Assembly (NCBI RefSeq): GCF_900142845.1
Contig: NZ_FSRU01000001.1
Coordinates: 1,488,001-1,552,000, forward strand
Source: Paraburkholderia phenazinium
Lineage (GTDB): Bacteria; Pseudomonadota; Gammaproteobacteria; Burkholderiales; Burkholderiaceae
Reading direction: 5' to 3'
Length of the DNA stretch: 64,000 nt
The translations under genes and the position numbers were made by a program. The notes below the pieces were generated by a model that was not told where the DNA came from, made no database searches, and saw only the letters and a list, made by a program, of their open reading frames with translations. Shown here in pieces: positions 1 to 64,000 of the stretch. How positions within the stretch are numbered: the first letter of the stretch is position 1; every line of letters starts with the position of its first letter.

Positions 1-598
1 TCAGGATCGCTTCCATCGCGAGGTTGTCCACGCCGCACAGGATCGCGTAGCGGTCGCCCACGGCGTTGATCAGATCCGTGACGCGCCGCACGTCGCCGCA
101 CGACTCCTTGATCGCGACAATCTTCTTCTCGTCGGCAATCTCGGCAAACATCTCCGGCGTCATGTCGACGCCATACGCGAGCGGATTGTTGTAGATCATC
201 AGCGGCAATGCGCTGGCGTTCGCCACGCTGCGGAAATGATGCAGCGTCTCGCGCCGGTCCGACAGGTAGCGCAGGCCCGGCAAGACCATATAGCCGGCCG
301 CGCCGCGCTTCGCGCCCGCTTCGGCCTGGCGGCAGCCGTCGAGCGTGCTGTTTTCGGCGATCGTCAGGAGCACCGGCACCCGGCCGCGAGAGGCGTCCAC
401 GGCGATGTCGAGCACCTCGAGCTTTTCGTCGAGCGAGAGGGTCGAGGCTTCGCCGAGCGAGCCGCACACAATAATCCCATCCACCCCCGCGTCGATCTGC
501 GCTTCGATGTTCTTCTTCGTCCACGCCCGGTCTATGCTGAAATCCGCGTTGAACTTGGTGGTGACCGCGGGCAATACGCCTTCCCAGATATGTGCCAC
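1..598 (-). CDS. DHDPS-family 1-pyrroline-4-hydroxy-2-carboxylate deaminase (3' end outside window)
   Basis: This is the first 199 residues of a dihydrodipicolinate synthase/N-acetylneuraminate lyase family protein; the C-terminus lies beyond position 1. The start is GTG at 598, preceded by a good AGGAGAG ribosome site. Class I aldolase hallmarks are visible: the YNNP tyrosine (Y136) and the Schiff-base lysine in AIKES (K164). The family includes many lyases and deaminases, so the specific call rests on context. It is transcribed away from a hydroxyproline 2-epimerase and D-hydroxyproline dehydrogenase operon, where the expected next enzyme turns 1-pyrroline-4-hydroxy-2-carboxylate into 2-oxoglutarate semialdehyde and ammonia. 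A 13-bp copy of the intergenic repeat lies over codons 19-24. Confidence 0.82.
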   Translation of the reverse strand, partial: MAHIWEGVLPAVTTKFNADFSIDRAWTKKNIEAQIDAGVDGIIVCGSLGEASTLSLDEKLEVLDIAVDASRGRVPVLLTIAENSTLDGCRQAEAGAKRGAAGYMVLPGLRYLSDRRETLHHFRSVANASALPLMIYNNPLAYGVDMTPEMFAEIADEKKIVAIKESCGDVRRVTDLINAVGDRYAILCGVDNLAMEAIL

Positions 599-679
599 GA
601 CTTCTCTCCTGAGTGTGATGAGTTGACCGCAGTGTAAGCAGGGAAAAAGCTGCCGTCTTGCGCGATTCGCGCGTGCCGG

Positions 680-741
680 ATGACGATTTCAGCATAGGCG
701 CCGGCGGCGCGCAGCATCAGAGACTATGCTGAAATCGTCAT
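680..741. promoter_or_regulatory. 18-bp perfect inverted repeat in divergent hydroxyproline promoter region
   Basis: ATGACGATTTCAGCATAG at 680-697 is matched exactly by its reverse complement at 724-741, with a 26-bp spacer. The arm centres are 44 bp apart, about four helical turns. A third, same-orientation 13-bp copy (CTATGCTGAAATC) lies at 532-544 inside the deaminase gene. The position between two divergent catabolic genes suggests a pair of operator half-sites, probably for the AraC-type regulator encoded at 4501-5268. The binding protein is inferred. An RNA hairpin in the leader is the alternative. Confidence 0.65.
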
Positions 742-796
742 GATCCACGCATAATGACGCCAAGACCGGCCGAGTCGGCATTTCTAAGATAGCAGC

Positions 797-1744
797 ATGA
801 AAACCTTGAACGTGATTGATTCGCACACCGGCGGTGAACCGACCCGCCTGGTTGTGTCCGGCGGACCCGATCTCGGCAACGGGACGCTGGCCGAACGGCT
901 CGACGTATTCCGCACCCGCTTCGACGACTGGCGCGCCGGCATCGTCACGGAGCCGCGCGGCTCGGACGTCGTGGTGGGCGCGTTGCTATGCGAGCCGGAC
1001 GCGGCGGATTGCGCGGCCGGCGTGATCTTCTTCAACAACGTCGGCTACCTCGGCATGTGCGGACACGGCACGATCGGACTGGTGGTGTCGCTGGCGCATA
1101 TGGGGCGCATCGGACCCGGTCAGCATCGGATCGAAACGCCGGTGGGCATCGTCGAGGCCACGCTCAATGCGGACGGCAGCGTCGCTGTGCGCAACGTGCC
1201 GGCTTACCGGTATCGCCAGGCGGTGAGCGTCGAGGTGCCCGGTTACGGCGTGTTGACCGGCGATATCGCCTGGGGCGGCAACTGGTTTTTCCTCGTCGCC
1301 GAGCACGGCCGCACGCTCGAAGCGCGTCACATTGCCGAGTTGACCACCTTCAGTTCGGCGATTCGCGATGCGCTGATTGCACAACACATCACCGGCGCGG
1401 ACGGCGCGCTGATCGACCATATCGAATTGTTCGAGGCGGGTTCGCGCGAAGGGATCGACAGCCGCAGCTTCGTGCTGTGTCCGGGCAACGCCTACGACCG
1501 TTCGCCGTGCGGCACCGGCACCAGCGCGAAGGTGGCGTGCCTCGCCGCCGACGGCAAGCTCGCCGAGGGCGCGGTGTGGCGGCAGGAAAGCATCATCGGC
1601 AGCGTGTTCGAGGCTACGTATCGGAGCAGCGGTGACGGTGCGACCGTGGTGCCGACGATCACCGGCTACGCGCATATCATGGCGGAAGGGCGCCTGTGTT
1701 TCGACGAGCGCGATCCGTTTGCATGGGGTCTGCGTACGGCATGA
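797..1744 (+). CDS. lhpA: 4-hydroxyproline 2-epimerase (proline racemase family)
   Basis: This 315-residue cytoplasmic enzyme of the proline racemase superfamily interconverts trans-4-hydroxy-L-proline and cis-4-hydroxy-D-proline, the first step of bacterial hydroxyproline catabolism. Both catalytic cysteines of the two-base mechanism are present: C88 in MCGHGTIG and C238 in SPCGTGTSA. The second cysteine and the normal length separate it from trans-3-hydroxyproline dehydratases, which have a threonine or serine there. It heads a run of four genes, and its TGA overlaps the ATG of the next gene. The divergent deaminase and the dehydrogenase subunits downstream support the epimerase over a true proline racemase. 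Confidence 0.9.
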
Positions 1745-2868
1745 CGGCAGATGCGGTGATCGTCGGCGCGGGGATTGTCGGTGCGGCCTGCGCGGCGGAG
1801 CTGGCCGCGCGCGGCATGCAGGTCGAGGTGCTCGATAGCCATGGCATCGGGGGCGGCGCGACGGCCGCGGGCATGGGGCACATCGTCGTGATGAACGACT
1901 CGCCCGCGGAGTTTGCGCTGAGCGCGTATTCGCGCGACCTGTGGCTCGAACTCGCGCCGCAACTGCGCAAGCGCGACGCGTTCTCGCGCTGCGGCACGCT
2001 TTGGGTCGCCGCCGACGACGAAGAGTGGCAAGCCGCACGTGCCATGCACGACGCGTTTGCGGCACGTGGAGTGGCCGCACAGTTGCTCGATAGCGCGGCG
2101 TTGCGCGCCTGCGAACCGGCGCTCGCGCCCGACATGGTGGGCGGCCTGCGGATCGAACACGACAGCATCGTGTACGCGCCGACCGTCGCCGAATGGTTGC
2201 TCACGCAAGCGCCGCACGCCGCGAATATCCGCGTGCGGCTCGACACGGAAGTCGCCGCCGTCGACGCCCATGGCGTGACGCTCGCCCATGGCGAGCGCAA
2301 GCACGCCGCTCATGTGATCGTGGCGAACGGCATTGGCGCGCAGAAGCTGGTGCCGTCGCTGCCGTTGCAGCCGAAGAAGGGCCATCTGCTGATCACGGAC
2401 CGCTATCCCGGCCTGATTCGCCATCAACTGCTTGAGCTCGGCTACATCAAAAGCGCCCATCATGCGGTGGGCACCTCCGTGGCGTTCAACGCGCAGCCGA
2501 GGCCGACCGGCCAGGTGCTGATCGGCTCGTCGCGCCAGTTCGACACCACCGATCCCGCCGTCGACATGCCCGTGCTCGCGCAGATGCTGCAGCGTGCCGC
2601 GCGCTATCTGCCGGCCTTGCCGACGCTCAACGGCATTCGCGCCTGGACCGGCTTCCGGGCGGCGACGCCGGATGGCCTGCCGCTGATCGGCCGCATGGGC
2701 GGCGCCGCGCAGGACTTGTGGGTGGCGGTGGGGCACGAGGGACTCGGTGTTACCACTTCGTTGGCGACGGCAAAACTGCTCGCGGCGCAGATCACCGGCG
2801 ACGCGCCGGCGATCTCGCTCGCGCCGTATTTGCCGCAACGTTTCGCGCAGGGAGGCGGTCATGTCTAG
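1741..2868 (+). CDS. D-hydroxyproline dehydrogenase, FAD-containing DAO-family subunit
   Basis: This is a 375-residue flavoprotein of the D-amino-acid oxidase (DadA/glycine oxidase) family. The N-terminal dinucleotide-binding motif [20 protein letters not shown] is at residues 5-24, and a C-terminal GLPLIGRMG region typically contacts FAD. The start is the ATG in the ATGA overlap with the epimerase; a longer frame reaching 1696 lies wholly inside that gene. With the next two genes it forms the heteromeric D-hydroxyproline dehydrogenase arrangement, in which this subunit oxidises cis-4-hydroxy-D-proline to 1-pyrroline-4-hydroxy-2-carboxylate. Opine oxidase subunit B has the same architecture, so the substrate is assigned from the epimerase and deaminase neighbours. 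Confidence 0.82.
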
Positions 2869-3127
2869 TCGCGTCGTCGAGCGGGTTCGCGTGACGATCG
2901 ACGCACGCACGGTGGAGGTCGAGGCCGGCACCCTGGTGGTGGCCGCGCTCGCCATAGCGGGTTTGCACGGCACGCGCACCTCCGTGAGCGGTCAACCGCG
3001 CGCGGCCTTGTGCGGGATGGGCGTCTGCCAGGAATGCCGCGTCACCATCGACGGCCGGACGCACGCGCTCGCGTGTCAGACGGTCTGTCGCGATGGTCAG
3101 ATCATTCAGACGACGGAGCCCGCGTGA
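2861..3127 (+). CDS. D-hydroxyproline dehydrogenase small [2Fe-2S] subunit
   Basis: This 88-residue HcnA-type ferredoxin-like protein has the plant-type cluster signature CGMGVCQEC at about residues 51-59 and a fourth cysteine in the later LACQTV stretch. The start ATG at 2861 has the GGAGG ribosome site at 2851-2855 and overlaps the previous gene by 8 bp. The next gene begins at a GTGA overlap with its stop. Small proteins of this kind form the middle subunit of heterotrimeric opine, hydroxyproline and hydrogen-cyanide-type dehydrogenases and relay electrons between two flavin subunits. Confidence 0.85.
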   Translation: MSSRVVERVRVTIDARTVEVEAGTLVVAALAIAGLHGTRTSVSGQPRAALCGMGVCQECRVTIDGRTHALACQTVCRDGQIIQTTEPA

Positions 3128-4419
3128 ATCGGCACTATGACGTGGTGGTGGTGGGCGCGGGCCCGGCCGGGTTGAACGCAGCGCGTACGGCGGCGCAGGC
3201 GGGCGCAGAGGTCGCCGTGTTCGACGACAACCCGCGCGTCGGCGGACAGGTCTGGCGGCAAGGCCCAGGGCACGCGCCGCAGGCGCCGCTGCGCGAGGTA
3301 CACGAGGCGCTGACAGGTCATCCGAATGTGACGGTTTTCTCTTCGGTGCGGGTGATCGCGCCGCTGCCCCCACACGCGTTATTGCTGGAATCGGCGGCCG
3401 AGCAGGGCGGCATGTGCGTCAGTTACGGCCAACTGATCCTCGCGACCGGCGCGCGCGAACGTCTGCTGCCGTTCGCCGGCTGGACGCTGCCAGGCGTGAC
3501 CGGAGCGGGTGCACTGCAGGCGTTGATCAAAGGCGGCACACCGGTGCGCGGCGAGCGCGTCGTGATTGCGGGCAGCGGCCCGTTGCTGCTTGCTTCGCTC
3601 GCCACGGCTCGGGCCGCGGGCGCCCAGGTGGTGGCGGTGGTCGAGCAGGCCTCGGCGTTGGCGCTGGCGCGTTTCGCCGCTTCGCTGCTGGCGACGCCCT
3701 CCAAGCTGCTGCAGGCCGCGCAATTGACGCGTGGGTTCGCAGGGCTGCGCTACCTGAGCGGCAGCGTGGTGCGCGAAGCACGCGGTGCAGGCCGGGTTGA
3801 ACAGGTGACGATCCAGCGCGGCGAACGCGAGATCACGCTTGACTGCGATCGCATCGCGTGTGGCTACGGCCTCGTGCCCAATATCACGCTCGCGCAGGCG
3901 CTGGGTTGTGCGCTCGACGTGCGCGGCGCGGTCCGCATCGACGATCTGCAGCGGACTTCCGTGCAGGGCGTGCTCGCCGCCGGTGAATGCACGGGTATTG
4001 GCGGGATGGAGTTGGCGCGCGTCGAAGGCGAGATTGCGGGTTATGTGGCAAGCGGCGCGCTGCCGGATCTGGGCGCCCGGCCAGATTTGCGCGCGCAACG
4101 CTCGCGTTGGCAACGCTTCGCTCAGCGCGTGGACGATGCGTTCACCTTGAGCGAGGCGGCCCGCGCGCTCCCGCCCGACGACACCTTGCTATGCCGCTGC
4201 GAAGACGTGACGCTCGGCGAAGTGCGAACTCATGCCGAATGGCGCGACGCCAAGCTGCACACGCGCTGCGGGATGGGCGCGTGCCAGGGGCGCATCTGCG
4301 GCACGGCTGCCGGCACGTATTTCGGCTGGCAGACGGCGCAGCCACGTCCGCCGTTTCATCCGGCGCAGATCGGCACGTTGATGGCTGCGTGCGAGCAGGA
4401 CCTGGCTTCGACGGATTGA
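3124..4419 (+). CDS. D-hydroxyproline dehydrogenase NAD/FAD oxidoreductase subunit
   Basis: This 431-residue pyridine-nucleotide-disulfide oxidoreductase-type flavoprotein resembles opine oxidase subunit A (HcnB). The start is GTG at 3124, overlapping the stop of the ferredoxin gene as GTGA. The N-terminal FAD motif VVVGAGPAGLNAA begins at about residue 7, a second nucleotide-binding glycine motif (IAGSGPLLLASLA) is near residue 147, and the C-terminus carries a BFD-like cysteine cluster (LCRCEDV and CGMGACQGRICG). These are the signs of the large subunit of a heterotrimeric dehydrogenase. The three subunits are translationally coupled, implying fixed stoichiometry and probable membrane electron transfer. 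Confidence 0.82.
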   Translation: MNRHYDVVVVGAGPAGLNAARTAAQAGAEVAVFDDNPRVGGQVWRQGPGHAPQAPLREVHEALTGHPNVTVFSSVRVIAPLPPHALLLESAAEQGGMCVSYGQLILATGARERLLPFAGWTLPGVTGAGALQALIKGGTPVRGERVVIAGSGPLLLASLATARAAGAQVVAVVEQASALALARFAASLLATPSKLLQAAQLTRGFAGLRYLSGSVVREARGAGRVEQVTIQRGEREITLDCDRIACGYGLVPNITLAQALGCALDVRGAVRIDDLQRTSVQGVLAAGECTGIGGMELARVEGEIAGYVASGALPDLGARPDLRAQRSRWQRFAQRVDDAFTLSEAARALPPDDTLLCRCEDVTLGEVRTHAEWRDAKLHTRCGMGACQGRICGTAAGTYFGWQTAQPRPPFHPAQIGTLMAACEQDLASTD

Positions 4420-4430
4420 GGCGCACATTT

Positions 4431-4457
4431 TTTCACCGCATCGCGCGGCCCTATAAT
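4431..4457 (+). promoter_or_regulatory. Putative promoter of the PAS-AraC regulator gene
   Basis: A consensus TATAAT lies at 4452-4457. A T-rich element, TTTCAC at 4431-4436, lies 15 bp upstream as a weak -35. It sits in the 81-bp gap after the dehydrogenase operon, so the regulator can be expressed independently of it. Confidence 0.45.
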
Positions 4458-4500
4458 CAAGCGCACAAGACCACCGCACCGGATGCACGGGACACGCAAG

Positions 4501-5268
4501 ATGAACACGCTGGCTCACCCGCTCGACCCAGCCGATGCCACGCTAAGCGGCATGCTCTCGCATTTCACGCTGCTCGAACCTGTCTTCGACGCGATGCCGG
4601 ACGTCGTGTTTTTCGTCAAGGACGCGCAGGCGCGCTACGCGCTGGTGAACCGCACGCTGGCCTCGCGCTGCGGCTACAAGGACAAGACGGCGCTGCTCGG
4701 CAAGACCGCCGAGGATGTGTTCCCGCGCCGCTTCGGGCGCATCTACACCGCGCAGGACATCGCGATCATCAATGTCGGCAACCAGATGGTCGATCAGCTG
4801 GAGCTGCATCTTTACCCCGGGCGGCAACCGGGCTGGTGTCTCACCTGCAAGCAGCCGCTGCGCGATCCGGCGGGGCGGGTGGTGGGGCTGGCGGGCATCT
4901 CGCGCGATCTGAAAGCGGACGAGGGCAGCCATCCCGCGTACAGCCGGCTCGCCGCGGTTGTGCAGTACATTCAGGACAATTACGTGCAGCCGCTGAATCT
5001 GAAACAGCTTGCGGCGATGGCGGACATGTCGGTGGCGCAGCTCGAACGGTATTTCCACAAGGTGTTTCATCTGACGCCGCGTCAGGTGCTGCTGAAAACG
5101 CGGCTCGATGCGGCCACCGCCCTGCTGGTGTCGCACGACAAGGTCACGGATGTGGCCGCGTTGTGCGGCTATACCGATCACAGCGCGTTCACGCGGCAGT
5201 TCAAGGCGACGGTCGGCATCACGCCCACCGAATACCGCATGCTGCTGCATGGGACCGCGCATGGCTGA
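4501..5268 (+). CDS. AraC-family regulator with N-terminal PAS domain
   Basis: This is a 255-residue transcription factor. Residues 20-120 read as a PAS sensor domain (FDAMPDVVFFVKD, with YALVNRT and the GKTAEDVFP turn). Residues 150-255 are an AraC/XylS DNA-binding domain with two helix-turn-helix units and the signature DVAALCGYTDHSAFTRQFK. Start 4501 is preferred because the PAS domain follows closely; an in-frame ATG at 4483 is the alternative. It follows the hydroxyproline operon on the same strand and is the obvious candidate activator for both divergent arms, as an AraC-type protein (LhpR) is in Pseudomonas aeruginosa. What the PAS domain senses cannot be read from the sequence. Confidence 0.85.
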   Translation: MNTLAHPLDPADATLSGMLSHFTLLEPVFDAMPDVVFFVKDAQARYALVNRTLASRCGYKDKTALLGKTAEDVFPRRFGRIYTAQDIAIINVGNQMVDQLELHLYPGRQPGWCLTCKQPLRDPAGRVVGLAGISRDLKADEGSHPAYSRLAAVVQYIQDNYVQPLNLKQLAAMADMSVAQLERYFHKVFHLTPRQVLLKTRLDAATALLVSHDKVTDVAALCGYTDHSAFTRQFKATVGITPTEYRMLLHGTAHG

Positions 5269-5351
5269 TCCAGCCGCGACGCGCGACTGCTGCATGAGCG
5301 CATAAAAGCTGCTATACAGCCGGTTCAACGTTGATTTGTCGCCCGCATCGC

Positions 5352-5687
5352 ATGGCCCGCCGTCGTCCGAGTCACCACTACTACGTCTATGTCGTCGCGT
5401 TGTCGGACACGGTCTGGAACGAGGCGCGTTTTCGCCGTTCGAACCCGGACTACCGGTTCGAGCGGCCATGCGTGTATGTGGGTATGACGGGGTTGGACCC
5501 GGACCTGCGTTTCGACCGTCACAAGGCGGATATCCAGGCGAATCGCTACGTGCGCGATTACGGCCTGCGCCTGATGCCTGAGCTGTATGAGGTGTTCAAT
5601 CCGATGCCCTACGACGGCGCGCGAGACATGGAAGTCGAACTGGCGATTGGACTGCGTGAAGCGGGTTACGCGGTGTGGCAGGCTTAG
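5352..5687 (+). CDS. Small GIY-YIG-like protein
   Basis: This is a 111-residue basic protein. It shows a YVYVV strand near residue 11, a CVYVGMTG strand near residue 40 and then RFDRHK, the order seen in GIY-YIG nuclease-like domains (two tyrosine-containing strands, an arginine, a histidine). A glutamate follows in MEVELAIGL. The first element is YVY, not a strict GIY. I chose the ATG at 5352 over a TTG at 5331. It stands alone after the AraC gene, with TATACA at 5313-5318 as a possible -10. Nuclease activity is unproven; it may be a degenerate fold used for binding. Confidence 0.6.
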   Translation: MARRRPSHHYYVYVVALSDTVWNEARFRRSNPDYRFERPCVYVGMTGLDPDLRFDRHKADIQANRYVRDYGLRLMPELYEVFNPMPYDGARDMEVELAIGLREAGYAVWQA

Positions 5688-5747
5688 AAACGTAGCGCCC
5701 TTGAGCCGTCACGGCGGTGCAACAGAAAAGCTGATGAAAGCCCGCTG

Positions 5748-6008
5748 TTAGCGGATGCCCAGTCCACGCAGGACGGCATTTCCTTCTTGCGTCAGACGAA
5801 TGCTCGGTGCACCGGCTTCGGTGGCGACCGTCTCGACGAGGCCTGCCTCGTGGAGCATGGGAATTTCGGGTTTGGCGAACGCATCGATCGGCGCATGCAG
5901 CAACAGCAGCAGCGTGGCGAGTTCGTGATGGCTCAATAGCCGACGCAGCATGGTCGGGCGCTTGGCCGGCGCCGTGGCATCGTTTGCGTCGCGAGTCGTT
6001 TTGTACAT
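5748..6008 (-). CDS. Small hypothetical protein, possible winged-helix fold
   Basis: This is an 86-residue protein of unknown function. The start at 6008 is fixed by a full AGGAGG ribosome site; in-frame ATGs further upstream lack one. The middle region (SHHELATLLLLLHAP, then LHEAGLVETV and IRLTQEGNAVLRGLG) has the helix-helix-wing pattern of small winged-helix proteins, where the last segment resembles the MarR-like phrase LT-x-G. That is a pattern reading only. The ribosome site and start codon lie in a short imperfect palindrome (GTACAT/ATGTAC), which might affect translation. Confidence 0.6.
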   Translation of the reverse strand: MYKTTRDANDATAPAKRPTMLRRLLSHHELATLLLLLHAPIDAFAKPEIPMLHEAGLVETVATEAGAPSIRLTQEGNAVLRGLGIR

Positions 6009-6049
6009 GGTATGTACCTCCTGCTTTTTCATTGTCCGGTGGATCATGG

Positions 6050-6084
6050 GGCCCAAGTCTTAAACCATTCTTAAGACTCGGGCC
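6050..6084. promoter_or_regulatory. 14-bp inverted repeat with one mismatch
   Basis: Arms at 6050-6063 and 6071-6084 pair except at one position (A6055/C6079), around a 7-bp centre. The core is AGTCTTAA facing TTAAGACT. It lies downstream of the lipoprotein gene and upstream of the 86-residue protein, both on the minus strand. No T-run follows on either strand, so an operator or mRNA stem is as likely as a terminator. Confidence 0.5.
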
Positions 6085-6177
6085 TGAAGCGGCAGGTTCG
6101 CGGTGTTTCGATCCGGTATTGATTACCGGCTCTTACGGTACGGCAGGTTACGAAGCGGTTACTGAACGGTTTCGAAA

Positions 6178-6510
6178 CTATTGCGGCGCGCAGATTTTGC
6201 TCGCGCCTTCGATCCACAGGTTGTCCACGTGGCGCTTGCCGGCGTAGAAACGGTAGGTGGTGGCGCCATTGTCGGCGCGGATCTTGACGACGTTCGAATC
6301 GCCGAAATCGAGCATTTGACCTTCCGGCAGCGGCGTGGTCTCGAACGTGGCGTTGTGTTTGGCCGCTTGCTGCGTCATGCAGGCCACCACATCGCCGACG
6401 GGGCGCTGCGTGTTGCCGTCGACCACGGGTTCGCCCGAATCCGGGTTCTGGAAATACGCGCATGCGCTGAGAAGCAGGGGAACGGACAGGACTACGGCAA
6501 ACTTCTTCAT
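6178..6510 (-). CDS. Small predicted lipoprotein
   Basis: This 110-residue protein has a lipoprotein signal peptide: positively charged start, hydrophobic stretch and lipobox LSAC, giving a predicted lipidated cysteine at residue 17. The mature part is soluble, with several charged residues and two further cysteines (VACMTQQ and SKICAPQ) that could form a disulfide in the periplasm. The start is supported by GGAG upstream. I do not recognise a functional family. It is on the same strand as the porin, separated by 282 bp that show no gene. Confidence 0.75.
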   Translation of the reverse strand: MKKFAVVLSVPLLLSACAYFQNPDSGEPVVDGNTQRPVGDVVACMTQQAAKHNATFETTPLPEGQMLDFGDSNVVKIRADNGATTYRFYAGKRHVDNLWIEGASKICAPQ

Positions 6511-6792
6511 AGGTCTCCAGATGGGTTCGGTCCCTGCGGCCCGCGAATCCGGCGCCGAACGGATCCAGGTGCTGAAAGCGCGCTGTACGGTGCGACCCGC
6601 TCGGGGCGGCCGGCAGTGGACGGCAGATCAGGCGTCATTATATCGGCGCAACAAGCGTGCCTCGGCCGAAGGGGAGACGCTGCCGCATTGGAGACGGCAG
6701 TAAAGCCGTGGAGGAGGCGGGAGCGCCGCTACCGGCGCGCACAGATGCGACGCCGGCAGCGGGCGGATGAAGCAGGCAACAACTTCCGCTGC

Positions 6793-7974
6793 TTAGAACA
6801 AAACGGCAATACCCAACATGCCGACGAACTGCGCATTGGTCGACGACGGCGTCGAATTCTGCGAGTCGCCAACGGCCGGTGTGGCATCGACGATATCCCC
6901 GGCGCCCTTCGCGCCGAGCGTCTGACCGTTCGCCCGCTGGTAAGCCTCCACCGCATACAGCGTGGTGCGCTTGGAGAGGTGATAGGCCTGTTTCAGCGAG
7001 TACTGCTGATAGCGCGCCGCACTGGTGATGCCGTTGGCTTGCGACGCCATCGTGTACGAGAACGCGCCCGCGATATCGAAGGCCGGGCTGAAGCGATAGG
7101 TGGCGAGTGCTGCGTAGGTGTTGAAGATCGCGGTGTCGCGGAAGATGGAATGGCTGCCCGCCACGTACTGAACGTTGGTGTACGTCAGACCCATCATCAG
7201 GCTGCCGATCGTATAGTCCGCGGCCGCGGCGATGTGCTGAAGCGCCTTCGCCGACACATACCCGGTATTGAGCGACGAGGTGCCGAAACTGCCCGTCGAG
7301 GCGGGATCGAAGCCCGTGGTCTGCTGCGCGTTGTCCATGCGCAGATAACCCGCGGCGAGATTCACCGGACCGGTTGCATAACGCACCCCTGCGCTGATGG
7401 TCTGGCCTTTGCCGGTGCTGCCGGCAATGCCGCCCAATGCGTACATGCCGCCTGCTTGCAGGCCGTTCCAGTTCGGCGTGTTGTAGATCAGCGAATTGTT
7501 GATGCGGATCGTGGTGTCGAGACCGTCGATGTCGCCCGGATGCGCGCCCGTTGCGCCGGTCAGCCAGTTGCTCGAGGCGAGCGGCCCGACGAACTGGTAG
7601 TACGTGGTGTACTGGCGGCCCATCGTGAACGTGCCGTAGAGCGGGTTTTGCGCGCCGATATACGCCTGGCGGTTGAAGATCTGCGTGGACGACGACAGCG
7701 CACCCGTGTTCGGATCGAAGCCGTTCTGCAAGTCGAAAACGATCGTGGTGCCGCCGCCAATGTCTTCAACGCCGCGCAGGCCCCATTTCGATGCATACAG
7801 GTTGCCCTGCCGCAGATACACGTTGGACGCACCCTTCTGGTTATTGGCGTAGACGATCGCGTCGTCTACCGCGCCGTACAGCGTCACGCTGCTTTGCGCG
7901 AAGGCCGGGCTGGCGAGCAAGGTTGCGCTGGCCGTAAATGCGAGTTTTCTCAATGTGCCGCTTGTGTGTTTCAT
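6793..7974 (-). CDS. Burkholderia-type trimeric porin (OmpC/Porin_4 family)
   Basis: This is a 393-residue outer membrane beta-barrel porin. A Sec signal peptide ends in SPAFA-Q near residue 26, followed by the typical first strand SSVTLYGAVDDAI and the conserved KWGLRGVEDIGGG and FNRQAYIG segments. The last residue is phenylalanine in a GIAVLF ending, the C-terminal signal for outer membrane assembly. AAGGAGA stands 7 bp before the ATG. Porins of this family are general or substrate-induced channels. Its location just downstream of quiC on the same strand hints at uptake linked to quinate or shikimate, but a hairpin between the two genes may separate transcription. Confidence 0.92.
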   Translation of the reverse strand: MKHTSGTLRKLAFTASATLLASPAFAQSSVTLYGAVDDAIVYANNQKGASNVYLRQGNLYASKWGLRGVEDIGGGTTIVFDLQNGFDPNTGALSSSTQIFNRQAYIGAQNPLYGTFTMGRQYTTYYQFVGPLASSNWLTGATGAHPGDIDGLDTTIRINNSLIYNTPNWNGLQAGGMYALGGIAGSTGKGQTISAGVRYATGPVNLAAGYLRMDNAQQTTGFDPASTGSFGTSSLNTGYVSAKALQHIAAAADYTIGSLMMGLTYTNVQYVAGSHSIFRDTAIFNTYAALATYRFSPAFDIAGAFSYTMASQANGITSAARYQQYSLKQAYHLSKRTTLYAVEAYQRANGQTLGAKGAGDIVDATPAVGDSQNSTPSSTNAQFVGMLGIAVLF

Positions 7975-8029
7975 CTACAGTCTCCTTCGTTGTCCATAAG
8001 ATCGCCGGATAAATCATTGAGTTTTTACG

Positions 8030-8049
8030 CGGGCCCTTCGGGCGGCCCG
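8030..8049. terminator. GC-rich hairpin between quiC and porin
   Basis: CGGGCC at 8030-8035 pairs with GGCCCG at 8044-8049, and a nested GCCC-TTC-GGGC stem can form inside. T-runs flank it on both strands (GTTTTTA before, GCTTTTG after), so it could work as a terminator for quiC. Confidence 0.4.
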
Positions 8050-8105
8050 TCGCTTTTGAAACGCTAAATCAACGTCTGGGTGAATCGGTCAAACCACGTC
8101 ACGGC

Positions 8106-10001
8106 TTAGTTGAAGTCGTGCTTGCGATGCTGCGCCTGCGCGGCGAGGCGCACCGCGGCGTTCCCAGCGCCGTAGCCGTCATAGCCGCCGCGCCGTTCCA
8201 CGATTTCGAGGAAAAAGCGCTGGTCGAGTTGCTCGGTGTAGGCGTGGAAAAACTCACCGCCTTTTTCGTCGCGGTCGTACAGGATGTTGCCGGCGCACAG
8301 CGCTTCGATCGTTTCGTCGGGCAGCGCATAGCGGGCCGCGAGATCGTCGTAGTAGTTGCGCGGAATGCGCAGGATCGGCAGGCCGGCGGCGACGAATTGC
8401 GGAATCGCTGCGAAGATGTCGCCGGTGCGGAACGCCACGTGGTTCAGTCCCGAGCCGCGATAGGCATGCAGCGCCTCCGCCACGGCCGTGTGCCGGTCCA
8501 CCGAGGCGTTCAGCGCGATGCGCACCGAGCCGTCGCGGCTGCGCAGCGCGCGGCTGCGCACCAGCCCGTACGGGTCCGGCACCAGCCAGCTCGGCTCCGC
8601 GTCGAAGCCGAAGGCCGTGCGGAAGAACAGCACCCACGTGTCGAGCGAATCCGCGGGCAAGGACAGAACCACGTGATCGATGTTCGTCAGCAGCGCGGGT
8701 TCAGTGGGGGCGTTGCTGTTGTCGAGGAGGAAATCGGCTTCGAACAGCGTCGGTTCGTCGGGGGTCTCGTCGACGAAATAGTTGAGGCTGCCGTCCGGTG
8801 CGCGCACGGCCGGCAACACGCGTTCGTTGGGTCCGACCTGGCCTGAGAACGGCGTATAGCCGAAGCCCGCCGCGCGCTCGAAGGCCAGCCTGGCGTCGTC
8901 GACGCGCAGCGCCGACGCGCACAACGACAGCCCGTGTTGCTGGAAGAACGCACTGGCGAACGAATCCGCTTCGGCGTTCAGTACGAGCGAGGCGGCGCCG
9001 TGCTGATAGAGCGTGACGTCTTTCGAACGATGCCGCCCGGCGCGCCGGAATCCCAGCTTGCCGAGCCAGTCGGCGAGTTGCCTGCGCGCCGCGTCGTCGA
9101 CGGCGAATTCGAGGAACTGAAAACCGATGTGCGCCGGAGCGGGCGACGGCTGATAAAGCTCGCGGGCCGGCCGGCCTTGCTGGATCAGTTTGCTACGCGT
9201 CTGCTCTTCGAGAAACAGCAAGGAGCGATGGCCGTCCGCCGCCGTCGCGGCGGTGGGCGCAGCGCGAAAGCCGTCGTTGAAAATCTCGAGCGAGAGCGGA
9301 CCCTGGTAGCCGCTTTCCACCACACGGGCGGTGAAGCCGGCGACGTCGAAATCGCCCTGGCCCGGAAAGCAGCGGTAATGGCGGCTCCATTCGAGCACGT
9401 CCATGGCCAGCTTCGGCGCATCGGCGATCTGCACGAAGGTAATCCGCTCGCCGGGAATCGCCGCGATTTCATCTACCGGATCGCCGATCGACAGCGTATG
9501 GAAGCTATCGAGCACGATGCCGAGGTTCGGATGATTGACCGCATTCACCAGCCGCCATGCGTGCCGGTACGAATTCACATGGCGTCCCCATGCAAGCGCC
9601 TCGTAACCGGCGATCACACCCGCTTGCTCCGCAGCCCTGGCCAGTGCGCCCAACTGATCGACGATCAGCGCGTCGTCGCGCAGCGTATCCGGCGACACGT
9701 TGCTGCACACGAGGATGCGGTCGGTGCCCAGTTCATGCATCAGATCGAACTTGCGCTTCACGCGGTCGAGATTGCGCGCGAGCCGCTCGGCGCTGACGCC
9801 CTCGAAGTCGCGAAACGGCTGGAACAGCATGATCTTCAGGCCGAGATCGGCCGCGATGCGGCGCACGTCGGCCGGCGAGCCGTCGAAATACAGCAGATCG
9901 TTCTCGAAGATCTCGACGCCGTCGAAGCCTGCCGCCTGAATCGCGGTCAGCTTTTCTACCAGTGTTCCACTAATCGAAACGGTGGCAATCGATCGTTGCA
10001 T
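8106..10001 (-). CDS. quiC: 3-dehydroshikimate dehydratase fused to HPPD-like domain (QuiC type)
   Basis: This 631-residue protein joins two domains. Residues 1-280 form a sugar-phosphate-isomerase-like TIM barrel (start IATVSISGTL, FDGVEIFEND, LDSFHTL) that dehydrates 3-dehydroshikimate to protocatechuate. Residues from about 300 form a vicinal-oxygen-chelate unit resembling 4-hydroxyphenylpyruvate dioxygenase. The presumed metal ligands of that unit are visible in NIDHVV, LNHVAF and FLEIVER, so the site looks intact. The start is ATG 10001 after AGGAG. It is divergent from aroQ/aroE, which produce its substrate from quinate or shikimate. The C-terminal domain's reaction is not established from sequence. 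Confidence 0.9.
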   Translation of the reverse strand: MQRSIATVSISGTLVEKLTAIQAAGFDGVEIFENDLLYFDGSPADVRRIAADLGLKIMLFQPFRDFEGVSAERLARNLDRVKRKFDLMHELGTDRILVCSNVSPDTLRDDALIVDQLGALARAAEQAGVIAGYEALAWGRHVNSYRHAWRLVNAVNHPNLGIVLDSFHTLSIGDPVDEIAAIPGERITFVQIADAPKLAMDVLEWSRHYRCFPGQGDFDVAGFTARVVESGYQGPLSLEIFNDGFRAAPTAATAADGHRSLLFLEEQTRSKLIQQGRPARELYQPSPAPAHIGFQFLEFAVDDAARRQLADWLGKLGFRRAGRHRSKDVTLYQHGAASLVLNAEADSFASAFFQQHGLSLCASALRVDDARLAFERAAGFGYTPFSGQVGPNERVLPAVRAPDGSLNYFVDETPDEPTLFEADFLLDNSNAPTEPALLTNIDHVVLSLPADSLDTWVLFFRTAFGFDAEPSWLVPDPYGLVRSRALRSRDGSVRIALNASVDRHTAVAEALHAYRGSGLNHVAFRTGDIFAAIPQFVAAGLPILRIPRNYYDDLAARYALPDETIEALCAGNILYDRDEKGGEFFHAYTEQLDQRFFLEIVERRGGYDGYGAGNAAVRLAAQAQHRKHDFN

Positions 10002-10074
10002 GAACGGCTCCTGCGGCAAGAAATGGACCAATCTGTTACTTCTCGGCTCCGAACCAAGGGCCAATATCTGCCAG

Positions 10075-10127
10075 ATTAGTTCGATTTTTCGACAGTCTAT
10101 ACAAACTAACTAGATCGTACAAATTAG
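10075..10127. promoter_or_regulatory. Candidate operator repeats between quiC and aroQ
   Basis: TACAAACTAA (10100-10109) and TACAAATTAG (10118-10127) are near-identical direct repeats 18 bp apart. TTAGTT at 10076-10081 faces AACTAA at 10104-10109 as an inverted pair. The stretch is AT-rich against its surroundings and lies between the two divergent quinate operons. A TetR-type or other local regulator is the likely ligand, by inference. Confidence 0.4.
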
Positions 10128-10238
10128 CACAAACCCCAAAAGACCGGACCGCGGATCTGGCGCACACTAGTGCCACAGTGGGGAAGAACAGCCGTGCCGG
10201 CTGCGCGCCCCGCGCCTGAATCTTATGGAGTGGCTGCA

Positions 10239-10694
10239 ATGAGTTTCGCCTCGGTGCTGGTCCTGAACGGACCCAATCTCAACCTGCTCGGCACGCGCGA
10301 GCCGGCCATTTACGGCTCGGAAACGCTCGACGACGTCGCGCGCCTGTGCCGCGATGCAGCAGAACGGCTCGATCTCGCGGTCGATTTCTGTCAGTCGAAC
10401 GCCGAGCATCAGTTGATCGACTGGCTGCACGCGGCCCGTACCAAGGTGGACGGTGTGGTCATCAATCCCGCTGCCTACACGCACACGTCCGTGGCCATTG
10501 CGGATGCGTTGAGCGCGATCGACAAGCCGGTGATCGAAGTGCACATTTCGAACGTGCATCGCCGCGAAGCGTTCCGGCACCACTCGTATGTGTCGGCGAT
10601 TGCCGAAGCGGTGATCATCGGCTGCGGCACGCAGGGCTATGTACTGGCGTTGGAGCGCATGGCGACCCTGCTGAAATCGAGGGCCGCGAAATGA
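10239..10694 (+). CDS. aroQ: Type II 3-dehydroquinate dehydratase
   Basis: This 151-residue enzyme interconverts 3-dehydroquinate and 3-dehydroshikimate. Type II hallmarks are clear: [14 protein letters not shown] at the N-terminus, the catalytic tyrosine in PAIYG, the [10 protein letters not shown] loop, and the [17 protein letters not shown] motif with its catalytic histidine. ATG 10239 has GGAG upstream. Its stop overlaps the start of the next gene (ATGA). Its place beside quiC, a shikimate/quinate dehydrogenase and a transporter points to catabolism; the chromosomal aroQ for biosynthesis would be elsewhere. Confidence 0.95.
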
Positions 10695-11560
10695 GCCGGC
10701 CTGCTGATCGACAATCGTATCTGGTCGGGCTGATCGGCTCCGGCATCGGCGGCTCGCTTACGCCGGCCATGCACGAGCAGGAGGGCAGTCAACTCGGGCT
10801 CAATTACGTGTATCGCCGCATCGATCTGGAAGCGCTCAAGCTCGATGCCGCCGCGTTGCCGGACATCCTGGTCGCCGCCGAACGGATGGGCTACAACGGC
10901 CTGAACGTCACGTATCCGTGCAAGCAGCAGATCATTCCTTTGCTCGACGAACTGTCCGACGACGCGCGCGCCCTGGGCGCCGTCAACACGGTGCTGCTGA
11001 AAGACGGCAAGCGCATTGGCCACAACACCGACTGGTCGGGTTTCGCGCGAGCCTTCCAGCGCGGCTTGCCGGACGTGGCGCTCGAACGCGTGGTGCAGTT
11101 GGGTGCCGGCGGCGCGGGCGCGGCGGTGGCTCACGCGGCGCTGATGATGGGCGCGCAGACGCTGACGCTGTTCGATGTCGACGCGTCCCGCGCGCGCCTT
11201 CTTGCCGACGAACTGCAGCAGCGTTTTCCCGCTTCCACGGTGAGGGCAGGCGAGTCGCTCGCCGACGCACTCGCAGAGGCTAACGGCCTGATTCACGCGA
11301 CTCCCACCGGCATGGCCAAGCTGCCTGGTATGCCGTTGCCCGCGGCGTTGTTGCACAGCGGCCTGTGGGTGGCCGACATCGTCTACTTCCCGATCCGCAC
11401 GGCCTTGCTGCAAGCCGCCGAGGCGGCCGGTTGCCGCACGCTGAGCGGCGGCGGCATGGCGGTGTTCCAGGCGGTCGACGCCTTTCGTATTTTCACCGGA
11501 CTGGAGCCCGATGCGGAGCGGATGTCCGCGCACTTCCAGTCGCTGTTGCCGCGTGAGTAG
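10691..11560 (+). CDS. Shikimate/quinate 5-dehydrogenase, AroE family
   Basis: This 289-residue oxidoreductase has the AroE substrate motif GSLTPAMHE (residues 22-30), the catalytic lysine region NVTYPCKQQ, the NTDWSGF motif and an NAD(P) glycine-rich loop [14 protein letters not shown]. The [15 protein letters not shown] form is closer to catabolic shikimate/quinate dehydrogenases than to biosynthetic AroE. It would oxidise quinate and/or shikimate to the 3-dehydro acids, feeding AroQ and QuiC. It is translationally coupled to aroQ by an ATGA overlap. Confidence 0.88.
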
Positions 11561-11603
11561 ACCTGCTGTGCAGCACATCCAATAACAGATGGAGGAGACA
11601 GAC

Positions 11604-12974
11604 ATGCCGCATCCGATTCATCCCGCCCATTCCGACTTGCCGGACGAGAACGTGCTGCCCGCCGGCGCCGCCGCGACCGGCGTGCGCCGCTCGAAGGTGC
11701 GTTACCGCATCCTCGCGCTGCTCGCGGTCGGCACGATGATCAATTATCTCGACCGTACGGTGCTTGGCATCGCGGCGCCGCAGTTGACCAGGGAACTGGG
11801 CATCAATGCCGCGCTGATGGGGCTGATGTTCTCCGTGTTTTCCTGGAGCTACGTGGCCTCGCAGATTCCGGGCGGGTTGTTCCTCGACCGCTTCGGCAGC
11901 AAGCTCACCTATTTTCTGTCGATGACGTTCTGGTCGCTATGCACGCTCGCGCAAGGACTGGTGCACGGCATTGCGCCGCTGTTCGCGTTCCGGCTTGGGC
12001 TGGGTGTGGCGGAGTCGCCGTGCTTTCCGACCAATAGCCGCGTCGTGGCCACCTGGTTCCCGCAAAACGAGCGGGCCATGGCGACGGGCACGTACACGGT
12101 CGGCGAATACATCGGCCTCGCGTTCTTCAGCCCGTTTCTGTTTGCGCTGATGGGCGCTTTCGGCTGGCGCTCGCTGTTCTACGTCGTAGGTGGGGTGGGT
12201 CTGGTATTCGGTCTCGTCTGGTGGTTCAGCTACCGTGAGCCGCGCGATCATCCCGCCGCCAACGCCGCGGAACTCGACTACATCGAGGCCGGCGGTGGCC
12301 TGACGCATCGCAAGAAGACGCCCGGCGAAGCGAAGGCCCGGTCGAGCGGCTTCGAATGGCGCACCATCGGCCAGTTGCTCAAGCATCGCCAGCTCACCGG
12401 CATCTGTCTCGGCCAGTTCGCGGGTAACTCGACGCTGGTGTTTTTCCTCACATGGTTCCCCACCTATCTGGCCACCGAGCGTCACATGGCCTGGCTGAAG
12501 ATCGGCTTCTTCGCGATCATGCCGTTTATCGCGGCGTCGATCGGCGTGATGTTCGGCGGTACGTTTTCGGACTGGCTGCTGCGGCGCGGCGTCTCGCCGA
12601 ACGTAGCGCGCAAGCTGCCGATCATCGCCGGCCTGCTGCTTGCATCCACGATCATTCTCGCCAACTATGTCGAGAGCAATGTGATCGTGATCGTGATTCT
12701 GTCGGTGGCGTTTTTCGCGCAGGGGATGGCGGCGCTCGGCTGGACGCTCGTGTCGGATATCGCACCGGACGGCTTGCTCGGCGTGACGGGCGGCATCTTC
12801 AACTTCGCGGCGAATCTCGCCGGCATCATTACGCCGCTGGCAGTGGGACTGATCGTGGCGTGGACCGGCTCGTTCGTCGGCGCACTGGTGTTCATCGGCG
12901 TGATCGCGTTGATCGGCGCGCTGTCGTACATCTTTATCGTCGGCGATATCAAGCGGATCGTGCTGGCCGACTAA
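11604..12974 (+). CDS. MFS transporter, anion:cation symporter type (quinate/shikimate import)
   Basis: This is a 456-residue, roughly 12-helix major facilitator. Family landmarks include INYLDRTVLGIAAPQL at helix 1, GGLFLDRFGSK in the loop after helix 2, and LGLGVAESPCFPTNSRVVATWFP, characteristic of the ACS subgroup that carries organic anions such as glucarate, galactonate or phthalate. GGAGGAGA precedes ATG 11604. It ends the aroQ operon, followed by a strong terminator, so a quinate, shikimate or dehydroshikimate substrate is inferred from context. Confidence 0.82.
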   Translation: MPHPIHPAHSDLPDENVLPAGAAATGVRRSKVRYRILALLAVGTMINYLDRTVLGIAAPQLTRELGINAALMGLMFSVFSWSYVASQIPGGLFLDRFGSKLTYFLSMTFWSLCTLAQGLVHGIAPLFAFRLGLGVAESPCFPTNSRVVATWFPQNERAMATGTYTVGEYIGLAFFSPFLFALMGAFGWRSLFYVVGGVGLVFGLVWWFSYREPRDHPAANAAELDYIEAGGGLTHRKKTPGEAKARSSGFEWRTIGQLLKHRQLTGICLGQFAGNSTLVFFLTWFPTYLATERHMAWLKIGFFAIMPFIAASIGVMFGGTFSDWLLRRGVSPNVARKLPIIAGLLLASTIILANYVESNVIVIVILSVAFFAQGMAALGWTLVSDIAPDGLLGVTGGIFNFAANLAGIITPLAVGLIVAWTGSFVGALVFIGVIALIGALSYIFIVGDIKRIVLAD

Positions 12975-13032
12975 CGCTGCCGCCGCGCTGAGGCGGGGCT
13001 AAACGACAAACAAAGCGAAACAAAGCAAAGCA

Positions 13033-13070
13033 AAACGCCTGCGGTCCTTATGGGGCCGCAGGCGTTTCTT
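13033..13070. terminator. Rho-independent terminator, probably bidirectional
   Basis: A perfect 12-bp stem, AAACGCCTGCGG at 13033-13044 with its complement at 13056-13067, carries an 11-nt loop and is followed by TTTCTT on the plus strand. On the minus strand the stem leads into T-rich sequence formed by CAAAG repeats. It lies between the convergent MFS and TetR genes. Confidence 0.85.
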
Positions 13071-13086
13071 GTCAGCAGTCTATGTT

Positions 13087-13782
13087 TCAGGCTTCGTTGC
13101 GCAGGAAGCGCAGCACGGCATCGACGATCATCGCCCGGTGCCGCGTGCGCAGCCGCGGATGCGACGGGTCGCGGCCGAAGGCGGTGCCGAACGTATGGCG
13201 ATTGCCGATGCGGTGAAAGCACATGGAACTGATCAGCAGGTGCAGGTCGATCGCATCCACGTCGCTGCGGAACTGGCCGCTCGCAATGCCGCGCGCCAGC
13301 AGATCTTCGATGGTGTGAATCGCACTCGCGTTGCTGTTCTTGAACGTCTTCAACTGCTCGACGTACTTCGCGCCGTGAATGTTCTCGATGGTGATGAGAC
13401 GTACGAAGTCGCGATGCCGGTCGTGATAGTCGAAGGTGAATTCCACCAGCTTGCGCATGCCTTCGACCGGGTCCAGCTCGCTGACGTGCAGGTCCTGTTC
13501 GAGCGCGCGAATGTCGCCGTACACTTTCTCCAGCACCGCCTGGTACAACCCTTCCTTGCTTTCGAAGTAGTAGTACAGCATGCGCTTGGTGGTGTTCGTG
13601 CGCTCGGCGATGGCGTCCACGCGGGCGCCGGTCAGCCCCATGGCGGAGAACTCCTGGGTGGCGACTTCGAGGATATTGCGCTTCGTCTCTTCCGGGTCGT
13701 ACTTGCGACGGGCGTCGCCGCGTCGAGGTTCAGACGGGATGCCGCTGTGATCGGGCGCGGCGGCCTTGCTTCCCTTGTTCAT
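13087..13782 (-). CDS. TetR-family transcriptional regulator
   Basis: This 231-residue regulator has an N-terminal TetR DNA-binding domain at about residues 28-75 (KRNILEVATQEFSAMGLTGARVDAIAERTNTTKRMLYYYF pattern, read in two halves) and a C-terminal ligand/dimer domain of the TetR_C_33 type. It is convergent with the quinate transporter gene and shares its terminator. The position makes it a candidate repressor of the divergent quiC/aroQ promoters at 10 kb. Alternatively it controls the flavoprotein gene behind it. Confidence 0.85.
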   Translation of the reverse strand: MNKGSKAAAPDHSGIPSEPRRGDARRKYDPEETKRNILEVATQEFSAMGLTGARVDAIAERTNTTKRMLYYYFESKEGLYQAVLEKVYGDIRALEQDLHVSELDPVEGMRKLVEFTFDYHDRHRDFVRLITIENIHGAKYVEQLKTFKNSNASAIHTIEDLLARGIASGQFRSDVDAIDLHLLISSMCFHRIGNRHTFGTAFGRDPSHPRLRTRHRAMIVDAVLRFLRNEA

Positions 13783-13864
13783 TGTGTTTTTCAGCGGCGA
13801 TGACGGCGCATTCTAGCATGTCGAAATTCGCCGTTCCCGTTGCATGGGCAGCCTGTCCGGCGGC

Positions 13865-15154
13865 TTATCCGGCAGCGTCTCCGGACGCCCGCCGCCGCGC
13901 CGCCAGCGCGTCGCGCGCCTGCATCGCGGTGTAGGTCAACTGCGCGGCGGCCAGTCCGAGCGTGCCGAAGGTGTGCGTCAGGCCGAACGCGGCGAACGCC
14001 TCGGGAACCGGCCGCTCGCCGGCAATCGCCGCGGCCAGCAGTTCGCCGGAAACGGTGGTGGGGGCCATGCCGTGACCGCCGAAGCCGACGGCATACCAGA
14101 CACCGTCGGCGCTCTGGCCGATCTGCGGCATCTTGTGCCGGGCGTAGCTCATCAGGCCGCCCCACGCGTGCTCGATCCGCACGTCGTGAAGTTGCGGATA
14201 GACCTTCAGCAGATCGCGCCGCAGCAGCCGGGCAATGGCTTGCGGCTCGCGATTCAGGACGGAGATGCGGCCGCCCCACAGGATGCGCGTGTCGGGCAGC
14301 GGGCGGTAGTAGTCGAAGGCGAAGCGGGTATCGTAGATCGCTGCCGAGGTGTCGATCGCGTCTTTCAGGCGCGCGCCGAGCGGCTCAGTAGCCATGACGT
14401 AGGTGGCGATCGGCAGCACCGCGCGTTCGACGCGCGGATAGACGTTGCGCACGTAGCCGCCACCGGCCATGACGACCTGGCGCGCTTCGACGGCGCCCTC
14501 GGCCGTTTCGACCAGGAAGCCGCTGCCTTGCTGCTGCAGCCGCACCACCGGCGAATGCTCGTAGATCTGCGCCCCCGCGTCGGCGACGGCCGCGGCGACC
14601 CCGAGGACATACTTGAGCGGATGGAAGTGGAACGCGTTGTGCTCGAGCAGGCCGCCGTGATAGCGGTTCGATTTCAACTGCGTGGCGAGCGTGGCCGGAT
14701 CAACCGGTTCCCAGTCGACACCGAACGATTCCTTCATCAGACGGCGTTGCGCTTCGAGCCGCGCGGGTTCGTCGAACCAGTTGGCGAGGATCACGCCGGC
14801 GTGGGTCGCATCGCACTCGATGCCGTAGCGCGTGATGCGCCGCCGCATCAGATCGACCGCGTCGGTCGTGAGCGCGTAGAGCTCGCGGGCGCGCGCCGCG
14901 CCCAGAATCCTGAGCAGATCGGCGCAGTCGAGACTGTAGCCGCCGAACACAAAACCGCCGTTGCGCCCGGATGCGCCGAAGCCCACTTGCTGCGCTTCGA
15001 GAACGACCACATCGCGCACGCCGCGCTCGACGAGGCCAAGCGCCGTCGACAGGCCCGCGAGGCCGCCGCCGATAATGCACACGTCAGCGGCACGTTTGCC
15101 GGACAGGCGAGCCCGCTCGGGGCGAGTCACCGTTGCTTCGTAAAAGCTTTGCAT
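13865..15154 (-). CDS. FAD-dependent oxidoreductase, PuuB-like
   Basis: This 429-residue DAO-superfamily flavoprotein resembles gamma-glutamylputrescine oxidoreductases. It has the FAD motif VCIIGGGLAGLSTALGL at about residues 25-41, the GASGRNGGFVFGGYS segment where these enzymes anchor FAD, and the C-terminal VGFGGHGMAPTTVSGELLA. The predicted reaction is oxidative deamination of a polyamine or amino-acid derivative with oxygen. It lies 56 bp after the anti-sigma gene on the same strand, so co-transcription is possible. The substrate is unknown. Confidence 0.78.
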   Translation of the reverse strand: MQSFYEATVTRPERARLSGKRAADVCIIGGGLAGLSTALGLVERGVRDVVVLEAQQVGFGASGRNGGFVFGGYSLDCADLLRILGAARARELYALTTDAVDLMRRRITRYGIECDATHAGVILANWFDEPARLEAQRRLMKESFGVDWEPVDPATLATQLKSNRYHGGLLEHNAFHFHPLKYVLGVAAAVADAGAQIYEHSPVVRLQQQGSGFLVETAEGAVEARQVVMAGGGYVRNVYPRVERAVLPIATYVMATEPLGARLKDAIDTSAAIYDTRFAFDYYRPLPDTRILWGGRISVLNREPQAIARLLRRDLLKVYPQLHDVRIEHAWGGLMSYARHKMPQIGQSADGVWYAVGFGGHGMAPTTVSGELLAAAIAGERPVPEAFAAFGLTHTFGTLGLAAAQLTYTAMQARDALAARRRASGDAAG

Positions 15155-15210
15155 AAAAGGTGGCCGGTGCCTGCTGGTTCGTCAGCAGGCGCCGGCATGG
15201 CGCGTTGAGT

Positions 15211-16002
15211 TCAGGATACCGGCAACAGCTTGCCGCTGAATACCACCGGACCGCTCGGGCCGTTGGGATTCGGCGAGCCGCCCGGCGGTTCGATCGAGAT
15301 CGCCAGCGCCGCGTAGTTTTCCGGCTTTTGTTGCGCCGCGGGGACCTTGCCGTTGCCGCTGTTGGGCAGCACGCCAAGCGAGACCGGATGGCCGCTGGCG
15401 GGGATGCCCCACAACTGCATCGCCCGGTCGGGCGGGAGCTGGACGTCGCCGAGCCGGTGCAGCGTCATCGTGGAATGGGCTTCGTCCCACGCCACCAGCA
15501 TGATCGGCTGAGCGTTCTTGTCGTTGAGCACCGCAACGTGCGACACCTCGGCCTCGGGTTGCTGCGCGGCCGTCTGCGTCGATTCGGTCGTCGTGGCGCC
15601 GAACGGCAACAGCGAACGCACGGCAAACACCAGCGCAATCGCTGCGAGCGCGGTCACGCCGATGGCCCAGCCACGCCAGAACGCGAGGTTGTCGAACAGG
15701 CTGCGGGCCGGGCGAGCCGGGCGGTCCGGCTGGGCCGACGGCGGGACGGTTGTCCCGCTCCGGGCGGCGGCGATGCCCAGCCGCTGCTCGATGATCTCCC
15801 AGACCGCCGCCGAGGGCATGCGCGGCGGCACGAGTTCGGCCAGCGGCTCGAGCCGTTGTTGCCACTCTTCCAGCGAGCGGCGGATCACCACGTCGTGTTC
15901 CGCGTATGTTTGCAGCCGTCGCCGCGCGCCGCCGCGCAAGGTGCCGAGCGCATATTCGGCCGCCAGCAGGTCCACCAGTTGAGGATACCGATGCAGATTC
16001 AT
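15211..16002 (-). CDS. Anti-sigma factor, RskA/anti-sigma-K family
   Basis: This is a 263-residue membrane protein. The cytoplasmic N-terminal zinc-less anti-sigma domain (VDLLAAEYALGTL, with RRSLEEWQQRLEPLAEL) is followed by one membrane helix (GWAIGVTALAAIALVFAV) and a periplasmic RskA-type domain containing the DRAMQLWGIP and GKLLPVS segments. The start ATG shares one base with the stop of the sigma gene (TGATG), so the two are translationally coupled. It should hold the ECF sigma factor inactive until a periplasmic or redox signal arrives. Confidence 0.87.
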   Translation of the reverse strand: MNLHRYPQLVDLLAAEYALGTLRGGARRRLQTYAEHDVVIRRSLEEWQQRLEPLAELVPPRMPSAAVWEIIEQRLGIAAARSGTTVPPSAQPDRPARPARSLFDNLAFWRGWAIGVTALAAIALVFAVRSLLPFGATTTESTQTAAQQPEAEVSHVAVLNDKNAQPIMLVAWDEAHSTMTLHRLGDVQLPPDRAMQLWGIPASGHPVSLGVLPNSGNGKVPAAQQKPENYAALAISIEPPGGSPNPNGPSGPVVFSGKLLPVS

Positions 16003-16574
16003 CAGACACCCCCGCCCAGGCAGCTTTTCAATTTGCTGAGGCCGCGCCGGATCCACGACTTGACCGTGCCGAGCGGCACAGTCAGCGTTTCGGCAATCTC
16101 GCTATGGCTTTGGTCGCGCAGATACGCCAGCGCCACCGCTTGCCGCTGCGCCGGCTCGAGCTGCTGCATGCACCCGTCCAGCAGCCGCGCTTGCAGGCTG
16201 ACGCCTGAGAGCGTCTCCGGATCGGGGTCTCCCGAAGCGACAAGATCGTCCAACGCATCACTCCATTCTGTTTCCTGCGTGTTCACCCGCCGCAGGTGGT
16301 CGAGCGCACGATTGCGGACGATCGCCGACATCCACGTCATCGGGGCCGACAAACCGCGCCGGTAGTCGCCCGCGAAACGCCAGATATTGACGAAACTGTC
16401 CTGCAGGACCTCTTCGGCCCACTCGTGTCTGGTCAATATACGGAGCGCAAGGCCAAACAGTTTCGGGGCAGCCGCGTCATATAGCTCCCGCAGTGCGGCA
16501 GCGTCCTCTTTGGCAATGCGTTCGAGGAGCGCGGCGAGCGTTTCCGGCGTGAGTTCTCGAGTGTTTGCGGTCAT
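16002..16574 (-). CDS. ECF RNA polymerase sigma factor, SigK-like
   Basis: This is a 190-residue extracytoplasmic-function sigma factor. Region 2 spans about residues 30-95 (LFGLALRILTRHEWAEEVLQDSF, read in parts, and the FAGDYRRGLSAPMTWMSAIVRNRALD core). Region 4 spans 130-180, with LEPAQRQAVALAYL and the helix-turn-helix SHSEIAETLTVPLGTVKSWI. I prefer the ATG at 16574; a TTG at 16613 would add 13 residues. It is paired with the anti-sigma gene by overlap. The regulon probably includes its own operon and the downstream flavoprotein. Confidence 0.9.
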   Translation of the reverse strand: MTANTRELTPETLAALLERIAKEDAAALRELYDAAAPKLFGLALRILTRHEWAEEVLQDSFVNIWRFAGDYRRGLSAPMTWMSAIVRNRALDHLRRVNTQETEWSDALDDLVASGDPDPETLSGVSLQARLLDGCMQQLEPAQRQAVALAYLRDQSHSEIAETLTVPLGTVKSWIRRGLSKLKSCLGGGV

Positions 16575-16875
16575 GGACAAATGAGTGATGGCATGCGGGG
16601 CTATGTTACTCAATTTCCGGCTGCGGTTATATCCGCATTTTTTTTACGTCGATCTGCATCCTGTCGGGCGGCTGCTGCGTATAGGAGGGGGGGAGGCAGG
16701 TCTGCGTCAAGAGTCGGAGTCCGTTCCGACGGCTGGACGCAGGGTAGGGAGGACGGGGTAGTCGTAGGCGACCGGCGCCGTGGTGCGGCTCGAGCAGGTG
16801 CCGGGCACGGCTTCGCGCCAGGCGGGACAGCAAGCGCCCGGCGTAAAGCCGTCATGATGCATAGGGAGGCGGTGC
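16575..16875. other. Intergenic region upstream of the ECF sigma gene
   Basis: About 300 bp between the sigma start and the stop of the deoxy-acid dehydratase gene. It contains a purine-rich run (AGGAGGGGGGGAGG at 16682-16695) and an A/T patch at 16630-16645, but no convincing gene or RNA. The sigma promoter must lie here; I could not identify its -35/-10 with confidence. Confidence 0.5.
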
Positions 16876-17808
16876 TTACTTGCCCCAGCGCAGGACCACT
16901 GGGTCGAGGCGCCGCGCAATCGTGAGGAGACCTGCACGGGTTGCGGGATGCATCGGCAGCAGCGGATGACGGACCGCGTCGGACTTGATCACACCGCCTG
17001 CTTTCATCAACGCCTTCGGAGTCGCGAGACCGCCCTGGCGATTCTCGTAGTTGATAAGCGGCAGCCAACGCTGATAGTGAGCGGCTGCGAGTTCCGCGTC
17101 GCCGGCGGCGTAAGCGTCGACGATCAGGCGGATGCCGTCGGGATAACCGCCGCCCGTCATCGCACCGGTTGCGCCCGCATCCAGATCGGCCATCAGCGTG
17201 ATCGCTTCTTCGCCGTCCCACGGACCGATAATCGCGTCGCCGCCCAGTTCGATCAACTCGCGCAGCTTCGCGGCCGCTTGCGGCACTTCGACCTTGAAGT
17301 ACGAGACATTCGCGAGCTCGCGCGCCATCCTCGCGAGAAACGGCGCCGACAATGCCGTGCCGGCCACCGGCGCATCCTGGATCATGATCGGAATGTCGAT
17401 CGCATCCGATACCTTGCTATAGAACTCGTAGATGCCGCGCTCGCCGACGCGGATCGTCGCGCCGTGATACGGCGGCATGATCATCACCATCGCGGCGCCC
17501 GCATCCTGGGCGGCGCGGCTGCGCAGCGCACACTGGTGCGAGCTGAAATGCGTGGTTGTGACGATCACCGGGACGCGTCCGGCGACGTGCTCGAGCACCA
17601 GATGCATCAAGGTGTTGCGTTCGTCGTCGGAGAGTGCGAACTGCTCGGAAAAATTCGCGAGAATGCACAGGCCGTTGGAGCCCGCGTCGATCATGAAGTC
17701 GATGCAACGCTTCTGGCCTTCGAGGTCGAGACGCCCTTCGTCGTCGAAGATGGTCGGCGCGACCGGAAACACGCCGCGGTAGGAGGTCTGGATGCTTGCT
17801 TGGTTCAT
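16876..17808 (-). CDS. DHDPS-family 2-keto-3-deoxy sugar acid dehydratase/aldolase
   Basis: This 310-residue class I aldolase-superfamily enzyme has RGVFPVAPTIFDDEGRLDL at the N-terminus, with the Schiff-base lysine in SYFKVEVP (about residue 170). The stretch CIDFMIDAGSNGLCILANFS is typical of L-2-keto-3-deoxyarabonate dehydratases, which yield 2-oxoglutarate semialdehyde. It stands 87 bp downstream of a UxaA-family dehydratase gene on the same strand, which would produce its 2-keto-3-deoxy substrate. Either a dehydratase or a retro-aldolase reaction is compatible with the sequence. Confidence 0.75.
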   Translation of the reverse strand: MNQASIQTSYRGVFPVAPTIFDDEGRLDLEGQKRCIDFMIDAGSNGLCILANFSEQFALSDDERNTLMHLVLEHVAGRVPVIVTTTHFSSHQCALRSRAAQDAGAAMVMIMPPYHGATIRVGERGIYEFYSKVSDAIDIPIMIQDAPVAGTALSAPFLARMARELANVSYFKVEVPQAAAKLRELIELGGDAIIGPWDGEEAITLMADLDAGATGAMTGGGYPDGIRLIVDAYAAGDAELAAAHYQRWLPLINYENRQGGLATPKALMKAGGVIKSDAVRHPLLPMHPATRAGLLTIARRLDPVVLRWGK

Positions 17809-17895
17809 GATGGTTCGATCTGCCTGGCGATGGTTTGACGGGTTTGCTTGACGGTGGATTGACGACGCGACGGGACGCGCCGCGCCGGAGAGAAA

Positions 17896-19470
17896 TCAGG
17901 TAATGGCGCCGATCTGCCACGGCACGAATTCGTTCTGGCCGTAGCCGTGAATCTCGCTGCGCGAGAGCGTGCCGGAGGCGGTATCGAGCATCAGCTGGAA
18001 CAGTTCGGCGCCCATCTCGTCAATCGATTTCTGGCCGCTGAGAATCGAGCCGCAATTCAGATCCATGTCTTCCTGCTGACGATTCCAGAGCGCGTCGTTG
18101 GTGGCGATCTTCAGCGACGGCGTCGGCGCGCAGCCGTAAGCGGAGCCGCGTCCGGTGGTGAAGCAGATCAGGTTGGCGCCGCCCGCCACCTGGCCGGTTG
18201 CGGAGATCGGATCGTAGCCGGGCGTGTCCATGAAGACGAGGCCTTTCGCGTCCACATGCTGCGCGTATTCGTAGACCTCGACGAGATTCGTATGACCCGC
18301 TTTGGCGATCCCGCCGAGCGATTTTTCGAGCACCGTCGTGAGGCCCCCAGCCTTGTTGCCGGCCGACGGATTATTGTTCATCGCCGCGTGGTGGCGCGCG
18401 CAATAGTCTTCCCACCAGCGGATGCGCGCAACGAGTTTTTCGCCGACTGCACGCGTCACCGCGCGACGCGTCAGCAGATGCTCCGCGCCGTAGATTTCCG
18501 GCGTTTCGGAGAGGATGGCGGTGCCGCCGTGCGCGACCAGCCGATCCACCGCGGCGCCAAGCGCGGGATTGGCCGAGATGCCGGAGTAGCCGTCGGACCC
18601 GCCGCACTGCAGGCCAACCACCAGATGCGCGGCGGGCACCGGCTGGCGTTTGACCTGGTTGGCTTCGGCCAGCATGCCTCCCACCAGTTCGATACCGCGT
18701 GCGACCGTTTTGGCGGTGCCGCCGGTGTCCTGAATGTTGAAGGTCTTCAGGAACTCGGCTTCCTTGAGTCCTTGCGTCTCCATGAGGCGCGAGATCTGGT
18801 TGGTTTCGCAGCCTAACCCGATCACCAGCACGCCGGCGAAGTTCGGATGCGCGGCATAGCCGCCGAGCGTGCGTTGCAGAAGCGCGAGTCCTTCGCCCTC
18901 GGGATCCACCGCGCAACCGGCGCCATGCGTGAGCGCCACGACGCCGTCCACATTGGGAAACGGCGCCAGCACCTCAGGGTGAATGTCGCGCCGGAAGTGG
19001 TCGGCAATCGCGCGTGCGACGGTGGCCGAGCAGTTCACCGAAGTCAGCACGCCAATGTAGTTGCGCGTGGCGATGCGCCCGTCGGCCCGCACGATGCCGT
19101 TGAACGTAGCGGGCGTGGCCGCCATGGCCGTGGTTTTGGTATCGGCGCAGAACGCGTAGTCGCGGGCGAACTCGCCCATCGCGACGTTGTGCGTGTGCAC
19201 GTGCTCGCCCGCGGCGATTGGCCGGCTGGCAAAGCCGATGATCTGGCCATAGCGGCGCACCGCCTCGCCCTCGGCAATGGCACGCACGGCGACCTTGTGA
19301 CCGGGCGGAATCAGGCCCGAGACCGTGACGCCTTCGCCCGGCAAGATTGTGCCGCCGACCAGTTGGCCGCGCGCGATGACGACATCGTCGCGGCTGTGCA
19401 GGCGGATCGCGGGGGGCGGTGTGACGGGGGAGGGTGTGACGACGCAGGGGTCTTCGCTGATGGATGGCAT
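17896..19470 (-). CDS. UxaA/GarD-family sugar-acid dehydratase
   Basis: This 524-residue dehydratase is of the altronate/galactarate family. The N-terminal SAF-like domain occupies residues 20-110 (IRLHSRDDVVIARGQLVGG and the HTHNVAMG motif). The catalytic UxaA domain follows, with YIGVLTSVNCSATVARAI, VVGLQCGGSDGYSGISANPALG and VFMDTPGYDPISATGQVAGGANL landmarks (each read in pieces). The start at 19470 has AAGGA at good spacing; an upstream in-frame start lacks one. Known members use altronate, galactarate or arabinonate. The partner dehydratase next door suggests a pentonate or similar acid, but the substrate is unresolved. Confidence 0.82.
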   Translation of the reverse strand: MPSISEDPCVVTPSPVTPPPAIRLHSRDDVVIARGQLVGGTILPGEGVTVSGLIPPGHKVAVRAIAEGEAVRRYGQIIGFASRPIAAGEHVHTHNVAMGEFARDYAFCADTKTTAMAATPATFNGIVRADGRIATRNYIGVLTSVNCSATVARAIADHFRRDIHPEVLAPFPNVDGVVALTHGAGCAVDPEGEGLALLQRTLGGYAAHPNFAGVLVIGLGCETNQISRLMETQGLKEAEFLKTFNIQDTGGTAKTVARGIELVGGMLAEANQVKRQPVPAAHLVVGLQCGGSDGYSGISANPALGAAVDRLVAHGGTAILSETPEIYGAEHLLTRRAVTRAVGEKLVARIRWWEDYCARHHAAMNNNPSAGNKAGGLTTVLEKSLGGIAKAGHTNLVEVYEYAQHVDAKGLVFMDTPGYDPISATGQVAGGANLICFTTGRGSAYGCAPTPSLKIATNDALWNRQQEDMDLNCGSILSGQKSIDEMGAELFQLMLDTASGTLSRSEIHGYGQNEFVPWQIGAIT

Positions 19471-19559
19471 GTCGAATCCTTCTCTGTGGCGCAGCGCAAA
19501 CCGGGTGAGCCGCGTGGCGTGCACGTCCCGGCAGGGTGTCTTGATTGTCTCCGGGACTG

Positions 19560-19591
19560 ACTATACGACGCCCCATTCCGGCCTGTATAGT
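19560..19591. promoter_or_regulatory. LysR-type operator candidate, 7-bp inverted repeat
   Basis: ACTATAC (19560-19566) faces GTATAGT (19585-19591) across 18 bp in the divergent gap between the UxaA-type gene and the LysR gene. The arrangement fits a LysR tetramer site controlling both directions. Confidence 0.5.
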
Positions 19592-19628
19592 GAATTGTTT
19601 CCATGCTGTGATCACTTTTACGACTCAC

Positions 19629-20564
19629 ATGAACGATACGCTGAACGTGCTGCTCTCGCGCTTGCGCATGAAGCAGTTGCAACTGCTGATTGCGCTCGAC
19701 GATCACAAGTCGCTGCACAAGGCGGCGGGCGCGATGGCCATGACGCAGTCGGCGGCGAGCAAGGCCCTGCAGGAACTGGAATCGATGCTGGAAGCGCCGC
19801 TCTTCGAGCGTTCGAAGAGCGGCATGATCGCCAACCAGTTCGGGCATTGCGTGATCCGTTATGCACGGCTGATGGCGACGGACCTGACCTCGCTCTGCCA
19901 GGACATTGCGGAAATCCGCTCGGGGCGTGGCGGGCGTCTGGCGATCGGCGCGATCATGGGTGCGATTCCGGATGCCGTGGTGCCGGCGCTCAACACGCTG
20001 CATGCGAGCCAGCCGAATCTCTCGATCGAGATTGTCGAAGACACCAGCGCGCGGATGCTGCAGCAACTGGACGAGGGGCGTCTGGACCTGGTGATCGGGC
20101 GTGCTGCGGTCAGTGCCGATCCTTCGCGATATCAGTATCAGCCGTTGGGGGACGAACCGCTGTCGGTGGTGGTGGGCAACAGCCATCCGCCGATGTCGCG
20201 CAAGGCCGTGAATTTGCGCGATCTGGCCGGACACCGCTGGGTGACGTACCTCAGCCATATGCCGTTGCACGCGCTGCTGGAGCGCGAAATGGACCTGGCC
20301 GGCATGAGCATGCCCGTGAGTCCGATTTCCACTGCGTCGACCTTCGTGACCGTCGCGCTGCTTCAGCAGGCTGCGGATCTGGTATCGGTATTGCCGACCG
20401 GCATTGCCGAACTGTTCGCGAAGCACAAGATGCTGCGGATTCTGCCGGTCAAGCTGAAGTCGCAATCGCAGACGTTCGGGATTGTGTCGCGCAAGGGAGG
20501 CGTGCTGTCTCCGCCTGCCGAGCAGTTCATCCGGCTATTGCGCGAGCAGAAAACGGCGGGGTGA
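19629..20564 (+). CDS. LysR-family regulator of the sugar-acid operon
   Basis: This 311-residue LysR-type regulator has a winged helix-turn-helix at residues 14-72 (LQLLIALDDHKSLHKAAGAMAMTQSAASKALQ, read in parts) and a substrate-binding domain from about residue 95. The form resembles GbpR/galactose-binding-protein regulators that respond to sugar acids. It is divergent from the UxaA/deoxy-acid dehydratase pair and separated by a 158-bp gap with a matching inverted repeat. The inducer is probably the sugar acid or its keto-deoxy product. Confidence 0.87.
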   Translation: MNDTLNVLLSRLRMKQLQLLIALDDHKSLHKAAGAMAMTQSAASKALQELESMLEAPLFERSKSGMIANQFGHCVIRYARLMATDLTSLCQDIAEIRSGRGGRLAIGAIMGAIPDAVVPALNTLHASQPNLSIEIVEDTSARMLQQLDEGRLDLVIGRAAVSADPSRYQYQPLGDEPLSVVVGNSHPPMSRKAVNLRDLAGHRWVTYLSHMPLHALLEREMDLAGMSMPVSPISTASTFVTVALLQQAADLVSVLPTGIAELFAKHKMLRILPVKLKSQSQTFGIVSRKGGVLSPPAEQFIRLLREQKTAG

Positions 20565-20795
20565 AGGGGGGGGTCTTGCGGGCGCTCCGGCGCGTTTTGA
20601 CGCATTTTGATTTTGCGCGCGCGGAAACGCTCAATATCTCACTTCGCTCGCCGCTGCGCCATGCCTTGCTGAAACGGTGTTGCTGGCGCGAGACTGTGGG
20701 GGCATTCCGTACCCTTTCGGTTGTCCCGATCCGCGCTAAACTAATCGGGATGCGGGCCGGTTTTTCGGATGCGTGCCTGCGAGGGAGATGCCGCC

Positions 20796-23700
20796 ATGAA
20801 TCGGCCACTCGTTCGTTTTCCGCTTCGCACTGCCGGCGGTACGTCGGCGTGGAAGTGGTTCAAATGGTCGCTGGTCGCCGCTCTGCTGGTGGCGCTGGCA
20901 ATCCTGGCCAAGCTTTGCCAGATCGAGATCGAAACTTCCCGCCTGCAGGCGCGCTACCTCTCAGAACTGACGCGCGACGTGGATTTCACGCTCGCGGACG
21001 GCGCGAGCCCCAATATCCGCTTTCCCACCAACGGCCCGTACGACGAGCGGCTTGGCTACGCCTTGCTGCCGTCGTTTCAGCAACGCCTGAGCGCACGCGG
21101 TTTCGTCGTCGCCTCGCAGGCGCGCGACTCCGAGCGCATGCTCGCGCTCGCCGACGACGGCTTGTTCCTGCCATATCAGGAGAAAGATCAGGCGGGCCTG
21201 CGACTGTTCGACGGCACCGGCGCGCCGCTGTTCGACGCTACCTATCCGCGCCGGATCTACGGCGGTTTCGAGGCGATTCCGCCGGTCATCGTGAATTCGC
21301 TGCTGTTCGTCGAGGACCGCGAGTTGCTCGATCCCAACCAGCCGAACCGCAATCCGGCGATCGACTGGGGGCGCTTCGGCCACGCGGTGCTCGACCAGGG
21401 CGCGCGGATTTTCAACCGGCATCAGTTGCAGCCTGGCGGCAGCACGCTCGCCACGCAGATCGAGAAGTTCCGTCACTCGCCGGATGGGCGTACCGCTACG
21501 CCGCCGGAGAAGCTGCGGCAAATTGCGTCCGCTTCGGTGCGCGCCTATCTGGATGGACCGCAGACCATGCCGGCGCGGCGCGAAATCGTCGTGCAGTACC
21601 TGAATTCGGTGCCGTTGTCGGCGCAGCCGGGTGTCGGCGAGATCAACGGCATGGGCGACGGCCTGGCGGCATGGTATGGGCGCGACTTCGGCGAGGTCAA
21701 CGCGATTCTCAACGCGCCGGCCTCGGCCGACAATCTGACCGAGCAGGCGCTGGCGTTCCGGCAGGTGCTCTCGCTGATGATTGCGCAGCGCGCGCCGTCG
21801 TACTTTCTGCATCACGGCTACGGCGAGCTCCAACGCATGACGGACAGCTATCTGCGGCTCCTCGCCACGGGCGGCGTCATTTCCACGTCGCTGCGCGACG
21901 CGGCGCTCAACGCGCAGATTGCACTGAATCCCACGCCGATGCGCACGGCGGACGATTCGTTCGTCAGCCGCAAGGCCGTGACCTCGATGCGGGCGCATTT
22001 GCTGGACGCGCTCGGTTTGCGAAGCTTCTATGAACTCGACCGGCTCGATCTGCAGGCTACCGGCACGCTCAATAACGCGGTTCAGCAGGCGGTGAGCGAC
22101 CGGCTCGCGGCCGCGGGCACCAAGGACGGTGCGCAGGCGGCGGGTCTGTATGGCTTCGAAATGCTGCGTCCCGGCGACGACCCGTCGAAGATCACCTACA
22201 GCCTGACGCTCTATGAACGTCACAACGGCGCGAACCTGGTGCGGGTGCAGACGGACAGCGTCAACGAACCGTTCGATATCAATTCGGGCGCGCGCCTGAA
22301 TCTCGGCTCCACGGCGAAGCTGCGCACGGTGATCACGTACCTGCAGATCGTCACGGATCTGCACGACCGCTATGCCTCGCTGAGCGTGGCGGACCTCAAG
22401 CGCGTCCAGCCCGATCCGCAGGACGCGCTGACGCGTTGGGCGCTCGACTATCTGATCAAAACGCCCGACCATTCGCTGCAAGCCATGCTTGATGCCGCGG
22501 TGGAGAGAAAGTATTCGGCTAGCGCAGGAGAAACGTTTTACACCGGTGGCGGTGCGCAGACCTTCACCAATTTCGAATCGAGCGACAACAGCCAGATTCT
22601 GACCGTGCACCGGGCCTTTCAGCACTCGGTGAATCTGGTGTTCGTGCGCCTGATGCGCGATATCGTGCGCTATGAAATGATCCAGACCTCCGGGCCGTCG
22701 ACGCAATGGCTCGACGATCCCGCCGCGCGCCAGCTATACCTGAGCCGCTTTGCCGATCAGGAAAGCCGCGTCTATATGAAGCGCTTCTACACGAAGTATC
22801 ACGGCAAGACGCCTGATGAAGCGCTGGCGGCGATGCTGCACAGCGTGCACAAGTCGCCGCCGAAGATTGCGACGGTATTGCGCAGCGTGGCGCCCAATGG
22901 CGCGCAGGGCTGGTTCGACGCGCAGATGCGCGAGCAGCTCAAGGGCACGCCGGCGCAGTGGCTCACGGACGACGATCTCGCGAAACTCTATACGAAGTAC
23001 AGCATGGATCGCTTCAATCTGAACGATCGCGGCTATATTTCGCGCGTGCATCCGTTGGAGCTGTGGCTGGTGAATTATCTGCGCGAACATCCGGATGCCA
23101 CGCTCGACCAGGTTCAGGACGCGAGCCGCGATGTGCGGGTGTCGACGTATTCGTGGCTTTTCAAGACTCGCTATCACGCTACGCAGGATCGACGCATCAA
23201 GCACATGATCGAACTGCGTGCTTATGCTGCGATCGGCAAGTCGTGGCAGGCGCTTGGTTATCCGTTCGCCAATTTGACGCCGTCGTATGCGGCGGCGATT
23301 GGGGCGTCAGGCGACCGGCCGGCGGCGCTCGCGCAACTGATTGGTGTGATCGCCAACGGTGGCGACAAGGTGCCGACGGAAAGCATCGCGCAACTCGATT
23401 TCGCTAAAGATACGCCGTATGAAACGCATTTCGTGCGTGCAGCGGTCGCGCCGCAGACGCAGTTGTCGCCGCAGATCGTCAATGTCGTGCGTGGGATGTT
23501 GAGCGATGTCGTGCAGGGCGGGACGGCCAAGCGGCTTGCGGACGGGATGATTTTTCCCGATGGCAAGACGCTGCCGGTGTATGGGAAGACGGGTACCGGC
23601 GATCAGCGCTTTGAGGTATTTGCTAAAGGCGGGCGGTTGATCGAGTCGCGTAAGGTCAATCGCAGCGCGACGTTTGTGTTCATGATGGGCGACCGGTTCT

Positions 23701-23870
23701 ATGGGACGCTGACCGCTTATGTGCACGAGCCTTATGCGGCCCGGTATGACTTTACTAGCGCGATGTCGGTGCAATTGCTGAAGTCGCTGGCGCCTGTGTT
23801 GCAGCCGTTGATTGAGGCGCCGAAGGCGGGTGGGGCGACGGGCGGCGTGGCCGCGGTTAAGCGGAGTTGA
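20796..23870 (+). CDS. Large bifunctional class A penicillin-binding protein
   Basis: This is a 1024-residue inner membrane murein synthase. One membrane helix lies at about residues 26-42. A GT51 glycosyltransferase domain follows with catalytic glutamate E173 in FVEDREL and the QPGGSTLATQIEKF motif. The transpeptidase domain has all three active-site motifs: S505-TAK, S611-VN and K931-TG. The SVN to KTG distance is about 320 residues, well above that of E. coli PBP1a, so a large insertion sits inside the transpeptidase fold. GAGGGAGA precedes the ATG. The last ~70 bp of the gene recur at 24949-25025. Confidence 0.88.
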   Translation: MNRPLVRFPLRTAGGTSAWKWFKWSLVAALLVALAILAKLCQIEIETSRLQARYLSELTRDVDFTLADGASPNIRFPTNGPYDERLGYALLPSFQQRLSARGFVVASQARDSERMLALADDGLFLPYQEKDQAGLRLFDGTGAPLFDATYPRRIYGGFEAIPPVIVNSLLFVEDRELLDPNQPNRNPAIDWGRFGHAVLDQGARIFNRHQLQPGGSTLATQIEKFRHSPDGRTATPPEKLRQIASASVRAYLDGPQTMPARREIVVQYLNSVPLSAQPGVGEINGMGDGLAAWYGRDFGEVNAILNAPASADNLTEQALAFRQVLSLMIAQRAPSYFLHHGYGELQRMTDSYLRLLATGGVISTSLRDAALNAQIALNPTPMRTADDSFVSRKAVTSMRAHLLDALGLRSFYELDRLDLQATGTLNNAVQQAVSDRLAAAGTKDGAQAAGLYGFEMLRPGDDPSKITYSLTLYERHNGANLVRVQTDSVNEPFDINSGARLNLGSTAKLRTVITYLQIVTDLHDRYASLSVADLKRVQPDPQDALTRWALDYLIKTPDHSLQAMLDAAVERKYSASAGETFYTGGGAQTFTNFESSDNSQILTVHRAFQHSVNLVFVRLMRDIVRYEMIQTSGPSTQWLDDPAARQLYLSRFADQESRVYMKRFYTKYHGKTPDEALAAMLHSVHKSPPKIATVLRSVAPNGAQGWFDAQMREQLKGTPAQWLTDDDLAKLYTKYSMDRFNLNDRGYISRVHPLELWLVNYLREHPDATLDQVQDASRDVRVSTYSWLFKTRYHATQDRRIKHMIELRAYAAIGKSWQALGYPFANLTPSYAAAIGASGDRPAALAQLIGVIANGGDKVPTESIAQLDFAKDTPYETHFVRAAVAPQTQLSPQIVNVVRGMLSDVVQGGTAKRLADGMIFPDGKTLPVYGKTGTGDQRFEVFAKGGRLIESRKVNRSATFVFMMGDRFYGTLTAYVHEPYAARYDFTSAMSVQLLKSLAPVLQPLIEAPKAGGATGGVAAVKRS

Positions 23871-23872
23871 GG
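23801..23872 (+). repeat. Copy 1 of PBP 3'-end repeat
   Basis: The final 70 bp of the penicillin-binding protein gene, from GCAGCCGTTG to just past the TGA. It matches 24949-25025 closely at both ends, with a 5-bp length difference in the middle. The two copies flank about 1.08 kb that contains the toxin-antitoxin pair. Confidence 0.75.
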
Positions 23873-23937
23873 GGACACCCAACTGTGCCGCAACGGCGTC
23901 GACGGGCGTTATGACGTGACGTCTTGCTGGCGTCGCC

Positions 23938-24231
23938 TCAGGCGTGGGTCGCCGCCTTGGCCGTCAGTTCCATACCCAGCGCTTTCATGACGGCCAGGGT
24001 CGTCTTCAGGGTGGGATTGCCGCGCTCGCTGAACGTCCGGTAAAGCTGCTCGCGCGAGAGTCCGGTTTGTCCGGCAATCTGCGCCATGCCTTTCGCACGG
24101 GCCACCACGCCCAGCGCGTGAGCAATATAGGCGGCATCGTTCGTCGCGAACGCCTCGGCCATGAACACGGCCATCGCTTCCTCGCTGGCCAGATCCTCAG
24201 CGGGATCATAGGTCGTCAACTTTTCAGTCAT
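23938..24231 (-). CDS. HigA-like antitoxin with HTH (addiction module)
   Basis: This is a 97-residue antitoxin-type protein. The N-terminus (TEKLTTYDPAEDLASEEAM) resembles the probable addiction-module antidote family, and the C-terminal half is an Xre-like helix-turn-helix (MAQIAGQTGLSREQLYRTFS with NPTLKTTLAVMKALGMEL). It follows the toxin gene with a 1-bp gap, the toxin-first order usual for this subgroup. It should neutralise the toxin and, as the complex, repress the shared promoter. Upstream in-frame extension is toxin coding sequence in another frame, so the start at 24231 is secure. Confidence 0.9.
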   Translation of the reverse strand: MTEKLTTYDPAEDLASEEAMAVFMAEAFATNDAAYIAHALGVVARAKGMAQIAGQTGLSREQLYRTFSERGNPTLKTTLAVMKALGMELTAKAATHA

Positions 24232-24232
24232 T

Positions 24233-24529
24233 TCATTCTCTCCATTCATCCGCCAGCCGCCTGGCTTCGAGGATGTCCTTCGCCTGACCGCTCTTCGTAC
24301 CGCCGCAGAGCAGCACAATGATCGTGTTGCCCCGCCGCTGGAAGTAAATGCGGTAGCCCGGACCATAGTGGATACGCAACTCGCTTACCCCCTGCCCGAC
24401 CGGTTCCGCATCCCCCGCATGACCAAATGCCAGCCGGTCCAGCCGCGATGCAATCACTGCGCGCGCCCGCTCGTCCTTGAGGCGCATGCGCCATTTCCGG
24501 AAGGTTTCCGTTTGCTTTAACTCGATCAT
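24233..24529 (-). CDS. RelE/HigB-type toxin (addiction module killer)
   Basis: This is a 98-residue basic protein of the RelE/ParE superfamily. It opens with IELKQTETFRKWRMRLKD, followed by IASRLDRLAFGHAGDAEPVGQGVSELRI (read in parts). The core GPGYRIYFQRRGNTIIVLLCGG is the strand pair that carries the RNase site in this group. The C-terminus KDILEARRLADEW is characteristic. It is the first gene of a two-gene module with the antitoxin. Expected action is ribosome-dependent mRNA cleavage. Confidence 0.9.
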   Translation of the reverse strand: MIELKQTETFRKWRMRLKDERARAVIASRLDRLAFGHAGDAEPVGQGVSELRIHYGPGYRIYFQRRGNTIIVLLCGGTKSGQAKDILEARRLADEWRE

Positions 24530-24555
24530 TATAAACCAATTTGTATTTTATAAAC
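24529..24555. promoter_or_regulatory. Direct repeats at the toxin-antitoxin promoter
   Basis: TTATAAAC occurs at 24529-24536 and again at 24548-24555, 19 bp apart on one strand. The first copy abuts the toxin start codon. This spacing fits an operator bound by the antitoxin or toxin-antitoxin complex, overlapping the promoter. Confidence 0.45.
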
Positions 24556-24793
24556 TACGGCCGGTTGCGATGTCGAGACCTCGCCACGTTGCGTACGTCA
24601 CCTAGGGTTCCGTCGCGCCGCTGTGGCCTGTCGAGCCGCGACTGCAAACCACGGTCTGCCCGGCCGCTTTCCCGAATGCTGTTGCGGTGTGCTCGATACC
24701 GGCGAGCATCCCTCGCATCTGACCAATTACTGGCTGGAATCTAATGCGCTTCATAAAGTTTGTTATGCGAAGCAATTGGGATTCGTAAACTAG
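24554..24793 (+). pseudogene. Open frame without start codon; possible gene remnant
   Basis: A stop-free plus-strand frame of 79 codons ends at TAG 24791-24793 and has no ATG. Its last part reads SHLTNYWLESNALHKVCYAKQ, which looks protein-like, while the first half is Arg/Ala-rich like chance frames. Base composition falls toward AT here. I do not recognise the family. It may be the tail of a gene carried in with the toxin-antitoxin segment, or simply non-coding sequence. Confidence 0.25.
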
Positions 24794-24848
24794 CGTCTTT
24801 TCACATTTTTGTCGTGATGTGGAGAGGTAAAGAATTGTGAAAAGACGC
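24793..24848. repeat. 13-bp perfect inverted repeat
   Basis: GCGTCTTTTCACA at 24793-24805 is matched by its exact reverse complement at 24836-24848, with 30 bp between. It begins in the last codon of the remnant frame. It could be ends of a minimal mobile element, or a structured transcript end. Confidence 0.6.
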
Positions 24849-24948
24849 GTCCGCGCAACGACGGCCACGGATTCAGAGTTGTCTTGTTTTAGCGAACGGG
24901 TTTTGCTGTACTGGGCGGAGGAACGCCCATGTGTTTCGGACTGTCAGG

Positions 24949-25025
24949 GCAGCCGTTACTTGATGGGTCGAAGGCGGGTGGTGCGGGGCGAGGGGCGGCG
25001 TGGCTGCGGTTAAGCGGAGTTGAGG
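24949..25025 (+). repeat. Copy 2 of PBP 3'-end repeat
   Basis: An imperfect copy of 23801-23872, including the gene's stop region (AAGCGGAGTTGAGG is identical). In the original frame it begins QPL-x-D and KAGGA and then shifts. There is no PBP gene body in front of it, so it is a relic and not a functional gene end. Confidence 0.75.
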
Positions 25026-25051
25026 CAAGCGAGAGCGGCTCAATCGCCGCG

Positions 25052-26305
25052 TTAGTACTCCGCCTCCGTAGCCGGCTTAAGAAACAACTCATGCACCGGC
25101 GCAAAATGCGCATAAAGCGGCAGAATCGCTCCACCCATAGCGCGGGCATCCGCACCAATCGTGCCTTCCAGCAGTTGCGGCCGTACCATCCCCTCCCATT
25201 CGAACCCATCCAGCACACGCTCAGTACGCCGAATGATTTCGCGCACCAACTGACGGTCGAGTTCACCATCTATCACGACCGCTTCGAGATCGAGCAGGGC
25301 GGTCGCATTGATGAGCGCGCCGGCAATCGCGGGGCACGCGGTATCCAGCCACTGTTCCGTCAGACGCCACCACTCCGGCGCAAGCGCGCGATGATCGTGC
25401 GCGGCGGCAGCCGGCGCGCCGGCGTCGCTGAGCAGCCGCTCGAGCACAAAACCAGACGCCGCATGAAGCAACTGACGCGCCGCCTTAGGCTCCGTTTGCG
25501 CTCCCGCTCGATGCCCCGCGCCACCACCGCCAAGCGGAATCGACCCCACAGCGCCAGCGTTATTGTGCGGCCCGCCATGCAGCCGACCGTCGATCACAAG
25601 ACCGCCACCAATAAACGTCCCAACGAACAGATACAGAAAGTTATGAATGCCGCGCCCCTGGCCCATCACCAGTTCGGCGGCGCAAGCGGCGGTGGTGTCT
25701 TTGGCGAACTCGACGGGCAGGCCGGTCATAGCGGCGATACGGGCGCGAATGTCGATGTCGTGCCACGCTTCAAGCGCTTCCGGCGGCGCGCCCAGAAAAT
25801 CGCGCCAGCCCCCCAGCCAAAGAGGCGCCGCCACGCCCACGCCGACCACCTGTTTGGCCCGCTCGCCCAGCGTCTCGTTGACGCGCGCGAGCTTGCTTTC
25901 AAGCGCGGGAAACAACACCTGCGGATCGGGATACGCATATTCGAGCACATCGCGGCTGCACACGTGCCCCACGAAATCCATGGCAAGCACGTCGAGACTG
26001 CGGCGCCCAACCTTGATGCCGATCGTGTAGGCGCCCTCGGGCCGCAACGCAATCGGCACCGACGGCTGCCCGATGCGCCCGCGCACGCGCGGCTGCCGCG
26101 CGAGCAGGCCGTCGTCGATCAGACGGTCGACGATCATCGAGACGGTCTGCATCGACAGGCGCGTCAACCGGCTGACATCGGCCTTCGCCAGCGGACCATG
26201 CAAGCGGATCGCCTGCAGCACGATCCGCTCGTTGAACTGTCGCATGCCGACCTGATTCGAGCCCACCGTGCGTTTAAGCGGCGAACGGGTTCCAGTGCTA
26301 TCCAT
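25052..26305 (-). CDS. ROK-family transcriptional regulator of the sugar ABC operon
   Basis: This is a 417-residue ROK repressor. The N-terminal winged helix (VGMRQFNERIVLQAIRLHGP, ADVSRLTRLSMQTVSMIVDRL) is at about residues 18-65, followed by the sugar-kinase-like domain with NFLYLFVGTFIGGGLVIDG and the HNNAGAVGSIPLG glycine motif. The usual ROK zinc-binding cysteine cluster is not evident after that motif. It is downstream of frcBCA on the same strand, separated by 29 bp, as in rhizobial fructose operons where FrcR occupies this position. Confidence 0.85.
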   Translation of the reverse strand: MDSTGTRSPLKRTVGSNQVGMRQFNERIVLQAIRLHGPLAKADVSRLTRLSMQTVSMIVDRLIDDGLLARQPRVRGRIGQPSVPIALRPEGAYTIGIKVGRRSLDVLAMDFVGHVCSRDVLEYAYPDPQVLFPALESKLARVNETLGERAKQVVGVGVAAPLWLGGWRDFLGAPPEALEAWHDIDIRARIAAMTGLPVEFAKDTTAACAAELVMGQGRGIHNFLYLFVGTFIGGGLVIDGRLHGGPHNNAGAVGSIPLGGGGAGHRAGAQTEPKAARQLLHAASGFVLERLLSDAGAPAAAAHDHRALAPEWWRLTEQWLDTACPAIAGALINATALLDLEAVVIDGELDRQLVREIIRRTERVLDGFEWEGMVRPQLLEGTIGADARAMGGAILPLYAHFAPVHELFLKPATEAEY

Positions 26306-26334
26306 CGTGACCGCCCGTCAGCAGGGAACGTGCA

Positions 26335-27132
26335 TCATGCGATGGCCTTGACGTCCGCTTCCTTGGCGCCGGTCATGATGGCAACCGCTTCGGACATATG
26401 AATGTCCTTCGTGTTGACGAGCGCGGCGCGCCGTCCCAACCGCTGGATATGGATGCGATCGGCAATCTCGAACACGTGCGGCATGTTATGGCTGATCAGG
26501 ATTACCGGCAGGCCACGGTCGCGCACGCGCCGGATCAACTCGAGCACCATGTTGCCTTCCTTCACGCCGAGCGCCGCGGTCGGCTCGTCGAGAATCACGA
26601 CATGGCGTGCGAACGCCGCGCTACGCGCCACCGCGACGCCCTGGCGCTGGCCGCCGGAGAGTGTTTCGACTGCCTGGCGCATCGAACGGATCCCGATCTG
26701 CAGGCCCTTCATATGCGCGGTGGCCTCTTCCAGCATGCGGCGCTTGTCGATCATCTTGAAGATCGAGCCGCGCCAACCGGGCTTGACCAGCTCGCGGGCC
26801 AGAAACAGGTTTTCGGCGATGCTCATGGCGGGCGCCACCGCGAGGTCCTGATACACGGTTTCTATGCCTTGCTCGCGCGCATCGAGTGGACTGCGGAATT
26901 TGACCGGCTTGCCGTCGAGCAGGATCTCGCCTTCGTCGGGCACGGTGGCGCCGGAGAGCGCCTTGATCAGCGACGACTTGCCCGCGCCGTTATCGCCGAT
27001 TACGGCCATGATTTCGCCGGGCATCACTTCGAAGTCGCAACCATCGAGGGCGGTGACCTGGCCATAGCGCTTGACGAGTCCACGCGCCTGCAGGACGGGC
27101 GTCGCAGTAGCAGCAGTTTGGGGAGTAGACAT
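26335..27132 (-). CDS. frcA: Sugar ABC transporter ATP-binding protein (FrcA-like)
   Basis: This is a 265-residue single ABC domain, unlike the double-domain RbsA/XylG type. Walker A is GDNGAGKSS near residue 46, the signature is LSGGQRQGVAVARS, Walker B is HVVILDEPTAALG, and the switch histidine is in ILISHNM. The start at 27132 has AGGAG upstream; ATG 27153 overlaps the permease stop but lacks a good site. It sits in the order binding protein, permease, ATPase, ROK regulator, which matches fructose importers of alpha- and beta-proteobacteria. Confidence 0.87.
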   Translation of the reverse strand: MSTPQTAATATPVLQARGLVKRYGQVTALDGCDFEVMPGEIMAVIGDNGAGKSSLIKALSGATVPDEGEILLDGKPVKFRSPLDAREQGIETVYQDLAVAPAMSIAENLFLARELVKPGWRGSIFKMIDKRRMLEEATAHMKGLQIGIRSMRQAVETLSGGQRQGVAVARSAAFARHVVILDEPTAALGVKEGNMVLELIRRVRDRGLPVILISHNMPHVFEIADRIHIQRLGRRAALVNTKDIHMSEAVAIMTGAKEADVKAIA

Positions 27133-27149
27133 GACAGGCTCCTGGTGGA

Positions 27150-28139
27150 TCATCGAGCGCCGCGGTGGGACAGCTTGTCGGCAGCGACGGCGAGAATCAC
27201 CAGCATGCCGGTGATCAACACCTGATACACGGACGACACCCCGATCAACGTCAGGCCATTGCGGAACACGCCGACAATCAGCGCGCCGAGCAAGGTCCCG
27301 ACAATCGAGCCGCGCCCGCCAAACAGACTGGTGCCGCCGAGTACGACCGCGGTGATGCTGTCGAGGTTTTCGGTTTGCCCGGCTTGCGGATCGCCCACAC
27401 CGGTCCGTGAAACCGACAACAGCGCGGCGATGCCGTAGATCGCGCCGGCCAGGGTATAGACGGTGAGCAGGATGCGCTGCGAAGAGAGACCCATCAGACG
27501 TGCGGCTTCGGCGTTATTGCCGAGCGCGTACAGATGCCGGCCGGGCACGGTATCGCGCAATACGAACCAGGTGGCCAGATACATCAGCAGCGTCAGCACG
27601 GTACCGTAGGTCACCTGGGCGGGGCCGATGCTGAACGTGTTGCCGAGGAACATGATCGCGTCAGGCAGGTTCGATACGCTCTCGGCGTTCGAGTAGATCT
27701 GCGTGAGGGCGAAGGCGATGTTCAGGGTGCCGAGCGTGACGATGAACGCCGGCAGTTTGATGCGCGTAATCAGCGTCCCGTTGAGCGCGCCGAACAGGGC
27801 GCTCGCACCGATGCCGCAGACGATGGCGAGGACCGGCGGCACGCCGAGGTTGACCGCGAACTTGGTCATGATGATCGAGCCGAACGCCATCACCATGCCG
27901 CAGGACAGATCGATGCCGCCCGTCAGCACGATCAGCGTCTGGCCGATAGCGATGACGGCGACGACCATGGTCTGCTGGAGAATCAGCGAGAGGTTCTGGA
28001 ACGACAGGAAGCGATTGCTCTGCGAGATGAAGAACGCACAGGCAAGCACGAGCGCGATGAGCGGGCCGATTTCGGCGAGCGAAGGCAGCCGCTCGGATAA
28101 TGGGCGGTGGCCGCTGGCCGGTGCAGAGGGGGTCGACAT
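27150..28139 (-). CDS. frcC: Sugar ABC transporter permease (FrcC-like)
   Basis: This 329-residue inner membrane permease belongs to the RbsC/BPD_transp_2 family, with about ten hydrophobic helices. The family signature TAVVLGGTSLFGGRGSIVGTLLGA (read in parts, near residues 262-285) is intact, as is VLTGGIDLSCGMVMAFGS near residue 72. It forms the channel for the sugar bound by the upstream periplasmic protein. Its stop overlaps the possible ATG at 27153 of the ATPase frame, so expression is coupled. Confidence 0.88.
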   Translation of the reverse strand: MSTPSAPASGHRPLSERLPSLAEIGPLIALVLACAFFISQSNRFLSFQNLSLILQQTMVVAVIAIGQTLIVLTGGIDLSCGMVMAFGSIIMTKFAVNLGVPPVLAIVCGIGASALFGALNGTLITRIKLPAFIVTLGTLNIAFALTQIYSNAESVSNLPDAIMFLGNTFSIGPAQVTYGTVLTLLMYLATWFVLRDTVPGRHLYALGNNAEAARLMGLSSQRILLTVYTLAGAIYGIAALLSVSRTGVGDPQAGQTENLDSITAVVLGGTSLFGGRGSIVGTLLGALIVGVFRNGLTLIGVSSVYQVLITGMLVILAVAADKLSHRGAR

Positions 28140-28232
28140 GATGTGTTTCCTCGATGCTGGAGCGCGGCGCAGAGGCCACGCGGCAAATCAGCGGGAGACC
28201 CGTGGGAGGGTCCCCCGGTTGCTTAGGAACGC

Positions 28233-29234
28233 TTATTGACCCCAGCAGTTGGCAAGGCCAAAGGTGGTGTCCTTGCTGTCCACGCCGTTCATGGCCTTGT
28301 CGGTGATCAGCGTGACGCCGGTGTCGTGATAGCCCGCGACCTTCTTGCCGGTCTTGGCGTACTCGACGCCTGCGTCGACGCCGAGTGCCGCCATCTTCAA
28401 CGGATACTGCTGCGACGTCGCGGCAATGGCGCCGGCCTTGACGTTGCGCACGCCTTCGCAGCCGCCGTCGATCGAAACGATCATCACGTCCTTATCCTTG
28501 CCTGCTGCCTTGAGCGCGCGATAGGCGCCTGCTGCAGCCGGCTCGTTGATCGTATAGACCACATTGATGTCCGGCGACTTCTGCAGGCAGTTCTCCATCG
28601 CCGTTTGTCCCTTCGCCTGATCGCCGCGCGTGTCCTGGCTGCAGACGATGGCCGGATCGCCTTCCTTGACGCCGAAGCCCTGCAGGAAGCCGTTATGACG
28701 CAGCACGCCCACTGAGACGCCCGGCGCCAGATCGAGCGTGGCGATCTTCGCCGGCTTGCCGCCCATCGCCGCCTTCGCGTACTGGCCGATCAGGACGCCA
28801 GCCTTGAAGTTGTCGGTGGCGAAGAGGGCGTCAGTGGCGTCTTGCGGCTCGGTCGGCGTATCGAGCGCAATCACCATCACGCCGGCGGCGCGCGCCTTCT
28901 TGATGCTCGGCACGATGGCCTTGGTGTCGCTCGGCGTAATCAGAATCGCTTTGGCGCCTGCCGTGATCATGTTTTCGATCGCGGTGACCTGGCTGGCGTT
29001 GTCGCCGTCGAACTTGCCGGCGGCGGTCAGCAGCTTGGCGCCGTCCTTCTGGGCGGCGGCTTCCGCGCCTTGCCGCATCTTCACGAAGAACGGGTTCGTG
29101 TCGGTTTTGGTAATGAGGCCGACGACGGGCTGATCGGCCGCCTGCGTGGCGCCGGCGCACCAGACGGCGGATGCCGCGACGCACAGGGTGACGATACGAC
29201 GGACAACGGGCTGCCTGCGGGATTTCAGATTCAT
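28233..29234 (-). CDS. frcB: Periplasmic sugar-binding protein (FrcB-like)
   Basis: This is a 333-residue type I periplasmic binding protein (Peripla_BP_4) with a Sec signal peptide ending near GATQAADQ (about residue 33). The mature start [26 protein letters not shown] (read in parts) and the [17 protein letters not shown] strand-helix are typical of fructose/ribose-type proteins, as is the hinge [19 protein letters not shown]. It is the first gene of the importer, with AGGAG at the start. Fructose is the best guess from the FrcB resemblance; other hexoses are possible. Confidence 0.87.
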
Positions 29235-29364
29235 GGGACGCTCCTCCGGATAATTGACGACGACGTTATGGACTGCGGTCGATTCAATAGCTAATGGGCG
29301 CTGGGTGCGCCTCTCGTAGCCGCGTCGGCTGCATCGGACGACGCAGGACGGGCTGGTTTTTTCG

Positions 29365-29389
29365 ACTAAATCACTTTGGTTTATTTAGT
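29365..29389. promoter_or_regulatory. Candidate ROK operator upstream of frcB
   Basis: ACTAAAT (29365-29371) faces ATTTAGT (29383-29389) across an 11-bp T-rich centre, an AT-rich two-fold site of the type bound by NagC/Mlc-like ROK repressors. It lies 130 bp upstream of frcB. Confidence 0.5.
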
Positions 29390-29657
29390 ACAGCAGGGCG
29401 GCTGGGCAGAGTCAAGGAGGGGGAGTTGATGCAATGCGGCTAACCGGGCGTCTTCTGTTCGCGCGCAGCGGCTTGCCTGGAAAGGCATTGGGGAGATTGG
29501 TGCGGCGCAGGAATCAAGAGCGTGGATTGGGGTAAGTCTGGAGGGCGATGAGTGGCTTCTGACGCAATTAGGTTGTTATCTGTATGTAAGAAACGGGTAT
29601 TTGACCGCCGTTCCAGTTGAATTCTTTTTGTTTTGTTGCGCTGCGGAAAGATCGGTT

Positions 29658-29691
29658 TATAATAGGGTTATTACCTAGGTAGTTAACCCTA
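29658..29691 (+). promoter_or_regulatory. Promoter overlapped by nested palindromes
   Basis: A perfect TATAAT (29658-29663) is followed at once by TAGGGTTA (29663-29670) and its complement TAACCCTA (29684-29691). These enclose a 10-bp palindrome, TACCTAGGTA, at 29672-29681. A TTGTTG at 29633-29638 is a weak -35. A repressor bound here would cover the -10 and start site of the 45-codon ORF. Confidence 0.6.
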
Positions 29692-29710
29692 GCCTGAACT
29701 GGAGCTTGCC

Positions 29711-29848
29711 ATGAGCCACATCACCACGACTTCCACCCCGGCCGCTAGCGGCTGGCTTGCCCGTCTTGCCGCCGTCGCCCGCCACGCATTGCAACTGCAC
29801 CTGCAAACGTGCGCGATCATCGCTGAAGCCCATCGCCGCCCGCAATAA
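29711..29848 (+). CDS. Small 45-aa protein, unknown function
   Basis: This short ORF (ATG 29711, TAA 29846-29848) encodes 45 residues beginning MSHITTTSTPAASGW. A likely amphipathic helix (WLARLAAVARHALQLHLQT) is followed by a short basic tail. GGAG lies 7 bp before the ATG, and a strong TATAAT plus nested palindromes lie upstream. These signals make expression credible although no family is recognised. It could be a small membrane-surface or regulatory peptide. Confidence 0.5.
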   Translation: MSHITTTSTPAASGWLARLAAVARHALQLHLQTCAIIAEAHRRPQ

Positions 29849-29949
29849 GCGTCGGGGTGCTTAGGCGTCCCTTAGGCACCCAAGCAGGTATCAAAGCCTT
29901 GATTTAACCCGCCCGGCACGCGAGTCAACGGCTCATTTCGCCGTCAGCT

Positions 29950-29961
29950 ACGCGTACGCGT
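29950..29961. repeat. 12-bp palindrome ACGCGTACGCGT
   Basis: A perfect self-complementary 12-mer in the gap between the small ORF and the fusion oxidoreductase gene. No role is evident. Confidence 0.4.
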
Positions 29962-30002
29962 GTGTCGAGCAACTCGCGGCGACCTCCCTTTCGACCGATT
30001 GG

Positions 30003-32105
30003 TTAGAGGTCCAACACAACGGTGGAAGTTTCACCCGTTCCGGTCCGCGCCGGTATCGCCGAGCAGATCAGCGCATGGCCCGGCTCGATGTGTGCCTCGC
30101 ACGGCACGGGGTAAGTCACCTCGCCGGAGAGCAGGCGCGTCGAACAGGCTCCGCATACGCCCGATCTGCAGTTGGATTTGGCCGTCACCCCATTCGCTTC
30201 CGCGACGTCGAGCAGGCTTCCGTCCTCCTTCGACCACAAGGCGTCGCGTTTCGTCCGCATGAACACGACTTTCGACACTTGCGTTGGGTCGCGCGGCACC
30301 GCAGGCGCTTGCTTGACCTCGGTAGCTGGAGCAAGCGCCGTGCTGCCGCCACGCTTGACGCTCGCCGGTCCGAACGCCTCGAAACGAATCCGCTCGTCCG
30401 CGATGTTGAGTGCGCGCAGCCCGTTGTAGAGGTCCTGCATGAACGCGCCCGGACCGCACAGATAAAAATCATAGTCGCCGAACGGCAAGACCCGTTTGAG
30501 AAACTCGACGTCGACCCTCCCCACCGACTGCCCGGAAATTTCGCTGCCCGTTTGCGTGGGCCGAGTGTCGCGCAAATGCACGGACAAATGCGGATGCGCC
30601 TGCTCGGCGGCTCTGAGCAAATCGGCGAACGGATGTTCGTCGGCCTGACGTGCGCCGTGAATGAAAAAGATGGGCTCGGGTTGCGCTTGCCCTGCGGTGT
30701 CGGCCAGCAGCGTGTTCAACATCGCGATCATCGGCGTGATGCCAATGCCCGCAGACAGCAGAACCACCGGGCGTCGACTGTCCCGGTCGAGCTTGAACGC
30801 GCCGGAAGGCGCCTTCGCCTCGATTTCCATCCCAGGCTTGATCTGCTCGTGCAGCCATGCGGACGCCGCGCCTTCGCGCTTGACGGTGATGCGGTAGTGC
30901 CGGCCGTGATCCGCGTCCGAGAGGGTGTAGGTTCGAATCAGCGGTGCGGCGAGCCCGGCCACCTGCAAGCGGATGGGCAGGAACTGGCCGGGCTCGAAAT
31001 GAGGCAGCGCGGCGCCATCCACGGATTGCAGATAGAACGAGCGCGCCGTGGGCGTTTCTTCGCGGACGTCGGACACCTTCAGCTTGCGCCAGCCGCCTGA
31101 GGGCGCAACCACGGCCTCGGCTTCTTGCGTTTGCCAGCTTCCGGTCTTCACCAGTTGTGGCGCGTATTGCACCTCGGACCAGCGGAACGGCAACGCGCGT
31201 CGGCTGCGTCGAACTTCGCGCACATGAAAGCGCATGAGCCGCTCGGCGCCTTCGAACGAGGCCAGCTCGGCGCCTTCCCAGATGATTTCTGCATCCACGG
31301 CGAGATACAGCAGATCGCCGCTCTCGAAGTCGATCACCAGCAGTCCCGCACGCGGATCCTGCATCAGGTTGCCAATCGTGTTGAAAAACAGATTGCCGCT
31401 GAAGTCCGGTGTGGTCAGCGTGTGCGCGTCGTCGACGCGAATGAAGCCGGGCTTGCCGCCCCGATGCGAGACATCCGCGCCGCGCCCGAAGCCGGCATCG
31501 CTGGATGCGTTGGCGCTGGCGATAAAGAACGTGTCGGCACGGGCGAGCAGCGCGCGGTCGGCGTCACTGAGTGCGGGCGACGATTCCTGTGCCGCGTTCT
31601 CCTCGGACTCGGCCGCCACGAAGATAGGCGCGCGGCTCTGGATATATTTCGCGCAGTTGCCGAAGCTCTGGCTGACGCTCACCGTCAGCGCGCCGTCGTC
31701 GATTGCCGCAATCACGCCGTTGACGCGATTGCGCCGCCGCGTGGCCGGCTGGATGCCCAACCCGCCGATCAGCGCGCCGACCTGCCACGCCGCGGCGAGC
31801 GGGTCGCCTGCCAGCGCGCGTCCGGCAATGCGCAGCGTACGCTCGTCGGGCGTCGACACGAACCCAGGCTCACCCACGCGCAACGAGGCCCACGGTTGTC
31901 CGCTTGCATCGAGTCCGCTCAACACCATAAACGGCTGTTCGGCGAAGAACCGTCGATGCTGCTCCGGCATGTAATCGCGAATCCCGCGCCGTGCATCGAC
32001 GTTCATCCGCTCGCGCACGCCGGCGCGCTCCTGCGCGGCGAGTTCGCCGGCATGAAACGGCGATTCGGCGGCGCGCCAGCCAGGCGCAGGTGCGAGCGTA
32101 GACAT
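30003..32105 (-). CDS. PNPOx-like / ferredoxin reductase / [2Fe-2S] fusion oxidoreductase
   Basis: This 700-residue cytoplasmic protein has three parts. Residues 1-300 resemble pyridoxamine-phosphate-oxidase-like FMN proteins (FFAEQPFMVLSGLDASGQPW; GFIRVDDAHTLTTPDFSGN). Residues 330-590 form a ferredoxin-NADP reductase-like module with the FAD motif IRTYTLSD and the nucleotide site VVLLSAGIGITPMIAMLN. Residues 610-700 form a plant-type ferredoxin with cysteines in NCRSGVCGACSTRL and a later LICSAIP. This makes a self-sufficient electron chain from NAD(P)H through FAD and iron-sulfur to a probable FMN site. The substrate is unknown; a glutathione transferase gene lies 54 bp upstream on the same strand. 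Confidence 0.85.
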   Translation of the reverse strand: MSTLAPAPGWRAAESPFHAGELAAQERAGVRERMNVDARRGIRDYMPEQHRRFFAEQPFMVLSGLDASGQPWASLRVGEPGFVSTPDERTLRIAGRALAGDPLAAAWQVGALIGGLGIQPATRRRNRVNGVIAAIDDGALTVSVSQSFGNCAKYIQSRAPIFVAAESEENAAQESSPALSDADRALLARADTFFIASANASSDAGFGRGADVSHRGGKPGFIRVDDAHTLTTPDFSGNLFFNTIGNLMQDPRAGLLVIDFESGDLLYLAVDAEIIWEGAELASFEGAERLMRFHVREVRRSRRALPFRWSEVQYAPQLVKTGSWQTQEAEAVVAPSGGWRKLKVSDVREETPTARSFYLQSVDGAALPHFEPGQFLPIRLQVAGLAAPLIRTYTLSDADHGRHYRITVKREGAASAWLHEQIKPGMEIEAKAPSGAFKLDRDSRRPVVLLSAGIGITPMIAMLNTLLADTAGQAQPEPIFFIHGARQADEHPFADLLRAAEQAHPHLSVHLRDTRPTQTGSEISGQSVGRVDVEFLKRVLPFGDYDFYLCGPGAFMQDLYNGLRALNIADERIRFEAFGPASVKRGGSTALAPATEVKQAPAVPRDPTQVSKVVFMRTKRDALWSKEDGSLLDVAEANGVTAKSNCRSGVCGACSTRLLSGEVTYPVPCEAHIEPGHALICSAIPARTGTGETSTVVLDL

Positions 32106-32159
32106 GATGGACTCGGGTGATTGACGCGTGAGTGAACCCCGGCCGCAGCCGGGGCAGGG

Positions 32160-32807
32160 CTAGTCGATCTCGGCGACCAGGCCGGCTTTGCTGGCCGGCA
32201 TGGGCAGGAAGCGCGGCAGCGCTTCGATTCGCTTGAGCCACGCGCGAATATGCGGGTACGGCTCGAGCGAGATGCCACCTTCGGGCGCATGAGCGATATA
32301 CGAATGCGCGGCAATGTCGGCAATCGTCGGCGTGTCGCCGATCGCGAACGGCTTGTCGCGCAACTCGGCATCGAGCACGTCGAACAGCTTCACGGCGATC
32401 TTTTGTGCGGTTTCCAGATGATGCGGCGCTCCGAACACGGTGACGAGCCGCGCCGCACACGGGCCGTACGCAATCTTGCCGGCGGCGAGCGAGAGCCAGC
32501 GCTGCACGGCCGCGGCGCCGAGCGGATCTTGCGGCAGCCAGGACGGATCGCCGTACTTGCGCGCGAGGTAGACCAGGATCGCATTCGAGTCGCTCAACAC
32601 GACATCGCCGTCTTCGATTACCGGCACTTCGCCGAGCGGATTGAGCGCCAGGTGCGCGGGCTTGCGGTTGTCGCCGGCCGCCATGTTGAGCTCGTTGATC
32701 GTGAACGGCAGATCGAGCAGCGTCAGGAACAGCTTGACGCGATGCCCGTGACCGGACAGCAGGGTCGTATGCAGCCGGATCGGCTGGGCGGGCTTGGATG
32801 GGGACAT
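32160..32807 (-). CDS. Glutathione S-transferase
   Basis: This is a 215-residue cytosolic GST. The N-terminal thioredoxin-like domain (IRLHTTLLSGHGHRVKLFLTLLDLPF, read in parts) contains the glutathione-contacting GEVPVIEDGDVVLSDSNAI segment, with the usual serine in DSNAI. The all-helical C-terminal domain holds IGDTPTIADIAAHSYI. The start has GGAG upstream. It precedes the PNPOx/reductase fusion on the same strand and diverges from a LysR gene, so the two may form a small detoxification operon under that LysR. Confidence 0.9.
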   Translation of the reverse strand: MSPSKPAQPIRLHTTLLSGHGHRVKLFLTLLDLPFTINELNMAAGDNRKPAHLALNPLGEVPVIEDGDVVLSDSNAILVYLARKYGDPSWLPQDPLGAAAVQRWLSLAAGKIAYGPCAARLVTVFGAPHHLETAQKIAVKLFDVLDAELRDKPFAIGDTPTIADIAAHSYIAHAPEGGISLEPYPHIRAWLKRIEALPRFLPMPASKAGLVAEID

Positions 32808-32887
32808 GACAGGCTCCGTGAAAAAGCAGGCTATGGATGATTGGCTTAGCGTAGCTTATGCCTCGCCGAATGGCCTGAGAAGACGGA

Positions 32888-32899
32888 TAATCATGATTA
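32888..32899. promoter_or_regulatory. 12-bp palindrome in GST/LysR divergent gap
   Basis: TAATCATGATTA is a perfect palindrome 28 bp before the LysR start codon and 81 bp from the GST start. It is a candidate autoregulatory LysR site. Confidence 0.5.
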
Positions 32900-32926
32900 C
32901 TCTATCCTCTCAAAGTGGACAATCGA

Positions 32927-33838
32927 ATGGCTAGCGCGAGCGATGTGAACCTCAACCGGCTGGCGGTGTTCGTCGCGGTGATCGAGGCGGGTTCCTTGAC
33001 GGCGGCGGCCGACCGGCTGGGCATCGCCAAGACCATGGTCAGCACGCATATGCAGCGGCTCGAGGCGGAGGTGGGGGCGAGCCTGCTGGTGCGCACCACG
33101 CGGCGTGTCAGCGTCACCGAGGCGGGCAGGGCGTTCTACGAAGCGAGCCGGCATATCCTGAGCATGGCGGACGAGGCGCTCCAGGCGGTGGAACAGGGCA
33201 GCGGCACGTTGCGGGGCACGCTACGGGTGGCTACGCCGGTCGATTACGGTGCGATCGTGGTCGCACCCGTACTGGTCGCGCTGCGGCAGCAGCATCCTGA
33301 ACTCAACATCGAACTCGTGTCGAACGACCGTCTTGTGAATTTGCTGGCGGAGGGTATCGATGTCGCGATCCGGGTGGGGCGCCTCGCCGATTCGAGCCAT
33401 CGCGCGGTGAAGATCGCCAGCTACGCGCGCTGGCTGGTCGCGAGCCCAGCGTTCATCGAGGCGTGGGGCGCACCGTCCACCCCTGCGGCATTGGCCGCGT
33501 TGCCGTTTATCGGCATGGCGGTGCTGGCCAAGCCGCTGGCGGTCTCGTTGGAGAATGCCCGGGGCCGCAAGCAGACCGTGCGCTTTGCAGCGGGATTTCT
33601 CGCGGATACCGCCACGGCATGCCGGGCCGCGACGCTCGCGGGCGGCGGCGTGGGAGCGCTGACGGACTTCTCGGTGGGTGAGGATGTCGCCGCGGGACGG
33701 CTGGTCCGCCTGCTGCCGGAGTGGTCGACGCCGGCCGCGGGCATTCATGCGCTGTTCCCCTCGGCGCGCTATCCGGCGCCCAAGGTGCGCGTGTTTATCG
33801 ACGCGCTCAAGGCGCATCTCGGTGCCGAAGATGTGTGA
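32927..33838 (+). CDS. LysR-family regulator
   Basis: This 303-residue regulator has a LysR helix-turn-helix at about residues 12-66 (LAVFVAVIEAGSLTAAADRLGIAKTMVSTHMQRLE, read in parts) and the AaeR/PA0477-type effector domain (LRGTLRVATPVDYGAIVVAP). A GTG at 32915 would add four residues; ATG 32927 is preferred. It is divergent from the GST gene and is the likely regulator of the GST/fusion-oxidoreductase pair. Confidence 0.87.
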   Translation: MASASDVNLNRLAVFVAVIEAGSLTAAADRLGIAKTMVSTHMQRLEAEVGASLLVRTTRRVSVTEAGRAFYEASRHILSMADEALQAVEQGSGTLRGTLRVATPVDYGAIVVAPVLVALRQQHPELNIELVSNDRLVNLLAEGIDVAIRVGRLADSSHRAVKIASYARWLVASPAFIEAWGAPSTPAALAALPFIGMAVLAKPLAVSLENARGRKQTVRFAAGFLADTATACRAATLAGGGVGALTDFSVGEDVAAGRLVRLLPEWSTPAAGIHALFPSARYPAPKVRVFIDALKAHLGAEDV

Positions 33839-33919
33839 CCTCTGAGACAGAGGCGACGCAGCGGCGCAGGCGCCGTCTTGCTGCCGTGCCGCGAAACCGC
33901 CGAGGGCGAATCGACCGCT

Positions 33920-35209
33920 CTAGCGAAGATTCAGCGTCTTACGGCATTGCCACAACGCAAACAGGCTGATGATGCCGAGCGCCATGAGGTAGAACGCGGG
34001 AGCCAGGTTGCTGCCGGTTGCCTGAATGAGCGTCGCCACGATGAGCGGTGCGAAGCCGCCGAAAACAGTGACACCGATGTTGTAGCTGATCGCCATGCCG
34101 GTTGCGCGCGTTTCTATCGGGAACGTCTCGGCCATCAACGCCGGCAGGGCCCCGAAATAGACGGCTTTGAGCAGGCCGACCCATGCCATCATCGCCATGA
34201 GCCCTGCGAGGCTGGCATGCTCGCCGAGGCTGCGGAACACGGGGTAAATGGTCAGCGTAAAGACGATGCCGGCCGCGCTCATCATGCGAACTCTTCCAAT
34301 CCGGTCGGAGAGATGGCCGACGAACGGGGTGACGATGGTGAGAATGGCGCCCGTCAGCACGGTTGCGGTGAAGCCGAAGCTCGCAGGAAGGTGGAGCTGC
34401 CGGACTGCGTAGGTCGGGATATAAAGAATGACGTAACTGGTCCCGGTAGAGAGGACGAGCGTACCCACGGCCAGCAGCATGCGGCGCTTCTGGCGTGCGA
34501 ACACTGCGCGCACGGGCGATTCTTCGGGCTTCGTTTCCTGGAAACTGCGGCCTTCGTGGACATGTTTGCGCAAATAAAGGCCTACGGGTCCAATCAGGAT
34601 GCCGAATAAAAACGGCAACCGCCAGCCCCACGATTCGAGCGACGCCGTATCGAGCGTATTGGTCAGGATTGCGCCGAAACTCGCCGCCAGCAGGTAGCTG
34701 AGGCCCTGGCTGGCGAACTGGAAGCTGGCGATAAAGCCCTTGCGCTCGGGCGCCTGTTCAACCATGAAGGCGGTCGTGCTGCCGAATTCGCCTCCCGCCG
34801 AAAATCCCTGCACAAGCCGCGCAAACACGACTGCGATCGGCGCCGCTACGCCTATCGTTGCGTAGCCTGGCATCAGGGCGATGATGGCCGTGCCGGCCAT
34901 CATCATGACGATCGACAGCATCATCGACGCCTTGCGGCCATGGCGATCCGCGTAGGAGCCGAGCACAAGCGCACCGACCGGTCGGATCAGGTAGGAAATG
35001 CCGAAGGTGCCGAGTGTCACCAGCAGCGAAACGGTGGCGTTCGAAGCCGGGAAGAACGTCTTGGCGATCGTCGTGGCGAAGAATCCGTAGATCAGGATAT
35101 CGAACCATTCGAGCGCGTTGCCGATCGACGCGGCGAAGATGATCCAGTAAAAGCTGGAATACCGGGGCTTGATGGCAACGGTATCGGTCGCAGTCGCGGC
35201 GGTAGGCAT
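33920..35209 (-). CDS. MFS transporter, metabolite:H+ symporter (MHS) family
   Basis: This is a 429-residue, 12-helix importer. MHS landmarks: ASIGNALEWFDILIYGFFA in helix 1, YLIRPVGALVLGSYADRHGRKASMM around the helix 2-3 loop, and FARLVQGFSAGGEFGSTTAFMVE. Members carry dicarboxylates, citrate, shikimate, proline or betaines. A TGGAGAG site precedes the ATG. It lies 93 bp downstream of a hypothetical gene that follows acdS on the same strand, so it may belong to the ACC-deaminase unit, but no evidence names the substrate. Confidence 0.85.
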   Translation of the reverse strand: MPTAATATDTVAIKPRYSSFYWIIFAASIGNALEWFDILIYGFFATTIAKTFFPASNATVSLLVTLGTFGISYLIRPVGALVLGSYADRHGRKASMMLSIVMMMAGTAIIALMPGYATIGVAAPIAVVFARLVQGFSAGGEFGSTTAFMVEQAPERKGFIASFQFASQGLSYLLAASFGAILTNTLDTASLESWGWRLPFLFGILIGPVGLYLRKHVHEGRSFQETKPEESPVRAVFARQKRRMLLAVGTLVLSTGTSYVILYIPTYAVRQLHLPASFGFTATVLTGAILTIVTPFVGHLSDRIGRVRMMSAAGIVFTLTIYPVFRSLGEHASLAGLMAMMAWVGLLKAVYFGALPALMAETFPIETRATGMAISYNIGVTVFGGFAPLIVATLIQATGSNLAPAFYLMALGIISLFALWQCRKTLNLR

Positions 35210-35302
35210 TTGACTCTCCAGGGGATAGGGCGAGTACTCGGTTGCGCAAGAGGATTGCCGTCATGTCGCACGCGCCCAGTGACGCTCGCGCGGCTCAATG
35301 GC

Positions 35303-35770
35303 TCAGTAACTATCTCCCCACTTTTCCGTCAATGAGGCGCGCAGGCCTTCTTCTATGGTGGCGATAACCGCATTGGCCTGTATGTCCTCGTTCGTGCGAG
35401 GACGATAGTGTGCGAAGAAAACCCGTTGCCCGAGGACGCCACCTAGCCACTCCAGCGCGGCAAGCTCCTGGGAGCACAGCAACAGGCGGCTGTCGCGCGG
35501 GAGCGGACCGATGGCCCGCTCTATGGCGGTTTCCGGTCTATGCACGTTGGGCTGGGCATGCTCGCGCGACGCCAGCCATTCGTCGTGCGTGGCAGCGGCA
35601 TTGATCAGGTGCAGCCACGCGACCTGGGGTGAGTTTCCCAGACGCGTGGACAACACCTGTTCGAAGTCGTATGCGACCGTGGCGTCGGTGACGACGCAGA
35701 CTTGCGTGAGGCGCGACGGCTCCCTGCGCCAAAGCCAACGCGAGAGGGGTGAATCAACACGGGTTCGCAT
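35303..35770 (-). CDS. Hypothetical protein downstream of acdS
   Basis: This 155-residue soluble protein shows no family I recognise. It is Arg-rich at the start, has an alternating strand/helix pattern (LTQVCVVTDATVAYDF, SRLLLCSQELAALEWLGGVLGQRVFFAHYRPRTNEDI read in parts), and lacks a signal peptide or membrane helix. GGAG lies 7 bp before the ATG. It sits between acdS and an MHS-type transporter on one strand, which suggests an operon. Confidence 0.6.
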   Translation of the reverse strand: MRTRVDSPLSRWLWRREPSRLTQVCVVTDATVAYDFEQVLSTRLGNSPQVAWLHLINAAATHDEWLASREHAQPNVHRPETAIERAIGPLPRDSRLLLCSQELAALEWLGGVLGQRVFFAHYRPRTNEDIQANAVIATIEEGLRASLTEKWGDSY

Positions 35771-35845
35771 AACGTTCTCCGTTGCCCACGTAAAACGCTT
35801 ATTTGTGTGATCTCTCAGGTTCGTGCATTGCCCTCGGCGTTCCTG

Positions 35846-36862
35846 TCAACCGTTGCGGAACAGGAAGCTGTAACCGTTCAGTGCCGGCACCCCGCCCAGG
35901 TGCGCATAGAGCACCTTCGAACCGGCGGGAAACTCGCCGAGCCGTACCTTGTCGATCATGCCTTGCATCGACTTGCCTTCGTAGACGGGATCGGTCAGCA
36001 TGCCTTCGAGTTTCGCGCACAGACGGATGGCTTCCATCGTGCCTTCGTTCGGCAAGCCGTATTCCGGGCCGCCGTAGCGCTCGTCGAGCACGATATCCGC
36101 CGCGACGATGTCGCGGTTCAGCTCGACCTGCTCGGCTGTTTGCTTCGCAATCCGGAAGATCTGCTCGCGGGTCTTGGCAGGCTTGGCCGACGCATCGATG
36201 CCGATCACGCGGTCGGCGCGACCATCCGCGGCAAAGCCCACCACCATGCCTGCCTGCGTGCTGCCGGTCACCGAGCACACCACGACATAGTCGAACTTGA
36301 AGCCGAGTTCCGCTTCCTGTTGCCGGACTTCCTCCGCAAAGCCGACAAAGCCCAGGCCGCCCAACGGATGATCCGAACAGCCTGCCGGAATCGCATAAGG
36401 CTTTCCGCCTGCCGCGCGCACGCTTTCCAGCGCGTCTTCCCAGCTTTTGCGAAAGCCGATATCGAAGCCGTCGGAGACGAGCCGCACGTCGGCGCCCATG
36501 ATGCGCGACATCTGGATGTTGCCCACGCGGTCATACACCGCGTCCGAGTAGTTCACCCAGTTTTCCTGCACGAGCACGCACTTCATGCCCAGGTGCGCGG
36601 CGACGGCCGCGACCTGACGCGTTTGATTGGACTGGATGCCGCCGATCGACACGAGCGTATCGCAGCCCTGCGCCAGGGCTTCAGGAATGAGGTATTCGAG
36701 CTTGCGCGTCTTGTTGCCGCCGAATGCGAGGCCGCTGTTGCAGTCTTCGCGCTTCGCATACAGCTCAACCTTGCCGCCCAGATGCTGGCTCAGGCGTCGC
36801 AAGGGTTGGATCGGCGTGGGGCCGAAGGTGAGCGAATGGCGAGGGAATTTCTTGAGGTTCAT
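35846..36862 (-). CDS. acdS: 1-aminocyclopropane-1-carboxylate (ACC) deaminase
   Basis: This 338-residue PLP enzyme cleaves ACC, the plant ethylene precursor, to 2-oxobutyrate and ammonia. It has the exact standard length. The PLP lysine is K51 in GGNKTRK, S78 is in the IQSNQ loop, and the residues that separate true ACC deaminases from D-cysteine desulfhydrases are present (Y294, E295 in VYEGKS and L322 in AHLGG). ATG 36862 has CCGGAG upstream. The divergent acdR gene is its usual activator. This enzyme is a well-known trait of plant-growth-promoting bacteria. Confidence 0.97.
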
Positions 36863-37059
36863 GCGCGGCTCCGGTGATGAAGAGAGTCCCAGCACCTCGT
36901 TACCCCGAGCGGCCGACACGCCTGGGCTCGTGGCCGATGCTGCGATGAAGAGTATGGTAAGAAAATATCGAAGAAATCGGGTTGCGAAGATATTGGCGAA
37001 TTTGGGTTTTGAGTAGGTCGATGGTATTTTTGACCTTTATTTACTTCGCCGAGAGCGCC
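36863..37059. promoter_or_regulatory. acdS-acdR divergent control region
   Basis: About 200 bp, strongly AT-rich from 36950 to 37050 against a GC-rich background, as expected for an Lrp-type binding region. TTGACC at 37030-37035 may be a -35 for acdR. I could not define individual Lrp, CRP or FNR boxes with confidence. Confidence 0.5.
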
Positions 37060-37569
37060 ATGCCCGCAAGAAAATTTCGTGCATCTGCGCCGGAGTCCCA
37101 ACCGGTAAGCCCGCAGATCGATCGCGTCGATCGGGCCATCCTGCGCCAGCTACAGCGCGACGCATCGATCTCGAACGTGGCGCTTGCGGCCAAGGTGAAT
37201 CTCAGCGCGCCGGCCTGCCTGCGCCGGGTTGAGCGGCTCAGGGAAATGGGCCTGATACGCGGCGTGGTGGCGTTGCTCAATGCGAAGGCGCTCGAAGCCG
37301 GCATGCTGGTGATGATCGGCGTGGTGCTCGACCGCTCGACGCCGGACTCCTTCGCCGACTTCGAAAAGGCCGCGCAGAAGGTGTCCGGATGCATGGAGTG
37401 TCACGTCGTCACGGGAGAGTTCGATTACTTCATGCTGGTGCGTACGCGGGATAGCGACAGCTTTAACCGCTTGCACGCCGAGCAGTTGCTGTATCTGCCA
37501 GGGGTACGGCAGATCCGCAGTTTTGTGGTCCTGAAGGAAATTCTTTCGACCACAAGCATTCCGGTCTAG
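37060..37569 (+). CDS. acdR: Lrp/AsnC-family activator of acdS
   Basis: This 169-residue leucine-responsive-type regulator has an N-terminal helix-turn-helix at about residues 22-70 (VDRAILRQLQRDASISNVALAAKVNLSAPACLRRV, read in parts) and a C-terminal RAM domain with SGCMECHVVTGEFDYFMLV. It is divergent from acdS in the standard acdR-acdS arrangement, where the protein activates acdS and is antagonised by leucine. I chose ATG 37060; an in-frame ATG at 37021 would add 13 hydrophobic residues and seems less likely. Confidence 0.92.
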   Translation: MPARKFRASAPESQPVSPQIDRVDRAILRQLQRDASISNVALAAKVNLSAPACLRRVERLREMGLIRGVVALLNAKALEAGMLVMIGVVLDRSTPDSFADFEKAAQKVSGCMECHVVTGEFDYFMLVRTRDSDSFNRLHAEQLLYLPGVRQIRSFVVLKEILSTTSIPV

Positions 37570-37603
37570 CGGCGGCCGGCGCCGCTTGCATCAAGATGCG
37601 CGT

Positions 37604-38131
37604 TCACTGCCAGTCCGTCGCGACGTCGTCTGGGTCCACCAGCGTCAGGCCGGAGGCCGGCAGCGGCAGCGCCGTCTTGTAGCGCACCTGTTTGAGCGCG
37701 AAGCTGGAGCGGATGTTGGACACGCCCGGTATTTTCGTCAGATGTTCGAGGATGAAGCGCTCGAGCGTCGGCATGTCCGGCATTACCACGCGCAGCAGAT
37801 AGTCGGCATCGCCCGTCATCAGATAACACTCCATCACTTCGGGCCGCTCGGAGATGGCCTGCTCGAAGCGCTGCAGCGCGTCCTCGACCTGCTTTTCCAG
37901 GCTCACCTGAATAAACACGTTGATCCGCAGACCCAACGGCTCGGGATTGAGCAAGGTCACCTGCTGCTTGAAGAGGCCGAGCTTTTCGAGCGCGCGCACC
38001 CGGTTGAAGCAGGGCGTGGGCGACAGGTTGACCGCGCGCGCCAGCTCGGAATTGGTGATGCGGGCGTTTTGCTGCAACTGGCTGAGAATCCCGATGTCGA
38101 TGCGGTCGAGCCGTTTCGGCGGCGTGGTCAT
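37604..38131 (-). CDS. Second Lrp/AsnC-family regulator
   Basis: This 175-residue Lrp-type regulator has a helix-turn-helix at about residues 7-55 ([35 protein letters not shown], read in parts) and a RAM domain with [18 protein letters not shown]. It is convergent with acdR and divergent from the AceE-like gene, which it probably controls. A comparable Lrp-type regulator (MdeR) stands beside an E1 homologue (MdeB) in Pseudomonas putida, giving a precedent for 2-oxobutyrate or methionine metabolism. Confidence 0.88.
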
Positions 38132-38283
38132 AGATGAAAGATTCCGGAAATGGAGGTCTGTGCAGAATAAATACACTATCCGGAGCGGGAATGACAAGTA
38201 AATGAGAGGCCTATTTTGCAGCTTGATGGTTACCATGGTGTCCAGTGAGTTTGAACCGGATGCCTCCTTGCGGGAGTGGTGCC

Positions 38284-41055
38284 ATGACGGATTTGTCGAG
38301 CGGTGCATTGCAGTTGGGCGCGCCTGAGCGCGGTCGGGAAGACACCGATCCCGAGGAAACAGCCGAGTGGCTGGATGCGTTCGATGCGGTCGTGGCGCAC
38401 GTCGGCCGGGAACGCGCACAGTTTCTGTTCGACCGGCTCGCGGCTCATGCGCGCACGTCGGGCGTGGAGTTGTCCGACGCGCGCGTGACGCCATACGTCA
38501 ACACCATCGGCTTCGATCAGCAGCCGCGCTATCCGGGCAATCTCGAACTCGAGGAGCGGCTTGCCGCGGCACTGCGCTGGAACGCGCTCGCCATGGTGGT
38601 GCGGGCCAACAAGGCATACGGCGAACTCGGCGGACATATTGCGAGCTATGCGTCAGCAGCGGATCTGTTCGAGGTGGGCTTCAATCACTTCTTCCGGGCG
38701 GCGGCGCCGGATGCAGGCGAGGGCGCCGGCGGCGATCTCGTCTACTTTCAGCCGCACTCGTCGCCGGGGGTGTATGCCCGGGCCTATCTGGAAGGATTCC
38801 TGAACGAAGCGCATCTGCAGCACTACCGCCGTGAAATCGCCGGGCCGGGCTTGTGTTCGTATCCGCATCCGTGGCTGATGCCGGACTTCTGGCAATTTCC
38901 GACTGGTTCGATGGGCATTGGGCCGATCAACTCGATCTACCAGGCGCGCTTCATGCGCTATCTGCAGAACCGCGGCCTGGCGCAAACGGATGGCCGCAAG
39001 GTGTGGGGCTTTTTCGGCGACGGCGAAATGGACGAGCCGGAGTCGATCGGCGCGTTGTCGCTGGCGGCGCGCGAAGGGCTCGACAATCTGGTGTTCGTGA
39101 TCAACTGCAATTTGCAGCGGCTCGACGGCCCGGTGCGCAGCAACGGCCGCATCATCGACGAACTGGAGGCGCACTTCAGCGGCGCGGGCTGGAACGTGAT
39201 CAAGGTGGTGTGGGGTTCGGACTGGGATGCGCTGTTTGCGCGCGATCGCACCGGCGCGTTGGCGCGTGCCTTCGCCCACACGGTGGACGGCCAGTTCCAG
39301 ACCTTTTCGGCGAACGACGGCGCGTACAACCGCGAGCGCTTCTTCGGCCAGAACGCCGAACTGGCGGCGCTGGCCGCGCAACTGAGCGACGCGGAAATCG
39401 ACCGCCTGCGCCGCGGCGGCCACGACGTGCGCAAACTGCACGCGGCCTATGCGAAAGCGCTGGCGCATCGCGGCCAGCCCACGATGATCCTGGCGAAGAC
39501 CATGAAGGGCTTCGGCATGGGCACGTCGGGCCAGGGCAGGATGACGACCCACCAGCAAAAGAAGCTCGATTTCGACGATCTGAAGGCGTTCCGCGATCGC
39601 TTTCGCCTGCCGCTCTCGGACGAGGACATCGAGCAGGTCAAGTTTTACAAGCCAGCAGAACACAGCCCGGAAATGCAGTACCTGCATGCACGCCGGGCTG
39701 CCCTGGGAGGCTATCTGCCCAGAAGGCGGAGAGTCGCAGCGAAGGGACTGACCGTTCCCTCGCTGCACACCTGGGGGCAATTTGCGCTGGACGCGAACGG
39801 CCGGGAGATGTCCACGACGATGGCGCTGGTGCGCATGCTCACCGCGCTGTTGAAGGACGGCGAAATCGGCCAGCGGGTGGTGCCGATCGTCGCCGATGAG
39901 GCACGCACATTCGGCATGGCGAACATGTTCCGTCAGGTCGGCATCTATTCGCCGCATGGGCAGTTGTATGAGCCTGAAGATCTGGGTTCGATGCTGTATT
40001 ACCGTGAGGATACCAAAGGGCAGATTCTCGAAGAAGGCATCTCGGAGGCGGGTGCGGTGTCGTCGTGGATTGCGGCGGCGACGTCGTATAGCGTGCATAA
40101 CTTGCCGATGCTGCCGTTCTACATCTACTACTCGATGTTCGGCTTTCAACGGATCGGCGACATTATCTGGGCCGCCGCCGATCAACGCGCACGTGGCTTC
40201 CTGATCGGCGCGACCTCGGGCAAGACCACGCTCGGCGGCGAGGGCTTGCAGCATCAGGACGGCACGAGCCATCTCGCGGCATCGACGATTCCGAATTGCC
40301 GTGCCTACGATCCGGCGTTTGCCTATGAAGTGGCGGCGATCGTCGACGAGGGCATGCGGGAGATGGTCGAGCAGCAGCGCGACGTGTTCTATTACGTCAC
40401 GGTGATGAACGAGAACTACGCACAGCCTTCTGTGCCCGAGGGCGATTTGCAGCGGGTGCGCGAAGGGATTCTGAAGGGGATGTATCCGCTGCCGTCGGGA
40501 CCGGGTGGAGTGAATGTGGCTAAAGCCGTTGAAGCCACTGAGGGCGCTGAGACCGCTGAGACCGCGCGAGTGCAACTGCTCGGCGCCGGGGCGATTCTCG
40601 GCGAGGTCGTCGCCGCGCAGAAGATGCTGAAGGACGATTGGGGTATCGAGGCGGCTGTCTGGAGCGTGACGAGTTTTACCGAGTTGCAGCGTGATGGCAT
40701 GGCGTCCGAGCGGATTGCGCGATTGGGTGGATCTGGTGCGGCGCCGTATGTGACCTCGGCGCTGGCGGCGTCGAAGGGCCCCGTGATTGCCGCGACGGAC
40801 TACGTACGGGCGGTGCCGGAGCTGATTCGGGCATACGTGCCGCGCCGTTACGTGACGCTCGGCACGGATGGCTTCGGGCGCAGCGATACACGTGCCGCGC
40901 TGCGCGCATTCTTCGAGGTAGATCGGGCGTCGATTGCGATAGCTGCGTTGAAGGCGCTGATCGATGAGGGCGAACTTGACGCGGCCGTGCTCGGGGATGC
41001 GCTGACCAGGTATGGTAAAGGTGCCTACGATAGCGGGGCAGCCTGGGAGCGGTGA
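38284..41055 (+). CDS. AceE-like homodimeric 2-oxo acid dehydrogenase E1 (possible 2-oxobutyrate dehydrogenase)
   Basis: This is a 923-residue thiamine-diphosphate E1 component of the homodimeric pyruvate dehydrogenase type. The cofactor motif [10 protein letters not shown] is near residue 244, with [16 protein letters not shown] after it. [17 protein letters not shown] (read in parts) near the N-terminus and [17 protein letters not shown] at the C-terminus are AceE landmarks. No E2/E3 genes follow, so it must borrow those subunits. Its closest functional analogue by context is MdeB, an E1 acting on 2-oxobutyrate, the product of the acdS enzyme encoded 1.4 kb away. ATG 38284 has GGGAG upstream. 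Confidence 0.85.
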
Positions 41056-41074
41056 GGGCGACGGCGACGGCTCG

Positions 41075-41878
41075 TCATCCGAGCCCGGCCGCCTGAGCGA
41101 ACAGGAGCAACCCCGACCCGACGACGATCGCGCCGATCGCTTGCGCCACGCGTTGACCCGCCGGCGCGAGACGTTCGGCGGTGACCGCTACGGTGACGGC
41201 CGCCATCGCGCGCAGGTCCATGACCCCCATGACGAGCAGGATGGCCGTCAGGCCGGCGCAGCAACAGCCGCAGTTCAGGCCGAGACGCAGACCGTATCGC
41301 CAGGCTGTACTAACGCTTGCCGGCAGCGTCAGGCTGCAGCCCGACACCTTGCGGCAGCAGGCAAGATGACGGGCCTTCCACGCCGTGAACTGCAGCGCGC
41401 CGGCGCCGAGGACGACCCCGGCGACCGCGAATGGAACAGTGCGCGACAGCGTCGGCCATTGCATCTCCAGCGCCGCCAGCGCGACGCCTAGCGCAAAGGC
41501 GATCAGGCCGAACGCGCTCCACACCAGGAAATACGCGAGACCCACCAGCGCGGTCAGCCGGCTGAGACGCGTTGCGCCTGCGCCGCCCAGGGACTCGCGA
41601 TAGCGCCACAGCATGGGCGCGAGGGATGGCAGCATCATCGCCACCATCATCGCGACCCACATGCCGAGGAACGATGCCGCGAGGTCCAGCCATGTCTGTC
41701 CGCACATGCGCGTCCACGTCAGCGACATTGTCCAGCCGCCGGGCATCGGCATGCGGCCCATTGACGACATGGCCGCGCTCCAGACGATCGTCGCCGCTGC
41801 GCTGGCGGTGAACAGGAGCGCCGCAGCGCCGAAAAAGGCGCATCGGGAAGCTCGCTCTGCAACGCTGTGTCGTGACAT
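41075..41878 (-). CDS. DUF2182 predicted metal-binding membrane protein
   Basis: This 267-residue polytopic membrane protein has about six hydrophobic helices. The DUF2182 pattern is present: FLGMWVAMMVAMMLPSLAPML (in parts), LAYFLVWSAFGLIAFALG, then AWKARHLACCRKVSGC, a cysteine/histidine cluster, and GLNCGCCCAGLTAILLVMGVMDL. The two Cys-rich loops suggest metal or thiol chemistry. ATG 41878 is fixed by AAAGGAG at ideal spacing. It follows the DUF899 gene by 43 bp, so the two probably form an operon. Confidence 0.85.
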   Translation of the reverse strand: MSRHSVAERASRCAFFGAAALLFTASAAATIVWSAAMSSMGRMPMPGGWTMSLTWTRMCGQTWLDLAASFLGMWVAMMVAMMLPSLAPMLWRYRESLGGAGATRLSRLTALVGLAYFLVWSAFGLIAFALGVALAALEMQWPTLSRTVPFAVAGVVLGAGALQFTAWKARHLACCRKVSGCSLTLPASVSTAWRYGLRLGLNCGCCCAGLTAILLVMGVMDLRAMAAVTVAVTAERLAPAGQRVAQAIGAIVVGSGLLLFAQAAGLG

Positions 41879-41921
41879 CTCCCGTCTCCTTTGGGCGGTA
41901 ACACTATCTGGCGCACTAGCC

Positions 41922-42689
41922 TCAGCGCTGCTCATACTCGTCATGACGGCGCCACCAGATGCCTGCCTCGTTACGTCCTTTGGGCGCGCGGTCGAGCCAC
42001 TGATACATGCCCCAGATGCCGTCCACGCCACGCGCATAGGTGGAATAGGTGTGATAGACCACGCCATCCTCGAGCACGAACGCGCTCATGCCAGGCCGGT
42101 CGCGGGAGTATGTGAGCGCGTCGGTGCCGCAGGTGGCCGCGAACTCGACCACAGGTTTCGGCGAAGGCGTCGCGTCCATCGCATGACCGCCGCGCTGGTA
42201 GTTGTATTCGACGCTGCCCTCGCGCTGCTGCGCCTCGGTAAAGGCAATGTTGAAATCGAAGTTGAAATCGCTGCCTTGCGAGGACGCCCACGGAAACGTC
42301 CATCCCATGCGGCGCCGGTATGTCAGCAGTTTTTCGAGCGGCGCCCGCGATACCGCCAGCAGCGAGACGTCGTGATTCGCGAGGTGGACGACGACGCCGT
42401 CGAACGAATCCGCGATCGACGAACAGGACGGACACCCCGCCTGGTAGTCGGGGCCGAACATGAAGTGGTAGACAAGCAGTTGCGAGCGCCCCGCGAAGAG
42501 GTCGGCGAGCGTGGCAGTCCCTTGCTCGGTCTCGAAGCGATAGGTCTTGTCGACCCGGACCCACGGCAGCGCCTGACGTTGCCGCGCCACTTCGTCGCCG
42601 CGCCGGGTGAGCTCCTTCTCCGCCTTGAGCAGGTCGAGCCGGGCGGCAAGCCATGCTTCGCGTGTGCCGCTGAGGTGTGTCGTAGCCAT
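41922..42689 (-). CDS. DUF899 thioredoxin-like protein
   Basis: This 255-residue protein has a thioredoxin-like fold related to the AhpC group. The core includes QLLVYHFMFGPDYQAGCPSCSSIADSFDG (read in parts) with a C-P-S-C pair at the position of a redox motif, then FNFDFNIAFTEAQQ and the C-terminal GIWGMYQWLDRAPKGR that marks DUF899. AAGGAG precedes the ATG. It leads a two-gene unit with the DUF2182 membrane protein and is divergent from a TPR-type regulator. Confidence 0.85.
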   Translation of the reverse strand: MATTHLSGTREAWLAARLDLLKAEKELTRRGDEVARQRQALPWVRVDKTYRFETEQGTATLADLFAGRSQLLVYHFMFGPDYQAGCPSCSSIADSFDGVVVHLANHDVSLLAVSRAPLEKLLTYRRRMGWTFPWASSQGSDFNFDFNIAFTEAQQREGSVEYNYQRGGHAMDATPSPKPVVEFAATCGTDALTYSRDRPGMSAFVLEDGVVYHTYSTYARGVDGIWGMYQWLDRAPKGRNEAGIWWRRHDEYEQR

Positions 42690-42819
42690 GCTGTGCTCCT
42701 TAGGTGTCCTGCGTCGTTCGTTCAGTTGACGATGCGATGGACGGGTGGTTGGTCGTGATAGATTAGGTCCGGGGCCTCGAACGGTGGGAGTGACAAGTGT
42801 GGCGGGATTCAGATAAAGC

Positions 42820-44040
42820 ATGGACTCGCTAGTCACGGCCGCGGCGCGCGCGCTCGCCGCAGGCGACCCACTCGGTGCGCTGCAGCGCGTCGCCTTGCGC
42901 GACGATCCGCCTGCGCTCGCGCTGCGGGGTATCGCCATGGCGCAGCTCGGCGATCTGGTGCGGGCGAAGACGCTGTTACGAAGCGCGGCGCGTGCCTTCG
43001 GATCGAAGGAGGCCGTGTCCCGCGCGCGGTGTGTCGTGGCCGAGGCCGAGATCGCGCTGGCCTCGCGCGACCTGAGCTGGCCGGCGAAGGCGCTCGAGTC
43101 GGCGCGGGCAACGCTGGAAGCCCACGGCGATCACGTGAACGCCGCACATGCGCGCTATCTCGAGGTCCGGCGTCAACTCCTGATCGGACGTCTCGACGAG
43201 ACCGAGCGCACGCTCGCCGGGCTCGACCCCGCACTCATGCCACCCGCGTTGCGGGCGGCCCACGAGTTGGCCGTGGCGGGCGTCGCGCTGCGCCGCCTGC
43301 AGACAAAAGCTGCGCGCGCCGCGCTCGAGCGCGCCCGGCAGGCCGCACAGCACGCAGGCATTCCCGCGCTGGCGGCCGAAGTCGAAAATGCCGCCGTTGC
43401 CCTCAACACGCCCGCTGCACGCCTGATTGCACGTGGCGAGGCGCGGCTCCTGTTGCTCGACGAGATCGAGGCTTTGCTCGCGTCGAAGGTGCTGATTGTC
43501 GACGCTTGCCGTCTGGTAGTGCGCGATGCGCACAACGTGGTCTCGCTCGCCACGCGCCCGGTGCTGTTCGTGCTCGCTCGCGCGCTCGCCGAAGCGTGGC
43601 CGGCGGACGTGCCGAGGGACGCGCTCGTCGCGCGGGCATTTCGCGCGAAGCGCGCCGACGAATCGCATCGCGCGCGTCTGCGGGTCGAAGTGGGGCGGCT
43701 TCGTTCCGTGCTCGCGCCGCTCGCCGGTGTGGACGCGACCCCGCGCGGCTTCGTGCTGGTGCCGCGTGGCGCCGACGAGGTGGTGGCGCTGGAGCGGCCC
43801 GTCGAAGCGGAACATGCTGGGGTGCTGGCCTTGCTCGCCGACGGCGAGTCCTGGTCGAGTTCGGCGCTCGCGCTGGCGCTAGGCGCGAGCCAGCGCACCG
43901 TGCAGCGGGCGCTCGACTCGCTCGCGGAAGCCGGCAAGGTGCAGCCGTTCGGTCAGGGGCGGGCGCGCCGCTGGATGAGTTCGCCCGTGACGGGATTCGC
44001 GACGACCTTGTTACTCCCCGTTCCGCTGCCGGGTGAGTAG
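42820..44040 (+). CDS. TPR/winged-helix transcriptional regulator
   Basis: This is a 406-residue Ala/Arg-rich regulator. Residues 1-200 form helical TPR-like pairs (LAAGDPLGALQRVALRDDPPALALRG; ARATLEAHGDHVNAAHARYLE, in parts). Residues 205-330 resemble an OmpR/BTAD-like unit (LVARAFRAKRADESHRARLRVEVGRLRSVL, in parts). The C-terminus has a helix-turn-helix (SSSALALALGASQRTVQRALDSL with GKVQPFGQGRARRW). It starts 130 bp from the divergent DUF899 gene and precedes the beta-propeller gene by 77 bp, so it probably regulates both. Confidence 0.8.
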   Translation: MDSLVTAAARALAAGDPLGALQRVALRDDPPALALRGIAMAQLGDLVRAKTLLRSAARAFGSKEAVSRARCVVAEAEIALASRDLSWPAKALESARATLEAHGDHVNAAHARYLEVRRQLLIGRLDETERTLAGLDPALMPPALRAAHELAVAGVALRRLQTKAARAALERARQAAQHAGIPALAAEVENAAVALNTPAARLIARGEARLLLLDEIEALLASKVLIVDACRLVVRDAHNVVSLATRPVLFVLARALAEAWPADVPRDALVARAFRAKRADESHRARLRVEVGRLRSVLAPLAGVDATPRGFVLVPRGADEVVALERPVEAEHAGVLALLADGESWSSSALALALGASQRTVQRALDSLAEAGKVQPFGQGRARRWMSSPVTGFATTLLLPVPLPGE

Positions 44041-44117
44041 GATGGGGGCATGAACCGTCGATTGCCGGGGCGTGTCTGCCCGGCAGTTTCTTGAACTCGA
44101 CCACCCAGGGTGGAAAC

Positions 44118-44804
44118 ATGAAGCGATCAGCCGCCGAAATCATTGGAGAATACGGACCCTTTCCGGGTGTCGACAGCGTGGGTGGCGTCACCTATGACGG
44201 TCAGCGAGTCTGGATCGCCGCCGGCGACAAGCTGAGCGCCTTCGATCCGGCGAGCGGCGAGACGCTGCAAACGATCGCGGTCGCGGCGGATGCCGGCACG
44301 GCCTTCGACGGAGAGCACCTGTTTCAGATCGCCGCCGAGCGGATCCAGAAGATCGATCCGAAGAGCGGCCGTGTGCTTGCCACGATTCCCGCACCGGGTG
44401 GCGGTCGCGATTCAGGGCTGACCTGGGCCGAAGGGTCGCTCTGGGTCGGGCAGTACCGGGACCGCAAGATTCATCGGATCGATCCCGAGACCGGGGCGAT
44501 TCTGCGCACCATTGAGTCCAACCGCTTCGTCACGGGGGTCACGTGGATTGACGGAGAACTGTGGCACGGCACCTGGGAAAGCGAGCAGAGCGAATTGCGG
44601 CGAATCGATCCACAAAGCGGGGAGGTCCTGGAGCGGCTGGAGATGCCGCCGGGCGTCTGCGTGTCGGGGCTCGAGTCCGATGGCGCCGATCGCTTCTTCT
44701 GTGGCGGCGGAAACAGCAGCAAGGTGAGGACCGTGCGCCGACCCAGGCGGGATGCTGCCGCTGATACCGACGCCGAGCCTTCCACCCACTCCCAAACCAA
44801 GTAA
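44118..44804 (+). CDS. Beta-propeller (YncE/quinoprotein-like) protein
   Basis: This 228-residue protein is made of repeated four-stranded blades: GVTYDGQRVWIAAGDKLSAFDP, AFDGEHLFQIAAERIQKIDP, LTWAEGSLWVGQYRDRKIHRIDP, VTWIDGELWHGTWESEQSELRRIDP (each in parts), about every 42 residues. No signal peptide is evident, so a cytoplasmic location is likely. The tail after residue 205 is low-complexity and charged. The family resembles SMP-30/glutaminyl cyclotransferase-type propellers but no catalytic residues stand out. It follows the TPR regulator on the same strand. Confidence 0.7.
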   Translation: MKRSAAEIIGEYGPFPGVDSVGGVTYDGQRVWIAAGDKLSAFDPASGETLQTIAVAADAGTAFDGEHLFQIAAERIQKIDPKSGRVLATIPAPGGGRDSGLTWAEGSLWVGQYRDRKIHRIDPETGAILRTIESNRFVTGVTWIDGELWHGTWESEQSELRRIDPQSGEVLERLEMPPGVCVSGLESDGADRFFCGGGNSSKVRTVRRPRRDAAADTDAEPSTHSQTK

Positions 44805-45226
44805 GCGAAGTTGCCGCATCCGGGTGCGGGGCGCACGTCACGGCCTCGCCCATTCATCTCGCGCGCAGCGGCTTCATCTCACGCCTCCCCGGCGCATCTC
44901 GCGCCTCCCCGGCGCATCTCGCGCCTCCCCGGCGCATCTCGCGCCCGCTCCCGTCGTTTCGTCGCAAGCCGCTGGCTCCGCCCCGGCCCGTCGCGCCATG
45001 ATGGCTGCGAGTGAACCGTCCTTCCCGCACGCTTGAAACAGCGGGGCTTCCCGCCCTGTCTTCGAGACCAGGACGCTTCACCGGACCGGTATTCATCCTT
45101 CGAGTTCGCAGCGGCTATTCCTTGGGACGGCTGTAACGGCGCTCGAACCCGACATCCGGTTCACGACGACCCATACCTTCCAATACCTGATCGGCTGGGG
45201 CGATGCGCTTCGAGCCTGGGATTCCA
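44805..45226. other. Intergenic region with tandem repeats before the MipA-like gene
   Basis: This 422-bp gap contains the 20-bp tandem repeat at 44875-44945. The rest shows no convincing gene; a plus-strand open frame at 45033-45230 lacks a ribosome site and has atypical composition. The promoter for the mipA-like gene should lie near 45150-45220. Confidence 0.6.
44875..44945. repeat. 20-bp tandem repeat, 3.5 copies
   Basis: The unit CATCTCGCGCCTCCCCGGCG repeats at 44875-44894 (one A/G difference), 44895-44914 and 44915-44934, with 11 bp of a fourth at 44935-44945. The period is not a multiple of three, so it is non-coding. Confidence 0.95.
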
Positions 45227-46057
45227 ATGAAAGCACGTGTAAACCGCTACTTTGAGTATGTCCTGCTTGGCACGCTGCTGTGCGCCGGCACAGTCGACGC
45301 AATGGCCGACGACTCGAGCTCGCCGGCCGCCCCGGATACGGCGTCTCCCGACGCCTGGCATTTCACCGTCGGTGCCGGCCTCTTTAGCTTGCCTAAATAT
45401 CCCGGCGCAAGCGACCGCAGATTCGAACCGCTTCCGCTGCTCGGCGCGAGCAACGGCCGCTATTTCATCGGCACGGTGCCCGATGCGGGCATTCCGCTGG
45501 GACTGGGCGCGTACCTGTACCGGGACTCGCATTGGCAGGTGGCCGCGTTGCTCTCGTACGATTTCATCCAGCCGCGCGATCAATCCGACGACGCGCGCCT
45601 GCAAGGCCTCGGCGATATTCCCCGAACCGGGCATGCGGGCCTGTTCGGCAGCTACACGCTCGACTGGTTCTCGGTGCACGGCAGCGTGTTGACCGACATC
45701 CTCGGCAAGCACGAGGGCACGGTGGCAACGCTGGGTGTGGAAGGCAAGTACCAACCTATCGACCGCCTCACGCTTAGCGCGGGGCCTGGACTCACGTGGG
45801 GCAGCAGCCAGTACAACCGCACCTTCTATGGCGTGGACGCCGGCCAGAGCGCTCGCTCCGGCCTGCCCGAATACGAACCGGACGCGGGTGTCGCCTCGGT
45901 CAATTTCTCCGTCAAGGCCAACTACCGCCTGTCGAACCGCTGGGGTGTCGGCGCGACGGTGGTGGCGTCCGAGCTGCGTGGCGACGTCGGAGGAAGTCCT
46001 ATCGTCGAAAAGAAGACGCAGGTCACCTACGGCGTGTTTTCCAGCTACCGGTTCTAA
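45227..46057 (+). CDS. MipA/OmpV-family outer membrane protein
   Basis: This is a 276-residue outer membrane beta-barrel with a signal peptide ending near DAMADD (about residue 26). MipA features: WHFTVGAGLFSLPKYPGASDRRFEPLPL (in parts), a central GLFGSYTLDWFSVHGSVLTDI strand pair, and the C-terminal TYGVFSSYRF ending in phenylalanine. ATG 45227 gives the cleaner signal peptide; ATG 45203 would add 8 residues. Members scaffold MltA and PBP1b in E. coli or act as inducible envelope proteins. It is followed by a LysR gene on the same strand. Confidence 0.88.
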   Translation: MKARVNRYFEYVLLGTLLCAGTVDAMADDSSSPAAPDTASPDAWHFTVGAGLFSLPKYPGASDRRFEPLPLLGASNGRYFIGTVPDAGIPLGLGAYLYRDSHWQVAALLSYDFIQPRDQSDDARLQGLGDIPRTGHAGLFGSYTLDWFSVHGSVLTDILGKHEGTVATLGVEGKYQPIDRLTLSAGPGLTWGSSQYNRTFYGVDAGQSARSGLPEYEPDAGVASVNFSVKANYRLSNRWGVGATVVASELRGDVGGSPIVEKKTQVTYGVFSSYRF

Positions 46058-46160
46058 GCGAAGCCGTTTGGGTCCATGGCGTGGGGGCAGCACGATGCAT
46101 CCGTAGCGCGTTTCGGTGAGGGCGCTACACTAGCTGCCCACGCTTTCCTCCGTGCGTTCC

Positions 46161-47063
46161 ATGGAAAACCTTCTCAAGAAGCTCGACCTCACCTCCTTGC
46201 GCCTGTTCGTCGCGGTCTGCCAGGAAAAGAACATCGCGCGCGCCGCGGAGCGCGAGTTCATCGCTTCCTCGGCAGTCAGCCGCCGCATTGCCGAGATCGA
46301 GGCCTTGATCGGGCTGCCGGTGATCCAGCGTCAGTCGCGCGGCATCACGGTGACGCCGGTCGGCGAAACCGTGCTGCGTTATGCCCAGACCATCATCGCC
46401 AACATCGAGCAGATGAGCGCGGAACTCTCGCGCTTCTCCTCCGGCGCGAAGGGCCAGGTGCGGGTGGTGGCGAACCTCTCGTCGATCGTGCAGTTCCTTC
46501 CCGAGGACGTGGCTGCGTTTAGCCGTGTATTCCCCGAGGTGTCGATCGAACTGGAGGAGGAGAACAGCGCGGACGTGTTGCGCATCGTCGAGGAACACGG
46601 CGCCGACTTCGGCATCTGCAATGCGGTGACGGGCGTCGAAGCCTTCGAGCAGGTCCCGTACCGCGCCGACCGGCTCGCGGTGCTGCTGCCCGCTGCGCAT
46701 CGCCTCGCCGACGCACAGCGGCTGGCGTTCGCCGAACTGCTCGACGACAGCTTCGTCGGCCTGCGCAGCGAGAGCGCGCTTACCCAGCTTCTGACCCAGC
46801 AAGCCGCGCAGGCCGGTCGGCAACTGGACGTGAAAATCCGCGTGAGCAGTCTCGACGCGCTGTGCCGGATGGTGCATGCGGGACTCGGCGTCGCGGTGGT
46901 GCCGGAGCAGGTGGGGCGCCTGTATCTGAACGCGCTCGACGTGCGCTTGCTGCCGTTGCGCGACGACTGGGCGGTGCGCAGGCTGGTGCTGGTATTCAGG
47001 GCGCGCGAGCAGTTGAGTGCAAGTGCGGCTGCGCTGGTTGGGTTTCTTGGGCGGGAGGCCTAG
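46161..47063 (+). CDS. LysR-family regulator of the aconitase-like operon
   Basis: This 300-residue LysR regulator has a helix-turn-helix at residues 10-66 (LTSLRLFVAVCQEKNIARAAEREFIASSAVSRRIAEIE, in parts) and an effector domain with SIVQFLPEDVAAFSRVFPEVSIELEEENSADVLRIVEEHGADFGIC (in parts) of the PBP2_LTTR_like type. It lies 104 bp upstream of the aconitase-family gene on the same strand. Such same-strand LysR/dehydratase/MFS trios are common catabolic units; the inducer is unknown. Confidence 0.88.
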   Translation: MENLLKKLDLTSLRLFVAVCQEKNIARAAEREFIASSAVSRRIAEIEALIGLPVIQRQSRGITVTPVGETVLRYAQTIIANIEQMSAELSRFSSGAKGQVRVVANLSSIVQFLPEDVAAFSRVFPEVSIELEEENSADVLRIVEEHGADFGICNAVTGVEAFEQVPYRADRLAVLLPAAHRLADAQRLAFAELLDDSFVGLRSESALTQLLTQQAAQAGRQLDVKIRVSSLDALCRMVHAGLGVAVVPEQVGRLYLNALDVRLLPLRDDWAVRRLVLVFRAREQLSASAAALVGFLGREA

Positions 47064-47167
47064 GCGTTGGCCTAAGCTTAACCCTCTCCAATCGAGACTT
47101 CAGCCCTGCCGCATCAGCACTTCGTGCCACGGCGTGAGCCGCCGTATAGTTCCCGAAAGGAGAACTT

Positions 47168-49114
47168 ATGGACGATGCCATCCGCCTCGACGGCCGCGTG
47201 CTGTATTTGTCGCAGAACCCCGCCGTCATCGCCGCCCAGCTCGCGGGCGAAGACTTCACTTGCGCCACGGCCGGCCCGTTGCGCGACAACGTCTCGACCG
47301 ACGAGATCACGCCCGTCACCGTGATGCTCACCTACGACGAGCGCCTCGGACAATTTCCCTACGTGGGCTTCAAGGCGGGCGAGGTGCTGCCCATCGGCCG
47401 CGATGCGGTGAAGAACGGCGGCTTTCGCGTGACCGTGGCCGGCAAGCGCTACGGCAAGGGTTCGTCGCGGGAGTCGAGTCCGTTGGCGGAACTGTCGGCG
47501 GGTATCAGACTGATCGTCGCGGAAAGTTTCGAGCGCATCTATCAGCAGAATTGCGACAACATCGGCATTCTGACCACAACCGATTTCTCGGTGCTCGACC
47601 GTCTGGTCGCCGGCGAAACCGTGCCGATCGACGAATTCCTCAAAGGCCGCGACGCGCTCACCCAGCAGATCATTCGCAGCGGCGGCTTGCTTGCGTACAG
47701 CAAGTTCGCGGACTGGCCGGCACCACGCGTGCGCGATGCGACCCACGCGTCTGCGCCGCAGCCCAAAACCCTCGTCGAGAAGATCATCGAGCGGCATCTG
47801 CATCCGGGCGTCGCCGGTGCGCAGCGCGGCGACGGCGTGTTTATCGCCGCGGACTGGCGCTTTAGCCACGACTATTTCACCGGCATGTGCGCCCATCTGA
47901 TGCATCGGGCGTTCGGCAAACCCGCGCCGTTGCAAGCGCCGGATCACATCATCGCGTTCCAGGATCATCTGGTGCTGGCCGCGCAAAGCATCCCGCACGT
48001 GCGCGACGGTTTGCTGCCCGGCGTGGCCAACCTGGCACAGGGACACACTGCGTTCTCGCGCGACTATCCGGTACGCTCGCATGGCGCGCTGGACGGCGTG
48101 CCGGGCTCCGAAGGCATCTGTCACGCGCTGATGGCCGAGCAATACGCGCTGCCGGGCCAGGTCGTGAGCGGCACAGACTCGCACACGCCACACTCCGGCG
48201 CACTGGGCTGCCTCGCATTCGGTGCGGGCGCAACGGAAATCGCCAATAGCTGGGTGACGGGCTACGTGCGCTGCAAGGTGCCGGAGACGTTGCGCATCGA
48301 AATCAACGGCACATTGCGCGACGGTGTGACGGCGAAAGACGTCGTGCTGCATCTGTTGCAGATGGAGGCGATCCGTTCGGGCGGCGCGATCGGTCTGGTG
48401 TTCGAATATGGTGGCGAGGCGGTCCGCGCGATGTCGATCGACGAGCGCGCGACGCTGACCAACATGGTCGCGGAGCTCGGCGGCTTTACCGGCATCGTCG
48501 AACCGGACGAGCGCACGGTAGCGTTTCTGAAGGAACGGCGCGGCGTGGACTTCGTGCTCGAAGGCTGGATGAAGAGCGACGCCGGCGCCAGCTATCGCGA
48601 TACCGTCCGCATTGACGCCACCGCCTTGCAGCCGATGCTCGCCCGCCCCGGCGACCCGGGCAACGGTGTGCCGGCGCCGCAGCTCGAAGGCGAGGTGGCG
48701 ATCGATATCGCCTATGGCGGCTCGTGTACCGCGGGCAAGCGCGAGGACTTCGATTTCTATCACGAGGTGCTGCGCTGGGGTGTCGAGCGCGGCATGGCGG
48801 TGGCGCCGGGTACGCGTCTTTATCTGCAGTTCGGCACCATGGCGGTACGGCGCTATTGCGAGGAACGCGGCTATTTGCCGGTGTTCGAGCAGGCCGGCGC
48901 GACGCTCGTGATGCCGGGCTGCGGCTCGTGTGCGAACTGCGGGCCGGGTCAGTCGGGGCGTGCAGAGGAGGTGACCATCAGCGCGATCAACCGCAATTTT
49001 CCGGGACGATCGGGACCGGGCAACGTCTGGCTGGCGAGTCCCTACACCGTCGCAGCGAGCGCGCTGGCCGGAAAAATTACGACCTTCGAACAATTGAAGG
49101 GCGCACGCGGCTAG
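47168..49114 (+). CDS. Aconitase-family dehydratase with N-terminal swivel domain (LeuD-LeuC order fusion)
   Basis: This is a 648-residue iron-sulfur hydro-lyase. Residues 1-200 resemble the small swivel subunit (DNVSTDEITPVTVMLTYDERLG in parts; the GKGSSRESSPLAEL loop that binds substrate carboxylates). Residues 210-648 are the large-subunit part with GSEGICHALMAEQYALPGQVVSGTDSHTPHSGALG (in parts). The [4Fe-4S] cysteines are C520 in GGSCTAGK and C585/C588 in PGCGSCANC. The swivel-first order is the reverse of classical aconitase, where the swivel domain is last. The substrate is a hydroxy di- or tricarboxylate; the neighbouring MFS carrier suggests an imported acid. Confidence 0.85.
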   Translation: MDDAIRLDGRVLYLSQNPAVIAAQLAGEDFTCATAGPLRDNVSTDEITPVTVMLTYDERLGQFPYVGFKAGEVLPIGRDAVKNGGFRVTVAGKRYGKGSSRESSPLAELSAGIRLIVAESFERIYQQNCDNIGILTTTDFSVLDRLVAGETVPIDEFLKGRDALTQQIIRSGGLLAYSKFADWPAPRVRDATHASAPQPKTLVEKIIERHLHPGVAGAQRGDGVFIAADWRFSHDYFTGMCAHLMHRAFGKPAPLQAPDHIIAFQDHLVLAAQSIPHVRDGLLPGVANLAQGHTAFSRDYPVRSHGALDGVPGSEGICHALMAEQYALPGQVVSGTDSHTPHSGALGCLAFGAGATEIANSWVTGYVRCKVPETLRIEINGTLRDGVTAKDVVLHLLQMEAIRSGGAIGLVFEYGGEAVRAMSIDERATLTNMVAELGGFTGIVEPDERTVAFLKERRGVDFVLEGWMKSDAGASYRDTVRIDATALQPMLARPGDPGNGVPAPQLEGEVAIDIAYGGSCTAGKREDFDFYHEVLRWGVERGMAVAPGTRLYLQFGTMAVRRYCEERGYLPVFEQAGATLVMPGCGSCANCGPGQSGRAEEVTISAINRNFPGRSGPGNVWLASPYTVAASALAGKITTFEQLKGARG

Positions 49115-49121
49115 AATGCTG

Positions 49122-49140
49122 GCCGGGCCTTGTGCCCGGC
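49122..49140 (+). promoter_or_regulatory. Intercistronic hairpin
   Basis: GCCGGGC (49122-49128) pairs with GCCCGGC (49134-49140) around a 5-nt loop, 8 bp after the aconitase-type stop. No T-run follows, so it may stabilise the upstream message or reduce read-through into the transporter gene. Confidence 0.5.
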
Positions 49141-49271
49141 ATTCCGCGGTCCAGCGCCTCGGCGGTCCCGATCGTTGGATACGGCCGCCGTCAGCGAACT
49201 GCGGCACCTTGGGCCACACGCACGCCACGGAGAGCCGGCTCAAGACCGGCCTCACACAGGAAGGAGACATC

Positions 49272-50723
49272 ATGGCAACCCCCGAACAAGCCGGGTCCAG
49301 TACGCCTGCAGCCGGCGCGATCTCGGCGCCAGGCCCTTACGCCGCCGCGCCGCTCGACGCGGGCACGATTTCCGCGCGCCTCGACCGGCTGCCGGCGACA
49401 CGCTCCATCTGGAAGCTCGTGGTTCTGCTGAGCCTTGGCTTTTTCTTCGAACTCTACGATCTGCTCTATACGGGCTACGTCGCGCCGGGTCTCGTCAAGA
49501 GCGGCCTGCTGACGGCGACCACGCACGGCCTGTTCGGCAGCACCGGCGTCGCGAGCTTCATTGCGGCGCTGTTCGCGGGGCTGTTTATTGGCACCATCGC
49601 CTGCGGTTTCCTTGCCGACCGCTTCGGGCGGCGTGCGGTCTTCACGTATTCGCTGCTGTGGTACACCGCGGCCAACGTCGTGATGGCGTTCCAGGAGAGC
49701 GCCACGGGCCTGAACTTCTGGCGCTTCCTCGCGGGCGTGGGGATCGGCGTCGAACTGGTGACGATCGGCACGTACATCTCGGAGCTGGTGCCCAAGCAGA
49801 TTCGCGGCCGGGCGTTTGCGTGCGAGCAGGCAGTGGGCTTTACGGCGGTGCCGGTGGTGGCGTTTCTCTCTTACCTGCTGGTGCCTCGTGCGCCGTTCGG
49901 TCTCGACGGCTGGCGCTGGGTGGTGCTGATCGGTGCGCATGGTGCGCTGTTCGTGTGGTGGATTCGCCGCGCGCTGCCCGAGAGTCCGCGCTGGCTCGCG
50001 CAGCAGGGGCGGCTCGCCGAAGCCGACCGCGTGATGAGCGAGCTCGAAGCGAAGGTACGCAGCGAATACGGCCGCGACTTGCCGCCGCCCGCGCCGCCGA
50101 TGCCGGTCGCGCCGCGCGGCAGCTTCCGCGATATGTGGGTGCCGCCGTACCGCAGCCGCACGCTGATGATGACGATCTTCAACGTGTTCCAGACGGTCGG
50201 CTTCTATGGCTTCGCGAACTGGGTGCCCACGCTGCTGATCAAACAGGGCATCACGATTACGACGAGCCTGATGTATTCGAGCGTGATCGCGCTGGCTGCG
50301 CCGCTCGGGCCGATCATCGGCCTCTTTATCGGCGATCGCTTCGAGCGCAAGACGGTGATCGTCGTGATGGCGGCGGCGAATATCGTCTGCGGGCTGTGGT
50401 TCAGCCAGGCGGCGGGCGCCGTGTTGCTGGTGAGTCTCGGCGTATGTCTGACGCTTGCCAGCAACATCATTTCGTACAGCTTTCACGCTTACCAGTCGGA
50501 GCTGTTTCCCACCAGCATCCGCGCGCGGGCCGTGGGCTTTGTCTATTCCTGGAGCCGGTTCTCCGCGATCTTCACGGCGTTCCTGATTGCTTCCGTGTTG
50601 AAGGAGTTCGGCACCCTTGGGGTGTTCGTCTTTATCGCCGGCGCGATGCTGGTCGTAATGCTGGCGATTGGCTTGATGGGTCCGCGCACCAAGGGTCTCG
50701 AGCTCGAAAAAATCTCAAACTAA
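49272..50723 (+). CDS. MFS transporter of the sugar/aromatic-acid type
   Basis: This is a 483-residue, 12-helix major facilitator. Landmarks are LVVLLSLGFFFELYDLLYTGYVAPGL (in parts) at helix 1, ACGFLADRFGRRAVF between helices 2 and 3, GIGVELVTIGTYISELVPKQIRGRAFA (in parts), and YQSELFPTSIRARAVGFVYSWSR near helix 11. These fit the putative niacin/aromatic-acid/sugar porters. The long N-terminus (40 residues) is Ala/Pro-rich and cytoplasmic. AAGGAG precedes ATG 49272. It is 157 bp after the aconitase-family gene and is the probable importer of that enzyme's substrate. Confidence 0.85.
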   Translation: MATPEQAGSSTPAAGAISAPGPYAAAPLDAGTISARLDRLPATRSIWKLVVLLSLGFFFELYDLLYTGYVAPGLVKSGLLTATTHGLFGSTGVASFIAALFAGLFIGTIACGFLADRFGRRAVFTYSLLWYTAANVVMAFQESATGLNFWRFLAGVGIGVELVTIGTYISELVPKQIRGRAFACEQAVGFTAVPVVAFLSYLLVPRAPFGLDGWRWVVLIGAHGALFVWWIRRALPESPRWLAQQGRLAEADRVMSELEAKVRSEYGRDLPPPAPPMPVAPRGSFRDMWVPPYRSRTLMMTIFNVFQTVGFYGFANWVPTLLIKQGITITTSLMYSSVIALAAPLGPIIGLFIGDRFERKTVIVVMAAANIVCGLWFSQAAGAVLLVSLGVCLTLASNIISYSFHAYQSELFPTSIRARAVGFVYSWSRFSAIFTAFLIASVLKEFGTLGVFVFIAGAMLVVMLAIGLMGPRTKGLELEKISN

Positions 50724-50848
50724 CGAACCTCTTCGATACGGGAGGAGGGTGTTCGACCATGCACTGCCCGGAACGACCCGGCATGCACTGCGAGCACGCA
50801 CTGCGCCAAACGAGGCAGAGTAGCGGCTGACGAACCCTTGCGAAAGTC

Positions 50849-50881
50849 CCCCTTTACGCAAAACAATTGTGCGTAAAGGGG
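50849..50881. terminator. 12-bp perfect hairpin between convergent genes
   Basis: CCCCTTTACGCA (50849-50860) pairs with TGCGTAAAGGGG (50870-50881) around a 9-nt A-rich loop. It lies between the MFS gene and the convergent monooxygenase gene. No strong U-tract follows, so it may be a weak bidirectional terminator. Confidence 0.55.
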
Positions 50882-50954
50882 TTCATGCCATGTCGATCAG
50901 CCGGGAGTGTCGTGAGACCTACGGCGTTACGCGGTGCGAACGCGAGCCGCAGGC

Positions 50955-51263
50955 TCAGACGGCGTGGAGCACGTTGATGACGCGCTTCGCGAGCAGCGGG
51001 GCGGTATTGCGGGCGTATTCGGCCATATGCGCGGCGGCTGCGTGCGCGTGCAACGCTTCGGCGCTTTCCCAGCGTTCGACGACGGCGAACGTATCGTCGC
51101 CGAGCGGCGTCTGAAAGCCACCGAAACCGGGTACGTCGACCACCGCTTCGTAGCTGATGCAGCCGGTCTCCGCCAGCACCGCGGGACGGTTTTTGTTAAA
51201 GAGCGCGAGCACAGCTTCCCGTTGACCGGGTTGTGCGGTGACGGTGGCAAACACATGGATCAT
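50955..51263 (-). CDS. Antibiotic biosynthesis monooxygenase (ABM)-family protein
   Basis: This 102-residue dimeric ferredoxin-like-fold protein begins with the strand IHVFATVTAQPGQREAVLALF and contains the motifs AETGCISYEAVVD and FAVVERWESAEALHAHAAAAHM (in parts) typical of the YgiN/ABM group, cofactor-less quinol or small-ligand monooxygenases. GGAGAA lies upstream of the ATG. It is a single-gene unit convergent with the MFS gene. Its physiological substrate cannot be assigned. Confidence 0.88.
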   Translation of the reverse strand: MIHVFATVTAQPGQREAVLALFNKNRPAVLAETGCISYEAVVDVPGFGGFQTPLGDDTFAVVERWESAEALHAHAAAAHMAEYARNTAPLLAKRVINVLHAV

Positions 51264-51646
51264 TCGGGCATTCTCCGACGATGGTTGAGCGGCACATTGC
51301 CGTCTGCCATCATAGCGGGGTTCGTTGGGGCTCGCTGTGCGGCTACCCTTTGAAAGCTCTGGAAAGATTGTGTAAGGACTTCGCGCCCCAGGGGGCTTAT
51401 TCGTAGGTTCTAATGTCGCCGGCGTGAGGGACTATTGGCGTGCGGGTTCGTCTTGCGTGGGGCTTGGCGCCCATCACCGTCTCTCTTAAGGTTAACGGAC
51501 GAAGTCAAAGATTCTTTACCCCGGTCGCCAAAAGTTTCGCTGGTGGGATGTCCGAAGTCCGCCGCGTAGTGGAACGATGGTTGAACCGAGGCGCGCGTCA
51601 CCCGATCCGGAGCACGCCGCTTCCGACTGACAACGAAGAGGAATCG
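51264..51646. other. Region upstream of the sensor kinase gene
   Basis: About 380 bp between the ABM gene start and the kinase TTG. Stop-free plus-strand frames run through it in phase with the kinase, but no ribosome site supports an earlier start. It must contain promoters for both divergent genes; I could not pick them out. Confidence 0.5.
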
Positions 51647-52894
51647 TTGAATACCTTGTTTGTAAGAACCATTTTGCTGTCGTTGCTCGTGCTGTTCTCG
51701 GTACATGCCGGCGTCATGCTGCTGGTTTCCGGGTCGACGGCGGGCAGCGACGAAAGCGCGCTGCAGACCGCCGTCGTCACCGAGCGCCCGTTTGCCGGCG
51801 ACCCGCTGGAGACCGAGGTGGAGTCGCCTTCGACGGCGCCGGTGGGGCAGGTCTCGCTGGTGCCCGCGGCCATGAAGCTCGAGCTCGCCGCGCGGCCGAA
51901 GATCGTGGACCTGCATCCGGCCGTCTACGAAGTGCCGGCCACAGGCGTCTCCCTGAGCGACGTCGCGGCCCCTGCCATGCCGCGTTCGCCCGGCAGCCTG
52001 CGCGACGATTCGCCATGGTCCGACGAGGTTCAGGCATGGCCGCTCGATTCGCGCTTTGCTGTCGCGGAGTGGGCGGTATCGCTGGTGATCCTCATGCTCG
52101 CATTCTTCAGCCTCTGGCGCGTGCAGCGTCCGCTGCGCAACGTCACGCACGCGGCCCGCGAGACCGCCTGCGGCCGTCGCGTTGCCGCGTCCGTCCGCGA
52201 AGAAGGGCCGAGCGAATTGCGCCGGGTGGTGCGGGCCTTCAACGAGATGTCGCGGCGCCGCAATGAGGCGCTCGAGGCGCAGGCCGCCGCACTCGCGGGT
52301 CTCGCCGAGCATATGGAATACCAGGCGGCGCGACTGCGCACGCGCGCGCTCGAGGTCAACGAGTGGCACAAACGGGTCGCGTTTGTCGAAGACATCGATT
52401 CGTTTTCCGACATCGCGCAGCAATTGCTCGAAGTCGCGGGACGCGGCAACAGTGCGGAGCAGGTCGTCTCGGTGGATGGCTTTCTGCGCGACCGTTTCTC
52501 GATGATCGGCACGATGGACGGCGCATTGTTCGCCTGCGACCTGAAGGCGGGGCCGCAGTTCGTGATGTCGCGCCCGCTGCTCGAACGCCTGATGTCCAAC
52601 CTGGTCGACAACGCGCTCGAACATGGCGAACCGCCGATCGAGATCCGCACCTCGCGCGATCAGGACGGCTGGCTCCTCAGCGTGCGCGATCATGGCACGG
52701 GCATCGAGGCGAACGACATGGCGAGTGCAACCAGGCCGTTCGTGCGTCTGAACGCCACGCAACGCACGACCCAGCATTGGGGGCTCGGCCTTTCGGTGGT
52801 CGCGAGGCTGGCGCGCAGTTGCGGTGCGAGCCTGAAGCTGGGCAATCATCCCGATGGCGGACTGTGGGTGCGCATCGTGTTGCCGGCGCGCTGA
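51647..52894 (+). CDS. Orphan membrane sensor histidine kinase with atypical H-box
   Basis: This 415-residue kinase starts at TTG 51647, supported by AGAGGAA. It has a membrane helix at residues 6-25, a periplasmic region of about 110 residues, a second helix (AVSLVILMLAFFSLW) near 142-158, a HAMP-like linker and a dimerisation helix. The ATPase domain is complete: N-box LMSNLVDNALEHG, G1 VRDHGTGI and G2 HWGLGLSVVARL. The helix where the phospho-accepting histidine should be reads LAEHMEYQAARLRTRAL, without the usual H-E-[LI]-[RK]-T-P. No response regulator gene is adjacent. It may phosphorylate a distant partner or act as a non-catalytic sensor. Confidence 0.8.
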   Translation: MNTLFVRTILLSLLVLFSVHAGVMLLVSGSTAGSDESALQTAVVTERPFAGDPLETEVESPSTAPVGQVSLVPAAMKLELAARPKIVDLHPAVYEVPATGVSLSDVAAPAMPRSPGSLRDDSPWSDEVQAWPLDSRFAVAEWAVSLVILMLAFFSLWRVQRPLRNVTHAARETACGRRVAASVREEGPSELRRVVRAFNEMSRRRNEALEAQAAALAGLAEHMEYQAARLRTRALEVNEWHKRVAFVEDIDSFSDIAQQLLEVAGRGNSAEQVVSVDGFLRDRFSMIGTMDGALFACDLKAGPQFVMSRPLLERLMSNLVDNALEHGEPPIEIRTSRDQDGWLLSVRDHGTGIEANDMASATRPFVRLNATQRTTQHWGLGLSVVARLARSCGASLKLGNHPDGGLWVRIVLPAR

Positions 52895-53019
52895 AAAATT
52901 CGTGACCTGGATCGGGTGGCGCATGTCGTTTTGCGCGCTTGTGATTCGTCGTAGGGTAAAGCAGACTTCCGGGCACGCGCTGTCCGGCTCGCTTTCCTTC
53001 CCGACCCAAGGTGACCGCG

Positions 53020-53679
53020 ATGACATTGAAGCTTTACGCCCATCCCTTTTCCTCGTACTGCCAGAAGGTGCTGACCGCGCTCTACGAGAACCGGACCGCA
53101 TTCGAGTACTGCCAGTTGTCCCACGACAATCCGCAGGCCATGACGGAACTCGCGGCGCTGTGGCCGTTCCGGAAGTTTCCGGTCCTCGTCGACGCCGGCC
53201 GTCCGGTCCCCGAGGCGACGGTCATCATCGAATACCTGGGCCTCTATTACCCGGGGCCAGTGTCGTTGCTGCCGGCCGAGCCGCGCGCCGCGCTCGAGGT
53301 CCGCAGCATGGACCGCTTTTTCGACAACTACATCTCGACCCCGCAGCAAAAGATCGTCGGCGATAGTCTGCGCGGCGCAGCGGAGCGCGACCCGCGCGGC
53401 GTCGCCGACGCCCGCGCGATGCTCGATACCGCGTACGCCTGGCTCGACAAGACCATGGCGGGCCGCGAGTGGGCAGCAGGCGATCGTTTCAGCCTCGCCG
53501 ATTGCGCGGCCGCGCCGTTCCTGTTCTACGCGGACTGGACCCATCGCATCGACCCGTCGTTCGCGCAGGTGTGGGCGTATCGGCAGCGGCTGCTGGCGCG
53601 GCCATCGTTTGCCCGCGCGGTCGACGAGGCGCGGCCCTATCGTTCGTTTTTCCCGCTCGGTGCGCCGGATCGCGATTGA
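53020..53679 (+). CDS. Glutathione S-transferase
   Basis: This 219-residue GST has an N-terminal thioredoxin-like domain starting LKLYAHPFSSYCQKVLTALYEN (in parts) with the active-site SSYC segment near residue 12, the FPVLVDAGRPVPEATVIIEYL motif, and the C-terminal helical domain with AAGDRFSLADCAAAPFLFYA. It follows the kinase gene by 125 bp on the same strand. The SSYCQKV start is typical of the family related to maleylacetoacetate isomerase-like and stress GSTs. No specific substrate can be assigned. Confidence 0.9.
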   Translation: MTLKLYAHPFSSYCQKVLTALYENRTAFEYCQLSHDNPQAMTELAALWPFRKFPVLVDAGRPVPEATVIIEYLGLYYPGPVSLLPAEPRAALEVRSMDRFFDNYISTPQQKIVGDSLRGAAERDPRGVADARAMLDTAYAWLDKTMAGREWAAGDRFSLADCAAAPFLFYADWTHRIDPSFAQVWAYRQRLLARPSFARAVDEARPYRSFFPLGAPDRD

Positions 53680-53796
53680 GCGCGATTGTTCGATATCTGA
53701 AAACTGTGATTTCACCCTATCGACATAGACTTTCAATAGGGATCCCCTACACTTGACTTCAATGAGGCGCTGCACCCGTTATTGCGCAGCGCTCCC

Positions 53797-53853
53797 GCGC
53801 GGCGGGCGTTCGGCGTGCTCACGGATTGGAGCATAGCGAGTTGCCCGCCGCGC
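53797..53853. promoter_or_regulatory. Long hairpin-forming repeat before the superinfection-immunity-like gene
   Basis: GCGCGGCGGGC (53797-53807) is the exact complement of 53843-53853. A smaller TGCTC/GAGCA pair (53816-53820, 53829-53833) lies within. A GCGCTGC/GCAGCGC stem precedes it near 53767-53792. The stack could terminate the GST transcript or form a structured 5' leader for the gene at 53921. Confidence 0.55.
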
Positions 53854-53920
53854 CCGTTAACTGTTGCGAGAGTCGTCGCAAAGGCTTTTGCAACAAGCCG
53901 TCGAAAAATGAGGTGATGTC

Positions 53921-54277
53921 ATGGTGCAGATACTTGAGGGCGTAGCCGTTCTTGGCGCTTTTACCCTCTACATGATTCCGTCGATCGAAGCGGATGCGCG
54001 CAATCGCGATGACGCGTTTGCCATCACGGTCGTCAACGTCCTGCTTGGCTGGACGGTGATCGGCTGGATTGCGGCATTTATGTGGGCGCGCCGTCCGGCG
54101 ACCGAAAAGCGCTTGACCCATCTGGTCAGAAGGACGCGGCGCGCAGTGGCGCGCGTCACGATCGACAAGCTGGTCGCACACGCTGCACAGCGCGGCGCGT
54201 TGCAGCACCACCGCATGGTCGGCAAGCTGCGGGTGCGCTCGTCGCGTGCGGCGGTGGTGGCGGTGCGCCAGTCTTAG
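53921..54277 (+). CDS. Small membrane protein, superinfection-immunity-like family
   Basis: This is a 118-residue protein with two hydrophobic segments: GVAVLGAFTLYMIPSI (residues 6-21) and ITVVNVLLGWTVIGWIAAFMWA (35-56, in parts). The NVLLGWTVIGWI phrase and the upstream LYMIPSIEA match the phage superinfection immunity (Imm) motif family. The second half is a basic cytoplasmic tail with many Arg residues. GAGGTGATGTC precedes the ATG. The gene overlaps the convergent gene at 54274-54558 by 4 bp. In bacterial chromosomes this family is common and its role is unknown. Confidence 0.7.
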   Translation: MVQILEGVAVLGAFTLYMIPSIEADARNRDDAFAITVVNVLLGWTVIGWIAAFMWARRPATEKRLTHLVRRTRRAVARVTIDKLVAHAAQRGALQHHRMVGKLRVRSSRAAVVAVRQS

Positions 54278-54558
54278 TCGGCGCTGGGCGGCGCATCCGC
54301 TGCGGAGGCGCTGGCGGGTCTGGCCGCGCCTTCGAGGAAACGCCGCGTGGCTTCGAACGACTGCAGCATCTGATCGGGCCACGGCGTTTGCAGCATCACG
54401 GCCTGATGGTTTTCGAACGCGCTGGATAGCAGCTTCGACAGCTCGGGAGATTGCAGGTGTCGAAGCAGCACGCTCACGGCGATCGCGGTGGCCTGGCTGG
54501 CGCCGGCCGTCTGCAGTTCGGAGGTGGTGAGCGCGGCGAGTTGTTTGTTGATGTCCAT
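54274..54558 (-). CDS. Small hypothetical helical protein
   Basis: This 94-residue soluble protein appears helical (INKQLAALTTSELQTAGASQ, AIAVSVLLRHLQSPELSKLLSSAFENH in parts), ending in an Ala/Ser/Pro-rich tail. No family is recognised. The ribosome site is weak (CTCTTTGCAACC before ATG). Its 3' end overlaps that of the superinfection-immunity-like gene by 4 bp, so the two transcripts would be complementary at their ends. Confidence 0.55.
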   Translation of the reverse strand: MDINKQLAALTTSELQTAGASQATAIAVSVLLRHLQSPELSKLLSSAFENHQAVMLQTPWPDQMLQSFEATRRFLEGAARPASASAADAPPSAD

Positions 54559-55138
54559 GGTTGCAAAGAGAAAGGGGACGGCGTTTCATTTGCCCTGGGT
54601 GCGTCGCCGTAGGCAGTCGGGACGAATCATACCGTCGGCATAGGGGGCGGACAACCCGCCATGGAGCGCATTGCACGGCCCGCCGGCCGACCGGATTGAG
54701 CCGACAATTAAAATCATGCAACGTCGAAACCATTTCAAGCGCATTTGAAAGCCGTTATTCATGATTGGCCGGATGTCTAAAAGGCCATTATGCAAAAACG
54801 ATAGATTGCGCCCGTCTATTCAGTAAAATCCTCCGGTTTAATTCGCTTTTGACGGCATTGGGTATTGCCGCCGTCGGCGAACCCGGCGCTGGGCGCGCAA
54901 AGCGCCCGCGCCAGCGGGGCTAGCCCGTCTTCCGCACAATAAAAGCCCGGCACTACGCCAATAACGCGTTCATTGTTAAAAACGCCCGGCGCGCACGATT
55001 CGCTTGAGTTTCGAATCCTGACGCGTTAAATTCGCCTCGCACGCCGCCGGCGCTGCCAAACACATCCTGACGAAATACATACAGTTGCATGCCGTCGACC
55101 GGGTTCAGGGATCCGGCGCCGGTCATTTAAGGATCGCG
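54559..55138. other. Long intergenic region before the SPFH operon
   Basis: These 580 bp have no gene. From 54700 to 54850 the sequence is AT-rich compared with the window. Two GC hairpins lie at 54850-54876 (GACGGC/GCCGTC) and 54891-54907 (GGGCGC-GCAAA-GCGCCC, wrapped by further pairing). A promoter for the SPFH operon is proposed at 55004-55032. The length and composition suggest complex control or a small RNA. Confidence 0.55.
55004..55032 (+). promoter_or_regulatory. Putative sigma-70 promoter of the SPFH/P-type ATPase operon
   Basis: TTGAGT (55004-55009) and TTAAAT (55026-55031) are 16 bp apart; TAAATT at 55027-55032 gives 17 bp. It lies about 105 bp upstream of the first SPFH gene start. 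Confidence 0.5.
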
Positions 55139-57061
55139 ATGTTGCCTCAGATGCAAAGCGACGAAGAAGCAACGCACCGCTATCCGGTTTCCGCCACGCG
55201 GATCGCCTCAGTCAGTCTGGTGCTGGCTCTGGTACTCGGCGCACTGCCGTTGATCAAGGGTGGCTGGTTCGATATCCGCTGGTGTGCCGCCCTGTCGAGC
55301 GCATGGCTCAACGTGTTTACCGTCGCGCTGGCGGCCGGGCTCGCCCATACCGGTGGGCGGCGCGTGTCCACGACATCCCATCAAACGCATGAACGGCATG
55401 AACCGCCTCAATCGTTAGGCCTGCGTGTCTGGCAGAGCGCATGGTGGCGCGCGTGCGGCGCAGCGTCGCTTGCTGCGCTGCGCGGCATCCGCTGGCAGCC
55501 CTGGGCCGTGCTGGTATGTGCGGCGTTGTCGGTGGCGGTGGCCTCGCTCGCCTGGCGGGCGCCGGTCCAGTTTGCGCTCGCTGCCGTGCTGCGGCCGCCC
55601 GGCGCCGCGCTGATCGCGGGTGTGGCGGCCTTCGCACTGGCATTCGGCACGCTGGTCGCCGAGCTGTTCTTTTCGATGCATGCCGAGCGCGGCCGCGCGT
55701 GGGCGTCGCTCGCCAACGTGCTGCGCGCGGCGCTGCTGAGCGCGCTGGTCGCGGCGGTCTGCGCCGTGTTGCTCGCCTATGCCGATGTCTCGCCCGTGTG
55801 GCCGGTACATGCACTGAGTGCCTTCGGCGCCGCGATCGCGCTCGAATTCGCCTTGCGCGCCGTGTTGTCGTGGTTCGCGCCGCCGCACATGCGCAGCGGC
55901 GACGCCAGCGTGCCCGATAGCCTCGTCGCGAGCCTGCTGCGTTTGCGTCCCTCGCCGCTCGCCCGCTTTAGCGCGCAACTGCGTCATCGGTACGGCATCG
56001 ATCTGCGCCAGAACTGGGTCTTGCAAAGCGTGGTACGTCTGCTGCCGGCCGCGCTCGGCACGGTGGTCGTCTGTGCCTGGCTGCTGACGGGCGTCGTGAT
56101 GCTGGGACCCGAGCAGCGCGCCGTGTACGAACGGTTCGGCGCGCCGGTCGCAGTGTGGCAGCCGGGTCTGCATGTGGCGCTGCCCTGGCCGTTCGGCAAG
56201 GCGCGTGCAATCGACAATGGCGCGGTCCATCAACTGGTCGTGTCCGGCTCGCCCGAAGAGAGCGTGGCCGCGTCGCCGCTGGTGCCCGCCGACGCCCAGA
56301 CGCCCGAGCAGTTGAACCGCCTGTGGGACGTCGTGCATCAGGGCGAGACGAGCCAGGTGATTGCGGGCGGCAGCGGCGACCGGCAGAACTTCCAGATTGT
56401 CAGCGCGGACGTGCGGCTCGATTACCGCATCGGTCTATCGGATGCCGCCGCGCGGGCCTCGCTGTATCGCACCGACGACGTGCCGGCAACCGTGCGCGCG
56501 ATTGCCAATCGCGAAGTGGTGCGCTACCTCGCGTCGCACACGCTGGACTCGCTGCTCGAAACGCGCCAGACCGTGATGGCCGACACCCTCCGGCACGCGG
56601 TGCAGGCGCAACTCGACCGCCTGTCGAGCGGCATCGACGTGGTGGCCGTGGTGATCGAAAGCGTGCATCCGCCGGCGGGGGCGTCGGGGGCATGGCATAG
56701 CGTGCAGGCCGCGCAGATTCGCGCCGAGGCGAGTGTGGCGGAGGCACGCGGACTCGCCGCGCAGTCGTTGGGCGACGCGCGGCAGCAGGCCGAGACCGCG
56801 GTCGCGCAAGCCGACGCGCAAGCGGCCGACATCACGTCGGCCGCCCAGGTCCAGCAAACCAGTTTCAGCGCCGACATGATCGCGGCCCAGGCGGGTGGTC
56901 CGGCGTTTGTGCTCGAGTACTACCTGCACAACCTGCAGAAGGGTTTGCAGAATGCGCACGTGACGGTGATCGACGACCGGCTCGTGGAAGGGAACCGCGC
57001 CACCATCGATCTGCGCTCGTACGGCGCGGGCGATGCAGCGGGCGCGCGGCGGATTTATTGA
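55139..57061 (+). CDS. SPFH/HflK-like protein with polytopic N-terminal membrane domain
   Basis: This is a 640-residue protein. Residues 20-322 contain about seven hydrophobic helices (e.g. 24-40, 122-138, 157-178, 198-216, 302-322). The SPFH/band-7 domain follows (LGPEQRAVYERFGAPVAVWQPGLHVALPWPFGK in parts, then VSADVRLDYRIG), with a coiled, Ala/Gln-rich stretch at 560-610 and FVLEYYLHNLQKGLQNA near the end, as in HflK. Classical HflK has a single N-terminal helix, so the added membrane domain is unusual. ATG 55139 has AAGGATCG upstream. It is first of four clustered genes ending in a P1B-ATPase. Confidence 0.8.
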   Translation: MLPQMQSDEEATHRYPVSATRIASVSLVLALVLGALPLIKGGWFDIRWCAALSSAWLNVFTVALAAGLAHTGGRRVSTTSHQTHERHEPPQSLGLRVWQSAWWRACGAASLAALRGIRWQPWAVLVCAALSVAVASLAWRAPVQFALAAVLRPPGAALIAGVAAFALAFGTLVAELFFSMHAERGRAWASLANVLRAALLSALVAAVCAVLLAYADVSPVWPVHALSAFGAAIALEFALRAVLSWFAPPHMRSGDASVPDSLVASLLRLRPSPLARFSAQLRHRYGIDLRQNWVLQSVVRLLPAALGTVVVCAWLLTGVVMLGPEQRAVYERFGAPVAVWQPGLHVALPWPFGKARAIDNGAVHQLVVSGSPEESVAASPLVPADAQTPEQLNRLWDVVHQGETSQVIAGGSGDRQNFQIVSADVRLDYRIGLSDAAARASLYRTDDVPATVRAIANREVVRYLASHTLDSLLETRQTVMADTLRHAVQAQLDRLSSGIDVVAVVIESVHPPAGASGAWHSVQAAQIRAEASVAEARGLAAQSLGDARQQAETAVAQADAQAADITSAAQVQQTSFSADMIAAQAGGPAFVLEYYLHNLQKGLQNAHVTVIDDRLVEGNRATIDLRSYGAGDAAGARRIY

Positions 57062-57119
57062 TGAGACGGCATCGCTGCACACGCGGTACGGCATTGGACA
57101 GACGGCTTCGGGGGATAGG

Positions 57120-58199
57120 GTGAGTTTGAATCATTCGCACGCACACGCTCATGGGCAGGGTCACGCGCATCACCACCACCACGGCGGCGCGGCAGCAGGC
57201 GGCCCTGGTTTCTACTGGCGGGTAGCGCTGGCGGCGCTGTGCGTCGCGATCGCGTTCGCGGTGGCGAGCTTTATCCAGGTGCAGGCCGGCCAGGCGACGG
57301 TGGTGACGCGCTTCGGCGAACCGGTACGGGTACTGCTCGAGCCGGGCCTCGCGTGGCGGCTGCCGGCGCCGATCGAGGCGGCCGTGCCGGTGGACCTGCG
57401 TCTGCATACGACGTCCAGCGGTCTGCAGGACGTCGGCACGCGCGACGGCCTGCGCATCATCGTGCAGGCCTACGTGGCCTGGCGCGTGCCGGCCAATGCC
57501 AACGACGTCGGACGTTTCGTGCGCGCGGTGCGCAACGAGCCGGACGAAGCGGCGCGGCAGATTCGCTCGCTGCTCGGCTCGGCGTTGCAGACCACTTCCG
57601 CCGACTTCGATCTGGCCTCGCTGGTGAACACGGACCCGAGCCAGGTGCGCATCGGCGCGTTCGAGGACGAACTGCGCCGCCAGGTGGACTCGCAGCTTTA
57701 TCAGGCGTATGGCGTGCATGTCGTGCAGGTGGGCATCGAACATCTGACGCTGCCGGCGGTGACGCTCTCGGCCACGGTCGAACGGATGCGCGCCGAGCGC
57801 GAGACGGTGGCCGCGCAACGCACCGCGGACGGCAAGCGGCAAGCCGCGCAGATCCGCTCGGACGCGGATCGCGACGCGCGCATCGCGGTGGCCGATGCCA
57901 ACGTCAAGGCTGCGCAGATCGAAGCGCAATCGCGCCAGGATGCCGCGGCGATCTACGGCAAGAGCTACGCGGGCAATCCGCATCTCTACACGATGCTGCG
58001 TTCGCTCGACACGCTGAACACGGTGGTCAACACCAATACCAACCTGATCCTGCGCACGGATGCGGCGCCGTTCAACGTGCTGGTGCAAGGGCCTGCGGGA
58101 CTCGGCGTGACGCAGGCGCCAGCGCAGAGTCAGACCCAGACTCAGGCCGCAGGCGCAACGCAGCCGACGGCGGCGAAAAAGGCCAGGCACATCCCATGA
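57120..58199 (+). CDS. SPFH/HflC-like protein with His-rich N-terminus
   Basis: This is a 359-residue protein from GTG 57120; an ATG at 57033 would overlap the previous gene and add 29 residues. Residues 4-21 are almost entirely His/Ala/Gly (NHSHAHAHGQGHAHHHHH), a probable metal-binding segment on the cytoplasmic side. One membrane helix (ALAALCVAIAFAVASFIQV) follows, then the band-7 domain (QATVVTRFGEPVRVLLEPGLAWRLPAP, in parts) and the GKSYAGNPHLYTMLRSLDTL region typical of HflC. Its stop overlaps the next ATG. HflK/HflC-type proteins assemble into ring or cage oligomers that organise membrane proteins such as FtsH. Confidence 0.8.
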   Translation: MSLNHSHAHAHGQGHAHHHHHGGAAAGGPGFYWRVALAALCVAIAFAVASFIQVQAGQATVVTRFGEPVRVLLEPGLAWRLPAPIEAAVPVDLRLHTTSSGLQDVGTRDGLRIIVQAYVAWRVPANANDVGRFVRAVRNEPDEAARQIRSLLGSALQTTSADFDLASLVNTDPSQVRIGAFEDELRRQVDSQLYQAYGVHVVQVGIEHLTLPAVTLSATVERMRAERETVAAQRTADGKRQAAQIRSDADRDARIAVADANVKAAQIEAQSRQDAAAIYGKSYAGNPHLYTMLRSLDTLNTVVNTNTNLILRTDAAPFNVLVQGPAGLGVTQAPAQSQTQTQAAGATQPTAAKKARHIP

Positions 58200-59338
58200 G
58201 CACGGCCGTGGAAACGCCAACGCCCTCGCTCGGACCCGGCGCGCAGGCTGTGCGCCTCGCGTTCTGGTTCGTGGTGGCGATCGCGCTGCTGGCGGCGGGC
58301 GTGTGGGCTACCTCGAACATCCGCCGCATCCCGGCGGACAGCCGGGCCGTGGTGATGCGCTTCGGCGCGTTCGTGCGCACCCAGGATGCTGGCTTGCTGG
58401 TGGCGTGGCCGCAGCCGTTCGAAACGGTGCTGCTGATTCCCGGCAGCGCACGCGTGCTGGAGGAGCGCATCAGCTCGCTCGACCGAGATCCGCGCGCGCG
58501 TGCCGCCGATCCGGCCGCCACCACCGAATCCAGCCAGACTCAGCAGTTGCCCTTGGGCGATGTGAGTTCATGGGGTTTCCAGTCCGACGGCTCGACGCCC
58601 GGGAACGCCGGCCCGACGCTGTCCGACGCACTGGCCGGTTCCGGCTACACGCTGACCGGCGACAACGGCGTCGTGCAGTTGAGCGCGACGCTGTACTACC
58701 GGGTGGTCGATCCGTATTCGTATGTACTGCAGAAGGAGCGTCTCGACTCGGCGCTGCAGCGTGTGGTGGCAGCGGCGGTGGTCGAGGTGACCGCGTCGCG
58801 CGATCTCGATTCGATTCTGGTGGCGCGTCCCGAACTGCTGTCGACCGATCAGCAGATGGCCGTCAAGCGCGAGCAGTTGCGCGGCGAGATGGCGCAGGCG
58901 GTGCAACGTCATCTGAATGCGCTGGCGGCAGCGCACGCGGGCCTCGGGATCGACGTCGCGCGCATGGACGTGCAGGCGCAGTTCCCGGCGGCGGCCGTCG
59001 ATGCGTTCAACTCGGTGCTGACGTCGCTGCAAACCGCCGACCGCAATATCGCCGACGCGCGGACCGAGGCCGAGAACATCCGCCAGGGCGCGCAGCAGTC
59101 CGCCGACCAGATCCTGCAAAGCGCCCAGGCAAGCGCCACCGAGCGCGTCGCGACCGCGCAGGCCGAAACCACCACGATCTTGCAACTCGAAACGCCGCTC
59201 GACGCGAATAGCGATCCCGGTCTGCTCGCGCGTGCCTATCGCGACCGGATCCAGCAGATCCTCTCGAAGGCGGGGCGCGTGACGACGATCGATCCGCACG
59301 ACGCATCGAGCTTGGTGCTGCCTGGGAAAATCCAATGA
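58196..59338 (+). CDS. Third SPFH/HflK-like protein
   Basis: This is a 380-residue protein with one N-terminal helix (AFWFVVAIALLAAGVWA, about residues 22-38) and a band-7 domain beginning IPADSRAVVMRFGAFVRTQDAGLLVAWPQPFETV (in parts). A disordered Ser/Asp/Gln-rich stretch lies near 95-135, followed by the second half of SPFH (VVQLSATLYYRVVDPYSYVLQ), a long Ala/Gln coiled-coil (FNSVLTSLQTADRNIADARTEAENIRQGAQQSADQI, in parts) and LARAYRDRIQQILSKAGRV. Its ATG overlaps the stop of the HflC-like gene and its stop overlaps the ATPase start (both ATGA), so all are translationally coupled. Confidence 0.8.
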   Translation: MSTAVETPTPSLGPGAQAVRLAFWFVVAIALLAAGVWATSNIRRIPADSRAVVMRFGAFVRTQDAGLLVAWPQPFETVLLIPGSARVLEERISSLDRDPRARAADPAATTESSQTQQLPLGDVSSWGFQSDGSTPGNAGPTLSDALAGSGYTLTGDNGVVQLSATLYYRVVDPYSYVLQKERLDSALQRVVAAAVVEVTASRDLDSILVARPELLSTDQQMAVKREQLRGEMAQAVQRHLNALAAAHAGLGIDVARMDVQAQFPAAAVDAFNSVLTSLQTADRNIADARTEAENIRQGAQQSADQILQSAQASATERVATAQAETTTILQLETPLDANSDPGLLARAYRDRIQQILSKAGRVTTIDPHDASSLVLPGKIQ

Positions 59339-61440
59339 GCACGCACATCGAACCGGTTGAGCGGGCAGAGCCCGGTGGCGCGGTCGATCCGGCCCATGCC
59401 GCAGCGCATGGGGCTCATGGCGCTCATGATGCGCATGACGCCGGACATGAACATGAGCACGACCACGGCGCCGGATCGGACACCCACCATTCACACGACG
59501 ACGGACCGACCATCGCGCTGTCCGCCACGGAACGGCGCATCGTCACGCGGCAGATTGCGCTCGCCTTGCTGGCGGGCGGCCTGCTGGCGTTGTCGCTCGC
59601 ATGGCGCTATTTCGCGCCAGGCGGCGCGCAACTTGCCGAAGTGCTCGCCGGACTCGCGTCGCTACTGGTGGCGGGGCCGGTCTTCGCCGGCGCGTGGCAC
59701 AGCCTGAAGTCGCCCAGCCTGCATGGCGTGACCGACCGCCTGATTGCGCTCGCGATGCTGGCGGCGTGGGCGATCGGCGACATGACGACGGCGGCGTTGC
59801 TGCCCATCGTGATGACCTTCGGACATGCGCTCGAAGAGCGCAGCGTGCTCGGCTCGCAGGAGGCGATTCGCGCGCTCGGCCGGCTGACCTCGGGCAACGT
59901 GCGGCGCGTGAAGGCCGACGGCACGCTCGAGGACGTGCCATATGAGTCAATTCGCGCCGGCGACACGGTCGAGGTGGCGCCCGGTTCGCGCATTCCCGCG
60001 GATGGCGTGGTGCGTCGCGGCCGCTCCAGCGTCGACAACGGACCGATCACCGGCGAGTCGTTGCCGCTCGACGTCGCTGAGGGCATCGCCGTGTTCGGCG
60101 GTGCGATGAATCTCGACGGCCCGCTGCGCATTGAGGTCACGCATGCGGGCGAGCAGTCGACGCTCGGCAAGATCATCGAGTTGCTGCAGCGCGCCGAGCA
60201 GGTCAAGCCGCCGATCACCCAGGTGCTCGAACGCTACATGGGCGCTTATCTGGCGCTGGTGCTGCTGATTGCGGCGATTGTGTGGTTCGCGTCGGCGAAC
60301 TCATCGGCGATGCTGGCCGTGATCGTCGCCGCGTGTCCGTGCGCGCTGGTGCTCGCCGCGCCTTCCACGGCGATTGCCGGGATTGCGGTCGGCGCGCGCC
60401 ACGGTGTGCTGTTTAGAAACGCGGCGTTCCTCGACCGGATTGCCGAGATCGACTCGCTCGTGATCGACAAGACCGGCACGCTCACGCACGGCGAACTGCG
60501 CGTCGCCGACGTGTTCACGCAACCGGGCGTAGCGCAAGCCGAAGCCGTTGCACTGGCGGCGCGGCTGGGGGCGGGCAGTGTGCATCCGGTGAGCCGGGCG
60601 CTGACGCGCCACGCTGCGGCAGCCGCGGGAGAGGAGGCAGCCCCGTTCGAACGCACGCGCGAACTGCGCGGTCTTGGGGTCGTCGCGGAAACGCCGGAAG
60701 GCACCGCGGTACTCGGGCGCGCCGAGTTGTTGCGCGAGCACGTCGCCGCGTTGCAAGCCGCGCCGGCCTCGATCGACGGTCCTTGCGTGGGCCTCGCGCT
60801 CAACGGTCAACTGCTGGCGTGGTTCGGTTTTGCGGACGCCTTGCGTGCCGAAGCAGCCGGTGCGCTTGCCGAACTGCGCGAGCTCGGTCTCGTGCGGCAG
60901 ACCCTGCTGACAGGCGATCGCGACGCGGTAGCGCAAAAAGTGGCCGCCGAAGTCGGCATCGATACGGTCGTCTCCCAGGCGCTGCCGCACGACAAGCTCG
61001 ACTACGTGATGCACGAACTCGAAGCCGGACATCATCCGCTGGTGGTCGGCGACGGCCTGAACGATGTGCTGGCCATCAAGGCGGGCGCGACCAGTATCGC
61101 GATGGGTGAACGGGGCATCGACATTGCGGTGGCGTCCGCGGATATCGTGCTGCTCGGCGACGACCTGCGGCGCATTCCGACCTGCATCCGCCTCGGCCGA
61201 CGCTGCCGCCGTACCGCGACCATCAACGCGGCGATCGGCCTGTTGTGGACCGTCGAGATCATCGCGCTGGCCGCGCTCGGTTTGCTGGGGGCCGTGTGGG
61301 TGGCGATCCTGCACAACGTCGGCACGTTCATCGTGATCGCGAACGCGGGACGGCTGCTGCGCATCGACGAGGATGCTGCATCGCAACCACCCAGAAGAGG
61401 TTTGGATGCCGATCCGCCGCGACCCATGACGCCGCATTGA
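59335..61440 (+). CDS. P1B-type heavy-metal ATPase with His-rich N-terminus, no HMA domain
   Basis: This is a 701-residue transition-metal pump. Residues 20-56 are His-rich (HGAHGAHDAHDAGHEHEHDH) and replace the CxxC HMA domain common in this family. Motifs are complete: TGES in the actuator domain, C334-P-C336 in the transport helix, phosphorylation aspartate D378 in DKTGTLTHGE, a P-domain GDGLNDV, and a histidine-proline near HPVSRAL in the N-domain. The last helix reads H660-NVGTFIVIANAGRLL, not the D-x-G of Zn/Cd/Pb pumps, so metal specificity is uncertain. It closes the SPFH operon through an ATGA overlap. Confidence 0.9.
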   Translation: MSTHIEPVERAEPGGAVDPAHAAAHGAHGAHDAHDAGHEHEHDHGAGSDTHHSHDDGPTIALSATERRIVTRQIALALLAGGLLALSLAWRYFAPGGAQLAEVLAGLASLLVAGPVFAGAWHSLKSPSLHGVTDRLIALAMLAAWAIGDMTTAALLPIVMTFGHALEERSVLGSQEAIRALGRLTSGNVRRVKADGTLEDVPYESIRAGDTVEVAPGSRIPADGVVRRGRSSVDNGPITGESLPLDVAEGIAVFGGAMNLDGPLRIEVTHAGEQSTLGKIIELLQRAEQVKPPITQVLERYMGAYLALVLLIAAIVWFASANSSAMLAVIVAACPCALVLAAPSTAIAGIAVGARHGVLFRNAAFLDRIAEIDSLVIDKTGTLTHGELRVADVFTQPGVAQAEAVALAARLGAGSVHPVSRALTRHAAAAAGEEAAPFERTRELRGLGVVAETPEGTAVLGRAELLREHVAALQAAPASIDGPCVGLALNGQLLAWFGFADALRAEAAGALAELRELGLVRQTLLTGDRDAVAQKVAAEVGIDTVVSQALPHDKLDYVMHELEAGHHPLVVGDGLNDVLAIKAGATSIAMGERGIDIAVASADIVLLGDDLRRIPTCIRLGRRCRRTATINAAIGLLWTVEIIALAALGLLGAVWVAILHNVGTFIVIANAGRLLRIDEDAASQPPRRGLDADPPRPMTPH

Positions 61441-61499
61441 AAAGCGGCGCCCGACCGGCTTGAACGCTGCCGCGATGAGCGGTGCGTGGGTGAAGCGTC

Positions 61500-61736
61500 T
61501 CAGGTTTCGGCGACCGTCTTGCCGTGGAGAATAGCGGTGTCCAGTTCGTCGAGTTGCAGCAGCAAATCGTCGATTGAGCAGAGCTGGGTTTTGGTGACGT
61601 GATGGGTTTCGAGCAGGTCGTACAGGCGTTTGCGCCAGTACTCCGCAGGCAGGATGGGACCGCCGAAATCCCCGCACAACGACGGCTTCATCACGCGCGT
61701 GATGTGCGCGATGTCCTGATCGATCAGCGTAAGCAT
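61500..61736 (-). CDS. Small conserved-looking hypothetical protein
   Basis: This is a 78-residue acidic protein of unknown function, with the central GGPILPAEYWRKRLYDLLETHHVTKTQLC (in parts) and a helical tail SIDDLLLQLDELDTAI. There is no signal peptide. A G-rich ribosome site (GGGGGGCGG) is close to the ATG. It is convergent with the P-type ATPase gene, 59 bp apart. No role can be inferred. Confidence 0.6.
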   Translation of the reverse strand: MLTLIDQDIAHITRVMKPSLCGDFGGPILPAEYWRKRLYDLLETHHVTKTQLCSIDDLLLQLDELDTAILHGKTVAET

Positions 61737-62059
61737 GTCCGCCCCCCGTGGTAGTTATACGTGGATTTGCGCCATCTTTTGTTTTGTCTAATTAATACTC
61801 TAGGTCAAATTCGTCGGATGACAAGCTGTCTGAATTGCGGGGGTATAGACCCTGATGGCCGTTGCAGGCGCGCGGTGGCCGGCAGCAACGCAGCGCGCCG
61901 TTATTAAGGAAAACCATGATGGCAAGCTGCTGCGGAAGGGTTAGACTGTAACCAAACGTAACTAAGTGTTGCTAATCATAAGTACGGGGATGTTCAAACG
62001 GGGCCGCGCCAGACTGGGCGCACTGATGAGAACGTGGTGGAGTGAAGCCGCGCAGATGG

Positions 62060-62093
62060 AAATGGCCGCAGAGCAATCTGCGGCCATTTTTTT
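62060..62093 (+). terminator. Strong Rho-independent terminator
   Basis: AAATGGCCGCAGA (62060-62072) pairs perfectly with TCTGCGGCCATTT (62077-62089) around a GCAA tetraloop, with a T-run at 62087-62093. It acts on a plus-strand transcript, although the nearest annotated plus-strand gene ends 620 bp upstream. Confidence 0.9.
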
Positions 62094-62157
62094 ATTCGCT
62101 GACGGGGGGTGAGCGAGGTATTGGCTCGCCGCAGGCTATGCTGCAGCCGAGCCCGCC

Positions 62158-62181
62158 GGCACACCGCGGGACGGGTGTGCC
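62158..62181 (-). terminator. Hairpin downstream of the His-rich small gene
   Basis: GGCACACC (62158-62165) pairs with GGTGTGCC (62174-62181) around 8 nt, just after the stop of the 45-residue secreted protein on the minus strand. No T-run is present. Confidence 0.4.
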
Positions 62182-62193
62182 TGAGCGTGTGCC

Positions 62194-62331
62194 TTAATGG
62201 CAGCGCTTTTCCCAATGATGATGGACCTTCACCTTGTGGCAAACCGGATGGTGATGATCGTCGGCGTAGGCCGGGGTGATGACGCCAACGGTGACAGCGG
62301 CGAGCGTGAGCGCAAGCAAAATTTTCTTCAT
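62194..62331 (-). CDS. Small secreted His-rich protein (45 aa)
   Basis: A 45-residue protein with a clear Sec signal peptide (MKKILLALTLAAVTVGV..., cleavage after AYA near residue 23). The mature peptide of about 22 residues, DDHHHPVCHKVKVHHHWEKR plus a final CH, holds seven histidines and two cysteines. GAGGAAG lies before ATG 62331. Such a peptide would be periplasmic and could bind Zn, Cu or Ni or form one disulfide. It is close to the SPFH/metal ATPase operon, which also uses His-rich tails. Confidence 0.75.
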   Translation of the reverse strand: MKKILLALTLAAVTVGVITPAYADDHHHPVCHKVKVHHHWEKRCH

Positions 62332-62467
62332 GGGGGCTTCCTCGGTCGGACTGACCTGGTTGATGAACGGTCCGCTATCTTAGCCCGAGTGCCGTGACAA
62401 CACTGTCAAGGAAATGCAAAACGTGTGTGGTTAGCGACGCAGCGTAGCGAACTGCTCAGCTTGCCTG

Positions 62468-62812
62468 CTAGTGCCCGTGTCCGCCGCCACTGCTGCCGCC
62501 GCCCTGGAACGTGCCGCCGCCACCGCCACCGCCGCTATGACCGCCGTGTCCGCCACCGCCGTGCCAGCCGCCGTTGCCATGCCATCCATGGCCGCCGTGC
62601 CAATAGCCGCCGCCGTGCGGGTAGTAGCAGCAACCGCCGCCACCGCCGCCCCAGACGGTGACCGAGCCATAGGCCGGCGCATAGCCGTAGCCATATCCAT
62701 AACCGTAGTCCGGATAGTACGGTTGATCGTAGTATGGATAGCCATAACCCGGCGCGACCGCACAACCGGCCAGAGCCGCCGCCACCCCGAGCGCCGCAAT
62801 CAGGCGAAGCAT
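62468..62812 (-). CDS. Gly/His/Tyr-rich lipoprotein
   Basis: This is a 114-residue protein with lipoprotein signal MLRLIAALGVAAALAGC; the lipobox LAGC predicts lipidation at residue 17. The mature part is low-complexity: a Tyr/Pro/Gly section (YPYYDQPYYPDYGYGYGYGY), a double cysteine, then Gly/His/Trp-rich sequence ending GGGHGH. GGGAGAA precedes the ATG. Similar low-complexity surface lipoproteins are common in Burkholderia; no function is known. The histidines might bind metal. Confidence 0.75.
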   Translation of the reverse strand: MLRLIAALGVAAALAGCAVAPGYGYPYYDQPYYPDYGYGYGYGYAPAYGSVTVWGGGGGGCCYYPHGGGYWHGGHGWHGNGGWHGGGGHGGHSGGGGGGGTFQGGGSSGGGHGH

Positions 62813-62964
62813 GATGTTCTCCCTCGATATGCTTAAGAAAGAACTAGCCGCATCAAGTTCCAGCGTAATTGTGTCCTCCGTTTACCGAAACAGTGATTGA
62901 TCGATACTTCTGACGTGAGCCGCGCGTCGTCATGCATAGCGGCGCTTCAGACGCGTTGCCGCTG

Positions 62965-62994
62965 AAACGCCTCCGCACGCTCGCAGCGGCGTTT
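62965..62994. terminator. Weak hairpin after the DUF2891 gene
   Basis: AAACGCC (62965-62971) pairs with GGCGTTT (62988-62994), with T-rich sequence on both outer sides. It lies 30 bp downstream of the DUF2891 stop and may terminate that transcript. Confidence 0.4.
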
Positions 62995-63024
62995 TCGTTT
63001 CATCGCATCAAATGCATTCAGCAC

Positions 63025-64000
63025 TCACGCTTCGAGCGCGAGCGTCGCGAAAGTGGCGAGCCAATGTTCGCCCATGTAGTCCCCGGCCACATGCGCAAGC
63101 GCGCTGTCGAGATGGACTTCGGCGGCTTCGTTGAGCAGTGCTTGGCGCGCGTCGTCGGCCGGCAGCGCGCGGGCGAGCGAACGTTGACACCAAGCGCGGC
63201 TCAGATTCAGGCCGTCGAGGTGGGCGATCTTGCCGTCGCTGCGATCGGCCACCGTCACCGGGACGAACAGCGTGGCCGGCTGGCGCGCGGCGAGCTGCGG
63301 CAGGAACGCGCCGAACCAGTCGACGAACTGCCCGGCCGGCAACACGCGGCGCATCAGTTCGGCTTCCATGAGCGAGGGCGAAAGGAATTCATCGCCCGCC
63401 GGCTCCCACGCCTGACAGGCCACGTCATTCAGAAACCAGCGCTGCGATGTCTCTACGACCAGCGCCGCCAGCGATTCGCGCGCTGTCTGCCGCGCGAAAT
63501 CTAGCGTCAGGGCGAGCGCGAACGCCATGTTGAAATGCGTGCCCACGCGCAGCGGATAGGTGGCCTTCGGCAGGAACTCCTCGAAGCGCTCGACGAACGC
63601 ATCTGTTAGCGGTGCGAAGGTTTTGCTCCAGCGAGCCGCTTGCGGTAGTGTCAGCGCATCGATTTGCGCCGAGAGCGCCAGCAGCCAGGCCCAGCCGTAC
63701 GGCCGCTCGAAGCCGCGATTGTGCGGCAGGTCGAGATAGGCGCGCTCGCCGGCCACGTTGGCCTCGGTGAAGTGCTGGTCGACCACGGCGACGATGCGCG
63801 CGGCCTCGGGCAGATCGGGAAAGCGTTCGAGCAGATGGAGGATCAGCCAGTAGCCATGCACGCACGAATGCCAGTCGTAGCTGCCGTAAAAAATCGGATG
63901 CAGCGCACGCGGTCCCAGCACGTCTTGCGGACCGTCCAGCGAGTGAGTCAGCTTGTTCGGATACTCGCGTGTGAGGTGATCCAATGCCAGGCTGGCGAAT
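63025..64000 (-). CDS. DUF2891 family protein (5' end outside window)
   Basis: A nearly complete protein of at least 325 residues on the minus strand. The frame stays open to the window edge (reading FASLALDHLTREYPNKL), so the true start lies just beyond 64000; a TTG at 63984 is an unlikely start because conserved sequence continues upstream. DUF2891 landmarks: LGPRALHPIFYGSYDWHSCVHGYW (in parts), the PYGWAWLLAL segment and WEPAGDEFLSPSLMEAELM. The histidine/tryptophan-rich core suggests an alpha/alpha-toroid enzyme. The function is unknown. Confidence 0.85.
   Translation of the reverse strand, partial: FASLALDHLTREYPNKLTHSLDGPQDVLGPRALHPIFYGSYDWHSCVHGYWLILHLLERFPDLPEAARIVAVVDQHFTEANVAGERAYLDLPHNRGFERPYGWAWLLALSAQIDALTLPQAARWSKTFAPLTDAFVERFEEFLPKATYPLRVGTHFNMAFALALTLDFARQTARESLAALVVETSQRWFLNDVACQAWEPAGDEFLSPSLMEAELMRRVLPAGQFVDWFGAFLPQLAARQPATLFVPVTVADRSDGKIAHLDGLNLSRAWCQRSLARALPADDARQALLNEAAEVHLDSALAHVAGDYMGEHWLATFATLALEA

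Follow-up and report, generated by a model that had tools for sequence, protein, structure and literature searches.

SPFH proteins of the HflK/HflC type have FtsH as their best-studied client, and to our knowledge the clients of SPFH cages and corrals are mostly unknown. In Pseudomonas aeruginosa, PA2439 to PA2435 encode HflK, HflC, a third SPFH protein and the P-type ATPase HmtA (PMC4542158, Table 2), with PA2439 as the first gene (PMC8531726); the three SPFH genes appear in PMC9431628 also. A znuA mutant shows 5.6- to 14.4-fold induction of PA2435 and PA2437 to PA2439 (PMC4542158), Zur binds the promoter of PA2439 in vitro in an EMSA (PMC8531726), and zinc depletion raises the cluster proteins, with mixed significance (PMC11761036). 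It has also been reported that hmtA mRNA did not fall after zinc addition (PMC8531726), and a review excludes hmtA from the promoters that Zur binds, in conflict with the EMSA for PA2439 (PMC10393844). HmtA has been reported to be an importer on the basis of overexpression, for which the review calls for confirmation (PMC10393844). Deletion of the SPFH trio in strain PA14 (PaFlo5 to PaFlo7) caused no growth defect, and the discussion of that 2026 paper describes less biofilm and attenuated Galleria virulence (PMC13086221); its text contains the chelator terms EDTA, TPEN and chelat zero times, and its sole mention of zinc concerns FtsH.

The window analyzed here, a 64,000-nucleotide stretch of the Paraburkholderia phenazinium genome, contains four genes, g1 to g4 (Table 1), for which the initial annotation knew of no characterized system of the same composition. 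The literature supplies one in P. aeruginosa PA2434 to PA2439, as part of the zinc-starvation response (PMC4542158, PMC8531726, PMC11761036). The match of g1-g4 to PA2439-PA2435 is one of gene order and annotation, not of PAO1 or PA14 sequence. By sequence, the arrangement of three SPFH genes and an ATPase is present in 51 loci titled Pseudomonas, and in P. delhiensis, P. citronellolis and Pseudomonas sp. 30_B a small gene lies between g3 and g4, in the position of PA2436. In a tree of 24 rows, which did not include PA2435 itself and in which the HmtA-like group means ATPases found with the SPFH trio, 14 HmtA-like ATPases split from 10 other P-type ATPases with support of 100/100, and P. phenazinium g4 fell in the group found with the trio in Pseudomonas. 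We consider it probable that this operon represents, in Burkholderiaceae, the Pseudomonas HmtA-SPFH cluster, a zinc-acquisition module.

Table 1. Features of the g1-g4 operon, in window coordinates
Feature	Position	Strand	Description or basis
g1	55139-57061	+	HflK-like SPFH protein, 640 aa
g2	57120-58199	+	HflC-like SPFH protein, 359 aa, GTG start
g3	58196-59338	+	HflK-like SPFH protein, 380 aa; joined to g2 and to g4 by ATGA
g4	59335-61440	+	HmtA-like P1B-type ATPase, 701 aa, without HMA domain
Putative sigma-70-type promoter, TTGAGT-N17-TAAATT	55004..55032	+	Pattern upstream of g1
His-rich N-terminal tail of g2, SLNHSHAHAHGQGHAHHHHHGG	57123..57188	+	Read from sequence
His-rich N-terminal tail of g4	59398..59505	+	Alignment; absent or short in many relatives
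CPC motif of g4, residues 334-336	60334-60342	+	CPC in 94/94 operons
His660-Asn661 of motif LHN[VLMF][GS]T, last TM helix of g4	61312..61317	+	Alignment to 4umv and 7qbz

Gene order and linkage across genomes

As the initial annotation had described, all four genes lie on one strand (55139-61440) and the last three are joined by ATGA overlaps, at 58196-58199 (g2/g3) and 59335-59338 (g3/g4); g1 and g2 are separated by 58 nt. The order g1-g2-g3-g4 is kept at 85/85 homologous loci from named records, and a 4-nt start/stop overlap (ATGA, GTGA or TTGA) is available for g2/g3 at 70/85 and for g3/g4 at 67/85. Chance clustering of the genes is ruled out by this conserved order together with the overlap architecture. 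At one locus, L071, g1 is matched over a part of its length only. Ten of the 11 Burkholderiaceae operons, that of P. phenazinium among them, have the pattern TTGAGT-N17-TACATT/TAAATT ahead of g1; this is a raw count, for a pattern picked post hoc, after inspection.

When 150 Burkholderiaceae genomes were surveyed with the g1, g3 and g4 profiles, each profile matched the same nine, in which the genes are adjacent. Among 25 genomes of the genus of genome G568, probably Pseudomonas, g2 and g4 each matched the same 13. An ATPase-anchored check of 398 Pseudomonadota returned 11 matches, and all 10 besides P. phenazinium have three SPFH genes upstream. In class-wide samples the g3 profile (E ≤ 1e-20) and the g4 profile (E ≤ 1e-145) each matched 1/369, both times P. 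phenazinium itself. Relatives of g4 also occur on plasmids: among 60 of 2299 PLSDB records listed, 10 carry one of at least 53% identity, the next-highest identity being 35.9%, and those 10 carry g3 and g1 as well. A trio gene without the pump, or such a pump without the trio genes, was searched for and not found in the samples surveyed. That the SPFH genes and the pump form one unit, as first proposed from the window, is thus borne out by the shared genomes and the invariant order; homologous operons mostly without the ATPase were looked for and not found in the samples surveyed. The adjacency and overlap architecture spans Alpha-, Beta- and Gammaproteobacteria, and clustering of the flanking genes gave mostly lineage-specific neighbors, with a ZigA-type cluster at 8/85 loci as the exception. 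Such conserved linkage is a functional association and not proof of a physical one.

The SPFH proteins, the pump and the histidine-rich tails

At E 0.001, Band_7 was the sole Pfam family matched by g1, g2 and g3 (55.2, 108.7 and 54.0 bits; cut-off, 23.6). Canonical HflK/HflC status was not indicated for any of the three by the NCBIfam equivalog cut-offs: against TIGR01933 (cut-off, 159.4) g1 scored 60.2 and g3 101.5 bits, and against TIGR01932 (cut-off, 134.4) g2 scored 106.8 bits. A canonical HflK/HflC pair that passes these cut-offs is encoded elsewhere in the P. phenazinium genome. The g2 profile (A6) matched the HflC structure 7vhp at 4.6e-27, and the SPFH part of an AF2 model of g1 matched HflK and stomatin structures. 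Judged from their sequences, all three proteins are distant paralogues of HflK/HflC. Translation of g2 could also begin at an ATG at 57033; the GTG at 57120 is favored because relatives start with 'MSLFH'.

The AF2 model divides g1 into a polytopic membrane domain (~1-317), an SPFH domain (~320-510) and a long C-terminal helix (515-604), and is weak, with a mean pLDDT of 61.7 from 17 sequences, all matches of P. phenazinium g1. Structure comparison of this weak model matched the membrane domain to CDF/ZnT proteins. The domain gave no Cation_efflux match at E 10 (6 sequences), its profile gave no PDB match at E 10, and hhalign against 7 CDF sequences returned probabilities of 0.2 and 0.3%. CDF proteins carry HxxxD-type residue pairs, whereas the conserved residues of the g1 domain (E175, R176, R196, E236 and R240) are not of the kind expected. 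The sequence comparisons and the conserved residues do not back the structural match; the domain may have a CDF/ZnT-like fold, which we treat as a lead only.

The initial description of three band-7/SPFH genes beside a CPC-type pump without an HMA domain agrees with Pfam, which at E 0.001 found E1-E2_ATPase and Hydrolase in g4 and no HMA. An N-terminal HMA metal-binding domain is usual, not universal, in P1B-2 Zn/Cd exporters. In NCBIfam, g4 scored above the cut-offs of TIGR01512 (439.1 bits; cut-off, 313.5) and TIGR01525 (476.5; 346.25); identity as a copper exporter was rejected on the TIGR01511 score (320.8, below the cut-off of 397). The LHN[VLMF][GS]T motif is present in 94/94 operons. 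SsZntA (4umv) has Ala-Asp where g4 has His660-Asn661, the Asp aligning with Asn661, and the position aligned with its TM7 Lys varies in the g4 family. Both the TM7 Lys and the TM8 Asp have functional roles in SsZntA, and this P1B-2 residue pair is not kept in g4. We take g4 to be a non-canonical P1B ATPase that, by analogy with HmtA, most likely carries Zn2+ from the periplasm into the cytoplasm.

The N-terminal histidine clusters first noted on two of the four proteins are present on g2 and g4. In a script count, g2 has five or more His ahead of its first TM helix in 81/94 homologous operons, and in 93/94 a His-rich tail is kept by g2, g4 or both; in these tails the His richness is conserved and the sequence is not. 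They presumably lie in the cytoplasm. The original proposal that the tails hand metal to the pump was not supported, in that it presupposes export and HmtA is reported to be an importer (PMC10393844); if HmtA imports, cytoplasmic tails would be metal receivers, not donors.

Zinc and Zur-like signals near the operon

Outside Burkholderiaceae, 71/83 loci (L013 and L014 left out) have, upstream of g1, a site that differs from TGTTATANNATAACA at no more than 3 positions, against 1/83 in inside-operon controls and 36/830 in shuffles. L014 gave no site with 4 or fewer mismatches in the vicinity of g1, zigA or the zinc ABC genes. A zinc ABC transporter, adjoined by zigA, precedes the operon by 3.5 kb in P. 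sprentiae; at seven Pseudomonas loci a gene that clusters with the GTPases of the P. sprentiae region lies 3.8-5.5 kb downstream of g4, and the one such gene scored (L067) is ZigA (678.5; cut-off, 600). The zinc link of the operon family is well supported.

Upstream of the P. phenazinium operon no Zur-like box is evident, the best score falling inside the shuffle range. The genome has one exact TGTTATANNATAACA site (G000:C1:1241995), ~90 bp upstream of a likely TonB-dependent receptor start, and sites with up to 2 mismatches are no commoner than in the reversed control (8 and 7 versus 6 and 12). The regions upstream of g1 in L096, L101 and L103 contain palindromes at or near ATGATATAACATATCAT, which are missing in 8/11 Burkholderiaceae operons; L096 and L103 have a TonB-dependent receptor gene divergent to the operon. 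The main text of a Burkholderia cenocepacia zinc-starvation transcriptome paper mentions no HflK, HflC or P-type ATPase, which is relevant only if that strain has the operon. A Burkholderia Zur motif is shown in a figure of PMC10563805. Zinc control of the operon in P. phenazinium itself we infer.

Proposed role, alternatives and comparison with known systems

We propose that the module would acquire zinc, perhaps copper too, under scarcity. In this scheme g4 would bring periplasmic Zn2+ into the cytoplasm, the three SPFH proteins would surround it as a mixed ring or corral, by analogy with the HflK/HflC cage, the polytopic membrane domain of g1 would anchor the corral, and the His-rich tails of g2 and/or g4 would catch or buffer metal. 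Cage formation, the pump's place inside the cage and the role of the tails are inferred. That g1-g3 are a dedicated scaffold for g4 seems to us somewhat better than an even prospect. More tentative, and less likely than not, is the full picture: a three-part HflK/HflC-like cage around an inward P1B ATPase, with an SPFH-fused, metal-site-less and possibly CDF/ZnT-like anchor and zinc-catching tails, forming an import compartment found also on conjugative plasmids. SPFH-pump coupling was not found in the literature searched, largely without subscription papers. Since the trio always accompanies one pump in our samples, a candidate client can be named and transporter-serving SPFH cages become testable. 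If the scaffold reading is true, it would suggest a function for PaFlo5 to PaFlo7, and one for the HflK/HflC genes whose part in the zinc response of P. aeruginosa is unexplained.

As the main alternative, the trio might be a zinc-starvation HflK/HflC that binds FtsH, a zinc metalloprotease, protecting or retuning it, with the pump merely a co-regulated importer. HflK and HflC are the nearest named families of g1-g3, and FtsH is invoked in two papers on P. aeruginosa (PMC11761036, PMC9431628). We nevertheless hold this to be unlikely, because trio genes and pump are never apart in the samples surveyed, all three proteins fall under the HflK/HflC cut-offs, and the genome already has a canonical pair. 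A role for the SPFH proteins as general membrane organizers in zinc stress, with no direct tie to the pump or FtsH, would fit the only slight effects of deleting the trio in PA14 (PMC13086221), but strict adjacency and overlaps across three proteobacterial classes exceed what co-regulation needs, and we give it very little credence.

Quite doubtful, too, is that g4 is a P1B-2-type Zn/Cd/Cu exporter on an SPFH scaffold. The Cd/Zn subfamily model TIGR01512 is passed by g4, and the metal-binding tails would be cytoplasmic if the topology is as in HflC. There is also a published scaffold-pump platform, PacL1-CtpC, in which the tail is proposed to feed metal to the pump (PMC9374683). Against export stand the Zur-like boxes and zinc-uptake neighbors of the operon, the induction of the P. 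aeruginosa cluster by zinc depletion, and the replacement of the last-TM Asp of SsZntA by Asn, with the aligned Lys not kept. Like g4, exporters of the ZntA/CadA type have a P1B core, a CPC motif and a passing TIGR01512 score; unlike them, g4 has no HMA domain, has LHN[VLMF][GS]T where they have an Asp in the last helix, and belongs with its relatives to a separate group on a long branch.

In mycobacteria, PacL1 of the metal-efflux platforms is likewise scaffold-like and membrane-bound, has a tail that binds metal and is encoded together with a P1B ATPase, but it is a DUF1490 protein with one TM helix and not an SPFH protein, flotillin is not needed, and the direction is export (PMC9374683); DUF1490 was not found in g1-g3 (Pfam, E 0.001). 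HflK and HflC share the SPFH domain and fold, g2 being nearest HflC and g1 and g3 nearest HflK, but g1-g3 score under the equivalog cut-offs, the membrane domain of g1 is polytopic where HflK and HflC have one TM helix, and their constant partner gene is a P1B ATPase. Closest is PA2439-PA2434, with three SPFH genes and then a P-type ATPase in the same order and on the same strand, from which the P. phenazinium operon differs in having neither the inserted gene nor an evident Zur box.

Co-occurrence of the SPFH trio and the pump

The operon encodes two HflK-like SPFH proteins (g1 and g3), an HflC-like SPFH protein (g2) and an HmtA-like P1B-type ATPase (g4, the pump). The window spans G000:C1:1488001-1552000, and the genome that carries it (8.53 Mb in three contigs) has eight Band_7 matches, of which the trio g1 to g3 accounts for three. 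All three score below the cut-offs of the NCBIfam HflK and HflC models (TIGR01933 and TIGR01932), unlike the canonical HflK/HflC pair on contig C2 of the same genome, which scores above them. The P1B-ATPase model TIGR01525 has four matches besides g4, two of them above the cut-off. Judged by eye from the translations, positions 1-53700 of the window hold catabolic and regulatory genes with no obvious metal function, for example a hydroxyproline epimerase-like gene at 797-1744, transporters and LysR-type regulators.

Genes of the SPFH-pump operon (window positions)
Gene	Position	Strand	Features
g1	55139-57061	+	Band_7 domain
g2	57120-58199	+	GTG start; Band_7 domain
g3	58196-59338	+	Band_7 domain
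g4	59335-61440	+	P1B ATPase, without HMA domain

Across three proteobacterial classes we find that the pump and the SPFH trio strictly co-occur, which is new. When 150 Burkholderiaceae genomes were searched with profiles of g4 (E<=1e-200), g3 (E<=1e-15) and g1 (E<=1e-25), each profile matched the same nine genomes, at adjacent coordinates and with the order kept. Within the genus of genome G568, inferred to be Pseudomonas (n = 25), g4 (E<=1e-120) matched 13 genomes and g2 (E<=1e-40) the identical 13. Among 72,556 plasmid records, g3 matched 10 and g1 matched 13, the three surplus g1 matches being weak (27% identity); g4 matched 2299 records, and among the 60 listed the 10 g3 records stood at 53-77% identity, with the next at 35.9%.

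A g2-anchored scan of named genome contigs confirmed at least 333 relatives, and the best 80 were kept (by title 51 Pseudomonas, 25 Enterobacterales and 4 others). Together with five plasmid loci these gave the order g1-g2-g3-g4 in 85 of 85 loci, the g1 match being partial in one (L071). The operon singled out in the initial annotation is real and conserved as a unit. An ATPase-anchored scan detected the pump in 11 of 398 Pseudomonadota genomes, with the trio upstream in all 10 besides our own genome; the two sets are not independent, because at least four contigs, going by their equal lengths, are common to both. Hosts include Rhizobium, Burkholderia, Paraburkholderia, Pseudomonas and several Enterobacterales, and class-wide draws of 369 genomes matched the operon in its own genome only. 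From these draws and the linkage counts we conclude that the operon is patchy across genomes, yet its genes stay together as an SPFH-pump block.

The whole operon was also seen on two plasmids typed as conjugative, Klebsiella aerogenes pYD-K10_1 (L011), with a Tn3-family transposase nearby, and Burkholderia ubonensis pMSMB2035 (L013), with IS elements nearby; both the location and the mobile elements fit a patchy spread. At three loci (L034, L046 and L059), g3 and g4 are separated by ~0.65 kb containing a small gene. Here and in L130, all from Pseudomonas of the P. delhiensis/P. citronellolis type, its product is a protein of ~150-165 aa that by eye looks secreted, and its position is the one that PA2436 would occupy in the P. 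aeruginosa cluster PA2439-PA2435.

Membrane domain, pump motifs and histidine tails

Residues ~9-250 of g1 (window 55163-55888) lie in a polytopic membrane domain fused to SPFH, and a polytopic SPFH protein of this kind is likewise new. The predicted fold of this domain aligns best with YiiP/ZnT zinc transporters; a sequence signal between the two was looked for and none was found.

The pump is uniform in its motifs, with CPC and LHN[VLMF][GS]T present in 94 of 94 operons (the 85 loci, eight further Burkholderiaceae and the window). Asn661 of g4 lies opposite the Asp of ZntA in an alignment with SsZntA (4umv), and His660 lies opposite the His of HEGST in an alignment with 7qbz. In a 24-row ATPase tree the 14 HmtA-like rows group together (support 100/100), and the branch that sets them apart measures 3.2 changes per column. 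Several of the 10 other rows sit on very long branches; two such rows come from our own genome, score below the cut-off of TIGR01525 and may not be P1B ATPases.

Conserved His-rich tails are a further new feature. Requiring at least five His before the first transmembrane segment in g2, or at least four in g4, we found tails in 90 of the 94 operons (g2 alone, 64; both, 17; g4 alone, 9). Three of the four others were missed by the script (L018, L040 and L096, with tails of 5, 8 and 11 His), so that 93 of 94 are His-tailed; the sole exception, L019, has CCHGHMH only. Where g2 is untailed (L011 and L016-L025), g4 carries a short tail of the SHQCSHGHIH type. Of 91 operons examined under an earliest-start rule, 55 have TTG as the predicted start of the His-tailed SPFH gene, 21 have GTG and 15 have ATG. 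The frequent TTG and GTG starts of g2 suggest weak or coupled translation, or merely the limit of the rule.

Upstream sites and neighboring genes

The SPFH-pump family is linked to zinc, as its upstream sites and neighbors indicate; for the operon in the window, zinc control is putative. Leaving L013 and L014 out of the 85 loci, 71 of the other 83 have a site upstream of g1 within three mismatches of TGTTATANNATAACA, which we take to be a Zur-type consensus, compared to 1 of 83 stretches inside the operons and 36 of 830 mononucleotide shuffles at the same tolerance. Nine of 10 ATPase-anchored loci have such a site (within three mismatches) upstream of g1. The only exact TGTTATANNATAACA site in our own genome (G000:C1:1241995-1242009; L104, L147) is far from the operon, upstream of a TonB-dependent receptor gene. 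By eye this site also adjoins a permease-like gene, and L102 has a similar gene on the downstream side of its SPFH-pump operon.

Among 11 Burkholderiaceae operons, a promoter-like TTGAGT-N17-TACATT/TAAATT is conserved in 10, the window's included (a count without a chance control). The palindrome ATGATATAACATATCAT is present in three (L096, L101 and, with two mismatches, L103) and missing from the other eight, again including the window. The upstream region bearing it adjoins a divergent TonB-dependent receptor gene in L096 and L103, and genes for ExbB and ExbD lie upstream of the operon in L101. In P. sprentiae (L014) the operon is preceded by zigA and by genes for a zinc ABC transporter and for PCu(A)C. 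A GTPase gene of the same cluster as the P. sprentiae one, which is upstream, is found 3.8-5.5 kb downstream of g4 in seven Pseudomonas loci (L038, L047, L065, L067, L082, L089 and L092); the L067 protein, the single cluster member examined, scores above the NCBIfam ZigA cut-off.

The Pseudomonas aeruginosa cluster and a precedent

The initial annotation named no characterised system with the composition of this operon, which is, however, known from P. aeruginosa. A znuA mutant induces PA2434, PA2435 (HmtA) and PA2437-PA2439 (HflC-/HflK-family), and the Zur site listed for the cluster is weak, with E 0.11 (Pederick et al. 2015, PMC4542158). Zur binds the PA2439 promoter, and hmtA mRNA is unchanged upon zinc addition (Ducret et al. 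2021, PMC8531726). Zinc depletion raises HmtA and the SPFH proteins, not all significantly, in a 2025 proteomics preprint (PMC11761036); the three SPFH genes are up in an N-acetylcysteine study (PMC9431628), and both point to FtsH. According to Garcia-Maldonado et al. (2026, PMC13086221), deletion of the trio, named PaFlo5-PaFlo7, caused no growth defect, and the discussion gives reduced biofilm and attenuated Galleria virulence; the main text mentions neither an ATPase nor HmtA.

In the literature searched, no paper was found to propose a role for the SPFH proteins in serving the pump. The mechanism put forward in the initial annotation, in which these proteins may form a microdomain that houses or gates the pump while the His-rich tails hand metal to it, is a sensible guess. 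PacL1-CtpC (PMC9374683) is a precedent for the stabilisation of a P1B ATPase by a scaffold protein whose tail binds metal.
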